Notes under the pieces: model-generated | What the model saw: the letters and a program-made list of their open reading frames with translations, nothing else | Told to the model about the DNA's origin: nothing | Database searches by the model: none | Shown here: piece by piece, positions 1 to 64,000 of the stretch | Layout of the letters: every line of letters starts with the position of its first letter | Position numbering within the stretch: position 1 is the first letter of the stretch | Program-made: the position numbers and the translations under genes | NCBI RefSeq assembly: GCF_000277125.1 | Contig: NC_016946.1 | Span: 620,001 to 684,000, forward strand | Origin: Mycobacterium intracellulare ATCC 13950 | GTDB lineage: Bacteria > Actinomycetota > Actinomycetes > Mycobacteriales > Mycobacteriaceae | Direction of reading: 5' to 3' | Length of the DNA stretch: 64,000 nt

Positions 1-1253
1 TGCACGGCCGCGACCGACAACGGCATCATCGTGCAGCCCATGCCCAGGCCCGTGACCGCCAGCGCCACCAGCAGCACAGGTAGATAGTGCGCCTGCTTGG
101 CCACCCCGAACGCGAAGGCCCCCAGCCCGGCCGTGATCAGCACAATCCCGACCAGCACGATTTTGCCCGGCCCTTGCCTGTCCACCAGCGGCCCGGTCAG
201 CCGCATGGTCAGCATGGCGCCGAGCCCCTGCGGGATCAGGTGCACGCCCGCCTGCATCGGCGTTTGGTGCAGCACCTGCTGGAAGTAGCTCGGAAGCAGC
301 AGGCCGGCGCCGAAAAAGGCGGTCGCGAATACCAGCATCGTCACATTGGCGTGGGTCAGCACCGGATTGCGGAAGAGCCGCAGATCGATCAACGGATGAT
401 CCGCCCGGTGCCAGGCGTGCGCGACGAACCCCGCGATCAATGCCAGTCCGATCGTCGCCGGGATCACCACATGGCGGTCGGCCACGGTGCCGCGGCCCGG
501 GACGGACGACACCGCGAACAGGAACATGGCCAGGCCGGGGGAGAGCAGCAGCACGCCGACGGCGTCGAACGTTTCCGACCGGACCGGATGGTCGCGGGGG
601 AACACGATCGCCGCGAGAACAATGGTGAGCAGTCCGATCGGCACGTTGATCAGGAAGATCCATCGCCAGCTCGAGGTGTCGATCAGCCAGCCGCCCAGGA
701 TCGGGCCGCCGATCGGGGCGAGCAGCATCGGGATGCTCAGGATCGACATCAGGCGCCCGAGCCGGGCGGGGCCGGCCTCACGGGTCAAGATCATGAACCC
801 CAACGGCAGCAGCATGCCGCCGCCGACACCCTGAACCACCCGAAAGATGATGAGCTGCAAGATGTTTGCGGCAATCGCGCACAGCAGTGATCCGAGCATG
901 AATGCCAGCACGGAGCCTATGAACAGCCGCTTGGTGCCGAACCGGTCGGCGGCCCACCCGGTTATCGGGATCACTGTCGCCAGGGCGAGCGTGTAGCCCG
1001 TCATCGTCCAGGCCACGACCGCCTGCGAGGACGCGAACTGGTCGATGAAGGTGCGTTGCGCGACGCTGACCACCGTGACATCCAGGATCGCCATGACCGT
1101 GGCCAAGATGCACACGCCGGAGATCCGCAACAGCTCGGCGTCCAACTTGTCGGGATACTCCCGTGTGTCGGCGCCCGGCTGCCCCGCGGGGGCATGGGGC
1201 AGCGGCGCTCCGGCCGCTGCGTAGGAGGCCTCGTCCATGGCGTTGCTTAGCAT
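1..1253 (-). CDS. emrB: EmrB/QacA-type (DHA2) MFS drug efflux transporter, 3' end outside window
   Basis: Proton-driven multidrug exporter of the 14-helix DHA2 family in the plasma membrane. Reading leftwards from ATG 1253 (or in-frame ATG 1238) gives an open frame to base 1 with no stop, so the gene is cut by the window edge. Numbered from ATG 1238, a hydrophilic N-terminus of about 38 residues precedes TM1, which carries the family signature LDVTVVSVA (about 52-60). The loop 2-3 motif GWAADRFGTKR lies at about 94-104 and antiporter motif C GPILGG at about 178-183, followed by SWRWIFLINVP. Position and family match M. tuberculosis Rv0783c (emrB). The substrate cannot be read from sequence. 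The choice between the two starts is open, since neither has a clear ribosome site. Confidence 0.9.
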   Translation of the reverse strand, partial: MLSNAMDEASYAAAGAPLPHAPAGQPGADTREYPDKLDAELLRISGVCILATVMAILDVTVVSVAQRTFIDQFASSQAVVAWTMTGYTLALATVIPITGWAADRFGTKRLFIGSVLAFMLGSLLCAIAANILQLIIFRVVQGVGGGMLLPLGFMILTREAGPARLGRLMSILSIPMLLAPIGGPILGGWLIDTSSWRWIFLINVPIGLLTIVLAAIVFPRDHPVRSETFDAVGVLLLSPGLAMFLFAVSSVPGRGTVADRHVVIPATIGLALIAGFVAHAWHRADHPLIDLRLFRNPVLTHANVTMLVFATAFFGAGLLLPSYFQQVLHQTPMQAGVHLIPQGLGAMLTMRLTGPLVDRQGPGKIVLVGIVLITAGLGAFAFGVAKQAHYLPVLLVALAVTGLGMGCTMMPLSVAAV

Positions 1254-1412
1254 ATCGAACAGATCGTGTCCGCCGGCGCCGGTGGCCGTTTGCTGGACCG
1301 CCCCTGAAATTCCGGTCGCCGAACCCAGTTATCGCTTTTGGGTGAGCGCATATACGCCTGCTGTCTGCGTGTCCTTCACCGTTCCGACACTTGCGGTCGG
1401 CAAACTGCTGGT

Positions 1413-2117
1413 GTGTCTGGAAAATTGATCGTTTCGGTCTCGGGGATCGGGGAACGCACCCTGCCCGACGTCGAGGCGTTCTGCGCGCAAATGGATGCCC
1501 GTGAGGTACCGGTTTCGCTGCTGGTGGCTCCCCGCCTGTCCGGCGGCTACCGACTCGACAGCGACCCGAAAACCGTTGACTGGCTGACCGCCCGCCGCGC
1601 CGGTGGCGACGCGATCGTGTTGCACGGCTACGACGATGCCCTCACCAGGAAGCGCCGCGGTGAGTTCGCGATTTTGCGGGCGCATGAGGCCAATCTGCGC
1701 TTGATGGCCGCCGACCGGGTCCTCGAGCACCTCGGTTTACGCACGCGGCTGTTCGCGGCTCCCGGCTGCGTGGTTTCGCCCGGTGTCGTCAAAGCATTGC
1801 CGGGCAACGGTTTTCGGATGCTGGCCGATTTGCATGGGATCACCGACCTGGTGCGGCACACCACCGTGCGGGCGCGGGTTCTCGGCATCGGCGAGGGTGT
1901 TCTCGCCGAGCCGTGGTGGTGTCGCACGGTCGTGCTGTCCGCCGAGCGGATCGCCCGGCGCGGCGGCATCGTGCGGGTGGCGGTCGCCGCGCGGCATCTC
2001 CGCAAACCCGGACCGCTGCAGGCGATGCTGGACGCGGTCGACCTGGCGTTGATGCACGACTGCACACCGACGGTGTATCGCTGGCGTCGTGACAAGGCCT
2101 TGCTCGACGCCGCCTGA
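1413..2117 (+). CDS. DUF2334-like polysaccharide-deacetylase-fold protein
   Basis: About 234 residues from GTG 1413. The frame is open from 1338, but the N-terminal 25 residues of that longer form look non-coding. The core sequence begins SGKLIVSVSGIGERT and contains VLHGYDDA (near residue 72), resembling the HGY motif of DUF2334 proteins in the polysaccharide deacetylase superfamily. It occupies the position of M. tuberculosis Rv0784, between emrB and the flavin dehydrogenase. The substrate is unknown; a sugar or cell-wall glycan deacetylase role is only inferred from fold. There is no signal peptide, so it is probably cytosolic. It is followed after 47 bp by the FAD dehydrogenase on the same strand. 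Confidence 0.75.
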   Translation: MSGKLIVSVSGIGERTLPDVEAFCAQMDAREVPVSLLVAPRLSGGYRLDSDPKTVDWLTARRAGGDAIVLHGYDDALTRKRRGEFAILRAHEANLRLMAADRVLEHLGLRTRLFAAPGCVVSPGVVKALPGNGFRMLADLHGITDLVRHTTVRARVLGIGEGVLAEPWWCRTVVLSAERIARRGGIVRVAVAARHLRKPGPLQAMLDAVDLALMHDCTPTVYRWRRDKALLDAA

Positions 2118-2164
2118 CGAATCGACTGCCTGACCTGCTGTCCGGGGCACTACCCTGGACCGAC

Positions 2165-3832
2165 ATGAGCGTTTCTTCGGTTGCCGGGTTCGGCGCTGAT
2201 GCCATCGTCGTCGGGGCGGGGCTGTCCGGCCTGGTCGCCGCCTGCGAACTGGTGGATCGCGGCCTGCGGGTGCTGATCCTCGACCAGGAGAACAGCGCCA
2301 ACCTGGGCGGGCAGGCGTTCTGGTCCTTCGGCGGTCTGTTCTTCGTCGACAGCCCCGAGCAGCGCCGGTTGGGCATCCGCGACAGCCACGAGCTCGCGCT
2401 GCAGGACTGGCTGGGTACGGCGGCGTTCGACCGGCCCGAGGACTACTGGCCGCGCCAATGGGCCCATGCCTACGTCGATTTCGCCGCGGGGGAGAAGCGC
2501 AGCTGGCTGCGCGCCCGCGGGCTCAAGCTTTTCCCTTTGGTGGGGTGGGCCGAGCGCGGCGGGTATGACGCGCAGGGGCACGGCAATTCGGTTCCGCGCT
2601 TCCACATCACCTGGGGCACCGGGCCCGCGCTGGTCGAGATCTTCGCCCGTCAACTGCGCGACCGCTCCACGGTGCGCTTCGCGCACCGCCATCAGGTCGA
2701 CGAGTTGATCGTCGAGAATGACGCGGTGACGGGCGTCCGGGGGACGGTGCTGGAGTCCTCAACCGCGCCGCGCGGCGTCGCCTCGTCACGAAAGGCCGTC
2801 GGGGAGTTCGAGTTCCGAGCCGCTGCGGTGATCGTGACGAGTGGTGGCATCGGGGGGAACCACGAGCTGGTGCGCAAGAATTGGCCGAAGCGGATGGGCC
2901 GCGTGCCCGAGCAATTGCTCAGCGGCGTGCCGGCACACGTCGACGGCCGGATGATCGGCATCACGCAGAAGGCCGGCGCGCGGGTGATCAACCCGGACCG
3001 GATGTGGCACTACACCGAGGGCATCACCAACTACGACCCGATCTGGCCGCTGCACGGAATTCGCATCATCCCGGGCCCGTCGTCGCTGTGGCTGGATGCG
3101 AACGGCAAGCGGTTGCCGGTTCCCCTGTATCCCGGTTTCGACACACTTGGCACGCTCGAGTACATCACCCGATCCGGGTTCGACTACACGTGGTTTGTGT
3201 TGAACGCCAAGATCATTGAGAAGGAATTCGCGCTTTCCGGGCAGGAACAGAATCCCGATCTGACCGGGCAGAGCGTGCGCGAGCTGCTGCGGAACCGGGC
3301 ACGCTCCGGACCGCCGGGGCCCGTGCAGGCGTTCGTCGATCGTGGCGTGGACTTCGTCAGCGCGGATTCGTTGCGGGACCTGGTGTCCGCGATGAACAAG
3401 CTGCCCGACGTGCAACCGCTGGACTACGCCACGGTGGAGGCCGAGGTCACCGCGCGGGACCGGGAGGTCGCCAACAGGTTCAGCAAGGACGGCCAGATCA
3501 CCGCGATCCGTGCGGCCCGCGGCTATCTGGGCGACCGGCTGGGCCGGGTCGTGGCGCCGCACCGGTTGACCGATCCGAAGGCCGGGCCGATGATCGCGGT
3601 CAAGCTGCACATCTTGACGCGAAAGACGCTGGGCGGCATCGAAACCGATCTTGCCGCACGGGTGTTGACCTCCGACGGCACTCCGCTGAGCGGGCTGTAC
3701 GCCGCCGGCGAGGCGGCGGGCTTCGGCGGCGGGGGCGTGCACGGCTACCGCGCGCTGGAGGGCACATTCCTGGGTGGGTGCATCTTCTCGGGCCGCGCCG
3801 CCGGCCGCGGCGCCGCCGACGACATCACCTAG
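2165..3832 (+). CDS. FAD-binding dehydrogenase (fumarate reductase/3-ketosteroid dehydrogenase-like flavoprotein)
   Basis: A 555-residue flavoprotein with an N-terminal dinucleotide fold: VVGAGLSGLVAACELVDRG around residues 16-34. The C-terminal FAD signature is GLYAAGEAAGFGGGGVHGYRAL, typical of the FAD_binding_2 family (fumarate reductase flavoprotein, KstD). Both ends of the fold are intact, so the gene looks functional. It corresponds to Rv0785, annotated in M. tuberculosis only as an FAD-binding dehydrogenase. The substrate is unknown, and no steroid-catabolism genes are nearby. A TACCCT hexamer at 2151-2156 lies 8 nt before the ATG, so the transcript may be leaderless. Confidence 0.88.
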   Translation: MSVSSVAGFGADAIVVGAGLSGLVAACELVDRGLRVLILDQENSANLGGQAFWSFGGLFFVDSPEQRRLGIRDSHELALQDWLGTAAFDRPEDYWPRQWAHAYVDFAAGEKRSWLRARGLKLFPLVGWAERGGYDAQGHGNSVPRFHITWGTGPALVEIFARQLRDRSTVRFAHRHQVDELIVENDAVTGVRGTVLESSTAPRGVASSRKAVGEFEFRAAAVIVTSGGIGGNHELVRKNWPKRMGRVPEQLLSGVPAHVDGRMIGITQKAGARVINPDRMWHYTEGITNYDPIWPLHGIRIIPGPSSLWLDANGKRLPVPLYPGFDTLGTLEYITRSGFDYTWFVLNAKIIEKEFALSGQEQNPDLTGQSVRELLRNRARSGPPGPVQAFVDRGVDFVSADSLRDLVSAMNKLPDVQPLDYATVEAEVTARDREVANRFSKDGQITAIRAARGYLGDRLGRVVAPHRLTDPKAGPMIAVKLHILTRKTLGGIETDLAARVLTSDGTPLSGLYAAGEAAGFGGGGVHGYRALEGTFLGGCIFSGRAAGRGAADDIT

Positions 3833-3841
3833 CTGCTCGCG

Positions 3842-4480
3842 CTAGAAGGTGACGGCGTCCTCTTCGGGCAGCACCTGGAAGTCGGTGCTGGTCATCTCGG
3901 TGAGCCGGCCGTAGTAGATGCCACGCGCATCGGGGGCGATGATCCCCTGGTGGATGGGGACGGCGCGCGCTGGTGCCACCGCGCGAAGGTAATCGACCGC
4001 TTCCGAAACCTTCATCCACGGGGCCGCCGCCGGGGTGGCCAAAACGTCCACCGGCTCGTCGGGCACGAACAGAGCGTCGCCGGGATGCATCAACCGGGCG
4101 GGATGCTCGCCGTCGCCGATGAGAAACGAAATGTTCTCGATCACAGGGATTTCCGGGTGGATGACGGCGTGCTTTCCCCCCAAGGCCCGCACGGTCAGCT
4201 CACCGATCTGCAGTTCGTCGCCGACGTGTACCTCGCGGCAGGGCGCGCCGAGTTGCGCGGCGGTCTGTGGGTCGGCATACAGCGCGACATCCGGGTTACC
4301 CTCGAGCAGTGCCGGCAACCGTTTCCCGTCGACGTGGTCGGGGTGCTGATGAGTGATCAAGATGGCGGTTAAGCCGGTGATTCCCTCGAAACCGTGGGCG
4401 AAGGTACCGGGATCAAACAGCACGCGTGTCTGGTCGAACTCGGCGAGTAGGCACGAATGACCGAAATGCGTCAGTTGCAT
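3842..4480 (-). CDS. Metallo-beta-lactamase-fold metal-dependent hydrolase
   Basis: 212 residues from ATG 4480 (MQLTHFGHSCLL). The metal motif THQHPDH (about residue 56) is the HxHxDH signature of the metallo-beta-lactamase superfamily. Later histidines and aspartates (MHPGDALFVP; PIHQG near the C-terminus) fit the second metal site of UlaG-like members, and the opening FGHSC is typical of that subgroup. Equivalent to Rv0786c. It converges on the flavin dehydrogenase (9 bp between stops) and is divergent from the lipo/membrane protein gene at 4499, leaving only 18 bp for both starts. The substrate is not known. The open frame extends upstream to 5284, but that part is the antisense of the neighbouring genes. 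Confidence 0.85.
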   Translation of the reverse strand: MQLTHFGHSCLLAEFDQTRVLFDPGTFAHGFEGITGLTAILITHQHPDHVDGKRLPALLEGNPDVALYADPQTAAQLGAPCREVHVGDELQIGELTVRALGGKHAVIHPEIPVIENISFLIGDGEHPARLMHPGDALFVPDEPVDVLATPAAAPWMKVSEAVDYLRAVAPARAVPIHQGIIAPDARGIYYGRLTEMTSTDFQVLPEEDAVTF

Positions 4481-4498
4481 ATCTACGATTGTGCCTTG

Positions 4499-5191
4499 AT
4501 GGACAAGCTGCCGCTGCGCGTGATCCTGGCCACGATGCTGGTCGCCGGCGCCCTCGCGGTCGCGCTGGTCGTCGTCATCCCTGCGCACGGTGAGCCCGAG
4601 ACCTGCCCCGCCATGTGCGACCGGATCCCCAACACCGCGTGGATCGATCAGCGTGCCGTGCCGCTGGACGCGGTGTACCACTGGCCCGCGCTCGCCGGTC
4701 AGGCGGTCCAGACGACGGGCTCGGCGCCCGGCCCCCGGTTTCGGTTCGAGGAGCTGTGCGCCACGCCGGCCACCGCTCGGGACCCCCGCGACTCGGCGGT
4801 CTCCGCCCGTTCGACGGTGCAGCATCCGGACGGTCAGTGGCAGTTGCAGGCCCAAATCCTGCATTGGCGCGGTGATACGGCCCGCGGTGGCGAGATCGCG
4901 GCCGAGGCGTTCCGTCGCGCCGTCGCCGCGTTGCGGAGTTGCCAGCAGCGTGCGCCGCAGCAATCGCCGTCGTTGACCAGCGACGACACCAACCGCATGG
5001 CCGCCGTGATCAGCGGCCCGGTGGTGATGCACACCTACCTTTTCGCCCACCCGGCCAGCAGCACGGTCAGCGAGGTCACGCTCTGGTCGACGTCCCCGCC
5101 GCAGGCGCCCTGGCCGGCGATGGCCGACGACCCGGTGCTGGGCGCCATGGGCGCGCCGCTGTGTGAAGCCTACATTGCCTCGTGCCCGTGA
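4499..5191 (+). CDS. Conserved mycobacterial membrane-anchored or secreted protein, function unknown
   Basis: About 230 residues from ATG 4499. The upstream ATG 4457 would overlap the divergent hydrolase gene. A single hydrophobic stretch at residues 8-27 (VILATMLVAGALAVALVVV) followed by a polar extracytoplasmic domain suggests an uncleaved anchor or signal peptide. Paired cysteines (CPAMC near 35-39, and others at the C-terminus) could form disulfides outside the cell. It sits in the place of Rv0787, just before purS, but shows no link to purine synthesis. I do not recognise a catalytic motif. Confidence 0.65.
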   Translation: MDKLPLRVILATMLVAGALAVALVVVIPAHGEPETCPAMCDRIPNTAWIDQRAVPLDAVYHWPALAGQAVQTTGSAPGPRFRFEELCATPATARDPRDSAVSARSTVQHPDGQWQLQAQILHWRGDTARGGEIAAEAFRRAVAALRSCQQRAPQQSPSLTSDDTNRMAAVISGPVVMHTYLFAHPASSTVSEVTLWSTSPPQAPWPAMADDPVLGAMGAPLCEAYIASCP

Positions 5192-5216
5192 GGGCGAGCT
5201 GCGGTTTCGCCGGTAG

Positions 5217-5238
5217 AGTTGGCGGCGAAACGCCAACT
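5217..5238. promoter_or_regulatory. 8-bp perfect inverted repeat before purS
   Basis: AGTTGGCG (5217-5224) and CGCCAACT (5231-5238) are perfect inverted copies separated by GCGAAA. The left arm overlaps a -10-like TAGAGT (5214-5219), and the purS ribosome site GAGGAGG follows at once. It may be an operator over the promoter or, if transcription starts further upstream, a leader hairpin. Confidence 0.45.
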
Positions 5239-5252
5239 GAGGAGGAGCGCCG

Positions 5253-5492
5253 GTGGCCCGGGTGATCGTGAGCGTGATGCCCAAAGCGGAGATTCTGGAC
5301 CCGCAGGGTCAGGCGATCGTCGGCGCGCTGGGCCGCCTCGGTCACCCGGGGATATCAGATGTCCGGCAGGGCAAGAGGTTTGAGCTCGAAGTGGACGACA
5401 GCGTGGACGACTCGGCGCTCGCCGAGATCGCCGAATCGCTGTTGGCGAACACCGTGATCGAGGACTGGACGATCAGCCGGGAGACGACGTGA
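5253..5492 (+). CDS. purS: Phosphoribosylformylglycinamidine synthase subunit PurS
   Basis: 79 residues, the normal size for the small subunit that bridges PurL and PurQ in the FGAM synthase complex (step 4 of purine synthesis). The sequence opens [21 protein letters not shown], the standard PurS beginning. The start is GTG 5253, chosen because a strong ribosome site GAGGAGG lies 7-12 nt upstream. The last codons overlap purQ by 4 nt (GTGA), so the two are translationally coupled. Matches Rv0787A in position. Confidence 0.95.
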
Positions 5493-6163
5493 CCGCACGC
5501 ATCGGGATCATCACGTTTCCCGGCACGCTCGACGACGTGGACGCCGCCCGGGCGGCCCGGCGCGTCGGCGCGGAGCCGGTCAACCTGTGGCACGCCGACG
5601 CCGATTTGAAAAGCGTCGACGCCGTGGTGGTTCCGGGCGGCTTCTCCTACGGTGACTACCTGCGGGCGGGGGCGATCGCCAGGTTTGCCCCGGTTATGAC
5701 CGAAGTGGTGGACGCCGCGCGGCGCGGGATGCCGGTCTTGGGTATCTGCAACGGTTTTCAAGTGCTCTGCGAGGCCGGCCTGCTGCCCGGTGCCCTGACC
5801 CGCAACGTGGGTTTGCATTTCATCTGCCGTGACGTGTGGCTGCGGGTGGCGTCGACGTCGACGGCGTGGACGTCGCGTTTCGAACCGGACGCCGATCTGC
5901 TGGTGCCGCTGAAGTCCGGCGAGGGCCGCTACGTGGCGCCCGCCGAGGTGCTCGAGGAGCTCGAGGGCGACGGGCGGGTGGTGTTCCGGTACCACGAGAA
6001 CGCCAACGGTTCGCAACATGACATCGCCGGCGTCAGCTCCGCCGACGGCCGCGTGGTGGGCCTGATGCCGCATCCCGAGCATGCCATCGAGGCGCTGACC
6101 GGGCCCTCCGACGACGGCTTGGGCCTGTTCTACTCGGTGCTGGACGGGGTCCTCGCCGGCTGA
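5489..6163 (+). CDS. purQ: Phosphoribosylformylglycinamidine synthase glutaminase subunit PurQ
   Basis: 224 residues. Class I glutamine amidotransferase that releases ammonia from glutamine for FGAM synthase. The nucleophilic cysteine is in [10 protein letters not shown] (about residues 88-97) and the catalytic His-Glu pair in PHPEHAIE near the C-terminus. GTG start within the purS stop. Partner purL lies about 20 kb away at 25790, the same separation seen in M. tuberculosis. The 3' end overlaps the convergent acyltransferase gene by 34 bp. Confidence 0.96.
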
Positions 6164-7545
6164 TCGGAAATGCCTGCGGCACAGCATAATTCGTCGAAGG
6201 CCGCGCTGATGGCGTCCGTCGCCTCATGCGCGTCGTCGAACGTCTGATCGTCGGTCAGCACCGCGACGCCGAGCCGGTCGACGTAGCTCCACACGGTGAT
6301 GTTGACCGGGGCGCCGGGCGAGAGCACACCCGTGGAATAGATCTCGCTGACGGCCGCGCCGCCGAAGTGGCCCCGTTCGCGCGGTCCGACCACGCTGGAT
6401 ACGGCGACGTTCATCAGCTTGTTGGGCATGTCGCGCAGACCCAGCCAGCGAAATGCCGCCGGGGCGAAGGCGGTCGGCAGGTAGGCCATCATCTTCCCGT
6501 ACAGCTGCGGGCCGAGGATCTCGTGGTCTTCCTTGGCGATCCGGGTGGCCACCGAGATCAGCCGGGCCCGTTCGATCGGGTCGTCGACATGCACCGGCAG
6601 CGAAATCATCAGCCCGCTGATCTCGTTGCCGGTGATCCGGTCCGACTTGTCGGTGGCGGTCGGCACCGACGCGATGATCGGGCGGTCGGCCGCGCCGTCG
6701 TAGGCCAGCAAGAGCGTTCGCAACCCGCCGGCCGCCGTCGCCAGCACCAGATCGGTCATGGTGATGCCCAACGCTTTTGCCGTCGCCTTGGCCTGCGGCA
6801 GCGGTAACGACGTGCTGGCGAACCAGCGCCGGGGTGAGACCACATGGTTGAGAAACGTCGGGGGCGCGTCAAAAGCATCGGCGAGATCGGGGTGGTCTCC
6901 GCGCTCGCGGGAGCGACGCCGCACCCGCATCAGCCCCACGGCCGCGTCTTTGAGCAGCCGTGGCAGTTGCGCGAGTTGCCGGACGTGGTCGCGCGCGGCG
7001 GCGCGCAGCAGGTCGGCATCGGAAACCGTGACACCGGCTTCGTCGTTGTCGCGCTCGTCGGTGAGCCCGTCCCGCAGATCCATCGCGCGCGCCAGGAGGT
7101 TGACCGACGCGACACCGTCGGCCAACGCGTGGTGCACCTTGCCGATCAAGGCGAACCGGCCGTCGGCCAGTCCCTCGGCGAAGTGAAATTCCCACAGCGG
7201 CCGGGTGCGGTCCAACGGGGTCGACGCCACCTCGCCGATGACCCGATCGAGCTCTCGCCGCCCGCCCGGCGCGGGCACCCGGACGCGACGGAGGTGATAG
7301 TCCAGGTCGACCTCACAGTTTTCCTGCCACATCGGGTGATGCAGGTGCCACGGGATGTCAACGAGCTTGTAGCGCAACGGTTCCAGCAGGTGAAGCCGCC
7401 GGCGCACGTGGCGGCGGAACGCGTCGAACCCGAACTCGCCGTCGCAGTCGGCCGGGTCGATGATCGCCACCTTCAGCGTGTGCGTGTGCAGGTTGGGCGT
7501 CTCGCTGTAGAGCAGCATGGCGTCCATGCCGTTGAGTCTTTTCAC
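6130..7545 (-). CDS. Wax ester synthase/diacylglycerol acyltransferase (WS/DGAT) family protein
   Basis: 471 residues from GTG 7545. Begins [21 protein letters not shown], the normal opening of the family. The catalytic HHxxxDG motif is intact as HHALADG (about 138-144). Family members transfer acyl groups from acyl-CoA to diacylglycerol or fatty alcohols, making storage lipid. The next gene upstream on the same strand is a PlsC-like acyltransferase 81 bp away, suggesting a lipid pair. No gene of this type occurs next to purQ in M. tuberculosis, so this is an accessory insertion. The overlap with the purQ 3' end may mean read-through antisense. Confidence 0.92.
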
Positions 7546-7626
7546 ACGTCACCTCGCCCTGCCGACGCGACCAGGCCAACAACTATGCCGCAGGGCGCCG
7601 GCCGCCGGCGCGGATTGGCGGCATCC

Positions 7627-8469
7627 TCAGCCGAGGATCGGAAACCGGCGCTGCTCGGCCAACCGCTTCAGCGCGTCCTCCATGACGGCGCGGACATGGG
7701 CGTCGACCTCGTCGATGTCGGGGTCCTCACCGAAGCGCGCGGTGACGTCGATCGGCTCGAGCACCTCGGTGACGACCTTTGCCGGCAGCGGCAGGTTGGG
7801 CGGGAAGATCACGCTGAGCCCGAACGGGAACCCGACGCTGACCGGCAGGATGTCCATGCGGGCCTTCGTTAGCCCCAGCTTGCGGGCCAGCCAGTTGCCC
7901 CGGGTCAAAAACAGCTGGGTCTCCTGGGCGCCGATCGACACTGTCGGCACGATCGGCACGCCGGCTTCGATCGCCGTTCGCACGTAGCCGGTGCGCCCGT
8001 TGAAGTCGATGGTGTTGGCGCTGAACGTCGGGCGGTACGAGTCGTAGTCGCCGCCGGGAAACACCAGCACCACCGCGCCCGAATGCAGGGCGGCGGCGGC
8101 GTTTTCGCGGCTGGCCTCGATCACCCCGAGGCGGCGCAGCCAGCCGTCCAAGGGCCCCATGAAGATCCCGTAATGGCCGAGCGTGTAGACGGGGCGGTCG
8201 TAGCCGAACCTTTCGTAGAAGGCCGGGGAAAAGATCAACACGTCCGGTGTCAGCATGCCGCCGGAGTGGTTGGAGACCACCAGCGCCCCACCGGACGGCG
8301 GGACGTTGTCGATGTTTCGCACCTCGGCCCGGTAATACCGTTTGATGGCCGGCCCGAGCGCGTTGGCGACCCGTTCGGTGAAGGCCGGATCCCATTTGGC
8401 GGTCTCGTGATTGTCCGCCGCGCCCGCACCGCTGCCCTTCATGGCTCCCCGCTGTCGTGATCGTGCCAT
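7627..8469 (-). CDS. PlsC-like lysophospholipid acyltransferase family protein
   Basis: 280 residues from ATG 8469 (an in-frame ATG at 8442 is also possible). Motif I of glycerolipid acyltransferases is present as a variant, NHSGGMLTPD (about 67-76), where the aspartate is further from the histidine than in the usual HX4D. Motif III is FPGGDYDSYRP (near 132). Such variants are common in mycobacterial and plant DAGAT-like members that esterify lysophospholipids or diacylglycerol. The neighbouring WS/DGAT gene downstream makes a role in neutral-lipid or phospholipid acylation likely (inference). Acyl specificity cannot be told. Confidence 0.85.
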   Translation of the reverse strand: MARSRQRGAMKGSGAGAADNHETAKWDPAFTERVANALGPAIKRYYRAEVRNIDNVPPSGGALVVSNHSGGMLTPDVLIFSPAFYERFGYDRPVYTLGHYGIFMGPLDGWLRRLGVIEASRENAAAALHSGAVVLVFPGGDYDSYRPTFSANTIDFNGRTGYVRTAIEAGVPIVPTVSIGAQETQLFLTRGNWLARKLGLTKARMDILPVSVGFPFGLSVIFPPNLPLPAKVVTEVLEPIDVTARFGEDPDIDEVDAHVRAVMEDALKRLAEQRRFPILG

Positions 8470-8517
8470 TTGCTATTGGTTGCCGGTGTGACGCCGGTCT
8501 CAAACCTCAGGCCATGG

Positions 8518-8553
8518 ATGACATATGATACTTTCGAATTTGGAGAATGTCAT
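8518..8553. promoter_or_regulatory. Inverted repeat in AT-rich promoter of epimerase gene
   Basis: ATGACAT (8518-8524) and ATGTCAT (8547-8553) are inverted copies 29 bp apart in an unusually AT-rich patch between the divergent acyltransferase and epimerase genes. TATGATAC at 8524-8531 could be an extended -10. Plausible regulator site; no regulator gene is adjacent. Confidence 0.35.
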
Positions 8554-8589
8554 ATTCGTTTGCTGGGGGCGACCCGGCGCTGGGGGATC

Positions 8590-9672
8590 ATGTCCGAGAA
8601 GGTTCTTGTCACCGGGGGTTTCGGGCTCGTCGGCTCACAAACGGTGCGTCGGCTGGTCGCCGACGGCCACCGCGTGGTCGCGACGGATCTGGGCACCCCC
8701 ACCCAGCGCAAGGCGGCGAGGACGCTGCCCGACGGCGTCGAGGCGCACTGGGCCGATCTGACCGACCCGGGCCATGTCGACCGCCTGCTCGCCGCGACCT
8801 CACCCACCGCCATCGTCCACCTGGCCGCGGTGATCCCGCCCGGGATCTACCGCAGTCCCGCCCTCGGGCGCCGCGTCAACGTCGACGCGACCCTCACGCT
8901 GCTGCGCGCCGCGCAGGCCCGGCCGCACCCGGTGCGGTTCATCCAGGCGTCGAGCAACGCCGTGTACGGGGCGCGTAACCCGCACCGCAGCGCCGAGCTG
9001 TTGCGCGCCGATTCCCCGATGAACCCGGCTGATCTCTACGGCGCGCACAAAGCCGAAGCGGAACAGCACATCCGGTCCTCGAACCTCGAATGGGTGATCT
9101 TGCGCCTGGGCGGGGTGATAAGCGTCGACCCGGAGGCCATGCCGTTCAGCGTTGACGCACTGTTCTTCGAAAGCGCCCTGCCGGCGGACGGGCGCATCCA
9201 CACCGTCGATGTGCGTGACGTCGCCCGTGCGTTCGCCGCGGCGACCACGGCCGACGTCGTCGGTGAGACCCTGCTGATCGCCGGCGACGAGTCGCACCGG
9301 ATTCGGCAGGGCGAGGTCGGCAAGGCGCTGGCCGCCGCCCGGGGTCTCGTCGACGTCCTGCCCGGGGGACGTCCGGGTGATCCCGACAGCGACGACGGCT
9401 GGTTCGTCACCGACTGGATGGATACCGCTCGCTCCCAACAAGTCCTGCAATTCCAGCACCACTCGTGGCCGGACATGCTCGACGAGATGCGCGCGACGGC
9501 GGGGTGGCGGCGCTACCCGATGCGGTTGATCTCGCCGCTGGCGCGGCGGTTTCTCAAAAGCCGTGCGGCCTACCGGGATACGCCCGGACGCTACGCCGAT
9601 CCGTGGGGTGCCATCCGGGCGAAGCTGGGTGAGCCGCGCCCCGATGCCCCGGGTGCCGCGAGCGGCCCCTAG
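8590..9672 (+). CDS. NAD-dependent epimerase/dehydratase family protein
   Basis: 360 residues from ATG 8590. The longer frame from 8470 lies over the promoter. The Rossmann motif TGGFGLVGS (residues 8-16) opens the extended short-chain dehydrogenase fold, and a YxxxK catalytic pair is present as YGAHK (about 150). This family acts on nucleotide sugars, sterols or flavonoids; nothing here fixes the substrate. The C-terminal part (SPLARRFLKSRAAY) is ordinary for the family. It is followed by a convergent small gene 12 bp away. It has no counterpart at this place in M. tuberculosis. Confidence 0.85.
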   Translation: MSEKVLVTGGFGLVGSQTVRRLVADGHRVVATDLGTPTQRKAARTLPDGVEAHWADLTDPGHVDRLLAATSPTAIVHLAAVIPPGIYRSPALGRRVNVDATLTLLRAAQARPHPVRFIQASSNAVYGARNPHRSAELLRADSPMNPADLYGAHKAEAEQHIRSSNLEWVILRLGGVISVDPEAMPFSVDALFFESALPADGRIHTVDVRDVARAFAAATTADVVGETLLIAGDESHRIRQGEVGKALAAARGLVDVLPGGRPGDPDSDDGWFVTDWMDTARSQQVLQFQHHSWPDMLDEMRATAGWRRYPMRLISPLARRFLKSRAAYRDTPGRYADPWGAIRAKLGEPRPDAPGAASGP

Positions 9673-9684
9673 ACCGGGCGTGCG

Positions 9685-10152
9685 TCAGCCGGCGTGACGC
9701 AGCAAGGACCGCTCGGCGGACGGCAGGCCGGCGGCGGGGTCCAGCTCCTCGAAGAGCTCGGTGGCGTCCGCGATCGTCAGGTCGACGAGGGACGCGAATT
9801 CGGCGAAGGACACTTTGCTTCGGATCCATTGCGACTTGCGGGCCACCACGCCGATGCGCTGCGGATCGCATGAGCCGTGCACGATCGCGGTGACGTGGCG
9901 GTCCTGGCGGTTCCACGTGTCGGCGAAGTGCGTCAGCCAGGGGCGGTCGACGGCCGGAAAGTAGCACCCGGGAGTGACCCGGATGATCAACACGTCGTCG
10001 TGCGCGGGCGAGATCTCGAAATGAACGTGCAGCCGTCGCGGAGCGCCGGTGACGAAGAAGTGTTCGCCGTCGCGGTGCCCGCGAAAGTATTGCCGTCCGC
10101 GGGTGCGCAAATAGCGTTCGACAAGGTTCGCGCACATCTGCTCGTTCGTCAT
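9685..10152 (-). CDS. YbjN/type III-chaperone-fold-like conserved protein
   Basis: 155 residues. The sequence (LHVHFEISPAHDDVLIIRVTPGCYFP, then a regular beta-alpha pattern) resembles the YbjN-like or secretion-chaperone-like domain common in actinobacteria, where it has no known enzymatic role. No transmembrane segment or signal peptide. It stands alone, with a 98-bp gap to the cupin gene upstream. The function is unknown and the family call is moderate. Confidence 0.65.
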   Translation of the reverse strand: MTNEQMCANLVERYLRTRGRQYFRGHRDGEHFFVTGAPRRLHVHFEISPAHDDVLIIRVTPGCYFPAVDRPWLTHFADTWNRQDRHVTAIVHGSCDPQRIGVVARKSQWIRSKVSFAEFASLVDLTIADATELFEELDPAAGLPSAERSLLRHAG

Positions 10153-10250
10153 AGACGTATCGTGTCGCCGGCGACTTTGCGGACGCTGGGAGCCAAGCGA
10201 TGTGGCGCCGAAGAATCTGTTGAGAATTCGCTGAGTGGCCCGCTGCCCGT

Positions 10251-10718
10251 TTATCGAGGCCCGTCGAGCGGATACAGGGCGGGAAGATTGATCACGATCG
10301 CTTCCTGGGTGCTGCGGGCGATCACGACCTCGGCCGCGGTATCGGGGTCGGGGTTTTCTTCCCGGTGCGGAAGATACGGCGGAATGAAGACGTAGTCACC
10401 GGGTTCGGTGGCAATACGTACCTCTTGGGTGCCGTCGTGAAACACGAACTCCGGGTGGCCGCTTCGCACATAGATCGCGGTCTCCGAGTCACCGTGGTGA
10501 TGGTTGTCCGAGGCGGATTTCGGCGACGCGTGCGTCTCACCCATCCAGAGCTTTTCCGCTCCGACCGACGCGCCCGATAGGGCGGCGAAGCGCCGCAGCC
10601 CCTCCGACTGTGTGGTGTCCGAGCTGATCTCGGACGCCTTGATGTGGCGCACTCGGTTGCGGGCGACCGGTGCGGCCGTGTCGTCGAAGTCGGGATGGAA
10701 TCCGTCGGAGGTGGCCAT
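10251..10718 (-). CDS. Cupin-domain protein
   Basis: 155 residues with a single cupin barrel at about 45-140. Motif 1 is recognisable as SDNHHHGDSETAIYVRSGHPEF, with three histidines and a glutamate as metal ligands. Motif 2 follows as PGDYVFIPPYLPHREENP with its histidine. It is a small metal-binding enzyme or sensor; dioxygenase, isomerase and small-molecule binding roles are all possible. It is the last gene of the six-gene minus-strand operon, 3 bp behind the disulfide reductase. Confidence 0.85.
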   Translation of the reverse strand: MATSDGFHPDFDDTAAPVARNRVRHIKASEISSDTTQSEGLRRFAALSGASVGAEKLWMGETHASPKSASDNHHHGDSETAIYVRSGHPEFVFHDGTQEVRIATEPGDYVFIPPYLPHREENPDPDTAAEVVIARSTQEAIVINLPALYPLDGPR

Positions 10719-10721
10719 GGG

Positions 10722-12176
10722 TCAATTATCGTCCCGGCCATCCCGATACGCTTCGAGCAATCTCAGCCACAGCTCGCTGATCGTCGGGAAGCACGGCACG
10801 GCGTGCCACAAGCGGTCGACGGTCACGTGGCCGGCGACGGCGATGGTCGCCGAGTGCAACAGCTCGGTCACGCCGGGGCCGACCATGGTGACGCCCAGCA
10901 GCCGCCCGCTCTCCTGGTCGACCACCATTCGTGCGCGGCCGGTATAACCGTCGGCGTAGAGTTTCGCCCCCATCACCACGTCCCCGATCTCGATATCGAC
11001 GGCTCGGACCCGGTAGCCGGCGTCCCGGGCTTGTTGGCTTGTCAGTCCGACCGCGGCCGCTTCGGGATCGGTGAAGAAGGCTTGTGGCACCGCGTAGTGG
11101 TCTGCGGTGGTCGCGTGTGCACCCCACGCGCTGGTGTCCAACGGTCTTCCGGTTGCGCGTGCTCCGATGGCCGCGCCGGCGATGCGGCCCTGATACTTGC
11201 CTTGATGCGTGAGCAGGGCGCGGTGGTTGACGTCGCCGGCGGCGTAGAGCCAGCCGTCCTCGACCGCGCCGCGCACGAGGCAGGTGTCGTCCACCTCGAG
11301 CCAGCTGCCCGGCTCCAATCCCACTGTGTCCAAGCCGATATCGTCGGTCAGCGGTGCCCGACCGGTGGCGAACAGCACCTCAGTCACGGTCAGCTCGCTG
11401 CCATCGTCCAATTCGAGGACCACGCTCGTGTCGTCCTGGCGCCGCAGCGCGCGCACCGTGACACCTACCCGCACATCGACGCCGGCGTCGCTGAGCCCGC
11501 GGGCGATCAGCTCGCCCACGAACGGTTCCATGCGGGGTAACAACCTCGACCCCCGCGACAGGAGCGTCACTTGGGAGCCCAATCCCTGCCAGGCCGTAGC
11601 CATTTCGACACCCACGCCGCCGGCGCCCACGACGGCCAGCCGCTCCGGGACCGCGCTGCTGTCGGTGGCGCGCCGGTTGGTCCACGGCTTGGCCTCTGCC
11701 ATTCCGGGCAAATCGGGCAGGGCGGGACGGCTTCCGGTGCACACGACCACCGCATGCCGCGCGGTGAGCCCGACACGCTCGTCGCCGGTGGTGACGACGA
11801 CTCGCCGGGGGCCGTCCAACCTTCCATGACCGCGTACCAACGTCGCGCCGATTCCGCTCACCCAATCGGCCTGGCCGCTGTCATCCCAGTCGGTCACATA
11901 CCGGTTGCGGCGGCCGAAGACACCGTCGGCGCTGATGGATCCGGTGATCGCTTCCCGAGCACCGTCGACGCGTCGCGCGTCGGCGAGGGCAATGACGGGA
12001 CGCAGCAACGCTTTACTGGGCACGCACGCCCAGTAGGAGCACTCGCCCCCGACGAGTTCGCGTTCGATAATGGCGACGCGCAGGCCCGCGGCGCGGGCGC
12101 GTTCGGCGGCGTTCTGCCCGATCGGTCCGGCGCCGAGCACGATGACGTCGAAGTCTCGTTCGCTAGCTATTGCCAC
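10722..12176 (-). CDS. Pyridine nucleotide-disulfide oxidoreductase (Rv0794c-like)
   Basis: 484 residues from GTG 12176. The FAD site [19 protein letters not shown] is at the N-terminus. The redox-active cysteine pair is present in [13 protein letters not shown] (C-x4-C) and the NAD(P) fold follows at [10 protein letters not shown]. The C-terminal dimer motif is altered, [11 protein letters not shown] instead of the HxHPT-SE of lipoamide dehydrogenase, which argues against Lpd and for a mercuric-reductase- or Rv0794c-like enzyme. The gene matches Rv0794c, one of the few genes of this stretch shared with M. tuberculosis. It overlaps the dehalogenase by 14 bp. The electron acceptor is unknown. 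Confidence 0.9.
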
Positions 12177-12870
12177 TCTTGGCGATCCCTTCGGTTTGGG
12201 TTAGGCGCTCGGCCAGCTCGCGAAGGTTGCCGGCGACGATGTTCGGCTGCGGCAGGCTGCGGACCGGTAACGGCGCGTTGCCGCGCCGGGTGATCAGAGC
12301 CGCACTGAACCCGACGCTCTGCGCGCCGAGGGTGTCCCACACGTGTGCGGCCACCATCATGCAATCACCGGGTGTCACACGGAGCTCGTCGCACACGTAC
12401 CGATAGACGGCGGGCGACGGTTTGAAGGCGCGGCGGGCATCGACGCTCAGTTGGCGCTCGAAAAAGCCGGCCAGCCCCGAATTCTGTAGCGCCGTCGGGC
12501 CGTCCGGGTTGGGTGGGGAGTTCGTCAGGGTTACCAACCGAAAACCGTTGTCGCGCAATGTGGCGAGGCCCTCGGCGGCATCGGGGTGTGCCGGCATGGT
12601 GAGCAACCCGGTCGTCAGGCGATCGAGGTGGTCATCGGTGACGTCCACCCGGTGGACGTCACCCAGCATGCGCAGCACCGCCTGAGCGAGAACGGGGAAC
12701 GGCACGTACTTGCCGGCCAGTGTGATGGTCATCGAGTACTGAATGAGCTGACCGAACCACTCGCGCAGCACGCGTTCGTCGCCGAACAAGTCCGCGAAAA
12801 GCGGTGCGAGGGACTCGATGTCGATCAGCGTCTCGTTGACATCGAAAACGAGGACGGAGGGTGTCGTCAT
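12163..12870 (-). CDS. Haloacid dehalogenase type II family hydrolase
   Basis: 235 residues from ATG 12870, chosen because it lies 1 bp after the preceding stop. The nucleophile motif is VFDVNETL (residues 7-14). The motif with serine is LVTLTNSPP and the lysine/aspartate motifs are [10 protein letters not shown] and [14 protein letters not shown]. This pattern (FDVNETL, AAHxWD) is that of L-2-haloacid dehalogenase-like proteins, which hydrolyse 2-haloacids; phosphatase activity on other substrates cannot be excluded. Fourth gene of the six-gene operon. Confidence 0.88.
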
Positions 12871-12871
12871 G

Positions 12872-13465
12872 CTAGGGCTCGACCTTTTTAACGTTGGGCA
12901 CATCCGGCCGCAGATACCCCGCCAGACACATGCAAATCAATACCATTCCGACGGCCGGCCACCACAATGCGACGACTGCCGCCGCCGCGAAGACGCCGAT
13001 CGTGATGAACGACCGCATGCGTAGCAGTCGGCGCACTCGCTGGGTGAGGTCCTCGTGGGCGGGCCGATCGACCACTTCCTGGCACAGCGCCAAGTAGGTG
13101 ATGTTGACGAGCACGAACACCGAGGCATACAGAACCACCGGTGCGGCGGCCAGCCTGCTGTCGGCGATCCACTCGGTGGTGATCGGAATCAGCGACACCG
13201 AGAACAAGTGCGCAAAGTTCGACCACACCAATCGTGGCGTCGCCACTTGCGCGTAGCCGAACAGGTGGTGGTGATTCACCCAGACGATGGCGATGAACAC
13301 GTAGCTGACCACATAGCTCAGTCCGGTGGGCCATTCCGGTAATAACGCGTTGAAGGTGTAGGACTTCGGCGGCTTGAGCTCGAGGACGAGGATCGTGATG
13401 AGGACCGCAAACACTCCGTCTGAGAATGCGCCCACCCGGTCTGGACTCGTTTTCCGCGCGGCCAC
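12872..13465 (-). CDS. TMEM175-family (DUF1211) potassium channel-like membrane protein
   Basis: 197 residues from GTG 13465. The first helix carries RVGAFSDGVFAVLITILVLEL (from residue 10), the R-x3-FSDG signature of bacterial TMEM175 channels. About six hydrophobic segments follow, as expected for the bacterial single-repeat form that assembles as a tetramer. Family knowledge points to potassium-selective leak conductance. It is embedded in an operon of soluble detoxification-type enzymes, with gaps of 9 bp and 1 bp to its neighbours. One possibility is a potassium-linked electrophile response, but that is speculative. Confidence 0.85.
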   Translation of the reverse strand: MAARKTSPDRVGAFSDGVFAVLITILVLELKPPKSYTFNALLPEWPTGLSYVVSYVFIAIVWVNHHHLFGYAQVATPRLVWSNFAHLFSVSLIPITTEWIADSRLAAAPVVLYASVFVLVNITYLALCQEVVDRPAHEDLTQRVRRLLRMRSFITIGVFAAAAVVALWWPAVGMVLICMCLAGYLRPDVPNVKKVEP

Positions 13466-13474
13466 GACGCCTCC

Positions 13475-13906
13475 TCAACCCCGCTGGTGGTTTCGTTCCT
13501 GCAAGACCCAGGCGTTCCCGTCGGGATCGCGAAAGTCGGCGAAGCTCGCGTAGTCACCGCGATCGGGGTCGGTACCCGGGAGGAACCCGCCTCTCCAGCC
13601 GCCGTCGGTGTCCTTGTGGCGGATCTCGCCGACGGTTACGCCGCGACCGATCAACTCGGCGCGGCAGGCTTCGATGTCCGGGACCACGAGGTATAGGCCC
13701 CGCACCGAGCCGGCCGGCGCGTCGGTCAATCCCACGCCGAATTGGATTGAGGCGTGCGATCCCTCGGGCGTCAATTGGATGACCCGGAACCCGGGCGCGG
13801 GCGCGTAATCGACATCGAGGGCGAAGCCGACCTGGTCGCGGTAAAACCGTAGTGACCGGTCGGGATCGGCGACGGGCAGGATGACGACTTCGATGGACAT
13901 CCTCAT
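13475..13906 (-). CDS. VOC (glyoxalase/bleomycin resistance) family protein
   Basis: 143 residues from ATG 13906, which overlaps the stop of the DUF427 gene by 4 nt (ATGA), so the two are coupled. The pattern VVILPVADPDRSLRFYRDQVGF is the first beta-alpha-beta unit. The second unit is LYLVVPDIEACRAELIGRG, followed by FADFRDPDGNAWVLQE with a metal-ligand glutamate. Members bind metals and act as lyases, dioxygenases or drug-binding proteins. Substrate unknown. Confidence 0.85.
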   Translation of the reverse strand: MRMSIEVVILPVADPDRSLRFYRDQVGFALDVDYAPAPGFRVIQLTPEGSHASIQFGVGLTDAPAGSVRGLYLVVPDIEACRAELIGRGVTVGEIRHKDTDGGWRGGFLPGTDPDRGDYASFADFRDPDGNAWVLQERNHQRG

Positions 13907-14784
13907 GACGTGCCCCTTACCGGATTCCTTCCTAAGACCTCGTCGGTGTCCAACCCGCGGTCGACACCGTGCGGGATGACGGTTTGGCCTGGTTCCAGCC
14001 GAAGTTGCTTGCCGTCGAGGTACACATTGATTTTGTCCGGTTCGAAGGACACCAGGTTGCGGACGCGCGACACTTCGGTCCACGCATCGACGTAAGACCA
14101 CGCTGCGTGCTGGTGGCCGCCGATGTCATAGTACGAGCAGATTCCTTTGTATGGGCAAAAGGTCTGGATAGCAACGGGTTTGAGGGCGGACTCGTCGATA
14201 TCGTCGCGCTCGACGTACCATCTGGGCGCGAAGCCGGATTCATACAGGGCCACGGGTCGGTGAGTCTCGGCGATCACGCGCTCTCCATCGCGGACGACGA
14301 GATGCCGTGCCGTGGAACGGATGTCGATGCGGTGGTAAGCGTCCGCGGCGTGCCCGACGATCCGTTCCTCTTCTTCATAGAAGGCATCCATGGCGCGCCA
14401 GGCAAAAGCCACCCGGCCCTGCAGGACCGTCGCATGCGCGGGCAGACCGGTATGTTCCCAGGCGCTGTGGGCGGCCTCCCGCCCCGGTGCCTTGACGGTG
14501 AACCACTGCGTGTCGCCGAGGTCGCGGTGCTGCGTCACCCGATCCTCGGCGGTCAACGTCCCCACTTCGATATCCCCTGACGGAAAGTAGGCCACCGGGT
14601 AACGGCCGGGCTCGTGTAACAGGAGCACGTCCTCGCTGTCGGCGATCCACCGTTCCGCGAAGCGCACCCGCATCCGACGGCGCAACGGCTCGGCAAAGAG
14701 CAGCCGCGACGGCATCGGCTGCTCGGTGAGGAAGTGCCCGATCGACCCGGTTGCCAGCGGGCCCTGCTGCCATGCCAGTCCCAT
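13903..14784 (-). CDS. Tandem DUF427 protein
   Basis: 293 residues from ATG 14784 with two DUF427 beta barrels, roughly residues 30-130 and 160-265. The second is the clearer: ALYESGFAPRWYVERDDID, then FCPYKGICSYYDIG and AAWSYVDAW, the typical family motifs. The first has the degenerate form EPGRYPVAYFPSGDIE. The role of DUF427 is not established. It is the first gene of the six-gene operon; 54 bp separate it from the oxidoreductase gene upstream. The CPYKG cysteine is conserved in the family and may be functional. Confidence 0.82.
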   Translation of the reverse strand: MGLAWQQGPLATGSIGHFLTEQPMPSRLLFAEPLRRRMRVRFAERWIADSEDVLLLHEPGRYPVAYFPSGDIEVGTLTAEDRVTQHRDLGDTQWFTVKAPGREAAHSAWEHTGLPAHATVLQGRVAFAWRAMDAFYEEEERIVGHAADAYHRIDIRSTARHLVVRDGERVIAETHRPVALYESGFAPRWYVERDDIDESALKPVAIQTFCPYKGICSYYDIGGHQHAAWSYVDAWTEVSRVRNLVSFEPDKINVYLDGKQLRLEPGQTVIPHGVDRGLDTDEVLGRNPVRGTS

Positions 14785-14838
14785 GTGGACACCTACCTTT
14801 CCTGAATCCCCCGCGTGCCACGGTGTTTCGACAACACG

Positions 14839-15885
14839 TCACTCCAGCACGACGACCATCTTGCCGCCGGCCTCTCCGGCCTCCATCAGCCGGTGCGCCT
14901 CATGAATCTGGTCGAAGGAGAAGACCCGAGACGGTTTCGCCTCCAGCGTGCCGTCGGCGACCTGTCCGGCGATGTCCCCCAGCGGGACGTCGGACAGCGG
15001 GAAGCCAGGCGTGCCAAAGACGAAGCTGCCGAAGAAGTTCCAGTTCACACCGGATGCCATGCGCAACAGCGGGTTGAAATCCCCGATGGGCTCCAGCCCG
15101 CCCAGCCAACCGGCCAGGCAGGCCGTGCCGCCGCGGCGCAGCATGTCCAGGGAGTCGAGGATGGTGCTGTTGCCGACGAGATCGAGGACGGCGTCGATCC
15201 GGCCGCTCTCGGGAAGGTGGCCTGCCAGGTCGCGCCGCTCCAGCTCGATTCGCGACGCGCCCAATTGCTCGAGCATCGCGAAGCGTCCCCTGCTGCGCGC
15301 GGTCGCGATGACTCGTGCGCCGGCGGCCACCGCCATCTTGAGTGCGGCCTGCCCCAGGGACGACGTGGCCCCGCGTAATACCAGTGTCTGCCCGGCCTTC
15401 AGATCCAGATTGCGGAAGAGGCATGTCCAGGCCACCGCGAACGTTTCGGGCAATGCCGCCAACGCCGCCCACGACAGCTCGGAGTCGATGAGGGCGACGT
15501 TGGCCGCGCGCACGCGCGTGTATTGCGCATAGCTGCCGTTGATGGTTCGGCCGAGGCCACCCATCAGCGCGGCCACCTTGGCGCCGACCGGGAACTCACC
15601 GCCCGGGCACGAGTCCACGATGCCGACGCATTCGATGCCGCTCACCTCCGCGGCCTCGGCCCACTCGCCCCGACGCATGTGCATCTCGGCGTGGTTGATC
15701 CCGAAGCCCTTCACCGCAATGACGACTTCGCCGTCTTTCGGCAGCGGCTTGGGGAGGTCGTCGTAAACCAGGTTGTCCAGCCCGCCGAATCCCTTCAGGA
15801 TGATCGCCCGCATGGTTTCCCCGCCGGGGCGCTCGCGCACGACGGCCGGTGCGGTGGGCAGCTCTGGTGAATCCGTGACGGACAT
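14839..15885 (-). CDS. Zinc-independent alcohol dehydrogenase/quinone oxidoreductase (MDR family)
   Basis: 348 residues from ATG 15885, chosen for the ribosome site AGAGG just upstream. The medium-chain reductase fold is clear: an N-terminal GroES-like part (MRAIILKGFGGLDNLVYDDLP, GFGINHAEMHMRRGEW) and a nucleotide site around LVLRGATSSLGQAALKMAVAAGARVIATARS. The cysteine zinc ligands of true alcohol dehydrogenases are missing, pointing to an NADPH-dependent quinone or enone reductase. It carries its own TGGG-N8-CCCAG site 59 bp upstream of the start, one of four in the cluster, so it is probably controlled by the adjacent double TetR repressor. Confidence 0.88.
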   Translation of the reverse strand: MSVTDSPELPTAPAVVRERPGGETMRAIILKGFGGLDNLVYDDLPKPLPKDGEVVIAVKGFGINHAEMHMRRGEWAEAAEVSGIECVGIVDSCPGGEFPVGAKVAALMGGLGRTINGSYAQYTRVRAANVALIDSELSWAALAALPETFAVAWTCLFRNLDLKAGQTLVLRGATSSLGQAALKMAVAAGARVIATARSRGRFAMLEQLGASRIELERRDLAGHLPESGRIDAVLDLVGNSTILDSLDMLRRGGTACLAGWLGGLEPIGDFNPLLRMASGVNWNFFGSFVFGTPGFPLSDVPLGDIAGQVADGTLEAKPSRVFSFDQIHEAHRLMEAGEAGGKMVVVLE

Positions 15886-15943
15886 GGACTGCCTCTTTCG
15901 ACATCGTTGGCAGCGCGATACGCCGGTGCCTGCCGCACAATAA

Positions 15944-15959
15944 TGGGCCAACTGACCCA
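15944..15959. promoter_or_regulatory. Putative operator TGGG-N8-CCCA, copy 1 (oxidoreductase promoter)
   Basis: TGGGCCAACTGACCCA, followed by G. It lies 59 bp before the start of the oxidoreductase gene and between it and the double TetR gene. The core TGGGCCAAC is identical to copy 4 at 18530, and the GACCCAGTAT end is identical to copy 3. Confidence 0.65.
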
Positions 15960-16000
15960 GTATTATGTTCGAACGTTTCCGCCATGTCCAGGGCGGGCGG

Positions 16001-17386
16001 TCAGGAGTTGCGCTGACCGCGAGGCGCGCGGGGTCCGCCCTTGCGCGGCGAAACCGCGAACGAACGCACATAGTCGACGGCGGCGGTGACGGCGGCCCGC
16101 AGTGGCTGCGGATCGCCGGTGGCGTGCGTGAGCAGTGCGCCACCCTGGTGCGCGGCAACCAGTGGCACCGCCAGGTGGCGCGGATCGGCGTCGGGGCGCA
16201 GGTCGCCACGGTCACACATCGCCTGCAGGCCCGTGCGGAACAGTTCGATCCATTGGTCGTATCCGGCGGCCAGGTCGTCGTGGATTTCGTCGTCGGCCTC
16301 GATCAGCTCGCCCGCCAAGGACCCATAGACGCAGCCTCCGACCCGGTACACCGGATCGATGTCGGAGACGCAGGCATCGGCCCACGCCTGCAGCGCATCG
16401 AGGCTGTCGAGCGCGGCGAACTTCGCTTGAGTGTGGAAGTCCCGCACATTGTTTCGGCGTACGTCGACGACGTGCCGGGTCAGGTCGCGCTTGTCGTGGA
16501 AGTAGTGGGAGATCTGGGATCCGCCGACTTCGGCGGCGCGCCGCACCTGGTCGATGCTGGTGTTGGCGACGCCGCGCTCGAACATCAGCCGGGCCGCGGC
16601 CTCGATGATGCGCGCGCGGGTCGCCAGACCCTTGTGGGTGTACCGCGGCGAGGGATGTTCAGTCACCTGGTGGCCTTGGGCGCGGACGGATCCGCCGGCT
16701 TTGCGCGGGCGGCGGCTCCGCGCCCGGCGCGGGGGCCGCCGCGGAATCCGTTCGGCACTGTCGGTGGCGAACATCCGCAAGTAGTTCACCGCGAAACGAA
16801 TCGCATCGGCGTGCGGCCATTCCTCTTGGTAGGTGAAGGCCAAGATTCCGCCTCCTTGATGCGCGGTGATGATCACCAACGCCAGCTGCCGTGGGTCGGC
16901 ATCCGCAACCAGCAGCCCGTCGTCTTTCATCCGCTGGATTGCCTTCTCCACCAAATCGATCCACCGGCGGTAGCCGGCCGCCAACGCGTCGCGCGTGGCA
17001 TCGTCCGACTTGGCGAGCTGGCCGGCCAGCGCGTGATAGGTGGGGGTGCCGACGTATCCGATGCGCCGCAGGTAGCGCATGTTCATCTCGATCCATTTTT
17101 CGAAGTCGTCGAACGTACTCAGGCCTCGAAGCGTGGGTTGGCGGTGAAAGTCCAAGACGACGCCGATTTGGCGTCGGATCACCGCGCGAATCAGCGCGCC
17201 CTTGTCGGCGAAGTAGTGGGCGAGCTGCGAGCCGCTGACCGAGGCGGCGCGCCGCACGTTCTCCATGTTGGCCGCGGACAGGCCGTCGGTGACGATCAAC
17301 TGCGCCGCCGCTTGCACGATTCGGTCGCGGGTGGCACGCCCCTTGGCGGTCAACCGTTGTTCGTCACGAACATCGGGATGGGCCAT
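16001..17386 (-). CDS. Tandem double TetR-family transcriptional repressor (two complete TetR units in one chain)
   Basis: 461 residues, about twice the usual TetR length. Residues 14-215 form one TetR: DNA-binding helices at ATRDRIVQAAAQLIVTDG and VSGSQLAHYFADKGALI. After an Arg/Pro-rich linker (about 216-240), residues 245-450 form a second: ATRARIIEAAARLMFERG and VGGSQISHYFHDKRDLT. The two halves are clearly related, including their ligand domains (PTYHALAGQLAKSDDATRDALAAGYRRWIDL versus CVYGSLAGELIEADDEIHDDLAAGYDQWIEL, shown in pieces), so this is an internal duplication. A likely leaderless start: TAGCCT ends 6 nt before the ATG. A TGGG-N8-CCCAG site is 34 bp upstream, suggesting autoregulation. 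Inference: a single-chain pseudo-dimer controlling the cluster. Confidence 0.92.
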   Translation of the reverse strand: MAHPDVRDEQRLTAKGRATRDRIVQAAAQLIVTDGLSAANMENVRRAASVSGSQLAHYFADKGALIRAVIRRQIGVVLDFHRQPTLRGLSTFDDFEKWIEMNMRYLRRIGYVGTPTYHALAGQLAKSDDATRDALAAGYRRWIDLVEKAIQRMKDDGLLVADADPRQLALVIITAHQGGGILAFTYQEEWPHADAIRFAVNYLRMFATDSAERIPRRPPRRARSRRPRKAGGSVRAQGHQVTEHPSPRYTHKGLATRARIIEAAARLMFERGVANTSIDQVRRAAEVGGSQISHYFHDKRDLTRHVVDVRRNNVRDFHTQAKFAALDSLDALQAWADACVSDIDPVYRVGGCVYGSLAGELIEADDEIHDDLAAGYDQWIELFRTGLQAMCDRGDLRPDADPRHLAVPLVAAHQGGALLTHATGDPQPLRAAVTAAVDYVRSFAVSPRKGGPRAPRGQRNS

Positions 17387-17419
17387 CGCGTCAGGCTAAC
17401 CCGTGGGTGCCCCCGTTTA

Positions 17420-17435
17420 TGGGATCTCCAACCCA
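17420..17435. promoter_or_regulatory. Putative operator TGGG-N8-CCCA, copy 2 (double TetR promoter)
   Basis: TGGGATCTCCAACCCA, followed by G. It sits 34 bp upstream of the double TetR start, with the -10-like TAGCCT (minus strand, 17393-17398) between, so it covers the -35 region. Confidence 0.6.
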
Positions 17436-17483
17436 GACGGCGGGATCGTCACGGTCGGTTGCCGCGCGCCCGGCGGCCGGGCG

Positions 17484-18353
17484 TCACGCCCCGAGCTGCT
17501 TGGCGAGGAAGTTCCGGATCAGGGGAATGACGTCATCGAGCGCGGACTCCAACAGAAAGTGCCCGCCGTCGAGCAGGTGGATCTCGGCGTCGGGCAGGTC
17601 GTCGGCGAAGGCCTCGGCCCCGGCCGGTCCGAAAATTTCGTCGCCGCGACCCCAGACCGCCAGCAACGGCACCCGGCTGGCCCGGAAGTACTCGTGTAAG
17701 CGCGGATACAGGGGCGCGTTGGTGGCATAGTCGCGAAACAGCTTGAGCTGCACCAAGTCATTGCCGGGCCGGGAGAGCAGCGCGTAGTCGTGATGCCACG
17801 ACTCGGGATCGACCAGGGTCTCGTCGGCCACGCCGGTCACGTACTGCCACCGGGTGGCGTCCAGCGTGAGGAACTGGCGCACCGGGGCCTCGGTGTCCGC
17901 GGTGGGCTCACGCTGGTAGGCCTGTACGACCTTCCAGAAGCTCTCGACGAATCCCGCGTCATACCCGTTGCCGTTCTGGGTGATGATCGCGGTGATCGCC
18001 GACGGGTCGCGCAGCGCCAGCCGCCAGCCGATCGGCGCGCCGTAGTCCTGGACGTACATGGCGTACCTGTCGACGCCGAGGGTTCGCAACAGGCCCGCCG
18101 TGAGGTCGGTCAGCGCGTCGAAGGTGTAATCGAACTCCTCGACGGGCGGCGCGTCGGACAGCCCGAATCCGAGATGGTCCGGCGCGATGACGTGGTAGCG
18201 GTCCGCCAGGGCCGGTATCAGACCGCGAAACATGTAGGAGCTGGTGGGAAACCCGTGCAGCAACAGCGCCGTGGGAGCCCTCGGGTCGCCGGCTTCCCGG
18301 TAGAAGAGTCGGTGGCCGTCGACCGTGGCGTATCGATGATGAACAGCCGGCAT
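17484..18353 (-). CDS. Haloalkane dehalogenase-like alpha/beta hydrolase
   Basis: 289 residues from ATG 18353 (ribosome site GAGGA 5-9 nt upstream). The oxyanion motif is LLLHGFPTSSYMFRGL (about 31-46). The nucleophile is an aspartate in YVQDYGAPIGWRLAL (about 103), the arrangement of haloalkane dehalogenases and epoxide hydrolases. The acid/histidine region is VWGRGDEIFGP and DGGHFLLES near the C-terminus. It hydrolyses halogenated or epoxide substrates by family; the exact one is unknown. Two operator copies lie in the divergent intergenic region (86 and 177 bp upstream). The open frame continues upstream to 19097 but is antisense of the next gene. Confidence 0.88.
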   Translation of the reverse strand: MPAVHHRYATVDGHRLFYREAGDPRAPTALLLHGFPTSSYMFRGLIPALADRYHVIAPDHLGFGLSDAPPVEEFDYTFDALTDLTAGLLRTLGVDRYAMYVQDYGAPIGWRLALRDPSAITAIITQNGNGYDAGFVESFWKVVQAYQREPTADTEAPVRQFLTLDATRWQYVTGVADETLVDPESWHHDYALLSRPGNDLVQLKLFRDYATNAPLYPRLHEYFRASRVPLLAVWGRGDEIFGPAGAEAFADDLPDAEIHLLDGGHFLLESALDDVIPLIRNFLAKQLGA

Positions 18354-18438
18354 GACATTCCTCCTCAGCCAACGCTTTTCGCACGCGAGCGCCGCGACCG
18401 CGTTCGGTAGACATCGACAGACCAGCTCGACGTATTTT

Positions 18439-18454
18439 TGGGTTGTATGACCCA
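18439..18454. promoter_or_regulatory. Putative operator TGGG-N8-CCCA, copy 3 (hydrolase promoter)
   Basis: TGGGTTGTATGACCCA, followed by GTAT as in copy 1. It is 86 bp upstream of the hydrolase start, in the divergent region shared with the MOSC fusion gene. Confidence 0.65.
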
Positions 18455-18529
18455 GTATGCACCAAAACGGAACCGGGCAACAGCCCCGTGCGGCCGAAGT
18501 GTTGCCGTGCGGATCGCGCTGCCATATTC

Positions 18530-18545
18530 TGGGCCAACCATCCCA
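18530..18545. promoter_or_regulatory. Putative operator TGGG-N8-CCCA, copy 4 (MOSC fusion promoter)
   Basis: TGGGCCAACCATCCCA, followed by G. It is 46 bp upstream of the GTG start of the MOSC-reductase gene and shares TGGGCCAAC with copy 1. Confidence 0.6.
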
Positions 18546-18590
18546 GTTGGGGGTGACTGGTGCCATGGCGAGCCGGTTCGAGGTGACACG

Positions 18591-20297
18591 GTGGGCAAGC
18601 TTGTTTCGGTGAACGTGGGTATGCCCAAGAACGTCCGATGGCGAGACAAAACGGTCTACACCGGCATCTGGAAGACCCCGGTGCAGGGGCCGGTCATGGT
18701 GCGTCGACTCAACGTCGACGGCGACGGGCAGGGTGACCTCGCCGGCCATGGCGGGGAACAACGGGCCGTGATGGTGTACCAGAGCGAGTCCTACGACTTT
18801 TGGAAGACGTACCTGGGCCGCACCGACCTGCGGCCCGGGCATTTCGGCGAAAACTTCACCGTCACCGGGCTCGCCGACAACGAGGTGTGCATCGGTGACC
18901 GTTATCGCATCGGCGACGCCGAATTCGAGGTCACTCAACCGCGAGTCACGTGCTTTCGGGTCGGTCTTCGCCTCGACGAGCCCGACATGCCCAATCTGCT
19001 TGTCTCCCAGCACCGTCCGGGTTTCTATTTCCGGGTCATCACCGAAGGCCGGGTGCGGGCCGGGGACGACATCGTGCGGACCCGCCGCGGCCGCCACCGG
19101 CTCAGCGTCGCCGAGGTCGACGCGTTGCTCTACCTGCCGGACCGCAACGTCGAGCGGCTGCGCGAGGCCGTCGATGTTCCGGGGCTGAGCCCGGGATGGC
19201 AGCAGTCTTTTCGTGACATGCTGGCCGCACCCGATGGTGCGGCCGCGGCCTCGCCCATCCCGGTCGAACCCGGATGGAAGGGGTTCCGAAACCTACGGGT
19301 TGTCGAGACGCGTCGGGAGAGCCCGCAAGTGCTCTCGATTCGGCTGCAGGCCGACGACTCCGACCCGCTGCCGCCCGCGCTACCGGGTCAGTACCTCACG
19401 GTGAAGATTCCCGGGGCCGGTGAGCCGGCGCCGTTGCGCAGCTATTCCCTGTCGGGCGATCCGTCGGCCGGGTACTACCGCATCAGCGTCAAGCGGGAGG
19501 ATCACGGACTGGTCAGCGGCTGGCTGCACACCCACATCCGGCCGGGGATGGTGATAACGGCGGCCGCCCCGCGCGGCGACTTCTGCCTCACCGAGGACCG
19601 GCGCCCCGTCGTGCTCTTTTCCGCCGGAATCGGGGCGACGCCGGTGCTGGCGATGTTGCATGCACTCGCGGGGGCGGGCAGCGAGCGAGACATCTGGTGG
19701 GTGCACGCCGCTCGCAATCGCCAAACCCAGCCCTTTGCCGCGGAAGTCGCAACGCTGATCGAGTCGTTGCCTCACGCCCGTCAGCAGGTTTTTTACTCCG
19801 AAACGCAGGGACGGCTGAACCGTGATGCCATCGCGGGATTGGGATTGCCGACCGATGGCGTCGTTTACCTCTGCGGGCCAACGCAATTCATGGCGGACAT
19901 CCGCGAATACCTGGTCGGCATCGGATTCGACCCCGCGTTGATCCACAGCGAACTATTTGGTGCGCTGCCCGCGATCAACCCCGGCGTCGTCGAAACGGGA
20001 CCGCACAGGCCGCCCCATCAGCCCGCCGGGCCGCCGGGCACGGGGCCGTCGATCACGTTCGCGCGCAGCGGGTTGACGGCCCACTGGTCGCCGGACTACG
20101 GCAGCATCCTCGGGCTCGCCGAAGCCTGCGATGTGCCCACCCGCTTCTCCTGCCGGAGCGGCGTCTGTCATGTGTGCGTCACCGGGGTCGTCGCCGGGAC
20201 GACCACCTACGTCCAGCGGCCGCTGGAGCCACCGGCCGACGGGTCTGTGCTGATCTGCTCGGCGGCTCCCGAAACCGATGTGGTGCTTGACCTTTAG
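18591..20297 (+). CDS. MOSC domain - ferredoxin reductase - [2Fe-2S] ferredoxin fusion oxidoreductase
   Basis: 568 residues from GTG 18591 (ribosome site GAGGTG upstream; nearby ATG/GTG codons are out of frame). Residues 1-215 are a MOSC sulfur-carrier/molybdopterin-associated domain, with the YiiM-like FGENFTVTG and QPRVTCFRVGLR cysteine region. About 230-470 is a flavodoxin-reductase-like FAD/NAD module: LRSYSLSGD, then FSAGIGATPVLAMLHAL and YLCGPTQFM. The C-terminal 85 residues hold a plant-type [2Fe-2S] site, CRSGVCHVC plus a later cysteine in LICSA. Electrons would pass from NAD(P)H through flavin and iron-sulfur cluster to the MOSC partner site, as in N-oxide reduction systems (inference). 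Divergent from the dehalogenase-like gene with two operators between them. Confidence 0.92.
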   Translation: MGKLVSVNVGMPKNVRWRDKTVYTGIWKTPVQGPVMVRRLNVDGDGQGDLAGHGGEQRAVMVYQSESYDFWKTYLGRTDLRPGHFGENFTVTGLADNEVCIGDRYRIGDAEFEVTQPRVTCFRVGLRLDEPDMPNLLVSQHRPGFYFRVITEGRVRAGDDIVRTRRGRHRLSVAEVDALLYLPDRNVERLREAVDVPGLSPGWQQSFRDMLAAPDGAAAASPIPVEPGWKGFRNLRVVETRRESPQVLSIRLQADDSDPLPPALPGQYLTVKIPGAGEPAPLRSYSLSGDPSAGYYRISVKREDHGLVSGWLHTHIRPGMVITAAAPRGDFCLTEDRRPVVLFSAGIGATPVLAMLHALAGAGSERDIWWVHAARNRQTQPFAAEVATLIESLPHARQQVFYSETQGRLNRDAIAGLGLPTDGVVYLCGPTQFMADIREYLVGIGFDPALIHSELFGALPAINPGVVETGPHRPPHQPAGPPGTGPSITFARSGLTAHWSPDYGSILGLAEACDVPTRFSCRSGVCHVCVTGVVAGTTTYVQRPLEPPADGSVLICSAAPETDVVLDL

Positions 20298-20319
20298 CGA
20301 CAGAGCGAGGGGTGTGTTG

Positions 20320-21117
20320 CTACGCGGTCAGCGGGACGGATGCCTCCGCCGTGTAGCACAGGAAGGTGAGCGTCTCCTGCAGATACAGCTGCACGGTGTC
20401 CGCGTCGTGGCTGGTGTAGCCGATCGTGACGTCGGTCCCGAGCTGCAGGTCGAAATCGCCGCCGCGGGTGGTCAGCACGAAGGCGCCGTCGATGGCCGGG
20501 GCCCAGATGATGTCTCCGGGAACCAGCCGGTCGATGTGTTCGAGGATCGGATATCCATGTTGGGTCGTCTCGCTGACCTTCGTGTAGACGTCGGCGGACA
20601 GCAGTACCGAGTACGGGCCGTCGACGCCGGCCAGGCGGAGCTCGGAGATCGCCTGGGTGATGACGTCGGGAATCTCGCTGGGGTCCGCCGGCAGCGTCAG
20701 CGTCTTGTTGGAGCTGGCGGAACGGATGCCTTCGATCGACGCCGCGGCATAGCCCTCGAAGATCGCCCGGTCTTCCACGAACGCGAGCTTCTTCGCCGCC
20801 GCCTTGACCGGGTCCCAGTCGGAGTCGTTGGCGCCGCGCTCGACGTTGTCGATCTCGTAGCGCGACAGGGTGAACGGAACGCGAAGCCGCACAAGCGGTT
20901 TGCTCTCACGCAGGTGCGCCTCCACGCCCTCGGTGGGTGACGCCACGTTGGCCAGCCGTCCGGTGCTGACGGCGGCGGCGACGGGACCGCCGGGCTCGCT
21001 GACGTCGACGACCCGGCGCCCGGCGATGTGGCGCTTGAATGTCCGGGTCGCCTCCAATTCGATTTCTTTCCAGGCGGCTTCGGTGACCGGTGCCAGGTCG
21101 CGGTAGAGGTTGTTCAT
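20320..21117 (-). CDS. Family 1 encapsulin nanocompartment shell protein
   Basis: 265 residues, the usual length for the HK97-fold encapsulin known in M. tuberculosis as Cfp29/Rv0798c. It starts [20 protein letters not shown]. Shared family stretches include VVDVSEPGGPVAAAVSTGRL, then EGYAAASIEGI and LQLGTDVTIGYTSHDADTVQLYLQETLTF. Subunits assemble into a hollow shell that packages the peroxidase. Its ATG overlaps the peroxidase TGA (ATGA), so shell and cargo are translationally coupled. Confidence 0.96.
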   Translation of the reverse strand: MNNLYRDLAPVTEAAWKEIELEATRTFKRHIAGRRVVDVSEPGGPVAAAVSTGRLANVASPTEGVEAHLRESKPLVRLRVPFTLSRYEIDNVERGANDSDWDPVKAAAKKLAFVEDRAIFEGYAAASIEGIRSASSNKTLTLPADPSEIPDVITQAISELRLAGVDGPYSVLLSADVYTKVSETTQHGYPILEHIDRLVPGDIIWAPAIDGAFVLTTRGGDFDLQLGTDVTIGYTSHDADTVQLYLQETLTFLCYTAEASVPLTA

Positions 21118-22127
21118 GAAGTGGTTCCTTTCAGGCTGCCGATCGAAAGTGAGCCGTCCTGTGCAACAGACGTTTCCGCCGCCGCCGGCGTTGCGGGCAG
21201 GGGCGGGGGATCATCGAGAAAGTCGACGGTGGGGGAGAAGAACAACCCGCCGGTGATGGCGGTGGAGAAGTCGAGGATGCGGTCGGTGTTGCCGGGCGGG
21301 TCGCCGAGGAACATGTTGCGCAGCATCTGTTCGGTGACTCGCGGTGTGCGCGAATAGCCGATGAAGTACGTGCCGTACTCGCCCTTGCCGAGCTCGCCGA
21401 ATGGCATGTTGTGCCGGACGATTTTCAGTTCGGTGCCGTCGTCGTCGGTGATGACGTTGAGGGCGATGTGGGAGTCATCCGGCTTGACGTCGTCGTCGAG
21501 TTCGATGTCCTCGAGCTTGGTGCGGCCGATCACTCGCTCCTGTTCGGTGACCGAGATCGCGTTCCACGCGGACATGTCGTGCACGTATTTCTGGACGTGC
21601 ACATAGCAGGAGCCGGCGAAGTCGGGGTCCTCGTCGCCGATCGCGGTGGCGCTGACGGCAAGTGGGCCGTCCGGGTTCTCGGTGCCGTCGACGAACCCGA
21701 GCAAGTCGCGGTTGTCGAAATACCGGAAGCCGTGCACCTCGTCGACGACGGTGACCCCGCCGGCCATCGATTTCAAGATCCGGTCGGCCAGTTCGAAACA
21801 GACGTCCAGACTCTCGGCCCGGATGTGGAACAACAGGTCCCCGGGCGTGGCGGGAGCGTTGTGACGCGGGCCGTTCAGTTCGATGAACCGGTGCAGTTCG
21901 GCGGGACGCGGCCCGGAAAACAAGCGGTCCCAGGCGTCCGAGCCGATCGAGGCGATCGCCGACAACCGCTTCTGCGGCTCGCGGAAACCGATCGCGCGCA
22001 CCAGTCCGGATACGTCCTGCAGCGCGTCGTGGACGGTTGCCTCTCCACCGTCGTCGATGGTCACCACGAGGAAGATCGCCGCGGGCGTCAGCGGCGCGAG
22101 GACGGGTTGCGGCTGGACGGGGGGCAC
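21114..22127 (-). CDS. Dye-decolorizing (DyP-type) heme peroxidase, encapsulin cargo
   Basis: 337 residues from GTG 22127, set by similarity of the N-terminus ([18 protein letters not shown]) to Rv0799c. The frame stays open far upstream to 23660, but that is antisense of the aminopeptidase. The GxxDG heme-pocket motif is [11 protein letters not shown]. The region [24 protein letters not shown] contains the proximal histidine and distal arginine expected for class B DyPs. The last residues [12 protein letters not shown] are the encapsulin targeting peptide, so the enzyme is packaged in the shell encoded just downstream. The role is peroxide-dependent oxidation, linked in mycobacteria to oxidative and acid stress. 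Confidence 0.95.
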
Positions 22128-22133
22128 TCTGGT

Positions 22134-22259
22134 GACCCTAGCGTGGCGACGGTGAGCGCCGGAAGCGGCGCGAGCAAGGAGCGCGCAATCGACCCTAGCG
22201 TGGCGACGGTGAGCGCCGGAAGCGGCGCGAGCAAGGAGCGCGCAATCGACCCTAGCGTG
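22134..22259. repeat. 57-bp tandem repeat, two full copies plus 12 bp (VNTR/MIRU-like)
   Basis: The unit begins GACCCTAGCGTGGCGACGG at 22134 and recurs at 22191, with a third partial GACCCTAGCGTG at 22248. The two full copies appear identical. The array fills the divergent spacer between the DyP and aminopeptidase genes. It ends about 33 bp before the aminopeptidase ATG, so copy number could alter spacing of both promoters. Confidence 0.9.
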
Positions 22260-22292
22260 AACGCCGCGGGCTCGGACAGCCATGATGTCAAC

Positions 22293-23603
22293 ATGTCCGG
22301 CGGGCCTCGAAACCAGACGAAGTCCTCGGCGAGCGCACAAGGACTCTGCGAGTTCATCGACGCGTCGCCGTCGCCGTTTCACGTCTGCGCCACGGTGGCC
22401 GCCCGGCTGAACGCCGCCGGGTACACCGAACTGAGCGAGGCCCAACGCTGGCCGTCGGTGCCCGGGCGCTACTTCACGGTGCGGGCGGGTTCGCTGGTCG
22501 CCTGGAATTCGGCGGGAGCCGATGGGCCGTTCCGGATCGTCGGAGCGCACACCGACAGCCCCAACCTCAGGGTCAAGCAGCACCCCGATCGGGTGGTCGC
22601 CGGCTGGCGGGTGGTGGCGCTCGAGCCGTACGGGGGCGCGTGGCTCAACTCCTGGCTGGACCGCGATCTGGGAATCAGCGGGCGCCTGTCGGTGCGGGCG
22701 AAGGATCAAAGCACCGGGATCGCGCACCGCCTGATCCGGATCGACGAGCCGATCCTTCGCGTGCCGCAGCTGGCCATCCACCTGGCCGAGGATCGCAAGT
22801 CGCTGACGCTGGACCCACAGCGACACCTCAACGCGGTGTGGGGCGTCGGCGAGACGGCGCGGTCCTTCGTCGATTATGTCGCCGAGCGCGCCGAAGTGGC
22901 GCCCACCGACGTGCTGGCCGCAGACCTGATGACGCACGACCTGACTCCCTCGACGGTGATCGGCGCCTCGGACAACGGGATCGCGGACCTGCTGAGCGCG
23001 CCCCGGCTGGACAACCAGGCCAGCTGCTACGCGGGACTGGAAGCGCTGCTGGCATGGGAGCAGGGCGCGGGCTACCTGCCGGTGTTGGTGCTCTTTGATC
23101 ACGAGGAGGTCGGCTCGTCCTCGGACCACGGCGCGCAATCGGACTTGTTGGGCACCGTCCTGGAACGAATTGTGCTGGCGGCGGGCGGCACCCGGGAGGA
23201 CTACCTGCGCCGGCTGCCCGCGTCGCTGCTGGCCTCCGCGGACATGGCGCATGCCACCCACCCCAATTACCCGGAGCGGCACGAGCCCGGCCACCCGATC
23301 GCCGTCAACGCGGGGCCGGTGCTCAAGGTGCACCCGAACCTGCGCTACGCCACCGACGGCCGCACCGCCGCGGCCTTCGCGCTGGCCTGTCGGCAGGCCG
23401 GGGTGCCGTTGCAGCGCTACGAGCACCGGGCCGACCTGCCGTGCGGATCGACGATCGGGCCGTTGACCTCTGCGCGCACCGGCATCCCGACCGTCGACGT
23501 CGGCGCCGCGCAGTTGGCGATGCACTCCGCCCGCGAGCTGATGGGCGCGCACGACGTGGCCGCCTATTCGGCGGCGATGCACGCGTTCTTGTCGCCGGCC
23601 TGA
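22293..23603 (+). CDS. pepC: M18 family aspartyl aminopeptidase
   Basis: 436 residues from ATG 22293 (GTG 22257, inside the repeat edge, is an alternative). A zinc metallopeptidase that removes N-terminal acidic residues from peptides. Metal-ligand motifs are intact: [12 protein letters not shown] (first histidine), SASDNG-type region [11 protein letters not shown], and [16 protein letters not shown] (catalytic Glu-Glu). The last histidine lies in [14 protein letters not shown]. Cytosolic, usually dodecameric. Matches Rv0800. No clear ribosome site precedes the ATG. Confidence 0.94.
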
Positions 23604-23607
23604 CGGC

Positions 23608-24222
23608 CTAATCGGGCTTGGTCGTGGCCGCGCCGTGCAGGATCGCGTCGAGCAGCCCATCGAAAGTTCGCGGTCCCTCCGCAGCGAAATCGGTTGCGCC
23701 CCCGTGGGTTAACGCGCGAAACAGCATGGTGCCGATCAGCGCCTCGGCGATCGCGTCGAGGTCGGCGGCGGCGCTCAGTTCCTCGTCCCGGACGGCCCGG
23801 CGAAGTCGCGTCGTCAACCCGTCCAGCTGGGGCGCGCTGAGCTGCTGGTAGAGATCGTCGCCATCGGCCGGGCGGGCGGCCGCCGCGGCGATGAGCGCCC
23901 GCACCAACGCGGCGTTCGACGGCCGCGCCAGGAAGTCGGCGTGCTCGCGCAGCCACGCCTGTAGGTCGGCGCGCAGGTCCCCGGTCTCGGCGACGGGAAA
24001 TGATCCGGTTCCGCCGTACGCCTCCAGGACGGCCTCGGCGACGAGCGGGGCTTTCGATGGCCAGCGCCGGTAGAGGGTCTTCTTCCCCACGCCGGCGCGC
24101 GCCGCGATGCTTTCCATCGACAACTCGGCGTAGCCGCCGGTGGTCAGGAGTTCGCGGGTGGCATCGAGGATCGCGTGATGCAGCCGGGTGTCGCGGGGCC
24201 GGCCGGCCCGCTCGTCTGACAT
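23608..24222 (-). CDS. TetR family transcriptional regulator
   Basis: 204 residues from ATG 24222. The helix-turn-helix is at about 15-60 (LHHAILDATRELLTTGG, then SIAARAGVGKKTLYRRWPSKAPLV), with a TetR_C-like ligand domain after it. It is divergent from the phosphotransferase gene at 24373. A near-perfect 20-bp palindrome lies between them, 98 bp from its own start, so self-repression and control of the phosphotransferase are likely (inference). Confidence 0.9.
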   Translation of the reverse strand: MSDERAGRPRDTRLHHAILDATRELLTTGGYAELSMESIAARAGVGKKTLYRRWPSKAPLVAEAVLEAYGGTGSFPVAETGDLRADLQAWLREHADFLARPSNAALVRALIAAAAARPADGDDLYQQLSAPQLDGLTTRLRRAVRDEELSAAADLDAIAEALIGTMLFRALTHGGATDFAAEGPRTFDGLLDAILHGAATTKPD

Positions 24223-24319
24223 GTGGGCCGAGCCTAGGTGCGCCCGGTTGCGGGGGCGAACCGATTCGGGACTGGCGGGCGGGCGTGCGCTCGGGTTACC
24301 TTCACCGGGACAAGTGTAG

Positions 24320-24339
24320 GAAACGATACGTGTCGTTTC
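24320..24339. promoter_or_regulatory. 20-bp palindromic operator between TetR and phosphotransferase genes
   Basis: GAAACGATACGTGTCGTTTC reads the same on both strands except for one mismatched pair. It lies 33 bp before the phosphotransferase ATG. This is the expected size and position for the operator of the divergent TetR repressor. Confidence 0.7.
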
Positions 24340-24372
24340 TATGCCGGTGATCCGTGACGAAGGAGTCCACCC

Positions 24373-25446
24373 ATGAATGCCCCCGCGTTGTCGGTGCCCA
24401 CGACCTGGGATGACATCTCGCCGCAGTGGATGTCTGCGGCGCTGGCCGCCGCGCATCCCGGCGTCGAGGTGGACACGGTCACCGTGGAGGTTCGCGACGA
24501 CGGCACCAACCGGCGCGCCCGCCTGGGGGTGACCTACCGCAACGGCAGCGGACCGGCGTCGGTGTTCGTCAAGGCCGCCGACCCCGACCACAAGGAACTG
24601 ATCCGCATGACCAGCGGCATGTTTCACGAGCCGCGGCTGTTCACCTGCGGGGTCGATCTGCCCCTCGAGCACCCCCGCGTCTACACCGCGTTGATCGACG
24701 AGGACGCCTACGACTTCGTGATGGTCATGGAAGACCTCACCGCGCGCGGCGCCGATCCCCGCGACGCCACCAGGCCGATGACCGTCGAGCAGGTCGCCAC
24801 CGGCGTGCGCGGCCTGGCCCGCATGCACGGACGGTACTGGGGCCAACGGGTTCTGACCGAGCCGGCGCTCGATTGGCTCGAGCCGTTCCTGCCCTGGGAC
24901 GGCATGGAAATGGCGCCGCTGCCGGCCGCGCTGGAACGCCTCGGCCCGGACGCCCCCGAGCAGGTGACCTCGCTGACCATCGACGCGCTGATCGAATCGA
25001 TCTGGAAGCCCTACATCAGAACGCTGACCGCGTCGCCGCAGACCCTGCTGCACGGCGATCCGCACATCGGCAACACCTATCTGCTGCCCAGCGACGAGGT
25101 GGGGTTCCTCGACTGGCAGGTGGCCCGGCGCGGCAACTGGTCACTCGACCTGGGCTACTTCCTGCAGGGCGCCCTGACCGTCGAGGATCGCCGCCGCAGC
25201 GAGCGCGATCTCCTCGAGGAGTACCGCGGTGCGCTCGGCCTGCCGAAAGCGGAGATGCCGAGCCCCGATGAGGTCTGGCTGCGGTACCGGGCCTCGGTGG
25301 CGCACGGGCTGACCCTGTGGCTGTGCACCGCCAGCGCCGGGGAGCTCTGGCAGCGCCCCGACATCGCGCTCGCGCTGGCCCAACGGTATTCGTTCGCCTA
25401 CGCCGACCTGGATACGGCCGCGGCGCTGGCCGAGATCGCCGGCTAG
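24373..25446 (+). CDS. Phosphotransferase family protein (aminoglycoside phosphotransferase/choline kinase fold)
   Basis: 357 residues with a kinase-like fold. The catalytic loop is LLHGDPHIGNTYL (about 223-235, HGDxHxxN) and the metal-binding aspartate follows in GFLDWQVARRGNWSLDLGYF. Relatives phosphorylate aminoglycosides, macrolides, choline or unknown small molecules; many mycobacterial members have no resistance role. Start ATG 24373 follows GAAGGAG. Likely under the divergent TetR. The 3' end overlaps the convergent small gene by 4 bp. Confidence 0.86.
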   Translation: MNAPALSVPTTWDDISPQWMSAALAAAHPGVEVDTVTVEVRDDGTNRRARLGVTYRNGSGPASVFVKAADPDHKELIRMTSGMFHEPRLFTCGVDLPLEHPRVYTALIDEDAYDFVMVMEDLTARGADPRDATRPMTVEQVATGVRGLARMHGRYWGQRVLTEPALDWLEPFLPWDGMEMAPLPAALERLGPDAPEQVTSLTIDALIESIWKPYIRTLTASPQTLLHGDPHIGNTYLLPSDEVGFLDWQVARRGNWSLDLGYFLQGALTVEDRRRSERDLLEEYRGALGLPKAEMPSPDEVWLRYRASVAHGLTLWLCTASAGELWQRPDIALALAQRYSFAYADLDTAAALAEIAG

Positions 25447-25664
25447 AGGCGCTTGGCCAGCAGCTGTTCCGCCATCTCGGCGCCCTTGCGGCTGTCTGAT
25501 TGCGCCTTGCGGAACAACTCGGCCACGTCCTTGTCCCCGGCGCGCTCGGCGTCCTGGATGTAGGTCTCTAACCGCAACGCGTTGTCGAGGCACTTCTCGG
25601 TGTACCAAATCAGGTTGTAGTTCTTGTCTTTGGTGCCGGTGATGTGTCCGGTTTCAACTGTCAT
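25443..25664 (-). CDS. Small conserved helical protein, function unknown
   Basis: 73 residues, charged and rich in helix formers: a conserved-looking N-terminus (TVETGHITGTKDKNYNLIWY) followed by two amphipathic helices, EKCLDNALRLETYIQDAER and KDVAELFRKAQSDSRKGAEM. It recalls short ferritin-like or helical bundle proteins of mycobacteria, but I cannot assign a family. No signal or membrane segment. It stands between the phosphotransferase gene (4-bp convergent overlap) and purL (divergent). Confidence 0.7.
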   Translation of the reverse strand: MTVETGHITGTKDKNYNLIWYTEKCLDNALRLETYIQDAERAGDKDVAELFRKAQSDSRKGAEMAEQLLAKRL

Positions 25665-25684
25665 TTCGTACTCCGGTTGATTGA

Positions 25685-28087
<2,403 letters not shown>

Positions 28088-28106
28088 GCGCCGGCATCGA
28101 ATCCTG

Positions 28107-28745
28107 ATGCCTGCCAGGCGTTCTCGTCAAGCTTACGCCCTGTCTTTGGCCGCCGCCCTGGTCGGTTGGAGCTTCGCCGGCCCGCGGCTGCCGGCCCGGT
28201 GGCGGGCGGCGCTGCAGGCCGGCCTGGGGGGCGCGCTGGTGCTGGTGACGCGGGCCCCGCTGGGCCTGGGGCCGCCACGGTTGTGGGCCGGGCTGCGGCT
28301 GGGGTCGGCGGTCGCGTTCTCGGCGGCGAGCACGGTGGCCGCGACCACCCGCCTGCCACCGGTGCGCCAATCGATGGCCGTCCGGGAACCGCCCGCCTCC
28401 GCGCCGGACTGGCTGCTGGTGCGGATACCCGTGGGCACGGTGTGGTCCGAGGAGTCCGCCTTCCGCGCGGCGCTGGCCACCGCCGGCTCCGCGGCGTTCG
28501 GCAGACGCGGCGGAAGGGTGCTGCAAGCCATCGCTTTCGGCCTCTCGCACATCCCCGATGCCCGCGCGACCGGTGAGCCCGTGGCGGCCACCGTGCTGGT
28601 CACCGGCATCGGCGGTTGGCTGTTCGGTTGGCTGGCCGATCGCACCGGCAGCCTCGCCGCACCGATGCTGGCCCACCTTGCCATCAACGAGGCCGGCGCC
28701 ATCGCGGTGTTGGCCGCGAGGTCTCGGGGCGCCGTCAGGGGTTGA
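28107..28745 (+). CDS. CPBP-family intramembrane glutamic endopeptidase
   Basis: 212 residues from ATG 28107. The catalytic motifs of the CPBP (Abi/Rce1) family are in order: EESAFRA (EExxxR, about 115), FGLSHIPDA (FxxxH, about 147) and HLAINEAGA (HxxxN, about 191). Several hydrophobic helices place it in the membrane. It sits behind purL as Rv0804 does, 19 bp away, likely co-transcribed. Substrate unknown; bacteriocin immunity or protein maturation are the known roles in other bacteria. The 3' end overlaps the convergent mce gene by 11 bp. Confidence 0.85.
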   Translation: MPARRSRQAYALSLAAALVGWSFAGPRLPARWRAALQAGLGGALVLVTRAPLGLGPPRLWAGLRLGSAVAFSAASTVAATTRLPPVRQSMAVREPPASAPDWLLVRIPVGTVWSEESAFRAALATAGSAAFGRRGGRVLQAIAFGLSHIPDARATGEPVAATVLVTGIGGWLFGWLADRTGSLAAPMLAHLAINEAGAIAVLAARSRGAVRG

Positions 28746-29949
28746 TGGTGTAGTCACCCAGTTGGCGGCCCCACACGAAGTCGACCGCGAGGGGTGAACC
28801 GACCTCGAAGTGGTTGTAGGGAGCCATGCTCGCGCCGGTGTCCATGACCAGGAACGGGGCGGGCCACAGTTCTCGCGTGATCTTCTGCCAGCACCCCGGT
28901 ATCCCGCCCGGTCCGCCGCGGGCGTTGGTTCGGGGCAGGTTCTCCGGCCAGATGTACGGATTGGGTGCACCGGCGATAGCGCCCGAGGCGTGGGCGCCCA
29001 GCGAGTACCCGTTGTCGCCGAGCGCGTTGTGGACCCTGGGCGCGACTTCGTCGAAATTGTGGATGGTGCAATAGATTTCGGGGCTGTACTCGTCGAGCAG
29101 CTGGCTGCTTCCCACCAAATCCGCGGCACCGCGCGCGAAGTACGGCCCCGCGTGGCCGAGAACATCCGCGCCGGCGTTGCCCAATCCCGCGGCCGCCAGC
29201 AGCGCTTGATCCAGATCGCGTTGCTGGCGGTTGAGCGTGCGCGCGGCGGTCACCGCGTGGTCCAGCGCGTCCCATAGGTCGGGGGAGGCGTGCGCATAAG
29301 TGTCGCCGAGGGCCGCCAGCTGCGCAATGTCGGTGCGCAGCGCCGGCATCCGGGGGTTCACGTCGTCGAGGATGGCGTTGCCATCGATCAGCGACCGGCC
29401 GAGGTTTTCACCCAGTCCGGTCAACGCCTGCGCGGCCGCGCTGAGCGTCAGGTTCACTTTGACCGGGTCGACCTTCTCGGCGATCGAGGTGACCGTTTCG
29501 AACAAGGTGTTGAACTCGGTTGTCACCGAAGTCGCATCGATCACGATGGATGGCGTGATCGAATGCGCCGCAGGGTGATTCGGCGCGCTGAGCGCAACGT
29601 ACTTGTTGCCGAACACCGTGGTCGCTTTGATGTCGGCGGCGACGTTGGCCGGAATCCGCTTGACGTACTTCGGGGTGATGTCCAGCACCACTTTCGCGGC
29701 CGGCTTGCCGCGATGGGTGACCTCCGAAAGGCTCGACACGCGGCCGATCTGGACCCCGTTGTAGGTGACCTTGGACCCGGGGTCCATCACCAGCCCCGCC
29801 CGCGGGGCCACCATCGTCAATTGCGTAATGGGCGTGAGGTCGCCCCGGAACTGCCCATACAGCAGCAACACGATCAGCGCCATGACCACGATCGTCACCA
29901 GGCCGACGGTCTTGTACGGTGGCCGCTCCCGCAAGCGACGGGGCTCCAT
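28735..29949 (-). CDS. Orphan MCE (mammalian cell entry) family protein
   Basis: 404 residues. The N-terminal anchor helix is at about 14-32 (VGLVTIVVMALIVLLLYGQF). The MlaD/MCE domain follows (about 40-120: TMVAPRAGLVMDPGSKVTYN, then GVQIGRVSSL). A long helical region and a C-terminal MceA-type domain with CWQKI complete it. Mce proteins normally come as six proteins encoded with YrbE permeases and import lipids or cholesterol. No yrbE or further mce genes are here, so it is a solo gene. M. tuberculosis has other genes (Rv0805-Rv0806c) at this place. It may lend a subunit to an Mce transporter encoded elsewhere. Confidence 0.88.
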   Translation of the reverse strand: MEPRRLRERPPYKTVGLVTIVVMALIVLLLYGQFRGDLTPITQLTMVAPRAGLVMDPGSKVTYNGVQIGRVSSLSEVTHRGKPAAKVVLDITPKYVKRIPANVAADIKATTVFGNKYVALSAPNHPAAHSITPSIVIDATSVTTEFNTLFETVTSIAEKVDPVKVNLTLSAAAQALTGLGENLGRSLIDGNAILDDVNPRMPALRTDIAQLAALGDTYAHASPDLWDALDHAVTAARTLNRQQRDLDQALLAAAGLGNAGADVLGHAGPYFARGAADLVGSSQLLDEYSPEIYCTIHNFDEVAPRVHNALGDNGYSLGAHASGAIAGAPNPYIWPENLPRTNARGGPGGIPGCWQKITRELWPAPFLVMDTGASMAPYNHFEVGSPLAVDFVWGRQLGDYTINP

Positions 29950-29968
29950 GGTTTTGAGACCCTAGGGT

Positions 29969-30358
29969 ATGGCGCCGCGCGACAAGGCCGATCCGGCCAA
30001 GACCCGGCAGGCCGTGTTGGCCGTGGCGCAATGGTTGGCTGACGAAACCACTCCGGCACCGAGCCGTGACGAATTGGCGGCGGCCGTGCGGCTCACCGCC
30101 CGCACCCTGGCCGCGGTGGCGCCGGGACGAAGCGTGGAGCTGCGGATCCCGCCGTTCGCGGCGGTGCAATGCGTCGCCGGCCCCACGCACACCCGCGGCA
30201 CTCCGCCGAATGTGGTGGAGACCGATCCGCGGACCTGGCTGCTGCTGGCCACCGGCAAGTTGTCGTTCGCCGAGGCGAAGGGCACCGGTACGCTGCGTCT
30301 TTCCGGCTCCCGAGCCGGTGAGATTGACCACTGCCTGCCGTTGTTCGATGTGGGCTGA
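29969..30358 (+). CDS. Sterol carrier (SCP2-like) family protein
   Basis: 129 residues resembling Rv0807, annotated in actinobacteria as a sterol-carrier-family protein. It has an N-terminal helical part (AKTRQAVLAVAQWLADETT), then a beta-rich region with RSVELRIPPFAAVQCVAG and a C-terminal lipid-pocket type stretch (WLLLATGKLSFAEAKGTGTL). A soluble cytosolic lipid-binding role is possible but unproven. It precedes purF by 137 bp in the same order as M. tuberculosis. The promoter is unclear: TAGGGT abuts the ATG directly. Confidence 0.72.
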   Translation: MAPRDKADPAKTRQAVLAVAQWLADETTPAPSRDELAAAVRLTARTLAAVAPGRSVELRIPPFAAVQCVAGPTHTRGTPPNVVETDPRTWLLLATGKLSFAEAKGTGTLRLSGSRAGEIDHCLPLFDVG

Positions 30359-30495
30359 ATACAACCCTGAACTGCACCTTTAGGGTCTGGTGCGGGTATT
30401 TTGTCGCTCAACACGCCTGGTGGATTCGGCGGCTCGGCCCCGGTGCCCGTAGACTCCCTAGCGTCACCAACCGTTCCCCGGGGAGCCGCCGAATC

Positions 30496-32022
30496 GTGAC
30501 CGCCCAAGAGCCCGACGAGGACTTCAACGCACCCCGTGAGGAATGCGGCGTATTCGGGGTCTGGGCCCCGGGCGAGGACGTCGCCAAACTCACCTATTAC
30601 GGCTTGTACGCGCTGCAGCATCGCGGGCAGGAAGCCGCCGGTATCGCCGTCGCCGACGGGTCGCAGGTGCTGGTCTTCAAGGACTTGGGTTTGGTCAGCC
30701 AGGTGTTCGACGAGCAGACGCTGGGCGCCATGCCGGGTCACGTCGCCATCGGGCACTGCCGGTACTCCACCACTGGCGACACCACCTGGGAGAACGCCCA
30801 GCCGGTGTTCCGCAACACCGCGGCCGGCACCGGGGTTGCGTTGGGGCACAACGGGAATCTGGTCAACACCGCCGAACTCGCCGCCCGCGCCCGCGATGAG
30901 GGCCTGATCGCCAAACGCGCCCCGGCCCCGGCGACGACGGACTCCGACATCCTGGGCGCGCTGCTGGCCCACGGCGCCGCCGACTCCACGTTGGAGCAGG
31001 CGGCGCTGGACCTGCTGCCGACCGTGCGCGGCGCGTTCTGTTTGACCTTCATGGACGAGAACACCCTGTACGCGTGCCGCGATCCGCATGGGGTGCGGCC
31101 CCTTTCGCTCGGACGGCTGGACCGCGGCTGGGTGGTGGCCTCCGAAACGGCCGCGCTCGACATCGTCGGCGCCTCGTTCGTGCGCGACATCGAGCCGGGT
31201 GAATTGCTGGCGATCGACGCCGACGGCGTCCGCTCCACGCGTTTCGCCAACCCCACCCCCAAGGGCTGCGTCTTCGAGTACGTGTACCTGGCCCGGCCCG
31301 ACAGCACGATCGCCGGCCGGTCCGTGCACGCGACCCGGGTGGAAATCGGCCGCCGGTTGGCCCGTGAACGCCCCGTGGAGGCCGACCTGGTGATCGGCGT
31401 GCCCGAGTCGGGCACCCCGGCGGCCGTCGGCTACGCGCAGGAGTCGGGCATCCCCTACGGGCAGGGCCTGATGAAGAACGCCTACGTCGGGCGCACCTTC
31501 ATCCAGCCGTCCCAGACCATCCGCCAACTCGGTATCCGGCTGAAGCTCAACCCGCTTCGCGAGGTGATCCGCGGCAAGCGGCTCATCGTCGTCGACGACT
31601 CCATTGTGCGCGGCAACACCCAGCGCGCGCTGTTGCGGATGCTGCGCGAGGCCGGCGCCGTCGAGGTGCACGTGCGCATCGCGTCGCCCCCGGTCAAGTG
31701 GCCATGCTTCTACGGCATCGACTTCCCGTCGCCGGCCGAATTGATCGCGAACGCGGTCGAAGACAAAAAGGAGATGCTCGAGGCGGTGCGACACGCCATC
31801 GGTGCCGACTCGCTGGGCTATATCTCGCTGCGCGGCCTGGTCGCGGCCTCCGAACAGCCGGCCTCGCGGTTGTGCACCGCCTGCTTCGACGGCCAGTATC
31901 CGATCGAGCTGCCCGAGGAGACCGCGCTGGGCAAGAACGTCATCGAGCACATGCTCGCCAACGCCGCGCGCGGTGCCGGGCTCGACGATCTCGCGGCCGG
32001 CGAAGTGCCGGTGGTGCACTGA
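30496..32022 (+). CDS. purF: Amidophosphoribosyltransferase
   Basis: 508 residues from GTG 30496. First committed step of purine synthesis: PRPP plus glutamine to phosphoribosylamine. A propeptide of about 14 residues precedes the catalytic cysteine in EECGVFGVW, which becomes the N-terminal nucleophile after cleavage. Glutaminase loop residues are in LQHRGQEAAGIA and TGDTTWENAQP. The PRPP-binding motif is RLIVVDDSIVRGNT (about 369-382). Cysteines in the C-terminal part (LCTACFDG) may bind an iron-sulfur cluster as in Bacillus PurF. A TAGACT element lies about 40 nt upstream. purM follows after 66 bp. Confidence 0.96.
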   Translation: MTAQEPDEDFNAPREECGVFGVWAPGEDVAKLTYYGLYALQHRGQEAAGIAVADGSQVLVFKDLGLVSQVFDEQTLGAMPGHVAIGHCRYSTTGDTTWENAQPVFRNTAAGTGVALGHNGNLVNTAELAARARDEGLIAKRAPAPATTDSDILGALLAHGAADSTLEQAALDLLPTVRGAFCLTFMDENTLYACRDPHGVRPLSLGRLDRGWVVASETAALDIVGASFVRDIEPGELLAIDADGVRSTRFANPTPKGCVFEYVYLARPDSTIAGRSVHATRVEIGRRLARERPVEADLVIGVPESGTPAAVGYAQESGIPYGQGLMKNAYVGRTFIQPSQTIRQLGIRLKLNPLREVIRGKRLIVVDDSIVRGNTQRALLRMLREAGAVEVHVRIASPPVKWPCFYGIDFPSPAELIANAVEDKKEMLEAVRHAIGADSLGYISLRGLVAASEQPASRLCTACFDGQYPIELPEETALGKNVIEHMLANAARGAGLDDLAAGEVPVVH

Positions 32023-32088
32023 CTCGGTTGCGCTCCTTCGCCGACGTTTGATACCGGCGGTCAGCGCCGCCCGGTAGCCTTTATCGCG

Positions 32089-33183
32089 ATGACGGATCCC
32101 GGAAAGAGCCCCGCGCGCCACGCAGGCAGTCAGGGCATCACCTACGCGTCGGCCGGGGTGGATATCGAAGCCGGCGATCGCGCCGTCGAACTGTTCAAGC
32201 CGCTGGCGACGAAAGCCACGCGACCCGAGGTGCGGGGCGGCTTGGGCGGATTCGCCGGCCTGTTCGCGTTACGCGGCGACTACCGCGAGCCGTTGCTCGC
32301 GGCCTCCACCGATGGCGTCGGAACCAAGCTGGCGGTCGCCCAGGCGATGGACAAGCACGACACCGTCGGGCTGGACCTGGTGGCGATGGTGGTCGACGAC
32401 CTCGTGGTGTGCGGCGCGGAGCCGCTGTTCCTGCAGGACTACATCGCCGTCGGCCGCACCGTGCCGGAACGGTTGAGCGCCATCGTCAGTGGCATCGCCG
32501 AAGGGTGCGTGCGGGCCGGCTGCGCGTTGCTCGGCGGCGAGACGGCCGAACACCCCGGCCTGATGGAACCGGACCACTACGACATCTCGGCCACCGGCAT
32601 CGGTGTCGTCGAGGCCGACGACGTGCTGGGGCCCGATCGGGTCAAACCCGGCGACGTCATCATCGCGATGGGATCATCGGGCCTGCACTCCAACGGGTAT
32701 TCGCTGGCCCGCACGGTGCTCCTCGAGATCGACCGGATGAACCTCGAAGGCTACGTCGAAGAGTTCGGCCGCACCCTGGGGGAAGAGCTGCTCGAGCCCA
32801 CGCGCATCTACGCCAAGGACTGTCTCGCGCTGTGTGCCGAAACCCACGTCCGCACCTTCTGCCACGTCACCGGCGGTGGACTGGCCGGAAACCTGGCGCG
32901 CGTCATCCCGCACGGGCTGGTCGCCGAAATGGACCGCGGCACCTGGACGCCCGCGCCGGTGTTCGCCATGATCGCTCAGCGCGGCCGGGTGACACGCGAA
33001 GAGATGGAGAAGACGTTCAACATGGGCGTCGGCATGATCGCCGTCGTGGCCCCGGAAGACACCGACCGCGCGTTGGCCATCCTGACCGCACGGCACCTGG
33101 ATTGCTGGGTGTTGGGCACGGTCGGCAAAGGTGGAAAGGCGGGCCCGCGGGCCAAGCTCGTCGGTCAGCACCCGAGATTCTGA
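32089..33183 (+). CDS. purM: Phosphoribosylformylglycinamidine cyclo-ligase (AIR synthetase)
   Basis: 364 residues. Closes the imidazole ring: FGAM plus ATP to aminoimidazole ribotide, step 5 of the pathway. Family motifs include STDGVGTKLAVAQAMDKHDT and LLGGETAEHPGLM, with the ATP-fold region MGSSGLHSNGYSLAR. The C-terminal VTGGGLAGNLARVIP and MGVGMIAVV are also present. TAGCCT at 32075-32080 is 8 nt before the ATG, so a second, leaderless transcript separate from purF is possible. Confidence 0.96.
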   Translation: MTDPGKSPARHAGSQGITYASAGVDIEAGDRAVELFKPLATKATRPEVRGGLGGFAGLFALRGDYREPLLAASTDGVGTKLAVAQAMDKHDTVGLDLVAMVVDDLVVCGAEPLFLQDYIAVGRTVPERLSAIVSGIAEGCVRAGCALLGGETAEHPGLMEPDHYDISATGIGVVEADDVLGPDRVKPGDVIIAMGSSGLHSNGYSLARTVLLEIDRMNLEGYVEEFGRTLGEELLEPTRIYAKDCLALCAETHVRTFCHVTGGGLAGNLARVIPHGLVAEMDRGTWTPAPVFAMIAQRGRVTREEMEKTFNMGVGMIAVVAPEDTDRALAILTARHLDCWVLGTVGKGGKAGPRAKLVGQHPRF

Positions 33184-33250
33184 GGGCCCCGGACTTCAGC
33201 TGAACTGATGCGGCGCCGGTGCTCGAGGCATCGGCGCCGAGGCGTTGGTT

Positions 33251-33436
33251 CTAGCGCCGCCAGCTGTCCTGGTCGTCCCAGGATCCGTCGGCGCCGTCGG
33301 TGTCCAGTTCCGTGGGCTCGTCGGAGCCAGTCCCGGACAGCTCTTGCTGAAGCCGCTGGAAGTCGGTCTGCGGAGAACTGTATTTGAGTTCTCGAGCAAC
33401 CTTGGTCTGCTTTGCCTTAGCCCGGCCGCGGCCCAT
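33251..33436 (-). CDS. DUF3073 family small protein
   Basis: 61 residues; a basic N-terminus MGRGRAKAKQTKVARELKYS is followed by an acidic tail (ELDTDGADGSWDDQDSW). This two-charge pattern and the beginning are those of DUF3073, conserved across actinobacteria and equivalent to Rv0810c. The function is unknown, and the basic end suggests nucleic acid or ribosome contact (inference). It has its own promoter region of about 146 bp shared with the ygfZ-like gene's 3' end. It converges on purM. Confidence 0.88.
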   Translation of the reverse strand: MGRGRAKAKQTKVARELKYSSPQTDFQRLQQELSGTGSDEPTELDTDGADGSWDDQDSWRR

Positions 33437-33582
33437 GGGGGAACCCCCTCGCGCAATAACGGAGCGGCCTAACGAGTAGGCGGCTCCGATCTCCTGGTGT
33501 CGTATTGTCCTGCCAACAGTTTACCGTGCCCCGCCAGTGGGCGTCGGTGCCCCCTGCTCGCTGTGGCGGACGTTACCGTTCA

Positions 33583-34677
33583 TTATCCCGCACCGCCCCG
33601 CAACCGTTCAACGGCCAGTCGCCCGGCGCCGATCTGTTCGGTGGGAGGCAGGGAATCGACGTCGATCACGGCGGCGACCGCGGCCTCCGGACCGGTCGCC
33701 AATTCCGTCTCGGCGGGCAATCCGCGCTTGAGCAGCGCCAGCGCGATCGGTCCGAGGTCGACGTGATCGACCACGGTGCCGAGGCGGCCGACGGCACGTC
33801 CACCGGCCAGCACCGGGTCGCCCGTTGACGGCCGTTCCACCGAGCCGTCCAGGTGCAGCAACACCAGCATCCGGGGTGGCCTGCCCAGGTTGTGCACCCG
33901 CGCGACGGTCTCTTGCCCGCGGTAACAGCCTTTGTCCAGATGAACGGCGCCCTCGCCGGGGCCGCCGATCCAACCAACCTCGTGCGGGATCGTGCGTTCA
34001 TCGGTGTCGACGCCGAGCCGTGGCCGCACTGCCGCGACCCGGTGGGCTTCGTAGGCCCACACGCCGCCGGGCCGCACCCCGGCCTGCGACAACCGGTTTC
34101 GCCAGTCACCGGCGTCGCCGCGCGGAACCACCAGGTCCAGTTCGACCGACCCGGCCGGCGTGCCGGGCATCCGTCGCACGAACCCGCCGTCGAGGGGAAC
34201 CGCGGACAGCTCGGCGGGCAGCGCATCCACTCCGAGCGCGTCGAGGATCGTTTGGTCGGCCAACCGCGGGCCCAGCAACGAGAGCACGGCCAGATCGGCG
34301 TCGCTCGGAGTGACCTCGGACCAGAACACCATCTTGCGCAGGTATTCCAAAAGCGGCGCGGCGCGCCACGGTTCGGTGTCGAGGTAGGTGGTGCCCCCGA
34401 GCTCGGTCTGGATCCAGTGGTCCTCGACGCGGCCCTGACCGTCCAGGCTCAGATTCTGCGTGCTGGCGCCCTCGGGCAGGTTGCTGACGTGCTGCGTCGA
34501 AATGCTGTGCAACCACGTCTGGCGGTCGTTACCGGTCAAGGTGAGCACACCGCGGTGGGAGCGGTCGACCACGATCGCGTCGGTTTCGGCCGCGCGTTGC
34601 TCGCCCAGCGGGTCACCGTAATGCCAGACGGCGCCGGCGTCGGGTCCGGAATCGGGTGCGGGGACGGGGTGGCTCAC
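33583..34677 (-). CDS. ygfZ: YgfZ/GcvT-like folate-binding protein (iron-sulfur repair factor)
   Basis: 364 residues from GTG 34677. The conserved YgfZ signature with the functional cysteine is present as LDKGCYRGQETVARV (about 232-246). The rest follows the GcvT aminomethyltransferase fold (DRSHRGVLTLTGNDRQTWLH at the N-terminus). YgfZ proteins use tetrahydrofolate to support assembly or repair of certain Fe-S enzymes. Equivalent to Rv0811c. Divergent from pabC, with which folate use may be the link (inference). Confidence 0.88.
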   Translation of the reverse strand: MSHPVPAPDSGPDAGAVWHYGDPLGEQRAAETDAIVVDRSHRGVLTLTGNDRQTWLHSISTQHVSNLPEGASTQNLSLDGQGRVEDHWIQTELGGTTYLDTEPWRAAPLLEYLRKMVFWSEVTPSDADLAVLSLLGPRLADQTILDALGVDALPAELSAVPLDGGFVRRMPGTPAGSVELDLVVPRGDAGDWRNRLSQAGVRPGGVWAYEAHRVAAVRPRLGVDTDERTIPHEVGWIGGPGEGAVHLDKGCYRGQETVARVHNLGRPPRMLVLLHLDGSVERPSTGDPVLAGGRAVGRLGTVVDHVDLGPIALALLKRGLPAETELATGPEAAVAAVIDVDSLPPTEQIGAGRLAVERLRGGAG

Positions 34678-34801
34678 ACGTCAACTCTACGGCCGCCGAG
34701 TGTGCGCCCACCGAGTGTGCAGCTCGCCGCACGTTCGTCGACGACTGTGCGGCCGGCTTCACATTCGGCCTGGGAGCGGTGAGCCGATAGGCTTCTCCAC
34801 C

Positions 34802-35689
34802 ATGGCTGGCCCGAACGGTGTGATCGTCACGCTGGACGGCGAAGTCCATTCGCCGGACGCGCCGCTGTTGCACGCCGACGACCTGGCGGCGGTGCGCGGC
34901 GACGGCGTCTTCGAGACGCTGTTGGTGCGCGACGGCCGGGCCTGTCTGATCGAATCGCATCTGCAGCGGCTGACCCAGTCGGCCGTGCTGACCGATCTGC
35001 CCGCCCCGGATCTGCCGCGCTGGCGTAGTGCGATCGAGGCGGCCACGCGGCGGTGGTGCGCGGGCACCGCGGACGAAGGCGCGATGCGGCTGATCTACAG
35101 CCGTGGCCGGGAGGGCGGTTCGACGCCGACGGCCTACGTCATGGTCAACGGCGTTCCCGAACGCGTCACCGCGGTCCGACGCGACGGACTGGCGGCCATC
35201 ACCCTCCATCGCGGCCTGCCCGCCACGGGCGTCGACGCGATGCCGTGGCTGCTGGCCGGCGCCAAGACGCTGTCCTACGCGGTGAACATGGCCGCCCTGC
35301 GCCACGCCGGCCGCCAGGATGCCGGTGACGTCATCTTCGTCAGCACGGACGGTTACATCCTGGAGGGCCCACGCTCGACCGTGGTGGTCGCCACCGACTC
35401 CGATGCACCCGAGGGCACGCCGTGCCTGCTGACGCCCCCGCCGTGGTATCCGATTCTGCGCGGCACCACCCAGCAGGCCCTGTTCGAGGTGGCCCGGGCA
35501 AAGGGGTACGACTGCGACTACCGGGCGCTGCGCGTCGCGGATCTGGTTGCTGCGCAAGGTGTTTGGCTGATCTCGAGCATGACGTTGGCCGCCCGGGTGC
35601 ATACCCTCAACGGATTGCCGCTGCCGCGGTCGCCGATGGCGGCGGACTTCGCCGAATTGGTCGACGCCGCCATCGTCAGCGATCGCTGA
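34802..35689 (+). CDS. pabC: 4-amino-4-deoxychorismate lyase
   Basis: 295 residues from ATG 34802; the ORF continues upstream to 34700 without support. PLP-dependent fold IV enzyme that splits aminodeoxychorismate to p-aminobenzoate and pyruvate for folate synthesis. The PLP lysine is in AGAKTLSYAVNM (about 159). The RGDGVFETLLVRDG motif near residue 32 is standard. An alternative is branched-chain or D-amino acid aminotransferase, which share the fold; position (Rv0812) and length favour PabC. TAGGCT (34788-34793) is 8 nt before the ATG: probable leaderless transcript. Confidence 0.86.
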   Translation: MAGPNGVIVTLDGEVHSPDAPLLHADDLAAVRGDGVFETLLVRDGRACLIESHLQRLTQSAVLTDLPAPDLPRWRSAIEAATRRWCAGTADEGAMRLIYSRGREGGSTPTAYVMVNGVPERVTAVRRDGLAAITLHRGLPATGVDAMPWLLAGAKTLSYAVNMAALRHAGRQDAGDVIFVSTDGYILEGPRSTVVVATDSDAPEGTPCLLTPPPWYPILRGTTQQALFEVARAKGYDCDYRALRVADLVAAQGVWLISSMTLAARVHTLNGLPLPRSPMAADFAELVDAAIVSDR

Positions 35690-35724
35690 GCGCTGAATCC
35701 TGTTGTCGCCTCTGGGATTCGCGG

Positions 35725-35914
35725 GTACGGTCGGCCGTACACAAGGAAGGAGGTGGTCCGAGAAATTGATAGCTTCATGGACATGTGAGGTGGCTGCGCG
35801 CTAGCTGCATCGGCTCGGAAGAGCTGGCGATACAGATGCGCTGGCGAATTCCCCGCAGTCACCCGGCCCCCGAGCTTCCGGTTTTGTCCGACCTGGAATA
35901 CGGCTCGGGGGCCG
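35725..35914 (+). ncRNA. Structured intergenic region with two strong hairpins and an exact Shine-Dalgarno
   Basis: Between the convergent pabC and nitrobindin-like genes. GTACGG (35725-35730) pairs perfectly with CCGTAC (35735-35740) around the tetraloop TCGG. AAGGAAGGAGGTGG (35743-35756) is a full anti-16S match. CGGCCCCCGAGC (35864-35875) pairs over 12 bp with GCTCGGGGGCCG (35903-35914). The second hairpin could end transcription of pabC, but it has no T-run. Whether this is a leader, a small RNA or an sORF region is undecided. Confidence 0.35.
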
Positions 35915-35946
35915 CTCCATGCCGGCGGCCGCTACCGAGCCGCTAG
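35785..35946 (+). CDS. Candidate 53-residue small ORF
   Basis: GTG 35785 opens [20 protein letters not shown] and runs to TAG 35944-35946, overlapping the nitrobindin-like stop. Its GTG overlaps the end of an even shorter frame ([11 protein letters not shown], 35753-35788), so coupled translation from the strong upstream ribosome site is imaginable. The 12-bp hairpin at 35864-35914 lies inside it. No family recognised. Offered as a possibility only; the C-terminal half reads as low-complexity. Confidence 0.25.
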
Positions 35947-36599
35947 CCGGCGAACCGGGACAACCGCGCCGAAAGATGCGGCACCAGGCCGCCGTCGGCG
36001 TCGACCCGCTCCTCGACATAGGCCAGATCGCCGCCCTCGACGATGCCGTAGAGCCGTTTGGCGCCGCCGACCAGCACGCCGGATCTGCTGCGGGCCAGCG
36101 CATCGGTCACCAGCTCCCACGACGACTGGGTGCGCGGGCGCCCGTAGAACAGTTCGACATAGCCCGCCGAATGGGCCAACAGGAGCTCGATCGCCTGGGA
36201 TTCGCTGGGGTCGTCGGGATCGTTGACGAAGCGCCAGAAACCGGTCTCACGCAGGTCGCGCTCCTGGTAATCGCCCGTCGCGCTCAGCCGCCAGGATCGC
36301 GATTCCCAGTTGAGATAGTCGCCGCCGTCGTGAGAGACCACGATCTGCTGGCCGAACCGGTAGTCGCCGTCGTGGCCGCGGCCCTCGCCTTCGCCGCGCC
36401 ACACGCCGACCAGCGGCAGCAACGCCAGCAGCGCGTCATTGAGATTCGCGCCCTCGCGCAGGTTGGCGGTGTCGGCGGGTAGGGGCAGGTCATCGAAGGA
36501 CGGGATGTTGCGGCCGGCGGTCACCTTGGCGCGCTCAGCGGCGGCGGCCACCGCCCGGTCGCCGGAACTAGCCGCACTCAACGGTTCGTCGGAGGTCAT
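35943..36599 (-). CDS. Nitrobindin-like heme-binding beta-barrel protein (Rv0813c-like)
   Basis: 218 residues from ATG 36599. Residues about 60-218 form the nitrobindin (THAP4/DUF1794) ten-strand barrel, marked by [11 protein letters not shown] (GxWxGxG). The regions [19 protein letters not shown] and RETGFWRF follow, with the C-terminal [10 protein letters not shown]. Relatives bind ferric heme and scavenge nitric oxide or peroxynitrite. The N-terminal 50 residues are a flexible Ala-rich extension. Directly upstream lies a 53-bp tandem repeat array, so its promoter is beyond or within the repeats. Confidence 0.85.
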
Positions 36600-36603
36600 G
36601 GTC

Positions 36604-36801
36604 GCTCCTCCCCATCGCTGCGCTCTGGATCGTCGCCGGCGGGGGTCATGTGCGCCGCTCCTCCCCATCGCTGCGCTCTGGATCGTCGCCGGCGGGGGTC
36701 ATGTGCGCCGCTCCTCCCCATCGCTGCGCTCTGGATCGTCGCCGGCGGGGGTCATGTGCGCCGCTCCTCCCCATCGCTGCGCTCTGGATCGTCGCCGGCG
36801 C
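36604..36801. repeat. 53-bp tandem repeat, about 3.7 copies (MIRU-type VNTR)
   Basis: Units begin GCTCCTCCCCATCGCTGCG at 36604, 36657, 36710 and 36763, an exact 53-bp period. The last copy diverges near 36800. It lies between the small membrane protein stop (36805) and the nitrobindin-like start (36599). Each unit carries GTCATGTGCGCC, giving overlapping stop/start-like codons on the minus strand. Length and placement inside an operon match mycobacterial interspersed repetitive units. Confidence 0.92.
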
Positions 36802-36804
36802 GCG

Positions 36805-36903
36805 TCACGACTCGTCAGTGATGAGCCGGTAGAGGGTGTAGAGGGCGAACCATGAAATCACCACGACCGCCACAACCAGCATGATCTCGAAGAACAGCAC
36901 CAC
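36805..36903 (-). CDS. Small single-pass membrane protein
   Basis: 32 residues from GTG 36903: VVLFFEIMLVVAVVVISWFA then LYTLYRLITDES. One hydrophobic helix with a short charged tail, so most likely a membrane peptide. It lies between sseC and the repeat array in front of the nitrobindin-like gene, all on the minus strand. Conservation cannot be judged here; the clean start, hydrophobic pattern and stop make it a credible small gene. Function unknown. Confidence 0.55.
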   Translation of the reverse strand: MVLFFEIMLVVAVVVISWFALYTLYRLITDES

Positions 36904-36954
36904 GGGGACAAGTCTATTCGTCCCGTCGCGGCACAGTCGCGGGCAGCTGGCCGA

Positions 36955-37257
36955 TCAGGCGATCTTGACGTCGACCTCGTGGATGCCGGCGCCCGACGGC
37001 GTCACGACGGCGTTCCCGTTGCCGGCCGCCGACAGTGCGCGCAGCGTCCAGGATCCGGGAGCGGCGAAGAACCGGAAGTCACCGGTGGCCGAGGCCACCA
37101 CCTCGGCGGTGAACTCGTCCGACGAGTCCAGCAAGCGGACGAACGCGCCACCCACTGCCTGGCCATCGCCGTCCACGACGCGGCCGGTGATCACCGTTTC
37201 CTTTTCCAGGTCGACGCTGGCGGGCAACGTCAGTCCTTGCTTCGGTGCAGAGCACAT
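36955..37257 (-). CDS. sseC: DUF1416 protein SseC
   Basis: 100 residues from ATG 37257, one base after the cysA stop. The sequence SAPKQGLTLPASVDLEKETV then ITGRVVDGDGQAVGGAFVRL shows a transthyretin-like beta-sandwich (DUF1416). Always found behind the thiosulfate sulfurtransferase CysA in mycobacteria (Rv0814c, and the duplicate Rv3118). Its role in sulfur metabolism is inferred from this pairing. Part of the minus-strand operon led by the polycysteine leader. Confidence 0.92.
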   Translation of the reverse strand: MCSAPKQGLTLPASVDLEKETVITGRVVDGDGQAVGGAFVRLLDSSDEFTAEVVASATGDFRFFAAPGSWTLRALSAAGNGNAVVTPSGAGIHEVDVKIA

Positions 37258-37258
37258 A

Positions 37259-38092
37259 TCAGCTTCCCAACTCGATCGGGGCCCCCACCAGGGAACCGTA
37301 TTCCGTCCAACTGCCGTCGTAGTTCTTGACATTCCTGTGCCCGAGCAATTCGTAGAGAACGAACCAGGTGTGCGACGACCGCTCGCCGATGCGGCAGTAG
37401 GCGATCGTTTCTTTGTCGCCGTCCAGGCCGGCCGCGGCGTACAGCTCGGCCAGCTCCTCGTCGGACTTGAAGGTGCCGTCCTCGTTGGCGGCCTTGCTCC
37501 AAGGCACGTTGATGGCGCCCGGGATGTGGCCGGGCCGCTGGCTTTGTTCCTGCGGCAAATGCGCGGGCGCCAGGATCTTGCCGGAAAACTCGTCGGGGGA
37601 ACGCACGTCGACGAGGTTCTTGACGTTGATGGCCGCGATGACGTCGTCGCGGAACGCCCGGATGCTGTTGTCCGGTGCGGCCGCCGTGTACGACGTCGCG
37701 GGCCTGCTGACGGTATCGCTGGACAGTGCGCGGCCGTCGAGCTCCCACTTCTTGCGGCCGCCGTCGAGCAGCTTGACCTTCTCGTGGCCGTACAGCTTGA
37801 AGTACCAGTACGCGTAGGCGGCGAACCAGTTGTTGTTGCCGCCGTAGAGGATCACGGTGTCGTCATTGGAGATGCCGCGCTCGCTGAGCAGTTTCGAGAA
37901 CTGCTGGGCGTCGACGAAGTCGCGCTTGACCGGGTCCTGCAAATCGGAGCGCCAGTCCAGCTTGATCGCGCCGGGGATGTGACCGGCGTCGTAAGCGCTG
38001 GTGTCCTCGTCGACTTCGACAAAGACGACGCCGGACGCGTCGAGATTGCTCTCAGCCCAGTCGGTCGAGACCAGGACGTCGGAGCGTGCCAT
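37259..38092 (-). CDS. cysA: Thiosulfate sulfurtransferase (two-domain rhodanese)
   Basis: 277 residues from ATG 38092, the length of M. tuberculosis CysA2 (Rv0815c). Two rhodanese domains: inactive N-terminal (SAYDAGHIPGAIKLDWRSDL) and catalytic C-terminal, with the persulfide cysteine in AYCRIGERSSHTWFV (about residue 233). Transfers sulfur from thiosulfate to cyanide or protein thiols. Lies between the DUF4395 gene and sseC, all one operon expected to respond to cysteine supply. Confidence 0.95.
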   Translation of the reverse strand: MARSDVLVSTDWAESNLDASGVVFVEVDEDTSAYDAGHIPGAIKLDWRSDLQDPVKRDFVDAQQFSKLLSERGISNDDTVILYGGNNNWFAAYAYWYFKLYGHEKVKLLDGGRKKWELDGRALSSDTVSRPATSYTAAAPDNSIRAFRDDVIAAINVKNLVDVRSPDEFSGKILAPAHLPQEQSQRPGHIPGAINVPWSKAANEDGTFKSDEELAELYAAAGLDGDKETIAYCRIGERSSHTWFVLYELLGHRNVKNYDGSWTEYGSLVGAPIELGS

Positions 38093-38129
38093 GGAGTGGG
38101 TCCTTTCGATCACTTTTGGTTACAGCAGG

Positions 38130-38600
38130 TCAGGTGGGGCGCGCGCCGCCTCGCAAGCGGGCCACCAGTGGGTAGAGCTGGCAGCCCAGGCAGATTCCGA
38201 AGGCCGCGTTGAGGAACGCGGCCGCCAGGGCGGCCGCGGTGGCGATGACGCCGACCAGGACGGCACCGGCGGCGAAACCGGCCGTACCCAGCACGGCGAA
38301 GATCAGGCCGACGAGTTGGGCGAACTTCAGCGGCGCGGCGGGTTCGCGGTCCTGCACCGGGTCCAGCCGGGGCGCGACGACGGCGGCGAATATCCGGCCG
38401 TAGGGGTGCTGGCGGGGCCCGGCGACGGCGCCGATGGCGAAGATGACGGCCTGGATGGCAAGGATCGCCGCCGCGGCGGCCGGGCTGACCGCCGACACGA
38501 CCAGCGTCAGGATCAAGACCCCGGTGGTCACCCACGCGGCAAATCGTGGTCCACGCACGTCGACGAGGTCGGGCTGCGTGGCGGTGTTGCTGCTCGGCAA
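38130..38600 (-). CDS. DUF4395 membrane protein
   Basis: 156 residues from TTG 38600, supported by GAGGAG 9-14 nt upstream. Four hydrophobic helices; a cysteine pair in GICLGCQLYPL near the C-terminus fits DUF4395, often linked with sulfur-carrier or thioredoxin genes. First structural gene of the sulfur operon, 105 nt behind the polycysteine leader peptide. It may move sulfur or electrons across the membrane, but that is inference. Confidence 0.87.
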   Translation of the reverse strand: MPSSNTATQPDLVDVRGPRFAAWVTTGVLILTLVVSAVSPAAAAAILAIQAVIFAIGAVAGPRQHPYGRIFAAVVAPRLDPVQDREPAAPLKFAQLVGLIFAVLGTAGFAAGAVLVGVIATAAALAAAFLNAAFGICLGCQLYPLVARLRGGARPT

Positions 38601-38705
38601 GGTGTTACTCCTCGAATACCCCTGTTGCTGACGGAAATGACGATGGGAGAGGTGCCACGGTCGGGATCCGGGCCCGCTCCGAGTGCTACGCGAAGGCGCG
38701 GCTAC

Positions 38706-38795
38706 TCAGCAGCAACAGCAACAACAACAGCCCGCGGTGCGGCACAGCGCAACTGCGCGGCGCTTGGTGAGCATGGGCTCGAGGCGGGCTAACAC
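38706..38795 (-). CDS. Polycysteine leader peptide (cysteine-responsive attenuator uORF)
   Basis: GTG 38795 opens VLARLEPMLTKRRAVALCRT and ends in seven consecutive cysteine codons before TGA 38706 (29 residues, eight cysteines). The -10-like TAAGCT (minus strand, 38803-38808) ends 7 nt before the GTG, so the message is probably leaderless. A shorter start at ATG 38774 is possible. Polycysteine leaders upstream of cysA-type operons are described in mycobacteria: with low cysteine, ribosomes stall in the run and translation of the downstream operon rises. 105 nt separate it from the DUF4395 gene. Confidence 0.82.
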   Translation of the reverse strand: MLARLEPMLTKRRAVALCRTAGCCCCCCC

Positions 38796-38824
38796 GTCGG
38801 TCAGCTTACCCAATGACACCGTGG

Positions 38825-39259
38825 TCAAGCCAACAGCGGTTTCAGGGCGGACCGCAGGTCGGCGGCGCTGGGCACTCCCGAGGTCCGGTAGCGCTGCCGC
38901 CCGTCGATGTCGAAGATCAACGTGGTGGGCAGGGACAGCACCGAATAACGGCGCGCGGTCTCGGGATTGGCGTCCAGGTCGACCTCGACGTGGGCTATCG
39001 GAGATCCCGGGTCGCCCAGGTCGTCGCAGACCTGGGTGACGACCCGGCGCACCCGGTCGCACGGCCCGCACCACGGGGCGCTGAAATGCACGACGGTCGG
39101 GCCGCCGCGGGAAAGTCCCAGGGCTGCGACGTCGGCGGCGGGGTCGCGATCCGGCCCGGGATCGATTTCCCGGATGCTGCCGGAGCGGCGGGTCAACAGC
39201 CAGCCGAGCAGCGTCGCGACGGCGAGCGCGGCGACGGTCACCACGATCACCGTCATCAT
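38825..39259 (-). CDS. thiX: Membrane-anchored thioredoxin-like protein
   Basis: 144 residues from ATG 39259 (GTG 39268 also possible). N-terminal membrane helix (MTVIVVTVAALAVATLLGWL), then a thioredoxin fold with the active site WCGPC in VVHFSAPWCGPCDRVRRV (about 62-66). The cis-proline loop is LSLPTTLIF. Equivalent to Rv0816c (thiX). Likely a disulfide reductase facing the periplasm. Just upstream of the polycysteine-led operon on the same strand, but with a separate promoter after it. Confidence 0.9.
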   Translation of the reverse strand: MMTVIVVTVAALAVATLLGWLLTRRSGSIREIDPGPDRDPAADVAALGLSRGGPTVVHFSAPWCGPCDRVRRVVTQVCDDLGDPGSPIAHVEVDLDANPETARRYSVLSLPTTLIFDIDGRQRYRTSGVPSAADLRSALKPLLA

Positions 39260-39308
39260 GCGCGCCACCCCTGGCCATCGCCGCGTTCGGCGGCATCGTC
39301 AGCGTGCG

Positions 39309-40121
39309 TCATGACCGTTTAAACCCATCGAGGGACACCGTTACTCCATAGGTGATGCCCTCGATGATGACGTCGGAGCCGCGCGCGCCCTCGGTGGTGG
39401 GCGCGACGCCGAAGGGAAGCCGCTGATCGGGAAGCCTGCCCGCGAAGGCGTGCAGCACCGCGTAGTGCTTGTCGGCCGGGACGGTCTGGTCGGCGGTGTC
39501 CGGCCCGGTCAGCACGCCGGTGGGGGTGAAGACCAACGTCGCCGGGTCGTCGGGGGCGATGGACAGGTCGACCGAGACGCTGACGCGGTGATCGAAGCCG
39601 GAGGATTTGGGCGTGCCGGTGAACACCAGCCCGTGGCTGTCGGAGATGCCCGACGCGGTGACGCCGCCGGTCGAGGTGTTGGTTTCCTTGGGCGGGGCCT
39701 CGACCATCAGGTCGCTGATGCCCAGGTAGCGGCCCAGGTGGGTCGAGTCGATGATGATGCGGCTTTCCAGCTTGTGCACCGCGAGCTTCGCGTCGCGCGT
39801 GATCAGCCACGACGCACGCGCGAGATCCACCGAGTACATCGTGGCCTCGAGGGTGGCTTTGCCGGTCATCGCGTGTTCGACGGCGTTGGCCTTGATCTCC
39901 ACCTGGTCGTAGTTGCCGCGCATGGCCTGCGGAATGAAGGGAAACGCCACGATGGCCACGAACGGGTCGCTGCCCAGGTTGGCCGCCTTGCGCACGCTGG
40001 CCGACAGCCGGTATTCGGCATAGATGCTGGTGCCGTAGTCGACTCCGATCGCGCCGAGGGCGACCACGGCCAGCAGGATCGCGGTCGCGGTCACGGCAAT
40101 CAGCACCTTGCGCACCCGCAT
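39309..40121 (-). CDS. lmeA: LmeA family phospholipid-binding protein (DUF2993)
   Basis: 270 residues. N-terminal signal/anchor (KVLIAVTATAILLAVVALGA, about 5-24), then a DUF2993 domain: ANLGSDPFVAIVAFPFIPQA and VEIKANAVE near its start, VIIEGITYGVTVSLDGFKRS at its end. LmeA (Rv0817c) is a periplasmic phospholipid binder needed for lipomannan mannan elongation in mycobacteria. Divergent from glnR. Its gene and thiX are 49 bp apart on the same strand. Confidence 0.88.
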   Translation of the reverse strand: MRVRKVLIAVTATAILLAVVALGAIGVDYGTSIYAEYRLSASVRKAANLGSDPFVAIVAFPFIPQAMRGNYDQVEIKANAVEHAMTGKATLEATMYSVDLARASWLITRDAKLAVHKLESRIIIDSTHLGRYLGISDLMVEAPPKETNTSTGGVTASGISDSHGLVFTGTPKSSGFDHRVSVSVDLSIAPDDPATLVFTPTGVLTGPDTADQTVPADKHYAVLHAFAGRLPDQRLPFGVAPTTEGARGSDVIIEGITYGVTVSLDGFKRS

Positions 40122-40196
40122 ATTGTGGCGTAACCCCCGGCGGGGCCGGATCGCCCGTGGCGGGGCTCACAGTGGCTCGTCCGCCACGCGAAAAAA

Positions 40197-40236
40197 CCAG
40201 GTAACACGTTATCGTTAGATGACCTGGTAACTAACG
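40197..40236. promoter_or_regulatory. Repeats in the lmeA-glnR divergent promoter
   Basis: CCAGGTAAC (40197-40205) and CCTGGTAAC (40223-40231) are direct copies 26 bp apart. CGTTAG (40213-40218) and CTAACG (40231-40236) form an inverted pair. A candidate binding site for GlnR itself or another regulator of the pair. Confidence 0.4.
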
Positions 40237-40290
40237 CGTGATGGCGTTGTGAATTTGGGAGATGCCGTTCCCCCGAGCTGGAGGGACTAG

Positions 40291-42005
<1,715 letters not shown>

Positions 42006-42154
42006 CCGCGGGTACGCGGGGCATCGAGCCGGATCGTTAACCTGGTCCTTGCTACCGAGGCGTTGCTGCGCGCCGGGGCGGCGCATACTTTCGCCGCGAC
42101 GGGCAACCTGGCAGGGGATTACCAGCGGCGCCCACATGCGTCTTGAACGGTGTC

Positions 42155-43294
42155 ATGAAAGCGAGATCGGTGAAGCTCGACAGGCAGGGCAGGGCGGCGG
42201 CCGCGGTGGCGCTGGCGACGGCACTCGGCGTCGCGGCGCTGGCCGCCTGCGGCAGCGACGAGAACCGTCCCGGAGCCGCGGCGCCCAGCGTCACCGCCCC
42301 CGCGGGCACCGCGGGGTGTGGCGGCAAGAACAACCTGACGGCGGAAGGCTCGACCGCGCAAGCGAACGCCATCACCGTCTTCAACCAGGTGTGGGGCCAG
42401 TACTGCCCGGGCAAGGGTCTGGCCTATAACCCGACCGGGTCGGGCGCCGGTCGCGAGCAGTTCATCGCCGGGCACGTGGACTTTGCGGGGGCCGACTCTC
42501 CGTTGGTCGCCGAACAGATCGGTCCGGCCGCTAGCCGGTGCGGCGGGAACCCGGCGTGGGACCTGCCCCTGGTGTTCGGCCCGATCGCGCTCGCCTACAA
42601 CCTGCCGGGGAATCCGGCCCTGGTGGTCAGCAGTGACGCGGTGGCCAAAATTTTCACCGGCAAGATCACCACGTGGAACGACCCCATCCTGGTCGGGCTC
42701 AACCCGGGAGTGGCCCTGCCCGACACCAGGATCACGCCGATCTACCGGTCCGACTCGTCGGGAACCACCGACAACGTGCAGAAGTATCTGACCGCCGCCG
42801 CCCCGCAGAGCTGGGCCAAAGGGGTCGGTACGGAATTCCAGGGCGGCGTCGGCGAGGGCGCGGCGAAGTCGTCCGGGGTCATCCAGGCGGTCCAGGCCAT
42901 TCCGGGCGCCATCGGATACGTCCAGAAGGGCTTCGCCGACCAGGCGCGCATGTCCTACGCCAAAATCGCCACCCGCGGCGGGGTGGTCCCGCTCACCAAC
43001 GACACGGCCGGAAACGCCATCAAGGCGGCCAAATTCCTCGGCGAGGGAAACGACCTGTTGCTCGACCTCAACGCCATGTACGGCTCGCAGGAGCCGGGCG
43101 TCTATCCGCTGGTGCTCGTGACCTACGAGATCGTCTGCTCCAAGGGCTACGACGCCGAGACCGCCGGGGCAATCAAATCGTTCCTCTCCATCGCCGCCAC
43201 CAGCGGGCAGGCCGAACTTTCCTCGGCCGGTTACATTCCGCTGCCCGATAAGGTCAAGGAACGACTGGTCGCCGCCATCGATGCGCTGCAGTGA
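42155..43294 (+). CDS. pstS: Phosphate ABC transporter substrate-binding lipoprotein
   Basis: 379 residues from ATG 42155. Lipoprotein signal: a short charged start, then VALATALGVAALAACGS with lipobox LAAC. The binding protein follows the PstS pattern: LTAEGSTAQANAITVFNQVW, NPTGSGAGREQF, FAGADSPL and the phosphate-contacting IYRSDSSGTTDN. Delivers phosphate to PstC-PstA. First gene of pstS-pstC-pstA-phoT. In M. tuberculosis phoT sits here alone without a pst set. Confidence 0.95.
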   Translation: MKARSVKLDRQGRAAAAVALATALGVAALAACGSDENRPGAAAPSVTAPAGTAGCGGKNNLTAEGSTAQANAITVFNQVWGQYCPGKGLAYNPTGSGAGREQFIAGHVDFAGADSPLVAEQIGPAASRCGGNPAWDLPLVFGPIALAYNLPGNPALVVSSDAVAKIFTGKITTWNDPILVGLNPGVALPDTRITPIYRSDSSGTTDNVQKYLTAAAPQSWAKGVGTEFQGGVGEGAAKSSGVIQAVQAIPGAIGYVQKGFADQARMSYAKIATRGGVVPLTNDTAGNAIKAAKFLGEGNDLLLDLNAMYGSQEPGVYPLVLVTYEIVCSKGYDAETAGAIKSFLSIAATSGQAELSSAGYIPLPDKVKERLVAAIDALQ

Positions 43295-43309
43295 CCAGGT
43301 GAGATCGCA

Positions 43310-44353
43310 GTGACGGAGTTTTCGGGGCCAAACCCAATCGACTCGGGCGCGGGCGCGGTCCTCGCCACGTCCATTCCCGAGTCGCCGACGACACCCACCA
43401 GCCCGTGGGGCGAGGCCCGACCACATGTGGGAGACCGGATATTCCGGCGGCTCGCGCAGACCTCGGGCGTGCTGATCATCGTCGTGATCGCCGCGATCGC
43501 CGTCTTCCTGCTCGGGCGCGCGGCACCGGCGTTGCAGCGCGACCGCGAGAACTTCTTCAGCTACGGCGGTAACTGGGTCACCACCGACACGTCGGCGATG
43601 CACTTCGGGATCGCCAGCCTGTTGCCGGTGACCGTGTTCGTGTCGCTGTTCGCGTTGACCTTGGCCATGCCCGTCGCGCTGGGCGTCGCCCTCTTCATCA
43701 CCCAGTACGCGCCGCGGCGCGTGGCGACGCCGCTGGCCTACGCGGTCGATCTGCTGGCCGCGGTTCCCTCGATCATCTACGGCGCCTGGGGCCTTTATGT
43801 GTTGGCGCCGCAACTGCGGCCCATCGCCACCTGGCTCAACCGTTCCATGGGCTGGTGCTTTCTGTTCGCCGACGGCAACGCGTCGGCCGCCGGCGGCGGC
43901 ACCATCTTCACCGGCGGCATCGTCTTGGCGGTGATGATCCTGCCGATCGTCACCGCCGTCACCCGCGAGGTCTTCGTCCAGACACCGCAGGACCAGATCG
44001 AAGCCGCGCTGGCGCTGGGCGCCACCCGATGGGAAGTGGTCAAGACCGTCACCCTGCCGTTCGGGCGGTCCGGCTACATCAGCGGCGGGATGCTGGGGCT
44101 GGGTCGCGCGCTGGGCGAAACGGTCGCGCTGCTGATCATCTTGCGGGGCACCCAGTCGGCGTTCGGCTGGTCGCTGTTCGACGGCGGCTCCACCTTCGCC
44201 ACCAAGATCGCGGGCGCCGCGGCCGAGTTCGACGACCGGTTCAAGTCGGGCGCCTACATCGCCGCGGGCCTGACACTCTTCGCGCTCACCTTCCTCGTCG
44301 ACGCCCTGGCCCGGGGCGCCGTCGCCGGGGCCGGCCGAAAGGCCGCGCGATGA
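43310..44353 (+). CDS. pstC: Phosphate ABC transporter permease PstC
   Basis: 347 residues from GTG 43310. Six predicted helices; the EAA permease loop is QIEAALALGATRWEVVKTVT (about 228-247), and ALGETVALLIILRGT follows. A hydrophilic N-terminal tail of about 45 residues is typical of actinobacterial PstC. Overlaps pstA by 4 nt (ATGA). Forms the membrane channel with PstA. Confidence 0.94.
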   Translation: MTEFSGPNPIDSGAGAVLATSIPESPTTPTSPWGEARPHVGDRIFRRLAQTSGVLIIVVIAAIAVFLLGRAAPALQRDRENFFSYGGNWVTTDTSAMHFGIASLLPVTVFVSLFALTLAMPVALGVALFITQYAPRRVATPLAYAVDLLAAVPSIIYGAWGLYVLAPQLRPIATWLNRSMGWCFLFADGNASAAGGGTIFTGGIVLAVMILPIVTAVTREVFVQTPQDQIEAALALGATRWEVVKTVTLPFGRSGYISGGMLGLGRALGETVALLIILRGTQSAFGWSLFDGGSTFATKIAGAAAEFDDRFKSGAYIAAGLTLFALTFLVDALARGAVAGAGRKAAR

Positions 44354-45264
44354 CGTCGATGCTGGACCGCCCGCTCAAGTCGCGGACGTTCTCACCGCTG
44401 TCCCGGCGCCGCCGTACCGCGAATCGTGTTGCGACCGTACTGGTTTCGCTGGCATTGCTGGTGGCCGTGGCGCCGCTGGTGATGGTGCTGTGGTCGGTGA
44501 CCGTCAAGGGAGTCAGGGCGATCACCTCCACCGTCTGGTGGTCGCACTCGCAAGCCGGGATGACGGCCTTCGTGACCGGCGGCGGCGCCTACCATGCGCT
44601 GGTCGGCACCGTGCTGCAGGGATTGGTGTGCGCCGCCATCTCCATTCCGATCGGTCTGATGGTCGCGATCTATCTGGTCGAATACGGCGGCGGCACTGCG
44701 CTGGGCCGGTTGGCCTCGTTCATGGTGGACATCCTGAGCGGGGTGCCCTCGATCGTGGCGGCGTTGTTCGTCTACGCGTTGTGTGTGGCCACGCTGGGCC
44801 TGCCCCGCTCGGAGTTCGCGGTATCGCTGGCGCTGGTGTTGCTGATGCTGCCGGTGATCGTGCGGGCGACCGAGGAAATGCTGCGGGTGGTTCCGGTGGA
44901 TCTGCGCGAGGCCAGCTACGCCCTGGGCATCACCAAGTGGAAGACCATCGTCCGGGTGGTCATTCCCACCGGGCTGTCCGGCATCGTCACCGGGATCTTG
45001 CTGGCGATGGCACGGGTGATGGGGGAGACGGCGCCGCTGTTGATCCTCGTCGGCTATGCGCAATCGATGAACTTCAACATCTTCAGCGACTTCATGGGGA
45101 CGCTGCCAGGCATGATGTACAACCAGACGTCGGTCGGCGCGGGCCTCAACCCCATCCCCACGGATCGGTTGTGGGGTGCCGCGTTAACCCTCATCCTGGT
45201 GATCGCCGCGATCAATATCGTGGCTCGAGTGATAGCGAAATTCCTTGGCGCCAGAAAGTCATAG
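44350..45264 (+). CDS. pstA: Phosphate ABC transporter permease PstA
   Basis: 304 residues from ATG 44350, inside the pstC stop. The frame is open much earlier (43855) but lies over pstC. Membrane helices with the permease loop VDLREASYALGITKWKTIVR (about 177-196), plus GVPSIVAALFVYAL and MGETAPLLILVGYA. Partner of PstC. phoT starts 12 bp later with AGGAG in front. Confidence 0.95.
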   Translation: MTSMLDRPLKSRTFSPLSRRRRTANRVATVLVSLALLVAVAPLVMVLWSVTVKGVRAITSTVWWSHSQAGMTAFVTGGGAYHALVGTVLQGLVCAAISIPIGLMVAIYLVEYGGGTALGRLASFMVDILSGVPSIVAALFVYALCVATLGLPRSEFAVSLALVLLMLPVIVRATEEMLRVVPVDLREASYALGITKWKTIVRVVIPTGLSGIVTGILLAMARVMGETAPLLILVGYAQSMNFNIFSDFMGTLPGMMYNQTSVGAGLNPIPTDRLWGAALTLILVIAAINIVARVIAKFLGARKS

Positions 45265-45276
45265 GCAGGAGCAGTA

Positions 45277-46053
45277 GTGGCCAAACGGTTGGACCTCAAG
45301 GGCGTCAACATCTACTACGGGTCGTTTCACGCCGTCGCGGAGGTGACGCTGACGGTGTTGCCGCGCAGTGTCACCGCGTTCATCGGCCCGTCGGGGTGCG
45401 GCAAGACGACGGTGCTGCGCACCCTCAACCGCATGCATGAGGTGGTGCCCGGCGGGCGCGTCGAGGGCAGCGTGCTGCTCGACGACGAGGACATCTACGG
45501 CGCCGGTGTCGACCCGGTCGGTGTGCGCCGGGCCATCGGGATGGTGTTCCAGCGTCCGAACCCGTTCCCCGCCATGTCAATTCGCGACAACGTGGTGGCC
45601 GGCCTGAAGCTGCAAGGGGTGCGCAATCGCAAGGTGCTCGATGAGACGGCCGAATACTCACTGCGCGGCGCGAACCTGTGGGACGAGGTCAAGGATCGGT
45701 TGGACCGGCCCGGTGGTGGTCTGTCCGGCGGGCAGCAGCAGCGGCTGTGCATCGCCAGGGCCATCGCCGTGCAGCCCGACGTGCTGCTCATGGACGAGCC
45801 GTGCTCGGCGCTGGACCCGATCTCGACGATGGCCATCGAGGAGCTGATCAGCGAGCTGAAGCAGGACTACACGATCGTCATCGTCACCCACAACATGCAG
45901 CAGGCGGCCCGGGTCAGCGACTACACCGCGTTTTTCAACCTGGAAGCCGTCGGGAAACCGGGGCGGCTGATCGAGGTCGACGACACCGAGAAGATCTTTT
46001 CCAACCCGAATCAAAAGGCGACCGAGGACTACATCTCGGGCCGCTTCGGCTAG
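45277..46053 (+). CDS. phoT: Phosphate ABC transporter ATP-binding protein
   Basis: 258 residues from GTG 45277 (AGGAG 6-10 nt upstream). All ABC motifs: Walker [10 protein letters not shown] (about 35-43), Q-loop VFQRPNPFP, signature LSGGQQQR, Walker [14 protein letters not shown] and switch histidine THNMQ. Powers PstSCA phosphate import. Equivalent to Rv0820. The 3' end overlaps phoY by 4 bp on the other strand. Confidence 0.96.
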
Positions 46054-46718
46054 CTGGACGGCGGTTTCGCCTCTTCCTCGGGCAGTCTGCCGGTCGCCTG
46101 GAAAATGACGCGCCTGGCCACCTCGACGGCGTGGTCGGCGAAACGCTCGTAGAAGCGGCCCAGCAACGTCACGTCGACGGCCGCCGCCACGCCGTGCTTC
46201 CATTCCCGGTCCATCAGCACCGAGAACAGGTGCCGGTGCAGATCGTCCATCGCGTCGTCTTCTTCGCGGATCCGGGCCGCCTTCTCCGGGTCGCGCGACA
46301 ACACCACCTCTTGGGCGCTGTTACCCAATTCGACTGCGATGCTGCCCATTTCGGCGAAGTAGCCGTTGACCTCTTCGGGCAGGGCGTGCTGGGGATGCCG
46401 CCGTCGGGCGATCTTGGCGACGTGCAACGCCAGCGCACCCATGCGGTCGATGTCCGCCACCATCTGAATGGCGCTCACGATCGACCGCAGATCACCGGCC
46501 ACCGGCGCCTGCAATGCCAGCAGCACAAACGCGCTTTCCTCGGCGCGCGCGCTCATCGCGGCGATCGCTTCGTGGTCGGAGATCACTTGTTCGGCCAGCA
46601 CCAAGTCGGCCTGCAGCAGGGCTTGGGTGGCCCGCTCCATGGCGATTCCTGCCAAGCCGCACATCTCGCCGAGCCGCTCGGATAACTCCGAGAGTTGCTC
46701 GTGGTAGGCGGTTCGCAT
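46050..46718 (-). CDS. phoY2: PhoU-family phosphate signalling regulator
   Basis: 222 residues with two PhoU three-helix repeats (about 10-110 and 115-210). Signature stretches are [20 protein letters not shown] and [18 protein letters not shown], with E/D-rich metal-binding helices. Links the Pst transporter to the SenX3-RegX3 phosphate-sensing system and is involved in persister formation in M. tuberculosis (Rv0821c, PhoY2). Convergent with phoT, on its own promoter. Confidence 0.93.
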
Positions 46719-46776
46719 GTCGTCAAGGATACGTTCCCCGCGTCCCAGACAGGTCGCGGAGCGCCGTCAAAACGGC

Positions 46777-48912
46777 TTATTCGCAGGTGGTGTCGGCCGC
46801 GTTGGTGACGGTCAGGTCCTCGGGGAGCTTGGCCGGCGCGTTGCTCGAGCCGCGTTCGATCTGCAAACTCATCGGCGAGCCGCTCGGCGAGGGGGCGGTG
46901 ACCGACTTGAAGTCCGGGCCGAGAACCACCTGCACGACCTGCCCGTAGCCGGACACCCGCTGGACCTTGGCGTTGGCGAACGAGGACGCCACGGTGGCCG
47001 CGGCCTCTTCGTTGCCGGGCGAGAACAGCACCGTCGTCGCGGTCACCGAACTCGGATAATCGTCGGGGGCCATCACGTTGAAGCCGTCCCGCTTGAGCTG
47101 GGTGGTCGCGGTCGCCGCCAGCCCGGTCTGCGTGGTGGCGTTGGAAACCCGCACGGTCACACCGCTCGGCGAGGTCGTGGTGACCTGCTCGTGTTGGGCC
47201 TCCGGCGTCGGGGACGGTTTCCTGGTGGTCGGGGCCTTCGACGCGCCCGTCGTGCCCGAGCCGGACGAGGCGCTCAAATTCTTTGCGTTCTGGTCGTTTT
47301 CCTCCGGCAGCGGATCGTCATTGATGATGGCGTCGAACAGCGCCCGCATGTCGGACATCCGCGGCGGCTCGTCGCCGTTCTGGTCGGTGACGCCGGTGGG
47401 CACCGTCACGAACGTGACGTGGCCGGCCGCCATCCCCTGCAACGACTGACCTAGCTGCACCAGGTCCTTGGACTTCACGTTGTCGACGACGGTGTCGCTG
47501 ATGAACATGTTGACGACGTTGTTGAGCTTGTTGAGGTCAAGCAGCGTGTCCGCCGAGATCAACGACCTCAGCAGCGACGACAAGAACAGCTGCTGGCGCT
47601 TGATGCGGCCGTAGTCCCCGTTGATCTCCGTGGTGACCTGGCGGGCCCGCACGTAATTCAGCGCGGTGGAACCGTCGAGAACCTGGCGCCCGCCGTGTTC
47701 GAGCACGGTGCCCAGCTCGTAGTCGTGCAGCGGGGTGCTCGAGCACACCTCGACGCCGCCGAGGGCATCCACCATTTTCGCGAAGCCGGAGAAGTCGACG
47801 GCGATGAAGCGGTTGATGCTCAATCCGGACAGCTTCTGGATTTCCTTCACCAGACACTTCGGGCCGCCGAAGGCGAACGCGGAGTTCAGTTTGGTCTCGG
47901 TGTAGACCATCTTCGGTCCCCACGTCTGCGTCTTCGCGTCGTAGAGCGGGCCGTACTTGCCGGTGGTGGGGTCCCAGGCCTCGCACTGCATCGGGGTGAT
48001 CGCCAGGTCGCGCGGGAACGACACCGCCACCACGCGTTTGCGATTGGCCGGGATGTTCACCAGCATGACGGTGTCCGAGCGGGCGCCGTCGGCGTCGTCG
48101 GTGTCGCCGGCGCCCATGTTGGCGTTGTCCCCGGCGCGCGAGTCGAGGCCGACGATCAAGAAGTCTTCGTCGCCGTATTGCCCGTTCGCGTCGCGGATGT
48201 CGTCCGAGTGCGGGTCGAGTGCGTTGATCGTGTTGAGCCGGGCGTTCTTCGACGTGCTCCACTGCCAGGCCCCGCCGGTCATCACCAGCGCCAGCACGGC
48301 GGCCAGCGCCGCCACCGAGCGGCCGGCCAGCAGCATCGGGCGCCGGCGTTTGGGCTCCTCGGCGGCGGTGTCGACGGCGCCGGATGCCGGCTCGTCGGGC
48401 TCGTCCTCGTTCGGGTAGTCGGCGTCCATGAGCTCGCGAAGCTCGGAGACCGCGTCGAACGAGTAGGCGAGGTCGTCGATGACCTGTGTTTTCTGCAGCT
48501 CGAGCGGCGGTTCGGGCTCGGGCCGGAAGGCTTGGGGGCGGGGCTCGAAGAATTCGGGTTCGGGGAATTCGGGCTCGGGGAATTCGGGCTCGGAAGGCTC
48601 GACCTCCGGGGCCGCGCGTCTGTGGATGGGCCGGTCGGGGGCACCGATTTTGGCGATCAGATCGGCGACGCTGACCCCGCCCCCGGCGTGGCTTCCGGTG
48701 TGCTCGGTGTCGTCGACTTCCTGCGGCGCGGCGGGCTCGACGGCCGTTTCGGGCTGCCAGCGATGGATGTTGTCGTCGGGCGGCGGTTCGAAGAATCGCT
48801 CCCAGGGAGCGGCGCCCAGGCTCGGCGACGGGCCCGTCGGGATCGGTTGGGCGTGAACCTCGCCCGGTGCATGCCGACCGTTACGAGTGGCGTCGCGCTC
48901 GCCGTCACTCAT
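46777..48912 (-). CDS. LytR-CpsA-Psr (LCP) family cell-wall ligase-like protein
   Basis: 711 residues. A long acidic cytoplasmic N-terminus (about 1-190) contains a short repeated PEFPEP segment (around residue 105). One membrane helix follows (about 195-215, SVAALAAVLALVMTGGAWQW). The LCP catalytic domain is at about 250-470: DSRAGDNANMGAGDTDDADG, then ARSDTVMLVNI and VVAVSFPRDLAITP, with the conserved arginines in RQVTTEINGDYGRIKRQQLF. The C-terminal LytR_C domain is at about 600-690. LCP proteins attach arabinogalactan to peptidoglycan. Equivalent to Rv0822c, not the main ligase. The acidic tail could be regulated by phosphorylation (inference). Confidence 0.9.
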   Translation of the reverse strand: MSDGERDATRNGRHAPGEVHAQPIPTGPSPSLGAAPWERFFEPPPDDNIHRWQPETAVEPAAPQEVDDTEHTGSHAGGGVSVADLIAKIGAPDRPIHRRAAPEVEPSEPEFPEPEFPEPEFFEPRPQAFRPEPEPPLELQKTQVIDDLAYSFDAVSELRELMDADYPNEDEPDEPASGAVDTAAEEPKRRRPMLLAGRSVAALAAVLALVMTGGAWQWSTSKNARLNTINALDPHSDDIRDANGQYGDEDFLIVGLDSRAGDNANMGAGDTDDADGARSDTVMLVNIPANRKRVVAVSFPRDLAITPMQCEAWDPTTGKYGPLYDAKTQTWGPKMVYTETKLNSAFAFGGPKCLVKEIQKLSGLSINRFIAVDFSGFAKMVDALGGVEVCSSTPLHDYELGTVLEHGGRQVLDGSTALNYVRARQVTTEINGDYGRIKRQQLFLSSLLRSLISADTLLDLNKLNNVVNMFISDTVVDNVKSKDLVQLGQSLQGMAAGHVTFVTVPTGVTDQNGDEPPRMSDMRALFDAIINDDPLPEENDQNAKNLSASSGSGTTGASKAPTTRKPSPTPEAQHEQVTTTSPSGVTVRVSNATTQTGLAATATTQLKRDGFNVMAPDDYPSSVTATTVLFSPGNEEAAATVASSFANAKVQRVSGYGQVVQVVLGPDFKSVTAPSPSGSPMSLQIERGSSNAPAKLPEDLTVTNAADTTCE

Positions 48913-49121
48913 GTCCTACCGGCCTCCGAAGCTCTGATGCAGACGTCAGCGTGTCCGTGCGTGGTGGCAGCGCGGCGCCGCTCGTGTCGGCGCGACGGCT
49001 CGTGCCATCCGTTTTCGTCGCGCCCGTGCGGCGGCACAAAATCATCCGCCGTCCAAGCGCATGCAACAAAGCCCACATCGTACTGAGTTATCGGTCCGGA
49101 AGCGATTTCGAGCCGGTGGAC

Positions 49122-50255
49122 TCAGCCGCCGGAGTGCATGACGTCGGCGCCGGCCGGCACCGTGCAGTCGTCGGGGTCGTCCAGCCAGCCTTCCGGGAGC
49201 ACGACCCGGGCGGGTGAACCCTGCCGGCCCCGGGGCCCGCTCGCCTCGTCCGGGAAGGGCACGTTGGCGTCCAATCGGTCGAGAAGGCGGTCCAGCTCGT
49301 CGAGCGTCTTGACCATTGCCAGCGCTCGGCGCAGCTCGGAGCCGGCGGGAAAGCCGTGCAGGTACCACGCGATGTGCTTGCGGATGTCGCGCATGCCCTT
49401 GTCCTCGCCGAAGTGCGCGGCCAGCAGCTGGCCGTGCCGGCGGACGATGTCGGCGACCTCGCCCAGCGTCGGTGGTGTGGGCGGAGGGCTGCCGGTGAAA
49501 GCCGCCGACAGCTCGGCGAAGAGCCACGGGCGGCCCAGGCAGCCGCGGCCGATGACCACGCCGTCGCATCCGGTGGCGGCCATCATCGTCAGGGCGTCGC
49601 TGGCGTCGTAGATGTCGCCGTTGCCGAGCACCGGGATCGTGCGCACATGCTGCTTCAGCCGGGCGATCTCGTCCCAATCGGCGGTGCCGGAGTAGCGTTG
49701 CGCCGCCGTGCGGGCGTGCAGCGCGACCGCGGCGGCGCCCTCGGCTTCGGCGATACGTCCGGCGTCGAGGTGCGTGTGGTGCTCGTCGTCTATGCCGATG
49801 CGGAACTTGACGGTCACCGGTATCTGGGTGCCCTCGGTGGCGCGCACGGCCGCGGCGACGATCTGGCCGAACAGCCGCCGCTTGTAGGGCAGCGCCGACC
49901 CGCCGCCGCGCTTGGTCACCTTGGGCACCGGGCAGCCGAAATTCATGTCGATGTGATCGGCCAGGCCTTCGTCGGCGATCATCTTGGCGGCCGCGTAGGT
50001 GGTCGCGGGGTCGACGGTGTAGAGCTGCAGCGACCGGGGCGACTCGTCGGGGGCGAACGTGGTCATGTGCATGGTGACCGGGTGACGCTCGACGAGCGCG
50101 CGGGCCGTCACCATCTCGCAGACGTAGAGGCCGCTGACGGTGCCGACCTTGGATCGCTCCAACTCACGGCACAGCGTCCGGAAGGCGACGTTGGTGACGC
50201 CAGCCATCGGTGCCAGAACCACCGGGCTCGCGAGCGCGATGGAACCGATGCGCAC
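49122..50255 (-). CDS. dus: tRNA-dihydrouridine synthase
   Basis: 377 residues from GTG 50255. FMN-dependent reduction of uridine in tRNA D-loops. Signature APMAGVTNVAFRTLCRE at the N-terminus; the catalytic cysteine is in DMNFGCPVPKVTKRGGGSAL (about 104). FMN-binding GNGDIYDASDAL and VIGRGCLGRPWLF complete the barrel, followed by a helical tRNA-binding domain. Equivalent to Rv0823c. Starts 7 bp after desA1 ends, so probably the same transcript. Confidence 0.94.
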   Translation of the reverse strand: MRIGSIALASPVVLAPMAGVTNVAFRTLCRELERSKVGTVSGLYVCEMVTARALVERHPVTMHMTTFAPDESPRSLQLYTVDPATTYAAAKMIADEGLADHIDMNFGCPVPKVTKRGGGSALPYKRRLFGQIVAAAVRATEGTQIPVTVKFRIGIDDEHHTHLDAGRIAEAEGAAAVALHARTAAQRYSGTADWDEIARLKQHVRTIPVLGNGDIYDASDALTMMAATGCDGVVIGRGCLGRPWLFAELSAAFTGSPPPTPPTLGEVADIVRRHGQLLAAHFGEDKGMRDIRKHIAWYLHGFPAGSELRRALAMVKTLDELDRLLDRLDANVPFPDEASGPRGRQGSPARVVLPEGWLDDPDDCTVPAGADVMHSGG

Positions 50256-50262
50256 CGCTTGG

Positions 50263-51285
50263 TTACCGCCGGCTCATGGTCAGCGTGCCCGCCGTCCGAT
50301 GCAGCTCGACGGCTGTGGTCCTCTTGCCGGTGCGGGCTTCCCGGTCGAGCTGGCGCTGCTTGGAGACCTCGAACTTGTCGCAGGTCTGCTCCAGCTCCTT
50401 GATCAGCACCCCCAGGTCGTCGCGCAAGGCGGCGGCCTCACCCGAGAAGTCCTCACGCTCGAAGATGCGCCATTTCCTCAACACCGGCATGACGACCTCG
50501 TCGAGGTGGATGCGCGGGTCGTACACGCCGCCCACGGCGATCATCACGGCCTTGCGCCGGAACTCGGGCACCTGGTAGCCGGGCATCTGGAAGTTGCGCA
50601 ACACCTTGTGCAGCGACTTCATCGCCTGATTGGGCGCGATCTCGAACCCGGCCTCGGTGACGTCGCGGTAGAAGATCATGTGCAGGTTCTCGTCGGCTGA
50701 GATCTTGGCCAACAACTGATCGGCGATCGTGTCGTTGCACGCCTTACCGGTGTTGCGGTGCGAGATCCGCGTCGCCAACTCCTGGAAGGTCACGTAGGTG
50801 ACCGAATCGAACAGGCTCTCGGCGAACAGGTCTTCGCGAACCTGGTGGTTCTGGCCGGGGCTGAAGCCGCGGTTGACCACCTCGATGCGCAGCTTCTCCA
50901 ATTCGTACGGGTCGACCGCGCGCGTGACCACCAAGTAGTCGCGCAGCGCGATCCCGTGCCGGTTCTCCTCCGCGGTCCACCGGTTGACCCATTGGCCCCA
51001 GGGGCCGTCCATGCTGAAGTTCATCGCGATCTCGCGGTGATAGGACGGCAGGTTGTCCTCGGTCATTAGGTTCTGCACCATCGCCACCTGGGCGACGTCC
51101 GAGAGCTTGGATTGTCCCGGCTCCCAGTCCTGCCCACCGAGCGCATAGAAGTTCTTTCCGTCCGACCACGGGATGTAGTCGTGCGGGTTCCAGTTCTTGT
51201 GCATGCTCTCGTGCCGGTTCAGGTACTTCTCGACGACCGGCTGGAGTTCGTGCAGCAGCTGTAGGTTTGTCAGCTCGGCTGACAT
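50263..51285 (-). CDS. desA1: Acyl-ACP desaturase
   Basis: 340 residues from ATG 51285 with ribosome site GGAGG 6-10 nt upstream. The diiron ligands are in RWTAEENRHGIALRDYL (about 106-111) and KISADENLHMIFYRDV (about 190). Introduces double bonds into acyl chains during mycolic acid synthesis; essential in mycobacteria (Rv0824c). The promoter holds a 21-bp direct repeat pair, a likely regulator site. In M. tuberculosis the TetR-like MadR represses desA1, and a second TetR gene lies just upstream here. Confidence 0.95.
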   Translation of the reverse strand: MSAELTNLQLLHELQPVVEKYLNRHESMHKNWNPHDYIPWSDGKNFYALGGQDWEPGQSKLSDVAQVAMVQNLMTEDNLPSYHREIAMNFSMDGPWGQWVNRWTAEENRHGIALRDYLVVTRAVDPYELEKLRIEVVNRGFSPGQNHQVREDLFAESLFDSVTYVTFQELATRISHRNTGKACNDTIADQLLAKISADENLHMIFYRDVTEAGFEIAPNQAMKSLHKVLRNFQMPGYQVPEFRRKAVMIAVGGVYDPRIHLDEVVMPVLRKWRIFEREDFSGEAAALRDDLGVLIKELEQTCDKFEVSKQRQLDREARTGKRTTAVELHRTAGTLTMSRR

Positions 51286-51298
51286 AGTGCCTCCAGTT

Positions 51299-51347
51299 AT
51301 CTGTGTCGATGGGTAGCAGTCAATATATCTGTGTACTTCGGTAGCAG
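51299..51347. promoter_or_regulatory. Two direct repeats in the desA1 promoter
   Basis: ATCTGTGT-N5-GGTAGCAG occurs at 51299-51319 and 51327-51347, a period of 28 bp. Between and over them, TATATT on the minus strand (51322-51327) is a plausible -10 for desA1. Spacing near 2.7 helix turns suits cooperative repressor binding. Confidence 0.6.
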
Positions 51348-51439
51348 CAAGTTCCTCGTCGGGCGTGGTCGATAACGGTTTGACATCGCGATCAACCCCC
51401 AGTTTTACGGCTTGCCGATCCGGCCCGAATGAAAACCCG

Positions 51440-52054
51440 CTACTGCGACTTGCCGAGCTCTCCGGCGGGGACGTACGGCGCCGCGGTGATGTAGAGCATG
51501 TTGATGCAGTAGTCGATGAACTGTCTGCGGGTCGCCCCGAGTTGCCCGTGCAGGTAGGCGGTGAACAGGCTCGACAGGCCACCGACCAGGCTGGTGGCGA
51601 TCATTTTCTGCAGCACGGCATCGCCGATCCGGGACAGCTTGCGCTGCAGCAGGTCGATGAAATTGGGCATCCACTCCGCGCCCGACCGCACCAGCACCGG
51701 CTCCACCGCCGGCGCCAGCAACAGCACGCGCCCGCGGACCGGGTCGTCCACCATCAGCTCGACGAACCGCTCGACGGCCTCTCGCGGGGTCGTCGCCGAC
51801 GTCAGGGTGTTCATTGCCCGCGTGCAGACGTCGTCATAGACCGCGCGCACGAATTCGTCACGGTCGGCGAAGCTTTCGTAGAAGTAGCGTTCGGTCAGCG
51901 CGGCCTTGCGGCACACCGCGCGCACGGTCAGCGCCGGCCCCCCGGAACCGCCGAGCAGCTGCACCCCGGCGCTGATCAGATTGTCACGGCGAAGCGCGAG
52001 GCGACTCTCCAAGGGGACGCCGGTCCAGCGGCCCCGTCGTTGACCCGTCTGCAC
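51440..52054 (-). CDS. TetR family transcriptional regulator (Rv0825c-like)
   Basis: 204 residues. The helix-turn-helix is at about 22-70 (RRDNLISAGVQLLGGSGGPA, then AVCRKAALTERYFYESFADR). The C-terminal domain is of the TetR_C type with no known ligand. Located between desA1 and the divergent mpaB-like oxygenase gene, as in M. tuberculosis. It may control either neighbour; the inverted repeat at 52083-52110 is its most likely site. Confidence 0.85.
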   Translation of the reverse strand: MQTGQRRGRWTGVPLESRLALRRDNLISAGVQLLGGSGGPALTVRAVCRKAALTERYFYESFADRDEFVRAVYDDVCTRAMNTLTSATTPREAVERFVELMVDDPVRGRVLLLAPAVEPVLVRSGAEWMPNFIDLLQRKLSRIGDAVLQKMIATSLVGGLSSLFTAYLHGQLGATRRQFIDYCINMLYITAAPYVPAGELGKSQ

Positions 52055-52082
52055 ATCGCTCCTAAGCTGAAAATGACAACGG

Positions 52083-52110
52083 CTGTAGTCAAAAATTCAG
52101 ATACCTACAG
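52083..52110. promoter_or_regulatory. Inverted repeat between TetR and oxygenase genes
   Basis: CTGTAG (52083-52088) and CTACAG (52105-52110) face each other across 16 bp in an AT-rich spacer. It lies 11 bp before the GTG of the oxygenase gene and 29 bp before the TetR start. Confidence 0.45.
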
Positions 52111-52120
52111 GAATCCAATA

Positions 52121-53173
52121 GTGACTCAAGATACGTCCGCATCGCACCCCCTGACCAGCGACGCGACCGGCGCCCCTGATCAGTCTGGCGGGCCGGCCGA
52201 CGGCTCCAACGGTGTCGCGGGCGGCTGTCCCGTATCGCCACTGGGCTACGACGCGCCGCCAACACCGCTGGGACCCGATTCCCTGACCTGGCGTTATTTC
52301 GGGGACTGGCGGGGCATGCTGCAGGGCCCATGGGCCGGATCGATGCAGAACATGCACCCCCAACTGGGCGCGGCGGTGCTCGACCACTCCACCTTCTTCC
52401 GCGAGCGGTGGCCGCGTCTGCTGCGTTCGCTGTACCCCATCGGCGGGGTCGTCTTCGACGGTGAGCGCGCCCCGGTGACCGGCGCCGAAGTCCGCGACTA
52501 CCACACCGACATCAAGGGCGTCGACGACCAGGGCCGCCGCTACCACGCCCTGAACCCCGACGTCTTCTACTGGGCGCATTCCACCTTCTTTATGGGCACC
52601 ATTCACGTGGCCGAACGGTTTTGCGGTGGGATCACCGAGGCGCAAAAGCGTCAACTGTTCGACGAACATGTCGAGTGGTACCGCATGTACGGCATGAGCA
52701 TGCGTCCCGTGCCGAAGTCATGGGAGGAGTTCCAGGCCTACTGGGACCACATGTGCCGCAACGTGCTGGAAAGCAACGAGGCGGCACGGGCCGTGCTCGA
52801 TCTCAGCGAGTTGCCCAAACCGCCTTTCGCGCAATGGATTCCGGAACCCTTGTGGGCCTTGCAGCGCAAACTGCTGGCACCGTTCTTCGTCTGGCTGACC
52901 GTCGGCCTCTACGACCCCCCGGTGCGGGAGCTGATGGGCTACCGGTGGTCGCGCCGCGACGAGTGGTTGCACCGGCGTTTTGGCGACCTGGTTCGTTTCG
53001 TATTCGCCCTGGTGCCAAGCAGATTCCGCAAGCACCCGCGGGCGCGTGCCGGGTTGGACCGCGCCAGCGGGCGAATTCCGCTCGATACCCCGCTGGTGCA
53101 AACGCCGGCGCGCAATCTGCCGCCGATCGACGAACGCGGGGACCCCAAGCACTACTGTCCGATGGTGTCTTGA
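52121..53173 (+). CDS. MpaB/rubber-oxygenase-like (DUF2236) family protein
   Basis: 350 residues from GTG 52121, preferred over ATG 52073 because AGGA lies 9 nt upstream and the length fits Rv0826. The DUF2236 region (about 55-300) carries SLTWRYFGDWRGMLQGPWAG, then DHSTFFRERWPRLLRSLYPI and WAHSTFFMGTIHVAERF. Its conserved histidines and arginines are like those of heme oxygenases of the latex-clearing protein and ER-bound mpaB families. Substrate unknown. Confidence 0.82.
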   Translation: MTQDTSASHPLTSDATGAPDQSGGPADGSNGVAGGCPVSPLGYDAPPTPLGPDSLTWRYFGDWRGMLQGPWAGSMQNMHPQLGAAVLDHSTFFRERWPRLLRSLYPIGGVVFDGERAPVTGAEVRDYHTDIKGVDDQGRRYHALNPDVFYWAHSTFFMGTIHVAERFCGGITEAQKRQLFDEHVEWYRMYGMSMRPVPKSWEEFQAYWDHMCRNVLESNEAARAVLDLSELPKPPFAQWIPEPLWALQRKLLAPFFVWLTVGLYDPPVRELMGYRWSRRDEWLHRRFGDLVRFVFALVPSRFRKHPRARAGLDRASGRIPLDTPLVQTPARNLPPIDERGDPKHYCPMVS

Positions 53174-53252
53174 GCCGTACGACGATGCAGCCCGCGAAGC
53201 GGGGTGAGGAGGAGTGCGGCAATTCGGTCTAGCCGTACGGTCGTCGTCCGCG

Positions 53253-53456
53253 CTAGGCGTGGGCGTGGCTGTGAACGTCCTCCAGCCCGGCCTGGTGCAC
53301 GTGCCGATGGGTGTGTTCGGTCCCGTCGTCGTGCGCGTGGGAGTGTTCGTGCTCCACGTGGTCGTGCTCGTGGGACGTGTGTGCATGTGCGTGCGTCACG
53401 TCGCCGTGCCGATGCTCGTGGTCGTGCGGTGCGTCGTGGGTGTGCTCTTCGCTCAT
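53253..53456 (-). CDS. Small histidine-rich metal-binding protein
   Basis: 67 residues of which 23 are histidine, mostly as HxH and HxHxH (TSHEHDHVEHEHSHAHDDG). No membrane segment. Such runs bind nickel, cobalt or zinc, as in the tails of HypB and SlyD. It lies 44 bp behind kmtR on the same strand, so it is probably made together with the Ni/Co sensor and could store or buffer those ions (inference). Confidence 0.75.
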   Translation of the reverse strand: MSEEHTHDAPHDHEHRHGDVTHAHAHTSHEHDHVEHEHSHAHDDGTEHTHRHVHQAGLEDVHSHAHA

Positions 53457-53500
53457 CGGTGATGCCTCCTTGCGTGAAATGCCTTGTGCTTCCGGCCGAC

Positions 53501-53899
53501 TCAGCGGCCGCTGCTGCGGTGTCGGTTCGACGATTCGGCTACCGCCTTTAGCCCGTCGTCGCCGCGGTGGTGGCCGGGGACCCCGGGTCCGGCGTGCTCG
53601 GCGTTGAAAACGGCGTCGATGACGAGCTGGCGGACGTGGTCGTTCTCCAGGCTGTAGAAGATCGTCGTGCCCTCCCGGCGGGTGCGGACCAGACGTGCCA
53701 TCCGCAACTTCGCGAGGTGCTGGGAAACCGACGGCGCCGGCTTGCCCACGTGCTCGGCGAGTTCGTTGACCGACATCTCTTGGTCGGTCAACGACCAGAG
53801 CACCTGCACGCGGGTGGCATCGGCCAGCATCCGGAAGACCTCGACCACCAGGCCGGCCTGGTCGTCGGGAAGACGCCCTTTGCTATTACCTGCATGCAT
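53501..53899 (-). CDS. kmtR: ArsR/SmtB-family nickel/cobalt sensor repressor
   Basis: 132 residues from ATG 53899; TAGTAT ends 6 nt upstream, so a leaderless start. The winged-helix region is typical (MLADATRVQVLWSLTDQEMS, HVGKPAPSVSQHLAKLRMA). The C-terminal His-rich end (AGPGVPGHHRGDDG) carries likely metal ligands as in KmtR (Rv0827c), which releases DNA when it binds Ni or Co and regulates a metal exporter. The palindrome TGCATGCA (53891-53898) covers its start. Confidence 0.9.
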   Translation of the reverse strand: MHAGNSKGRLPDDQAGLVVEVFRMLADATRVQVLWSLTDQEMSVNELAEHVGKPAPSVSQHLAKLRMARLVRTRREGTTIFYSLENDHVRQLVIDAVFNAEHAGPGVPGHHRGDDGLKAVAESSNRHRSSGR

Positions 53900-53944
53900 A
53901 CGCAAATACTAGCGAAGGTCGGCGGGACTTGCCAAGGGGGCGGC

Positions 53945-54445
53945 TCAGGACGGCGGGACGACCGTCGTCTGGCGTCGGCCGCCGTTGTGCTCGTTCCACA
54001 GCCGGTAGACCTCTATCGCCCCCTCGTGCGGCTCGTAGCGCATCGGCAGGCGCCGCCGGTCCCAGTCCTTGGCGAATTCGTCATAGAACGTGGACAACTC
54101 GAAGTACTTGCGGTCATCGGCGTAGTACTGCTCGTAGCTTTCGCGCGTGGTCAGGAACACGACCTGCCGGGGCGAGCAGTAATACAGCGAGCCCAGGCAC
54201 ATCGGGCACGGGTGGGCCAGCACGTAGATAGTGGTATCGACGAGGTGCTCGGTGCCCAGCTTCACGCAGGCCTCGCGGATGGCGAGGATCTCGGCGTGGG
54301 CGGTGGGGTCGTTCGTCTGGGCCACCCGGTTGGCGCTCTCGGCGAGCACCTCGCCGCCCCGGACGATCACCGTGGCGAACGGCCGACCGCCTTCGGCCAC
54401 GTTGCGGCGAGCCAGTTCGATCGTTCGTTGAGCGAAATCGGTCAC
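53945..54445 (-). CDS. Cytidine/deoxycytidylate deaminase-family nucleoside deaminase
   Basis: 166 residues from GTG 54445. The zinc site is DPTAHAEILAIREAC (HAE, about 48-50) with PCPMCLGSLYYC (PCxxC, about 79-83). Most similar to guanine or tRNA-like deaminases (TadA/GuaD group) rather than free cytidine deaminase; the exact base is not certain. Equivalent to Rv0828c. Confidence 0.9.
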   Translation of the reverse strand: MTDFAQRTIELARRNVAEGGRPFATVIVRGGEVLAESANRVAQTNDPTAHAEILAIREACVKLGTEHLVDTTIYVLAHPCPMCLGSLYYCSPRQVVFLTTRESYEQYYADDRKYFELSTFYDEFAKDWDRRRLPMRYEPHEGAIEVYRLWNEHNGGRRQTTVVPPS

Positions 54446-54564
54446 GGGTCCTCCGGAGTGGGACGGCAGCAGATAGGTCGGAGAGTAGCCCCGTCGGCCG
54501 CCACACCGAGTCCGTGATGTTAACTAGATTATCTATCTTTTTCCGAGCCGACTGAAGGGGCATC

Positions 54565-55464
54565 ATGGCGCGCACCGATCGTGATCGTTGGGACCTGGCG
54601 ACAAGCGTGGGGGCGACGGCGACCATGGTGGCCGCCCAGCGGGCGCTGTCCTCCGAGGCGAAGTTGATCGACGACCCCTATGCCGCGCCGCTGGTGCGGG
54701 CGGTCGGCATCGACGTCTACGTCCGCCTGGTGAACGGCGAAATCGAGGCCGGCGGGAACACGGAGTTCGATCCCCGGCGAATGGCGCAGGGAATGGCCTG
54801 CCGAACCCGGTTCTATGACCAATTCTTTCTGGATGCCACCCGCGGCGGCATCGGCCAGGTGGTGATCCTCGCGTCGGGCCTGGATTCCCGCGCCTACCGG
54901 CTGCCCTGGCCGGCCGGCACCGTCGTCTATGAGGTCGACATGCCGGAGGTCATCGAGTTCAAGACCCTGACCCTGGGCGATCTGGGCGCCGAGCCGACCG
55001 CGCAGCGGCGCACCGTCGCGATCGATCTGCGCGACGACTGGGCCTCGGCCCTGCGGGCCGCGGGATTCGATCCCCAGGCCCCCTCCGCGTGGAGCGCCGA
55101 AGGCCTGGTGGTCTATCTGCCGGACGACGCTCAGGATGCGCTGTTCGACAACGTCACCTCGCTGAGCGCCCCCGGCAGTCGTCTCGCTTTCGAATTCGTG
55201 CCCGACACCGCGGTTTTCGCCGACCCGCGGTGGCGTGCTCACCACGACCGGATGAGCGAACTCGGCTTCGAGATCGACTTCAACGACCTCGTGTACCACG
55301 GCCAGCGCAGCCACATCGTCGATCACCTGAACCAGCGCGGCTGGCAGACGTCGTCGACGACGGTCGCGGATCTGCACGCGGCGAACGGTTTCGTCTACGC
55401 CGACGACGACGTCGCCGCGGCCTTCGCCGACGTGACGTACTGCAGCGCTGTGCTCGGGCGATGA
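54565..55464 (+). CDS. Putative class I SAM-dependent methyltransferase (Rv0830-like)
   Basis: 299 residues of the mycobacterial leucine-carboxyl-methyltransferase-like family with many paralogues. Start motif [20 protein letters not shown]; the SAM-binding region is [19 protein letters not shown] (about 95-113), followed by [14 protein letters not shown]. Substrate unknown; some members act on mycobacterial lipids or glycolipids. Equivalent to Rv0830. Confidence 0.9.
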
Positions 55465-55506
55465 GCGGTCATCGGTCGCGCACGGCCCACGCGATGCGCG
55501 ATGTGG

Positions 55507-55579
55507 TGCCCCCACTAGGACTCGAACCTAGGACCTGCGGATTAAAAGTCCGTAGCTCTACCAACTGAGCTATAGGGGC
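55507..55579 (-). tRNA. tRNA-Lys (TTT)
   Basis: Cloverleaf complete on the minus strand: acceptor GCCCCTA/TGGGGGC, T-arm TTCGAGT, anticodon TTT in CTTTTAA. Encoded CCA follows (55504-55506). First of a four-tRNA cluster. Confidence 0.96.
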
Positions 55580-55703
55580 CGCGAAGATTCAGGATACTTG
55601 GACCGAAAACCCGGCTCGTTTGAGGATTGGGCACACCGTGACCTAAGCTGACGTGGCTCCCAACGAAACCACGTTGCGAGTACCCCGGAGTGATTCGGTT
55701 CTG

Positions 55704-55776
55704 GCCCCCATCGTCTAGTGGCCTAGGACGCCGCCCTTTCACGGCGGTAGCACGGGTTCGAATCCCGTTGGGGGTA
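55704..55776 (+). tRNA. tRNA-Glu (TTC)
   Basis: Acceptor GCCCCCA/TGGGGGT with a terminal G-T pair, anticodon TTC in CTTTCAC, T-loop TTCGAAT. CCA is not encoded. Confidence 0.96.
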
Positions 55777-55805
55777 CGCGACGCGGTGACGCGGAGCAGC
55801 AGCAA

Positions 55806-55879
55806 GGCCCTGTGGCGCAGTTGGTTAGCGCGCCGCCCTGTCACGGCGGAGGTCGCGGGTTCGAGTCCCGTCAGGGTCG
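55806..55879 (+). tRNA. tRNA-Asp (GTC)
   Basis: Acceptor GGCCCTG/CAGGGTC, anticodon GTC in CTGTCAC, T-loop TTCGAGT, discriminator G, CCA encoded at 55880-55882. Confidence 0.96.
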
Positions 55880-55909
55880 CCAAGCGCGGCGAGGCACTCG
55901 CTGCCTTCC

Positions 55910-55983
55910 GGCCAGGTAGCTCAGTCGGTACGAGCGTCCGCCTGAAAAGCGGAAGGTCGGCGGTTCGATCCCGCCCCTGGCCA
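55910..55983 (+). tRNA. tRNA-Phe (GAA)
   Basis: Acceptor GGCCAGG/CCTGGCC, anticodon GAA in CTGAAAA, T-loop TTCGATC, CCA encoded at 55984-55986. The integrase stop codon lies 33 bp downstream, so the 3' half is the probable attachment site of the element. Confidence 0.96.
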
Positions 55984-55986
55984 CCA
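55946..55986. other. Probable attL/attachment site in tRNA-Phe 3' half
   Basis: Site inferred from position: a tyrosine integrase gene with its 3' end pointing at the tRNA-Phe 3' end is the standard layout for elements that insert here and rebuild the tRNA. The second copy (attR) was not found in the window, so the exact core is unknown. Confidence 0.55.
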
Positions 55987-56018
55987 GTCTTGAACTGCAC
56001 GGACGCGGTGACAGCACT

Positions 56019-57176
56019 CTATGGATATTTCGGTGTGTCCGGTTCCTGTCCGTTCGCCTGGTCTTTGGCGACGTCATTGAGCCGGTCGAGATTCGTAGCG
56101 ACGTGGTCGAGTTCGTCTGAGTAGAGGTCGCTGTAGATGTTGGCGGTGACAGTCGGCGTCGAGTGCCCCATGGTCTTCTGGACGTAGCGGAGGTCGGCCC
56201 CGGATTTGCGGGCGAGGCTCGCGTAGGTGTGGCGCAGGTCGTGGATCGTCAACGGCGCCAAGCCGGTTTGCTTGAGGGCTTTGTTCCAGTGGGTGTGTCT
56301 GCGCCAGTTGTTTGATCTGAGAAAGCCGCCGTTTGGTGAAGTGATCGCTTGTTCTTTAGGTGAGCGGTTTTCGATTCGTGGCTCGAGCGCGTCGATGACG
56401 ATTTGGGGGAGTGGGACGGTTCGGACGGCGGCGCGAGTTTTCGGTGGCCCGACGATAATTCGGCCCTCCACGTCCGGGGCGGCTTGGCGGACGTAGAGGC
56501 GGCGTGCTTTGAGGTCGATGTCGCCGACGCGCAGGCCGACGAGTTCGGACCAGCGCAGACCGGTAAAGGCCAGGATTGTGACGATGTCGCCTTGGCCGCC
56601 GCAGGCGGTTGCTAGGGCGGCGACTTCCGTAGCGGAGAGGTAGCGGTGACGTTCCCGCGCCGGCATCCGACCGGATGACACACCTTGGGCCGGGTTGATG
56701 TGAATTCGGCCGTCCTCGCGAGCCATGTCGAGAATCGAGCGCAGCAGCCGGAGCGTGGCGAGTCTGGCCCACGGGCCCACGGTGAGGCCGCCGATGAACT
56801 GCTGCACATCCTTCCGGCTGACCTCGTCGACCGGGACATGGCCGAAGCGCGGGCTGATACGCAGTTCCCAATGCTGCACGTAGCCGCTCCACGTCTTGGG
56901 GGAAACGGCCGGCTGCTTCGACGCGCTGTATTGCGTCCAGATAGCGGAGAGGCTGGCGCGGCCAAGTCTGGGGTCGAATCGTCGGGCGCCGATCGCCGAC
57001 TCGCCGTCGCGATCCGCCTTGAACGCGCGCGCTTCCCGCATGGTGGCAAACGTCGATGATGTCTCGACCCATCCTGACGGGGAGTTTGGATCGCGCACCA
57101 GGTAGCGCACTTGGTAGCGCGCCTGGCCGGCTGAATTGGTCCGCTTTCGGATGCCGCGCGGTACTGATCCGGCCAC
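56019..57176 (-). CDS. int: Tyrosine-type site-specific integrase
   Basis: 385 residues from GTG 57176, which abuts the excisionase stop. N-terminal SAM-like DNA-binding domain (about 75-150) and catalytic domain (about 175-365). All catalytic residues are seen: arginine in TGLRWSELVGLRVGDID, HDLRHTYASLARKSG (HxxR), GHSTPTV histidine and the tyrosine in TANIYSDLYSDE. Catalyses integration into, and with Xis excision from, tRNA-Phe. Similar to integrases of pSAM2-type elements and mycobacteriophages. Confidence 0.94.
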   Translation of the reverse strand: MAGSVPRGIRKRTNSAGQARYQVRYLVRDPNSPSGWVETSSTFATMREARAFKADRDGESAIGARRFDPRLGRASLSAIWTQYSASKQPAVSPKTWSGYVQHWELRISPRFGHVPVDEVSRKDVQQFIGGLTVGPWARLATLRLLRSILDMAREDGRIHINPAQGVSSGRMPARERHRYLSATEVAALATACGGQGDIVTILAFTGLRWSELVGLRVGDIDLKARRLYVRQAAPDVEGRIIVGPPKTRAAVRTVPLPQIVIDALEPRIENRSPKEQAITSPNGGFLRSNNWRRHTHWNKALKQTGLAPLTIHDLRHTYASLARKSGADLRYVQKTMGHSTPTVTANIYSDLYSDELDHVATNLDRLNDVAKDQANGQEPDTPKYP

Positions 57177-57407
57177 TTAGCGGTGCACCTGCTTGAGCCA
57201 CGCGCGGACTTCCGCTGCGTCCCAACGTCTTACGCGATCAGATAGCGTGTAGCAGGGCGGCCCCACATCTGCGCCGTGTTCCCGTAGCGCGCCCCATCGG
57301 CTCACGGTGGCAGTGGACACGCCAAGCAGCTCCGCCACCTGTTCCGCTGTCAGAAGCTCTGGAAAGGTCGCTATCTTGGTGGTGGCGTTGATGCCAAGAG
57401 TTGCCAT
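57177..57407 (-). CDS. xis: Excisionase (MerR-like winged helix)
   Basis: 76 residues from ATG 57407. A helix-turn-helix at about 20-60: FPELLTAEQVAELLGVSTAT then VSRWGAL and a winged part ending RRWDAAEVRAWLKQVHR. Size and position directly in front of int are standard for AICE and phage Xis. It ends TAA immediately before the int GTG, so both are co-translated. Confidence 0.86.
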   Translation of the reverse strand: MATLGINATTKIATFPELLTAEQVAELLGVSTATVSRWGALREHGADVGPPCYTLSDRVRRWDAAEVRAWLKQVHR

Positions 57408-57417
57408 GCCGCTGTCC

Positions 57418-58764
57418 TCAGTTCTCTGCGGGACCAGTAGATCTTTGGCTCTTGAACCCGTATTCTTGTGCAACAGAACGGATTAACGAATCTGGCCAGT
57501 AGTCGGCACGTACTCGCATCGTTGATCCGTCTTCTGCGATGACGTATCCGGTCCCAGGTTCACTCGGGTTGATGCGGTGCGCGGGTGCGGCATCAGCGAG
57601 GCCATCACCCAGAACCATCGCGACTTCGTCGCGTGAACGCAGCCGCAATGCAACGGTCTGGGTGAACAACCCGCGCATGGGCAGAATCTCCTTGCGGGGG
57701 TCCTGCATGAAGGCGGTGGCCACGAGGCCTACGGCCCTGCCCTTTGTCAGGATGCGTGAGAGCGAGGCTGCAACTTGCTTCTTGAGGGCGACGTCTGTCA
57801 TGTAAGCGGTCAAGCCCGCCAATTCATCGATGAGCAGCACCACGAGCGGTTCGGCGGTGCTCGGTGTGTGCGAACGCGCTTGGCCGGCCATCCTGCGGCC
57901 ACGGCAATCCAGCAGCTCCTCCAACTTGTTGAGCAGGCTCGCGGCCTCGACCTCGGTCGTCGCGATCTTGCTGAATAGGGCGGAGCCGACTGACACTTCG
58001 ATCCCGTACTTGAGGTCGACGGCGAAAAGCCGCACGGTTCCTGACCTGATGGCCGGGCCTAAGCCGCCTGCAATGCCCCAAAAAATGGAGCCCTTGCCCG
58101 CTCCTGAGCACCCGACAGTGAGGGTGTGGAGGCCAGCGACGCGGAGAATCCAAGCCGAGCCGTTCTCCCGTCGGCCAATCTTAACGGCAGTTGCCTCGGT
58201 GCAGGCTGGCCGTCTAGCAGTCTTGATGGCCGACAGCTGTTGTCGCATAACAAATTCCATGCGAACCGTCCCGGGTGCTACCACCGTGGAACGGGCGGAA
58301 TGTGCCCCGACAGCGTCGCGGATCGCGGGGACCGCGTTTTCGAGGTCATCGACTGTCTGGCCCGTTCGTGTGCGGACGGTCATGTGCAGGCAGTGATCGG
58401 AGATGCTCACCCCGAGAAGGCGAGGGTGGGTCCAGACTGTCTTCGTCGTGGTCTTGCCCTGCGAGTCCGTACGTGCGACGCGCTCGGAAGTCGACAGCCC
58501 GCAGGCCTTGGCAACTCGCGGCCAAGAGGTCAACGCCCATAGCAGCCATCGGATCCGCCGCGCAGGGGTTGCGACATAGCGCCCAAATGTGGCGGGCGAA
58601 CGCAGTCTCCAAACGACGAGCGAAAGGGTGACCACGCCGGTCACCGCGGTGAGCCATGTGGCGCCGACCGTCAGTAGGTGCGTGAGGTCAAAGAGGTCCG
58701 TCCCGGCGTCGGGATCTGGAATCGAATACGGATCGCTAGGTACTACGGGGTCGTACGGACTCAT
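57418..58764 (-). CDS. FtsK/SpoIIIE-type DNA transfer ATPase (TraSA-like)
   Basis: 448 residues from ATG 58764, which overlaps the preceding stop by 4 nt. A membrane helix at about 28-52 anchors it. The FtsK domain (about 205-400) has Walker A GCSGAGKGS (218-226), Walker B PLVVLLIDELAG (about 300) and the RSRDEVAMVLGDG region. In pSAM2-type elements one such protein moves double-stranded plasmid DNA between mycelial cells. It is smaller than chromosomal FtsK and has no gamma domain. Confidence 0.9.
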   Translation of the reverse strand: MSPYDPVVPSDPYSIPDPDAGTDLFDLTHLLTVGATWLTAVTGVVTLSLVVWRLRSPATFGRYVATPARRIRWLLWALTSWPRVAKACGLSTSERVARTDSQGKTTTKTVWTHPRLLGVSISDHCLHMTVRTRTGQTVDDLENAVPAIRDAVGAHSARSTVVAPGTVRMEFVMRQQLSAIKTARRPACTEATAVKIGRRENGSAWILRVAGLHTLTVGCSGAGKGSIFWGIAGGLGPAIRSGTVRLFAVDLKYGIEVSVGSALFSKIATTEVEAASLLNKLEELLDCRGRRMAGQARSHTPSTAEPLVVLLIDELAGLTAYMTDVALKKQVAASLSRILTKGRAVGLVATAFMQDPRKEILPMRGLFTQTVALRLRSRDEVAMVLGDGLADAAPAHRINPSEPGTGYVIAEDGSTMRVRADYWPDSLIRSVAQEYGFKSQRSTGPAEN

Positions 58765-59183
58765 GCTGACGCCCGGTCTGCCGCTGAGGACCCCGCCTTG
58801 CCAGTGTCCGCGGTCATGCTCGAGGCCCGAAACGACCACGCAATGCGGCCGGATTCGCTCGAACGGTCCACGTACGGCAACACGCACAACTCTTCGAAAA
58901 TCACTGGTGTAAAAGGCATTCCGGCAGTGTTCTGTGGGCACACAGGCTGCTTGGGCGTTGCGAACTTGACGGTCAGGGTGCGTGCCCGCTTGCTCGCGGC
59001 CGGATCACCGTCGAGGACTTCCACCTGCCACAACGGCAGGCCTGATTCTCGATCAGTCGCCTGAACCTTGTTGTCTTTCGTTGACCGCTCGTAATCGATC
59101 ACCGGCGTCACATCTGACACCACGAACGCTTTGTGTGGGAAAACCTGCTGGTGGGACAGCTTGAGCCACTTCGGCACAGACAC
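58761..59183 (-). CDS. Pra-like activator (plasmid replication, integration and excision)
   Basis: 140 residues from GTG 59183 (GAAAGG 9-14 nt upstream). The pattern QVFPHKAFVVSDVTPVIDYE then RSTKDNKVQATDRESGLPLW is that of the small protein recurrent in actinobacterial integrative elements, where Pra activates replication, integration and excision. First gene of the operon pra-tra-xis-int. The inverted GTCTAGA pair just upstream (59210-59240) marks its promoter as the main repressor target. No DNA-binding motif is visible. Confidence 0.72.
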   Translation of the reverse strand: MSVPKWLKLSHQQVFPHKAFVVSDVTPVIDYERSTKDNKVQATDRESGLPLWQVEVLDGDPAASKRARTLTVKFATPKQPVCPQNTAGMPFTPVIFEELCVLPYVDRSSESGRIAWSFRASSMTADTGKAGSSAADRASA

Positions 59184-59209
59184 TTTGTCGACCTTTCGTA
59201 GAACTGCTC

Positions 59210-59240
59210 TAGACAAGTTGAGGGTACATAGTCGTCTAGA
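59210..59240. promoter_or_regulatory. Putative GntR operator in front of the pra-tra-xis-int operon
   Basis: TCTAGAC (59210-59216) and GTCTAGA (59234-59240) are perfect inverted half-sites 17 bp apart. TAGTCGTCTAGA at 59229 recurs, on the other strand, in the gntR promoter. Confidence 0.68.
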
Positions 59241-59282
59241 GGAGTGCAACGGGCGACGCGTGATTCGTGTGAGACTTTGCGC

Positions 59283-60077
59283 TCAGCGGGCCGGGAACTC
59301 GTATTCGAGCAGGTAGGCGGAGGCCACCTTCACGGTGTCGCAGACCTCCACCGCCACGTCATCGGTGTCGTAAGCGGTTCGCAACACCGTAAGCACCGGA
59401 ACTCCTGAGTCAAGCTCCAGCTGCCGCCGTTCTTCAGGAGTGGGCATCCGAGCGGCGACTTCTTCAGTGAAGCGAGCAAGCACATGACCGTGCTCTTCTA
59501 AGCGCGCGTAGATACCACCGGGTCCGGTATCCAGCTGCTCGATCCTCGTGCCTTCGGCAAATGCCGCCGGAATGTACGAGACGGCCGTCTCGACGGGTCG
59601 CCCATTCGCCAGGTAACGCCTCGATCTCACGACAATGTCATCGCCGTCTGAAACTCGAAGGCGCTCAGCCACAAACGAATTCGGCCTCTCTCGGCTCACA
59701 ACGATGTTGTCCACCTGCGGCGCGAAATCGGATTTCTCCGCCTCGACGGTAAATGCAGCCTTGCCCTCGGCGCGGTGCTGTCGTGCGAATCGATCAGACG
59801 CTAGTCTGCGGATTCGAGGTTCCGGGCGGACGAACACCCCGCGGCCGTGTTGTGAGATGACCAATCCGTCGGAACGAAGCTCCTGCACCGCTTGTCTTAC
59901 AGTCATGCGCGCTACACCGAAATGTTCGATCAGTTCCGCCTCGGACGGCAGTCGCTCCCCGGGTGCGAGCCGATTGGAACTGATCGCCTCTCGCAGTATG
60001 CCCGCGATTTGCCGATATGGCGGTTTGTCATCGCCTCGATCGATTTGTCCAAGTTGCAGCACCCGCGAGCCTTCCAT
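59283..60077 (-). CDS. GntR/HutC-family repressor with UTRA domain (KorSA-like)
   Basis: 264 residues. Winged helix at about 15-85 (YRQIAGILREAISSNRLAPG, HFGVARMTVRQAVQELRSDG), then a UTRA ligand domain (about 100-255). pSAM2 KorSA belongs to the same group and silences pra and transfer until conjugation. Its own promoter and that of pra share GTCTAGA sites, as expected for such a master repressor. Divergent from the Nudix gene. Confidence 0.88.
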   Translation of the reverse strand: MEGSRVLQLGQIDRGDDKPPYRQIAGILREAISSNRLAPGERLPSEAELIEHFGVARMTVRQAVQELRSDGLVISQHGRGVFVRPEPRIRRLASDRFARQHRAEGKAAFTVEAEKSDFAPQVDNIVVSRERPNSFVAERLRVSDGDDIVVRSRRYLANGRPVETAVSYIPAAFAEGTRIEQLDTGPGGIYARLEEHGHVLARFTEEVAARMPTPEERRQLELDSGVPVLTVLRTAYDTDDVAVEVCDTVKVASAYLLEYEFPAR

Positions 60078-60082
60078 TACAT

Positions 60083-60102
60083 GTCTAGACGACTAGTCTA
60101 GG
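60083..60102. promoter_or_regulatory. Putative GntR operator at its own promoter
   Basis: The palindrome GTCTAGAC (60083-60090) is followed 5 bp later by GTCTAGG (60096-60102), 6 bp before the gntR start and 54 bp before the Nudix start. Same half-site as at 59210-59240. Confidence 0.65.
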
Positions 60103-60155
60103 AAGCCAGTCAACCCGTGTCACCTCCGACGGCATCGAACAATGGAGACCGAACG

Positions 60156-60584
60156 ATGGGAACCACTCCTAAACACTCAGTCAGTGTCGCCGGCATCGTC
60201 GTACGTGGCGATGATCGCATTCTCGTGATCCGGCGAGATGACAACGGCCACTGGGAAGCCCCCGGTGGCGTACTCGAACTGGACGAATCCTTCGAGGATG
60301 GTGTGCGGCGGGAAGTCCTCGAGGAAACTGGATTGAAGGTCACGGTGCAACGTCTTACCGGCGTCTACAAGAACCTCAAGCAGGGGATTGTCGCGTTGGT
60401 CTACCGCTGCAGTCCTGCCGCTGGCGACACGCACCCGACTGCCGAAGCCCGGGAAGTCCGTTGGATGGCGAAAGAAGAAGTTCAGTCTGAGATGAGCCCT
60501 GCTTTCGCCGTGCGCGTTCTGGACGCATTCGACGAATATCCGCACTCGCGTGCCCACGATGGAGCCAACGTTCTTTCAGAGTAG
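60156..60584 (+). CDS. Nudix hydrolase (Pif-like position)
   Basis: 142 residues from ATG 60156 (GGAGA upstream; GTG 60117 possible). The complete Nudix box is present: GGVLELDESFEDGVRREVLE then ETGL (about 43-66), so it should be an active nucleotide-diphosphate hydrolase. In pSAM2 the Nudix protein Pif, encoded next to pra and korSA, blocks transfer into cells already carrying the element. Location beside the GntR repressor suggests the same; a housekeeping mutT-like role is the alternative. Confidence 0.85.
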   Translation: MGTTPKHSVSVAGIVVRGDDRILVIRRDDNGHWEAPGGVLELDESFEDGVRREVLEETGLKVTVQRLTGVYKNLKQGIVALVYRCSPAAGDTHPTAEAREVRWMAKEEVQSEMSPAFAVRVLDAFDEYPHSRAHDGANVLSE

Positions 60585-60652
60585 AGACTGTGACGGGGCC
60601 ACATTGCGTTTAGCCGGCCAACCGTATGCCCCGAGTTCAAAGCGGTCTACTT

Positions 60653-61252
60653 TCAATCGAATCCAGCCAACGTGACTCTCAAAGCTTCTTTCAACTGAAC
60701 GTGCAGCGGTGGCTTCGTTTCAGTGTCTGAGCTCAGCCAGCGCCGAAGTATGAATTGTGCGGTGGCCAAACCCGTGTGGACCAGCAGCGAGGGACGGATG
60801 TCGGATGCCGCATCGACGCCCATCCTTGTGGCGACGAGTTCGACGAGCTTGCGGTCATCGTTGTCGCTGATCAGTACCGATTCGCTCAGTAGGTGGGGGG
60901 CGGTCAGTATGGCTCGTTGCCAGTAGTGCGGGTTCGGATTGGTTTTGTCCCAGGCGGTTTCGGCAAACAACGCGATCAGCGCCTCGGCTGCCGATTGGTC
61001 CGACGGCTGAGCGCCGTAGGCACCAACGATTTCGGCGACCGCCTGCCGCAACGGCGCGACAAGAAGGTCGTCCTTCGTAGGCGCGTAACGGAAGTAAGTA
61101 CTGATGGATATCCCGGCACTGGCAGCGATGTCCTCAGTGGTCACAGCAGCAAATCCACGTTCGGCAAAAAGTTGGTGCGCGGTGCCCTGGATCTGCGAGA
61201 GCAACTCGGCACGGCGTCGGTCCCTTAACGAGCCAGTATTTGCGGAGGGCAT
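60653..61252 (-). CDS. TetR family transcriptional regulator
   Basis: 199 residues from ATG 61252. HTH about 15-65 (LLSQIQGTAHQLFAERGFAA, SAGISISTYFRYAPTKDDLL), with an ordinary TetR_C domain (YWQRAILTAPHLLSESVLIS). It converges on the Nudix gene and is followed upstream by the hydrolase gene on the same strand. Target unknown. Visibly less GC-rich than the core. Confidence 0.88.
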   Translation of the reverse strand: MPSANTGSLRDRRRAELLSQIQGTAHQLFAERGFAAVTTEDIAASAGISISTYFRYAPTKDDLLVAPLRQAVAEIVGAYGAQPSDQSAAEALIALFAETAWDKTNPNPHYWQRAILTAPHLLSESVLISDNDDRKLVELVATRMGVDAASDIRPSLLVHTGLATAQFILRRWLSSDTETKPPLHVQLKEALRVTLAGFD

Positions 61253-61408
61253 GACATCGCCTTCGTCAATCCGACATTCCCAGATGCTTCCTGAGTTATG
61301 GTACGAACAGTAGCGTAGCGAAACCAACAGTACTAGGGGGGTTCACTTGCTGGTCTCGCAGTGTTGGGGGCCCAGCAGGCGACGCGGGTTTCACGGGAAA
61401 AGACCGTC

Positions 61409-62299
61409 TCACAAAAATACGCGGCGGTCGAGGAAGTCGGTGACAGCGCTGGTGAAGGCGTCGTTGTCGTCGCCGGCAACCATATGACCTGTGCCCGTCA
61501 CGTCAGTTGTTTCGGCGTGCGGGACGAGTTCGAGGAATTCGTTGACCGTTTCCTCGGAGACGACGTCTGAAAGCGCGCCCCGCACTAACAGCGTCGGGGC
61601 CGTGATTCGACGTGCTCCTTCGGCGAGAAACCCGCTGATCGCCTCGAACTCCTCGGTGTCGGTCATGAGTTCGCCTTGCAGGACATCGAAGTTGGAGCTG
61701 ATGAAGGCTGGGTCCCAGCGCCAGACCCATCGACCGTCGCTACGTTGGCGCAGAACTTTGTGCAGACCGTCGAGATTTTCGGGTCGCGGTCGGCGCGGGT
61801 TGTATTCGGCGATGATGTCGGCGGCATCGGTGAGTGTGCCGAAGCCGTCGGGGTGGGCGGCCATGAACGACACGATGCGACGGGCCCCGTGGAACTCCAT
61901 CCTCGGGGTGATGTCGACGAGAATAACGGCTGCCCACAGCCCGGCTGGGGCCAGCAGGTGGGTTGCCAGGATGGTTAGCCCACCCAGCGACGCGCCAACG
62001 AGGGCAGGGGGACTCTCGGTGCCGACGTGTTCTCGAACCGAGAGCAGATCGGCGACGAACTTTTCGACGTCGTATTGTCCGCTCGGGTCCCAGTCGCTGT
62101 CGCCGTGGCCGCGGGTGTCGTACGCGATGACGGTGTAGCCATGGGCGTGGAGGCGACGAGCTGTGGTGGCCCAGGCGTGGCGGTTTTGGCCGCCGCCATG
62201 GAGGAGCAACACCACGGGACCAGTCGTGGGGTGCCGGTAGCAATCCGCCACGAGAGTGATGCCGTCGCGCGTGTGGATGCGCTCCTGAGTAAGTGTCAT
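61409..62299 (-). CDS. Alpha/beta hydrolase
   Basis: 296 residues. Oxyanion segment VVLLLHGGGQNRHAW (about 28-42), nucleophile serine in LVGASLGGLTIL (about 98-109), and an acid/histidine end LVRGALSDVVSE and GTGHMVAGDDND. Typical of peroxidase/esterase-like members. Between a TetR gene and an MmpL gene, all minus strand; substrate unknown. Confidence 0.88.
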   Translation of the reverse strand: MTLTQERIHTRDGITLVADCYRHPTTGPVVLLLHGGGQNRHAWATTARRLHAHGYTVIAYDTRGHGDSDWDPSGQYDVEKFVADLLSVREHVGTESPPALVGASLGGLTILATHLLAPAGLWAAVILVDITPRMEFHGARRIVSFMAAHPDGFGTLTDAADIIAEYNPRRPRPENLDGLHKVLRQRSDGRWVWRWDPAFISSNFDVLQGELMTDTEEFEAISGFLAEGARRITAPTLLVRGALSDVVSEETVNEFLELVPHAETTDVTGTGHMVAGDDNDAFTSAVTDFLDRRVFL

Positions 62300-62371
62300 G
62301 TAATCCGCGCCCCTTTGGGCGCAAGGTCCACGCCCGTCACGCTGCGTTGTCCCTCAGGTGACATGTCATCG

Positions 62372-64000
62372 TCAGCGTGCTCTGGCGCGCGGGGCCAAGG
62401 GCTTCCGTTGAGGCCACCAGCTGGCCTCACCGAGCAATGTGGCGATCGCGGGAACCGTGAGGGTGCGGACCACGAAGGTGTCCAGGAGTAGGCCGCAGCC
62501 GATGATGAGTCCGGCTTGGAGCATGATCGCGACGGACCCGACCATAAGGCCGAACATGCTGGCCGCGAAGATGAGCCCGGCCGAGGTGATGACTGAGCCG
62601 GTGTTCGCGACCGTGCGCAGCACGCCGACGCGAATGTTGTGAGCGGATTCCTCGCGTAGCCGCGAGATCAGCAGCATGTTGTAGTCGGCGCCCACCGCGA
62701 CCAGGATGATGAACGCCAAAAGCGGAACGGGCCAAGCGATTTGCTTGCCCAGGCCGTATTGGAAGACCAGTGTGCCGATGCCCAGTGCGGCTGCGTAGTT
62801 GAGTACGACCGTACCGAGCAGGTAGAGCGGGGCCACCACGGCACGTAGCAGAACGACGAGGGTCAACCCGACGATGACGAGTGTGGCGATGGCCAGTAGG
62901 TGAAAGTCGGCCGACAGGAGGCGCTGGATATCGGAATTGACGGCGGGGAAGCCGGCCATCGATATCCGGGCGTGAGCCAGCGAGGTGTTGGGGCGTGCGG
63001 CATCGGCAACGTGCGTGATCTTCTGCGCGAGATCCATCGCTTCGCTGCTGTAGGGGTTGTAGCTAGATTCGATGGCGAAGCGCGCGGTCTTGCCGTCAGC
63101 GGATAGAAAGTGCTTTGCCACATCGGAGAACTGGCGATTCTCGAAGGCGTTAGCGGGAAGGTAGAAGCCGCTGGAGTTGTCCGAACCGGCGCTGGATCGC
63201 GCGGAATTCTGTAGCTGGGTGGCGATCTGACTCATGCCGGACAACATTTCGATGTTGCTGTCGGCGAGGGTGTGCACACCGGTGGCTAGGGCTTGTGCTC
63301 CCGACGCGAGCTGGCTGATGCCGTTTTGAAGGCGGCCGATGTTGCCGGCCATGTCGGCGGGATCGCCAAGCGCTCCGAAGGCCTTGTCCAGCGAAGTGAC
63401 TGTGCGCTGCAGGTCTGCCACGGTGCCGCCTGCATTATTGGCATCGGGCTGGTACAAATCGCCGAGGTCGGCGAGCTGGCTGAAAAAGCCGCCATCGCGC
63501 AAAGTCACCAAGATCCGTACCTGGTCGCGGATCTGGGCACACTCGGGGGTGGTGGCACACCAGGGGGAGGTGTTGAGCGCACCGACCAGCGGGTCGATGG
63601 TGGCGATCGCTTGTTGGGCTTGTTGAGCTTCTTGGCGTAGCCCGGGCCCGGTTCGAATAGCTTGGTCGACGGTCGGTGTGGTAGCCGAAAGCTGCTGCAG
63701 CAGCTGGCGAAAGCGCTGAAATTGTGGCCCGCTGGACTGGGCTTGGGTAAGGATCCCGGTCAGCGGAGTCAGCGCCGTGCGCAGGGTGGTGTCAAGTTGC
63801 GCCAGGCCGCCCGCGAGTTGGTCGGCGCCACCGGTGAGTTTGGTGAGATCGGTCTTGTGGGCGTCTCCTTTGGCGACGGCATCGGCCATCTTGGTGCCGA
63901 TCTGGCCGTTCTGCCAAGAAAGCTGTGCCTGGTCCAGTCGCGCCCCGGTAGGCCGGGTGACGCCGGAAACTTTGGTGACACCTGGCAATTGCGACACGCG
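62372..64000 (-). CDS. MmpL family RND transporter, 5' part outside window
   Basis: C-terminal 540 or so residues of an MmpL lipid transporter; open frame to base 64000. Shown are the periplasmic domain rich in helices (QNGISQLASGAQALATGVHT) and the last membrane bundle with VLLRAVVAPLYLLGTVVLNY and FIILVAVGADYNMLLISRLR, the MmpL signature with its aspartate and tyrosine. These proteins export cell-envelope lipids or siderophores. No mmpS is seen. It lies 72 bp upstream of the hydrolase gene on the same strand and is probably in one operon with it. Confidence 0.92.
   Translation of the reverse strand, partial: RVSQLPGVTKVSGVTRPTGARLDQAQLSWQNGQIGTKMADAVAKGDAHKTDLTKLTGGADQLAGGLAQLDTTLRTALTPLTGILTQAQSSGPQFQRFRQLLQQLSATTPTVDQAIRTGPGLRQEAQQAQQAIATIDPLVGALNTSPWCATTPECAQIRDQVRILVTLRDGGFFSQLADLGDLYQPDANNAGGTVADLQRTVTSLDKAFGALGDPADMAGNIGRLQNGISQLASGAQALATGVHTLADSNIEMLSGMSQIATQLQNSARSSAGSDNSSGFYLPANAFENRQFSDVAKHFLSADGKTARFAIESSYNPYSSEAMDLAQKITHVADAARPNTSLAHARISMAGFPAVNSDIQRLLSADFHLLAIATLVIVGLTLVVLLRAVVAPLYLLGTVVLNYAAALGIGTLVFQYGLGKQIAWPVPLLAFIILVAVGADYNMLLISRLREESAHNIRVGVLRTVANTGSVITSAGLIFAASMFGLMVGSVAIMLQAGLIIGCGLLLDTFVVRTLTVPAIATLLGEASWWPQRKPLAPRARAR

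Follow-up and report, generated by a model that had tools for sequence, protein, structure and literature searches.

A conserved operator dyad and an unequal pair of TetR units point to an autoregulated redox and detoxification regulon in mycobacteria

Among TetR-type regulators, the electrophile sensor NemR of Escherichia coli (PDB 4yze) is known for its NemR box and its cysteine switch. The reported structure of a double TetR, that of Mce3R (Rv1963c; PDB 9b7y) from Mycobacterium tuberculosis, recognises asymmetric DNA; it does not settle by what route, or for what reason, TetRs become single-chain proteins. According to the accessible part of its description, Mce3R is autoregulated, its operator is non-palindromic, and its helix-turn-helix (HTH) motifs are non-identical (PMC11667970). 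For the MOSC family, the accessible text of another source mentions YiiM-like proteins that carry additional flavin and [2Fe-2S] domains (PMC10637980). Our literature search, in which subscription journals were thinly covered, gave among the matches listed neither the regulon described here, nor a fused/split TetR pair of this kind, nor its operator.

We analysed a window of Mycobacterium intracellulare ATCC 13950 (the whole stretch of DNA studied, 64,000 nucleotides), where a regulator with two TetR units is surrounded by the following features (window positions; no strand is assigned to the operators):

10251..10718, minus strand: small cupin-like protein (assigned by eye from its sequence), at the end of the operator 1 run
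10722..12176, minus strand: pyridine-nucleotide-disulphide oxidoreductase (tblastn; Pfam Pyr_redox_2 in the relative L009, not in the window copy)
12163..12903, minus strand: HAD-type hydrolase (tblastn; Pfam Hydrolase/HAD in the relative L121, not in the window copy)
12872..13465, minus strand: TMEM175-type channel homologue (tblastn with the window ORF; Pfam TMEM175 in the relatives L106 and L111, not in the window copy)
13475..13915, minus strand: VOC/glyoxalase-family protein (Pfam)
13903..14784, minus strand: DUF427 (NTP_transf_9) protein with two domain copies (Pfam)
14839..15885, minus strand: MDR oxidoreductase (zinc-type, quinone-oxidoreductase-like), at the head of the operator 1 run
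15944..15959: operator 1, TGGG-N8-CCCA, 2 bp past the MDR promoter's -10 box (CATAAT)
15962..15990, minus strand: promoter of the MDR run, TGGACA, 17 bp, CATAAT (consensus scan)
16001..17386, minus strand: double TetR regulator of 461 aa (two TetR_N stretches and TetR_C domains by Pfam)
17420..17435: operator 2, in front of the regulator's own gene, for putative autoregulation
17484..18353, minus strand: alpha/beta hydrolase, 289 aa, with D103-D238-H265 and HGFP
18439..18454: operator 3, in front of the alpha/beta hydrolase gene; a CATACT -10-like box (by eye, no scored -35 in the window) ends on the operator's first T
18530..18545: operator 4, in front of the MOSC-FNR-ferredoxin gene; TTGCCG-17-TATTCT promoter-like boxes (8/12) end on its first base
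18591..20297, plus strand: fusion of YiiM-like MOSC, 3-alpha, FAD/NAD reductase and [2Fe-2S] ferredoxin, 568 aa (Pfam)

A first-pass annotation had placed TGGG-N8-CCCA dyads at 15944, 17420, 18439 and 18530, all intergenic and near the starts of four genes. We reproduced the exact positions, and every dyad is intergenic, with 34-86 bp separating it from the named gene's start codon. The shared words were also found, TGGGCCAAC in copies 1 and 4 and GACCCAGTAT in copies 1 and 3. The window holds seven such dyads in total versus 1.26 expected; the remaining three (8690, 12017, and 46312) are inside gene-like open frames, and the one at 12017 is the coded Y-W-A-C-V-P-S-K of a flavoprotein. A matrix from whose training the window and its three nearest loci had been left out gave the four operators scores of 22-32, the runner-up window position 8.0, and the best of 40 resamples 15.8. 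The operator outline, A-n-TGGG-tYR-nn-YR-n-CCCA-n-A, is near-palindromic, and pairwise covariation among its inner bases went little beyond what the mean consensus gives.

The bare motif is at background across the genome (111 vs. 121 for a reversed control), so the evidence lies in clustering and conservation rather than in abundance. The extended pattern TGGGHYNNNNRDCCCA was no commoner than its reversed control either (18 places vs. 22). Fourteen of these places are outside the locus and 11 were inspected: 10 lay under stop-to-stop frames of at least 120 codons, which are weak evidence of coding in GC-rich DNA, without AT flanks, and one (L028) did not. A genome-wide regulon was rejected on these counts, with no clear distant target among the 11 of 14 outside places inspected. 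The relative G066 has a second tandem operator (L126), which is on a different contig from the regulator.

At the genus level, the motif occurred 227 times outside mapped genes and once inside in 57 mycobacterial loci, where mapped genes are those placed by homology (regulator halves, hydrolase, MOSC, MDR, DUF427, VOC, and encapsulin), so that some outside sites may fall in other genes. Three control dyads in the same loci reached totals of 5, 5, and 15 (outside/inside 2/3, 5/0, and 9/6), over an area slightly narrower than that of the motif, for which an extra 300 bp upstream of MDR/DUF427 were counted. By mechanical gene calling, 55 sites would fall in genes, as starts set maximally upstream overran them; homology-defined starts were used instead. 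The 57 loci exclude L077, L081, and L083, which are repeat genomes of L009, L010, and L014; the trees include all three.

The proposal that the motif should recur upstream of orthologues held well. All 47 loci with MDR or DUF427 after the regulator have a site no more than 260 bp upstream of one of these genes. For sites up to 300 bp upstream, the counts were 48/49 for the hydrolase, 48/57 for the regulator (nine of 57 had no exact site there), and 26/35 for MOSC-FNR-Fd (nine of 35 had none). When the MDR gene is not there (e.g., L006 and L010), the operator precedes DUF427, which becomes the first gene after it; in L016, DNA is inserted after the regulator and the operator remains with MDR. 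Two deep-branching loci with a fused regulator differ: L116 has no target genes and no exact motifs in the stretch examined, and L122 has HAD and one motif there, with most target genes absent. From this conservation and placement, we infer that the sites are near-palindromic TetR operators at target promoters.

Regarding the target genes, the locus had been read as a self-contained four-gene regulon. One regulator, four operators, and a site before the regulator's own gene make it locally self-contained as described, but its extent was underestimated, since site 1 heads a seven-gene run that reaches 10251. The alpha/beta hydrolase had been labelled a dehalogenase. Its D103, D238, H265, and HGFP are invariant in 14/14 aligned sequences, which gives it the Asp-Asp-His triad and the HGxP motif of dehalogenases. 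Haloalkane dehalogenases bind the halide with a Trp after the nucleophile plus an Asn or a second Trp. Here, Tyr104 and Phe35 stand where the solved enzymes have Trp and Asn (the second-Trp alternative was outside the comparison), and we dropped the label on the replacement of these two positions.

The MOSC fusion carries the Pfam MOSC and YiiM_3-alpha domains. The cysteine of its QPR-x-x-C stretch, which we take to be the MOSC cysteine, aligns with a cysteine of YiiM 5yhh. N-oxidised compounds as ligands or substrates would be compatible with this YiiM-like MOSC domain. Six loci have an SDR-type gene beside MOSC, and they are among the nine MOSC genes without a nearby site.

The regulator comprises an N half (approximately 1-225), a linker (approximately 226-247), and a C half (approximately 248-461). 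Pfam found TetR_N in two stretches, TetR_C_13, and TetR_C_6 above cut-offs, which places it in the TetR family. Both halves have the same DNA-reading helix, G-S-Q/H-Y, in 57/57 N halves, 57/57 C halves, and 4/4 paralogue pairs, which would explain the near-symmetric operator. By contrast, the ligand domains of N and C average 34% identity (subsample), and a cysteine is present in 61/61 C halves vs. 0/61 N halves. This cysteine is shared with the solved relatives 3qbm and 3rd3; a NemR-like redox switch in the regulator is only a lead.

The description as a single-chain double TetR is right for the window, but a two-gene pair underlies it, of which this chain is one fusion among several. The N/C pair is encoded by two genes in 31 of the 57 loci and by one chain in 26. 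On the tree, the fused/split state changes seven times, at least five of them forced by well-supported branches. The window chain lacks the stop codon that its closest relatives keep, and the regulator of L103 is one open frame. In split loci, a candidate start overlaps the stop of the first gene in 15/31. Both halves were found in all 85 regulator-bearing genomes (E <= 1e-60) and at all four paralogue loci, i.e., two distinct subunits together, as expected of an obligate heterodimer. Each of the four paralogue loci has a site that precedes the N-type match, 41-75 bp from its start. In the tree, N halves form one group and C halves another, paralogues included.

Single-gene TetRs broaden this picture. 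An order-level search (E <= 1e-30) gave 39 single-TetR matches, of which 20 were examined. Twelve carry the GSQ-x-x-HYF helix, 11 from other families of the order and one from the genus, and eight of these 12 are on the N/C halves' side of a well-supported branch. A site within 400 bp upstream of the own gene was present in 9/12 with the helix (three had no exact site) vs. 0/8 without it (Fisher p 0.0014, relatedness of the genomes ignored, as in all Fisher tests here).

Both the shared helix and these relatives bear on the best-surviving alternative: in split species, N and C would each homodimerise on the same operators, with no obligate heterodimer and with fusions as neutral accidents. As the reading helix is identical in both halves and the helix-bearing single-gene relatives have the same palindrome, homodimers could bind. 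Nevertheless, we consider this unlikely, given that the repeated fused/split changes, the retention of both halves in every regulator-bearing genome, and the start/stop overlaps fit a working pair. The long-term divergence of the halves, as seen in the cysteine, and the fused chain, modelled with a confident whole-chain score, argue in the same direction. The AlphaFold2 model reached pLDDT 89.3 and pTM 0.89 across both halves, with pLDDT <50 at 229-240.

Action as reported for Mce3R, a single-chain protein that homodimerises on an asymmetric operator of 25 bp and perhaps loops DNA between operators, seems quite unlikely. The detected sequence similarity to Mce3R is confined to an HTH, and here the two halves have matching reading helices and the dyad is close to a palindrome, whereas in the accessible part of its report neither holds for Mce3R (PMC11667970).

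The placement of the sites helps to define the mode of action. In MDR/DUF427 loci, the site comes immediately after a conserved -10 box, and most relatives have a further operator in the -35/-10 spacer. The boxes TGGACA-17/18-CATAAT are exact in 28/47 of these loci, being the best of a small offset range, which favours agreement. The signal is weaker elsewhere: a promoter-like pair (>=8/12) ends on the site in 17/48 hydrolase sites and 14/26 MOSC sites, and no conserved promoter boxes were seen at the regulator's own site in the 57 loci. A TetR protein on the spacer or the -10/start region normally blocks polymerase. Because the conserved -10 box stands directly before the site at MDR/DUF427, promoter occlusion is the best reading of the proposed repression. 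An activator, or an activator and repressor in one, would suit the tandem loci, where one operator is between -35 and -10, but as it is the spacer or the -10/start region that the sites occupy, we regard it as very improbable.

Across the genus sample (248 genomes), the tandem operator pair was found in 51, all of them among the 85 with the regulator and none among the 163 without it, which supports that the operators track the regulator. It is hardly credible that the dyad belongs to another factor or serves as a promoter element, with the adjacent regulator incidental: the sites do lie at promoter boxes, but tandem sites are absent from the 163 genomes and the same motif precedes the regulator itself (48/57 loci), its helix-sharing paralogues, and most of the helix-bearing single-gene relatives.

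Thus, we hold it very probable that the locus is an autoregulated repressor regulon under an unequal single-chain TetR pair, with promoter blocking, ligand release, and duplication followed by repeated fusion. The two halves would pack as a pseudo-dimer, and their matching recognition helices would enter the two TGGG half-sites of one operator. The operators appear to be at or beside the -10/start region of the target promoters, most clearly at MDR/DUF427, so that the bound protein would block RNA polymerase. Release would come through a ligand or stress signal, probably sensed by the diverged ligand domains, and would turn on MDR, DUF427, VOC, the TMEM175 channel, HAD, the flavoprotein disulphide reductase, the cupin, the alpha/beta hydrolase, and the putatively self-sufficient MOSC reductase. 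The N/C pair probably arose in mycobacteria by duplication of a homodimer-type TetR that used this operator, and the pair was then fused repeatedly; in the window lineage, the stop codon of the first gene has been lost.

More broadly, we lean towards one TetR subfamily forming an oligomer series on an unchanged operator core: from a homodimer-type single gene (other families of the order), to an obligate two-gene heterodimer (many mycobacteria), to a single-chain pseudo-dimer, several times independently. The half that keeps the ancestral cysteine may be the sensor, and its partner may keep mainly the DNA-reading face. As the same regulator exists as two genes and as one chain, with operator core and helix constant, the effect of fusion on affinity, dosage, and sensing asymmetry is directly testable. 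The pairing of a GSQ-x-x-HY helix with a TGGG half-site is a candidate recognition rule for annotating a group of actinobacterial TetRs, and the locus defines a conserved, putative redox/detoxification regulon of mycobacteria.

Compared with known systems, Mce3R was the best structural match to the regulator model. Like Mce3R, the regulator is predicted to have two TetR units per chain packed as a pseudo-dimer. Unlike Mce3R, it has near-palindromic operators and an identical G-S-Q/H-Y face in both halves, it also exists as two genes, and its target genes differ. The structural alignments gave 13-15% identity, and the profile search reached Mce3R in HTH stretches alone (best 22-72 vs. 222-272; E 1.1e-5 for the whole sequence). 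Orthology to Mce3R was discarded, since no full-length sequence homology was detected and the similarity is confined to a helix-turn-helix. NemR, unlike the window regulator, has one TetR unit per chain. The single-gene GSQ-x-x-HYF TetRs share the recognition helix and the TGGG-N8-CCCA site with the N/C pair, but they have one TetR unit, with no second unit seen in the short flanking stretch, and different neighbours. Finally, the YiiM-type MOSC, the cysteine, and the 3-alpha domain of the YiiM/YcbX/mARC reductases of N-hydroxylated compounds are also in the window fusion; unlike in those systems, its MOSC gene is within a TetR regulon, and its role as a reductase of N-hydroxylated substrates is putative.

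The first-pass annotation proposed a regulon around a double TetR regulator, and the conservation of its sites and their tracking with the regulator indicate that this regulon is real. On re-scanning the window, the four TGGG-N8-CCCA positions it had named matched exactly:

15944, 17420, 18439 and 18530: predicted operators 1 to 4
14839..15885, minus strand: MDR oxidoreductase
16001..17386, minus strand: double TetR regulator, 461 aa, with an N and a C half
17484..18353, minus strand: hydrolase
18591..20297, plus strand: MOSC-reductase-ferredoxin fusion (MOSC-FNR-Fd)

The window holds seven copies of the motif against 1.26 expected, and the remaining three fall within gene-like open frames. 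The motif at 12017-12032 is a coding decoy: it encodes Y-W-A-C-V-P-S-K of the flavoprotein and for that reason is also present in relatives (e.g., loci L009-L015). The bare motif is not enriched across the genome as a whole (5.40 Mb; 111 copies vs. 121 of the reversed control), so the case stands on the cluster and on the relatives. With a matrix trained on 211 sites, leaving out the window, L005, L009, and L097, the four window sites scored 32.5, 29.8, 22.4, and 22.3; the next-best window position scored 8.0, and the best among 40 resampled windows 15.8.

We compared 57 loci: the window, 14 named, and 42 unnamed. Fifteen loci came from scanning named genomes, and 14 of these have an orthologue (68-88% identity, best segment). 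In a genus sample of 248 genomes, 85, counting that of the window, carried the regulator at E ≤ 1e-60; from the other 84 we fetched 45 loci, hand-picked for spread, three of which duplicated named loci. Near the regulator, 227 motif copies lay outside homology-mapped genes and one within. The control dyads GGGT/ACCC, TGGC/GCCA, and TCGG/CCGA totaled 5, 5, and 15 copies (2, 5, and 9 outside mapped genes). Conservation extends to the flanks (A at -1 in 78%, A at 18 in 69%) and to inner bases (Y at 6 in 91%, R at 11 in 87%). One locus, L116, had no target genes and no exact motif within its fetched stretch.

Operators paired in tandem at 22 bp spacing track the regulator. This pair was found in 51 of the 248 genomes: 51/85 with the regulator and 0/163 without it (Fisher p 1.8e-30, relatedness ignored), and its reversed control occurred in no genome of the 248. 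All but one of the 56 tandem places were within about 3 kb of the regulator; the exception, in genome G066, is on a different contig (L126). There, a second tandem operator (L126:7378-7415) is separated by 10 bp from the start end of a frame for an AAA/LuxR-type regulator, with another pyridine-nucleotide-disulphide reductase nearby.

Operator placement relative to promoters is most regular at whichever of MDR or DUF427 comes first after the regulator: a site lies within 260 bp upstream in 47/47 loci, the 22-bp tandem pair in 31, and an exact TGGACA, 17 or 18 bp, CATAAT promoter in 28. In these 28, the last operator begins 2 or 3 bp past the -10 box; where the operators are in tandem, its partner sits within the -35/-10 spacer. 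The exact pair is absent from the window, which retains the MDR promoter and the second operator of the arrangement. Operators placed in this way at MDR/DUF427 have the arrangement of an occluding repressor, and we infer that the regulator represses. The hydrolase has a site within 300 bp upstream in 48/49 loci and MOSC-FNR-Fd in 26/35; a promoter-like pair (at least 8/12 matches) ends on the site's first base at 17 of the 48 hydrolase sites and at 14 of the 26 MOSC-FNR-Fd sites. The regulator gene has a site upstream in 48 of 57 loci, and these 48 share no conserved promoter.

The regulator itself is more interesting than first stated. It had been described as a single-chain double TetR, which holds for the window and 26/57 loci in all, but the same regulator is encoded by two genes in the other 31. 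In 15 of these split loci, a candidate start codon overlaps the first gene's stop. In L005 and L097, the nearest relatives of the window, an in-frame stop ends the first gene and a candidate second start follows 27 bases on; that stop is a glycine codon in the window, where the former spacer became a linker. Two more database sequences (98-99% identity) are likewise fused and carry this linker, so the fusion is not an error of one assembly. In a joined tree, the window's fused regulator is nested among split loci, and the fused or split state needs seven changes, at least five forced by well-supported branches.

Both halves are present in 85/85 regulator genomes. The G-S-Q and H-Y residues of the DNA-reading helix are kept in 57/57 N and 57/57 C halves and in four paralogue pairs, which explains the symmetric operator. 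The ligand domains of the two halves share 34% mean identity (in a subsample), and a cysteine present in 61/61 C halves occurs in 0/61 N halves at that column; thus, the halves are specialised. A tree of both halves separates all sequences into one N group and one C group, and the paralogue pairs follow the same division. The paralogues (four loci, from 4/248 genomes) are always separate genes, and TGGG-N8-CCCA lies 41-75 bp before the N-type match start in 4/4. Several sites at these loci (L117-L120) read approximately TGGG-K-CATRTG-M-CCCA. In L117 and L118, the two genes converge; near the L117 pair are genes for aldehyde dehydrogenase, CoA-transferase, and methionine sulfoxide reductase, and near that of L120 an SDR.

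In an order-level search (200 genomes), every match from beyond the genus was a single TetR unit (35-54% identity). We fetched 20 of the 39 single-unit matches, a few of which came from the genus. An exact site lay within 400 bp upstream in 9 of 12 with the helix, mutual close relatives among them, and in 0/8 with another helix (p 0.0014). The N and C halves and 8 of these 12 fall on the same side of one well-supported branch; N and C alone as a clade is neither established nor rejected (AU p 0.30).

Operator 1 heads seven tightly packed genes ending at 10251, probably one transcript:

minus strand, in order: MDR, DUF427, VOC, TMEM175, HAD, pyridine-nucleotide-disulphide reductase, cupin

Across the 57 loci, we found the hydrolase in 48, HAD in 42, flavoprotein in 41, MOSC-FNR-Fd in 35, DUF427 in 35, MDR in 32, cupin in 28, TMEM175 in 24, and VOC in 17; some absences are edge effects, since the fetched stretches span only 7.6 to 18 kb. 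In loci without MDR at its usual place (e.g., L006, L010), the operator precedes DUF427. A TMEM175-type gene adjoins operators of its own in L110 and L111 (also L106), supporting its membership. An SDR-type gene adjoins MOSC-FNR-Fd in six loci (domain scan of one). Loci of the L093-L096 group have a luciferase-like monooxygenase gene nearby (L093:4270-5172, L094:4969-5871); in L093, this gene and the hydrolase point apart with an operator between. L103 has MOSC-FNR-Fd in short pieces only (4841-5464, regulator orientation), and the gene is perhaps decayed. Next to the regulon (window 20320-22200) are genes for encapsulin (Linocin_M18) and DyP peroxidase, with no motif copy before them in the window; they are near the regulon in 31/57 and 30/57 loci, respectively.

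Regarding the enzymes, the hydrolase presents D103-D238-H265 and HGFP. Its earlier reading as dehalogenase-like is not supported, since two residues that bind halide in solved dehalogenases are missing from it. The MOSC protein combines a YiiM domain and the aligned cysteine with its own reductase and ferredoxin domains, a make-up that would fit N-hydroxyl reduction. Taken as a whole, the gene set would point to a trigger among reactive electrophiles, quinones, or N-oxygenated compounds.
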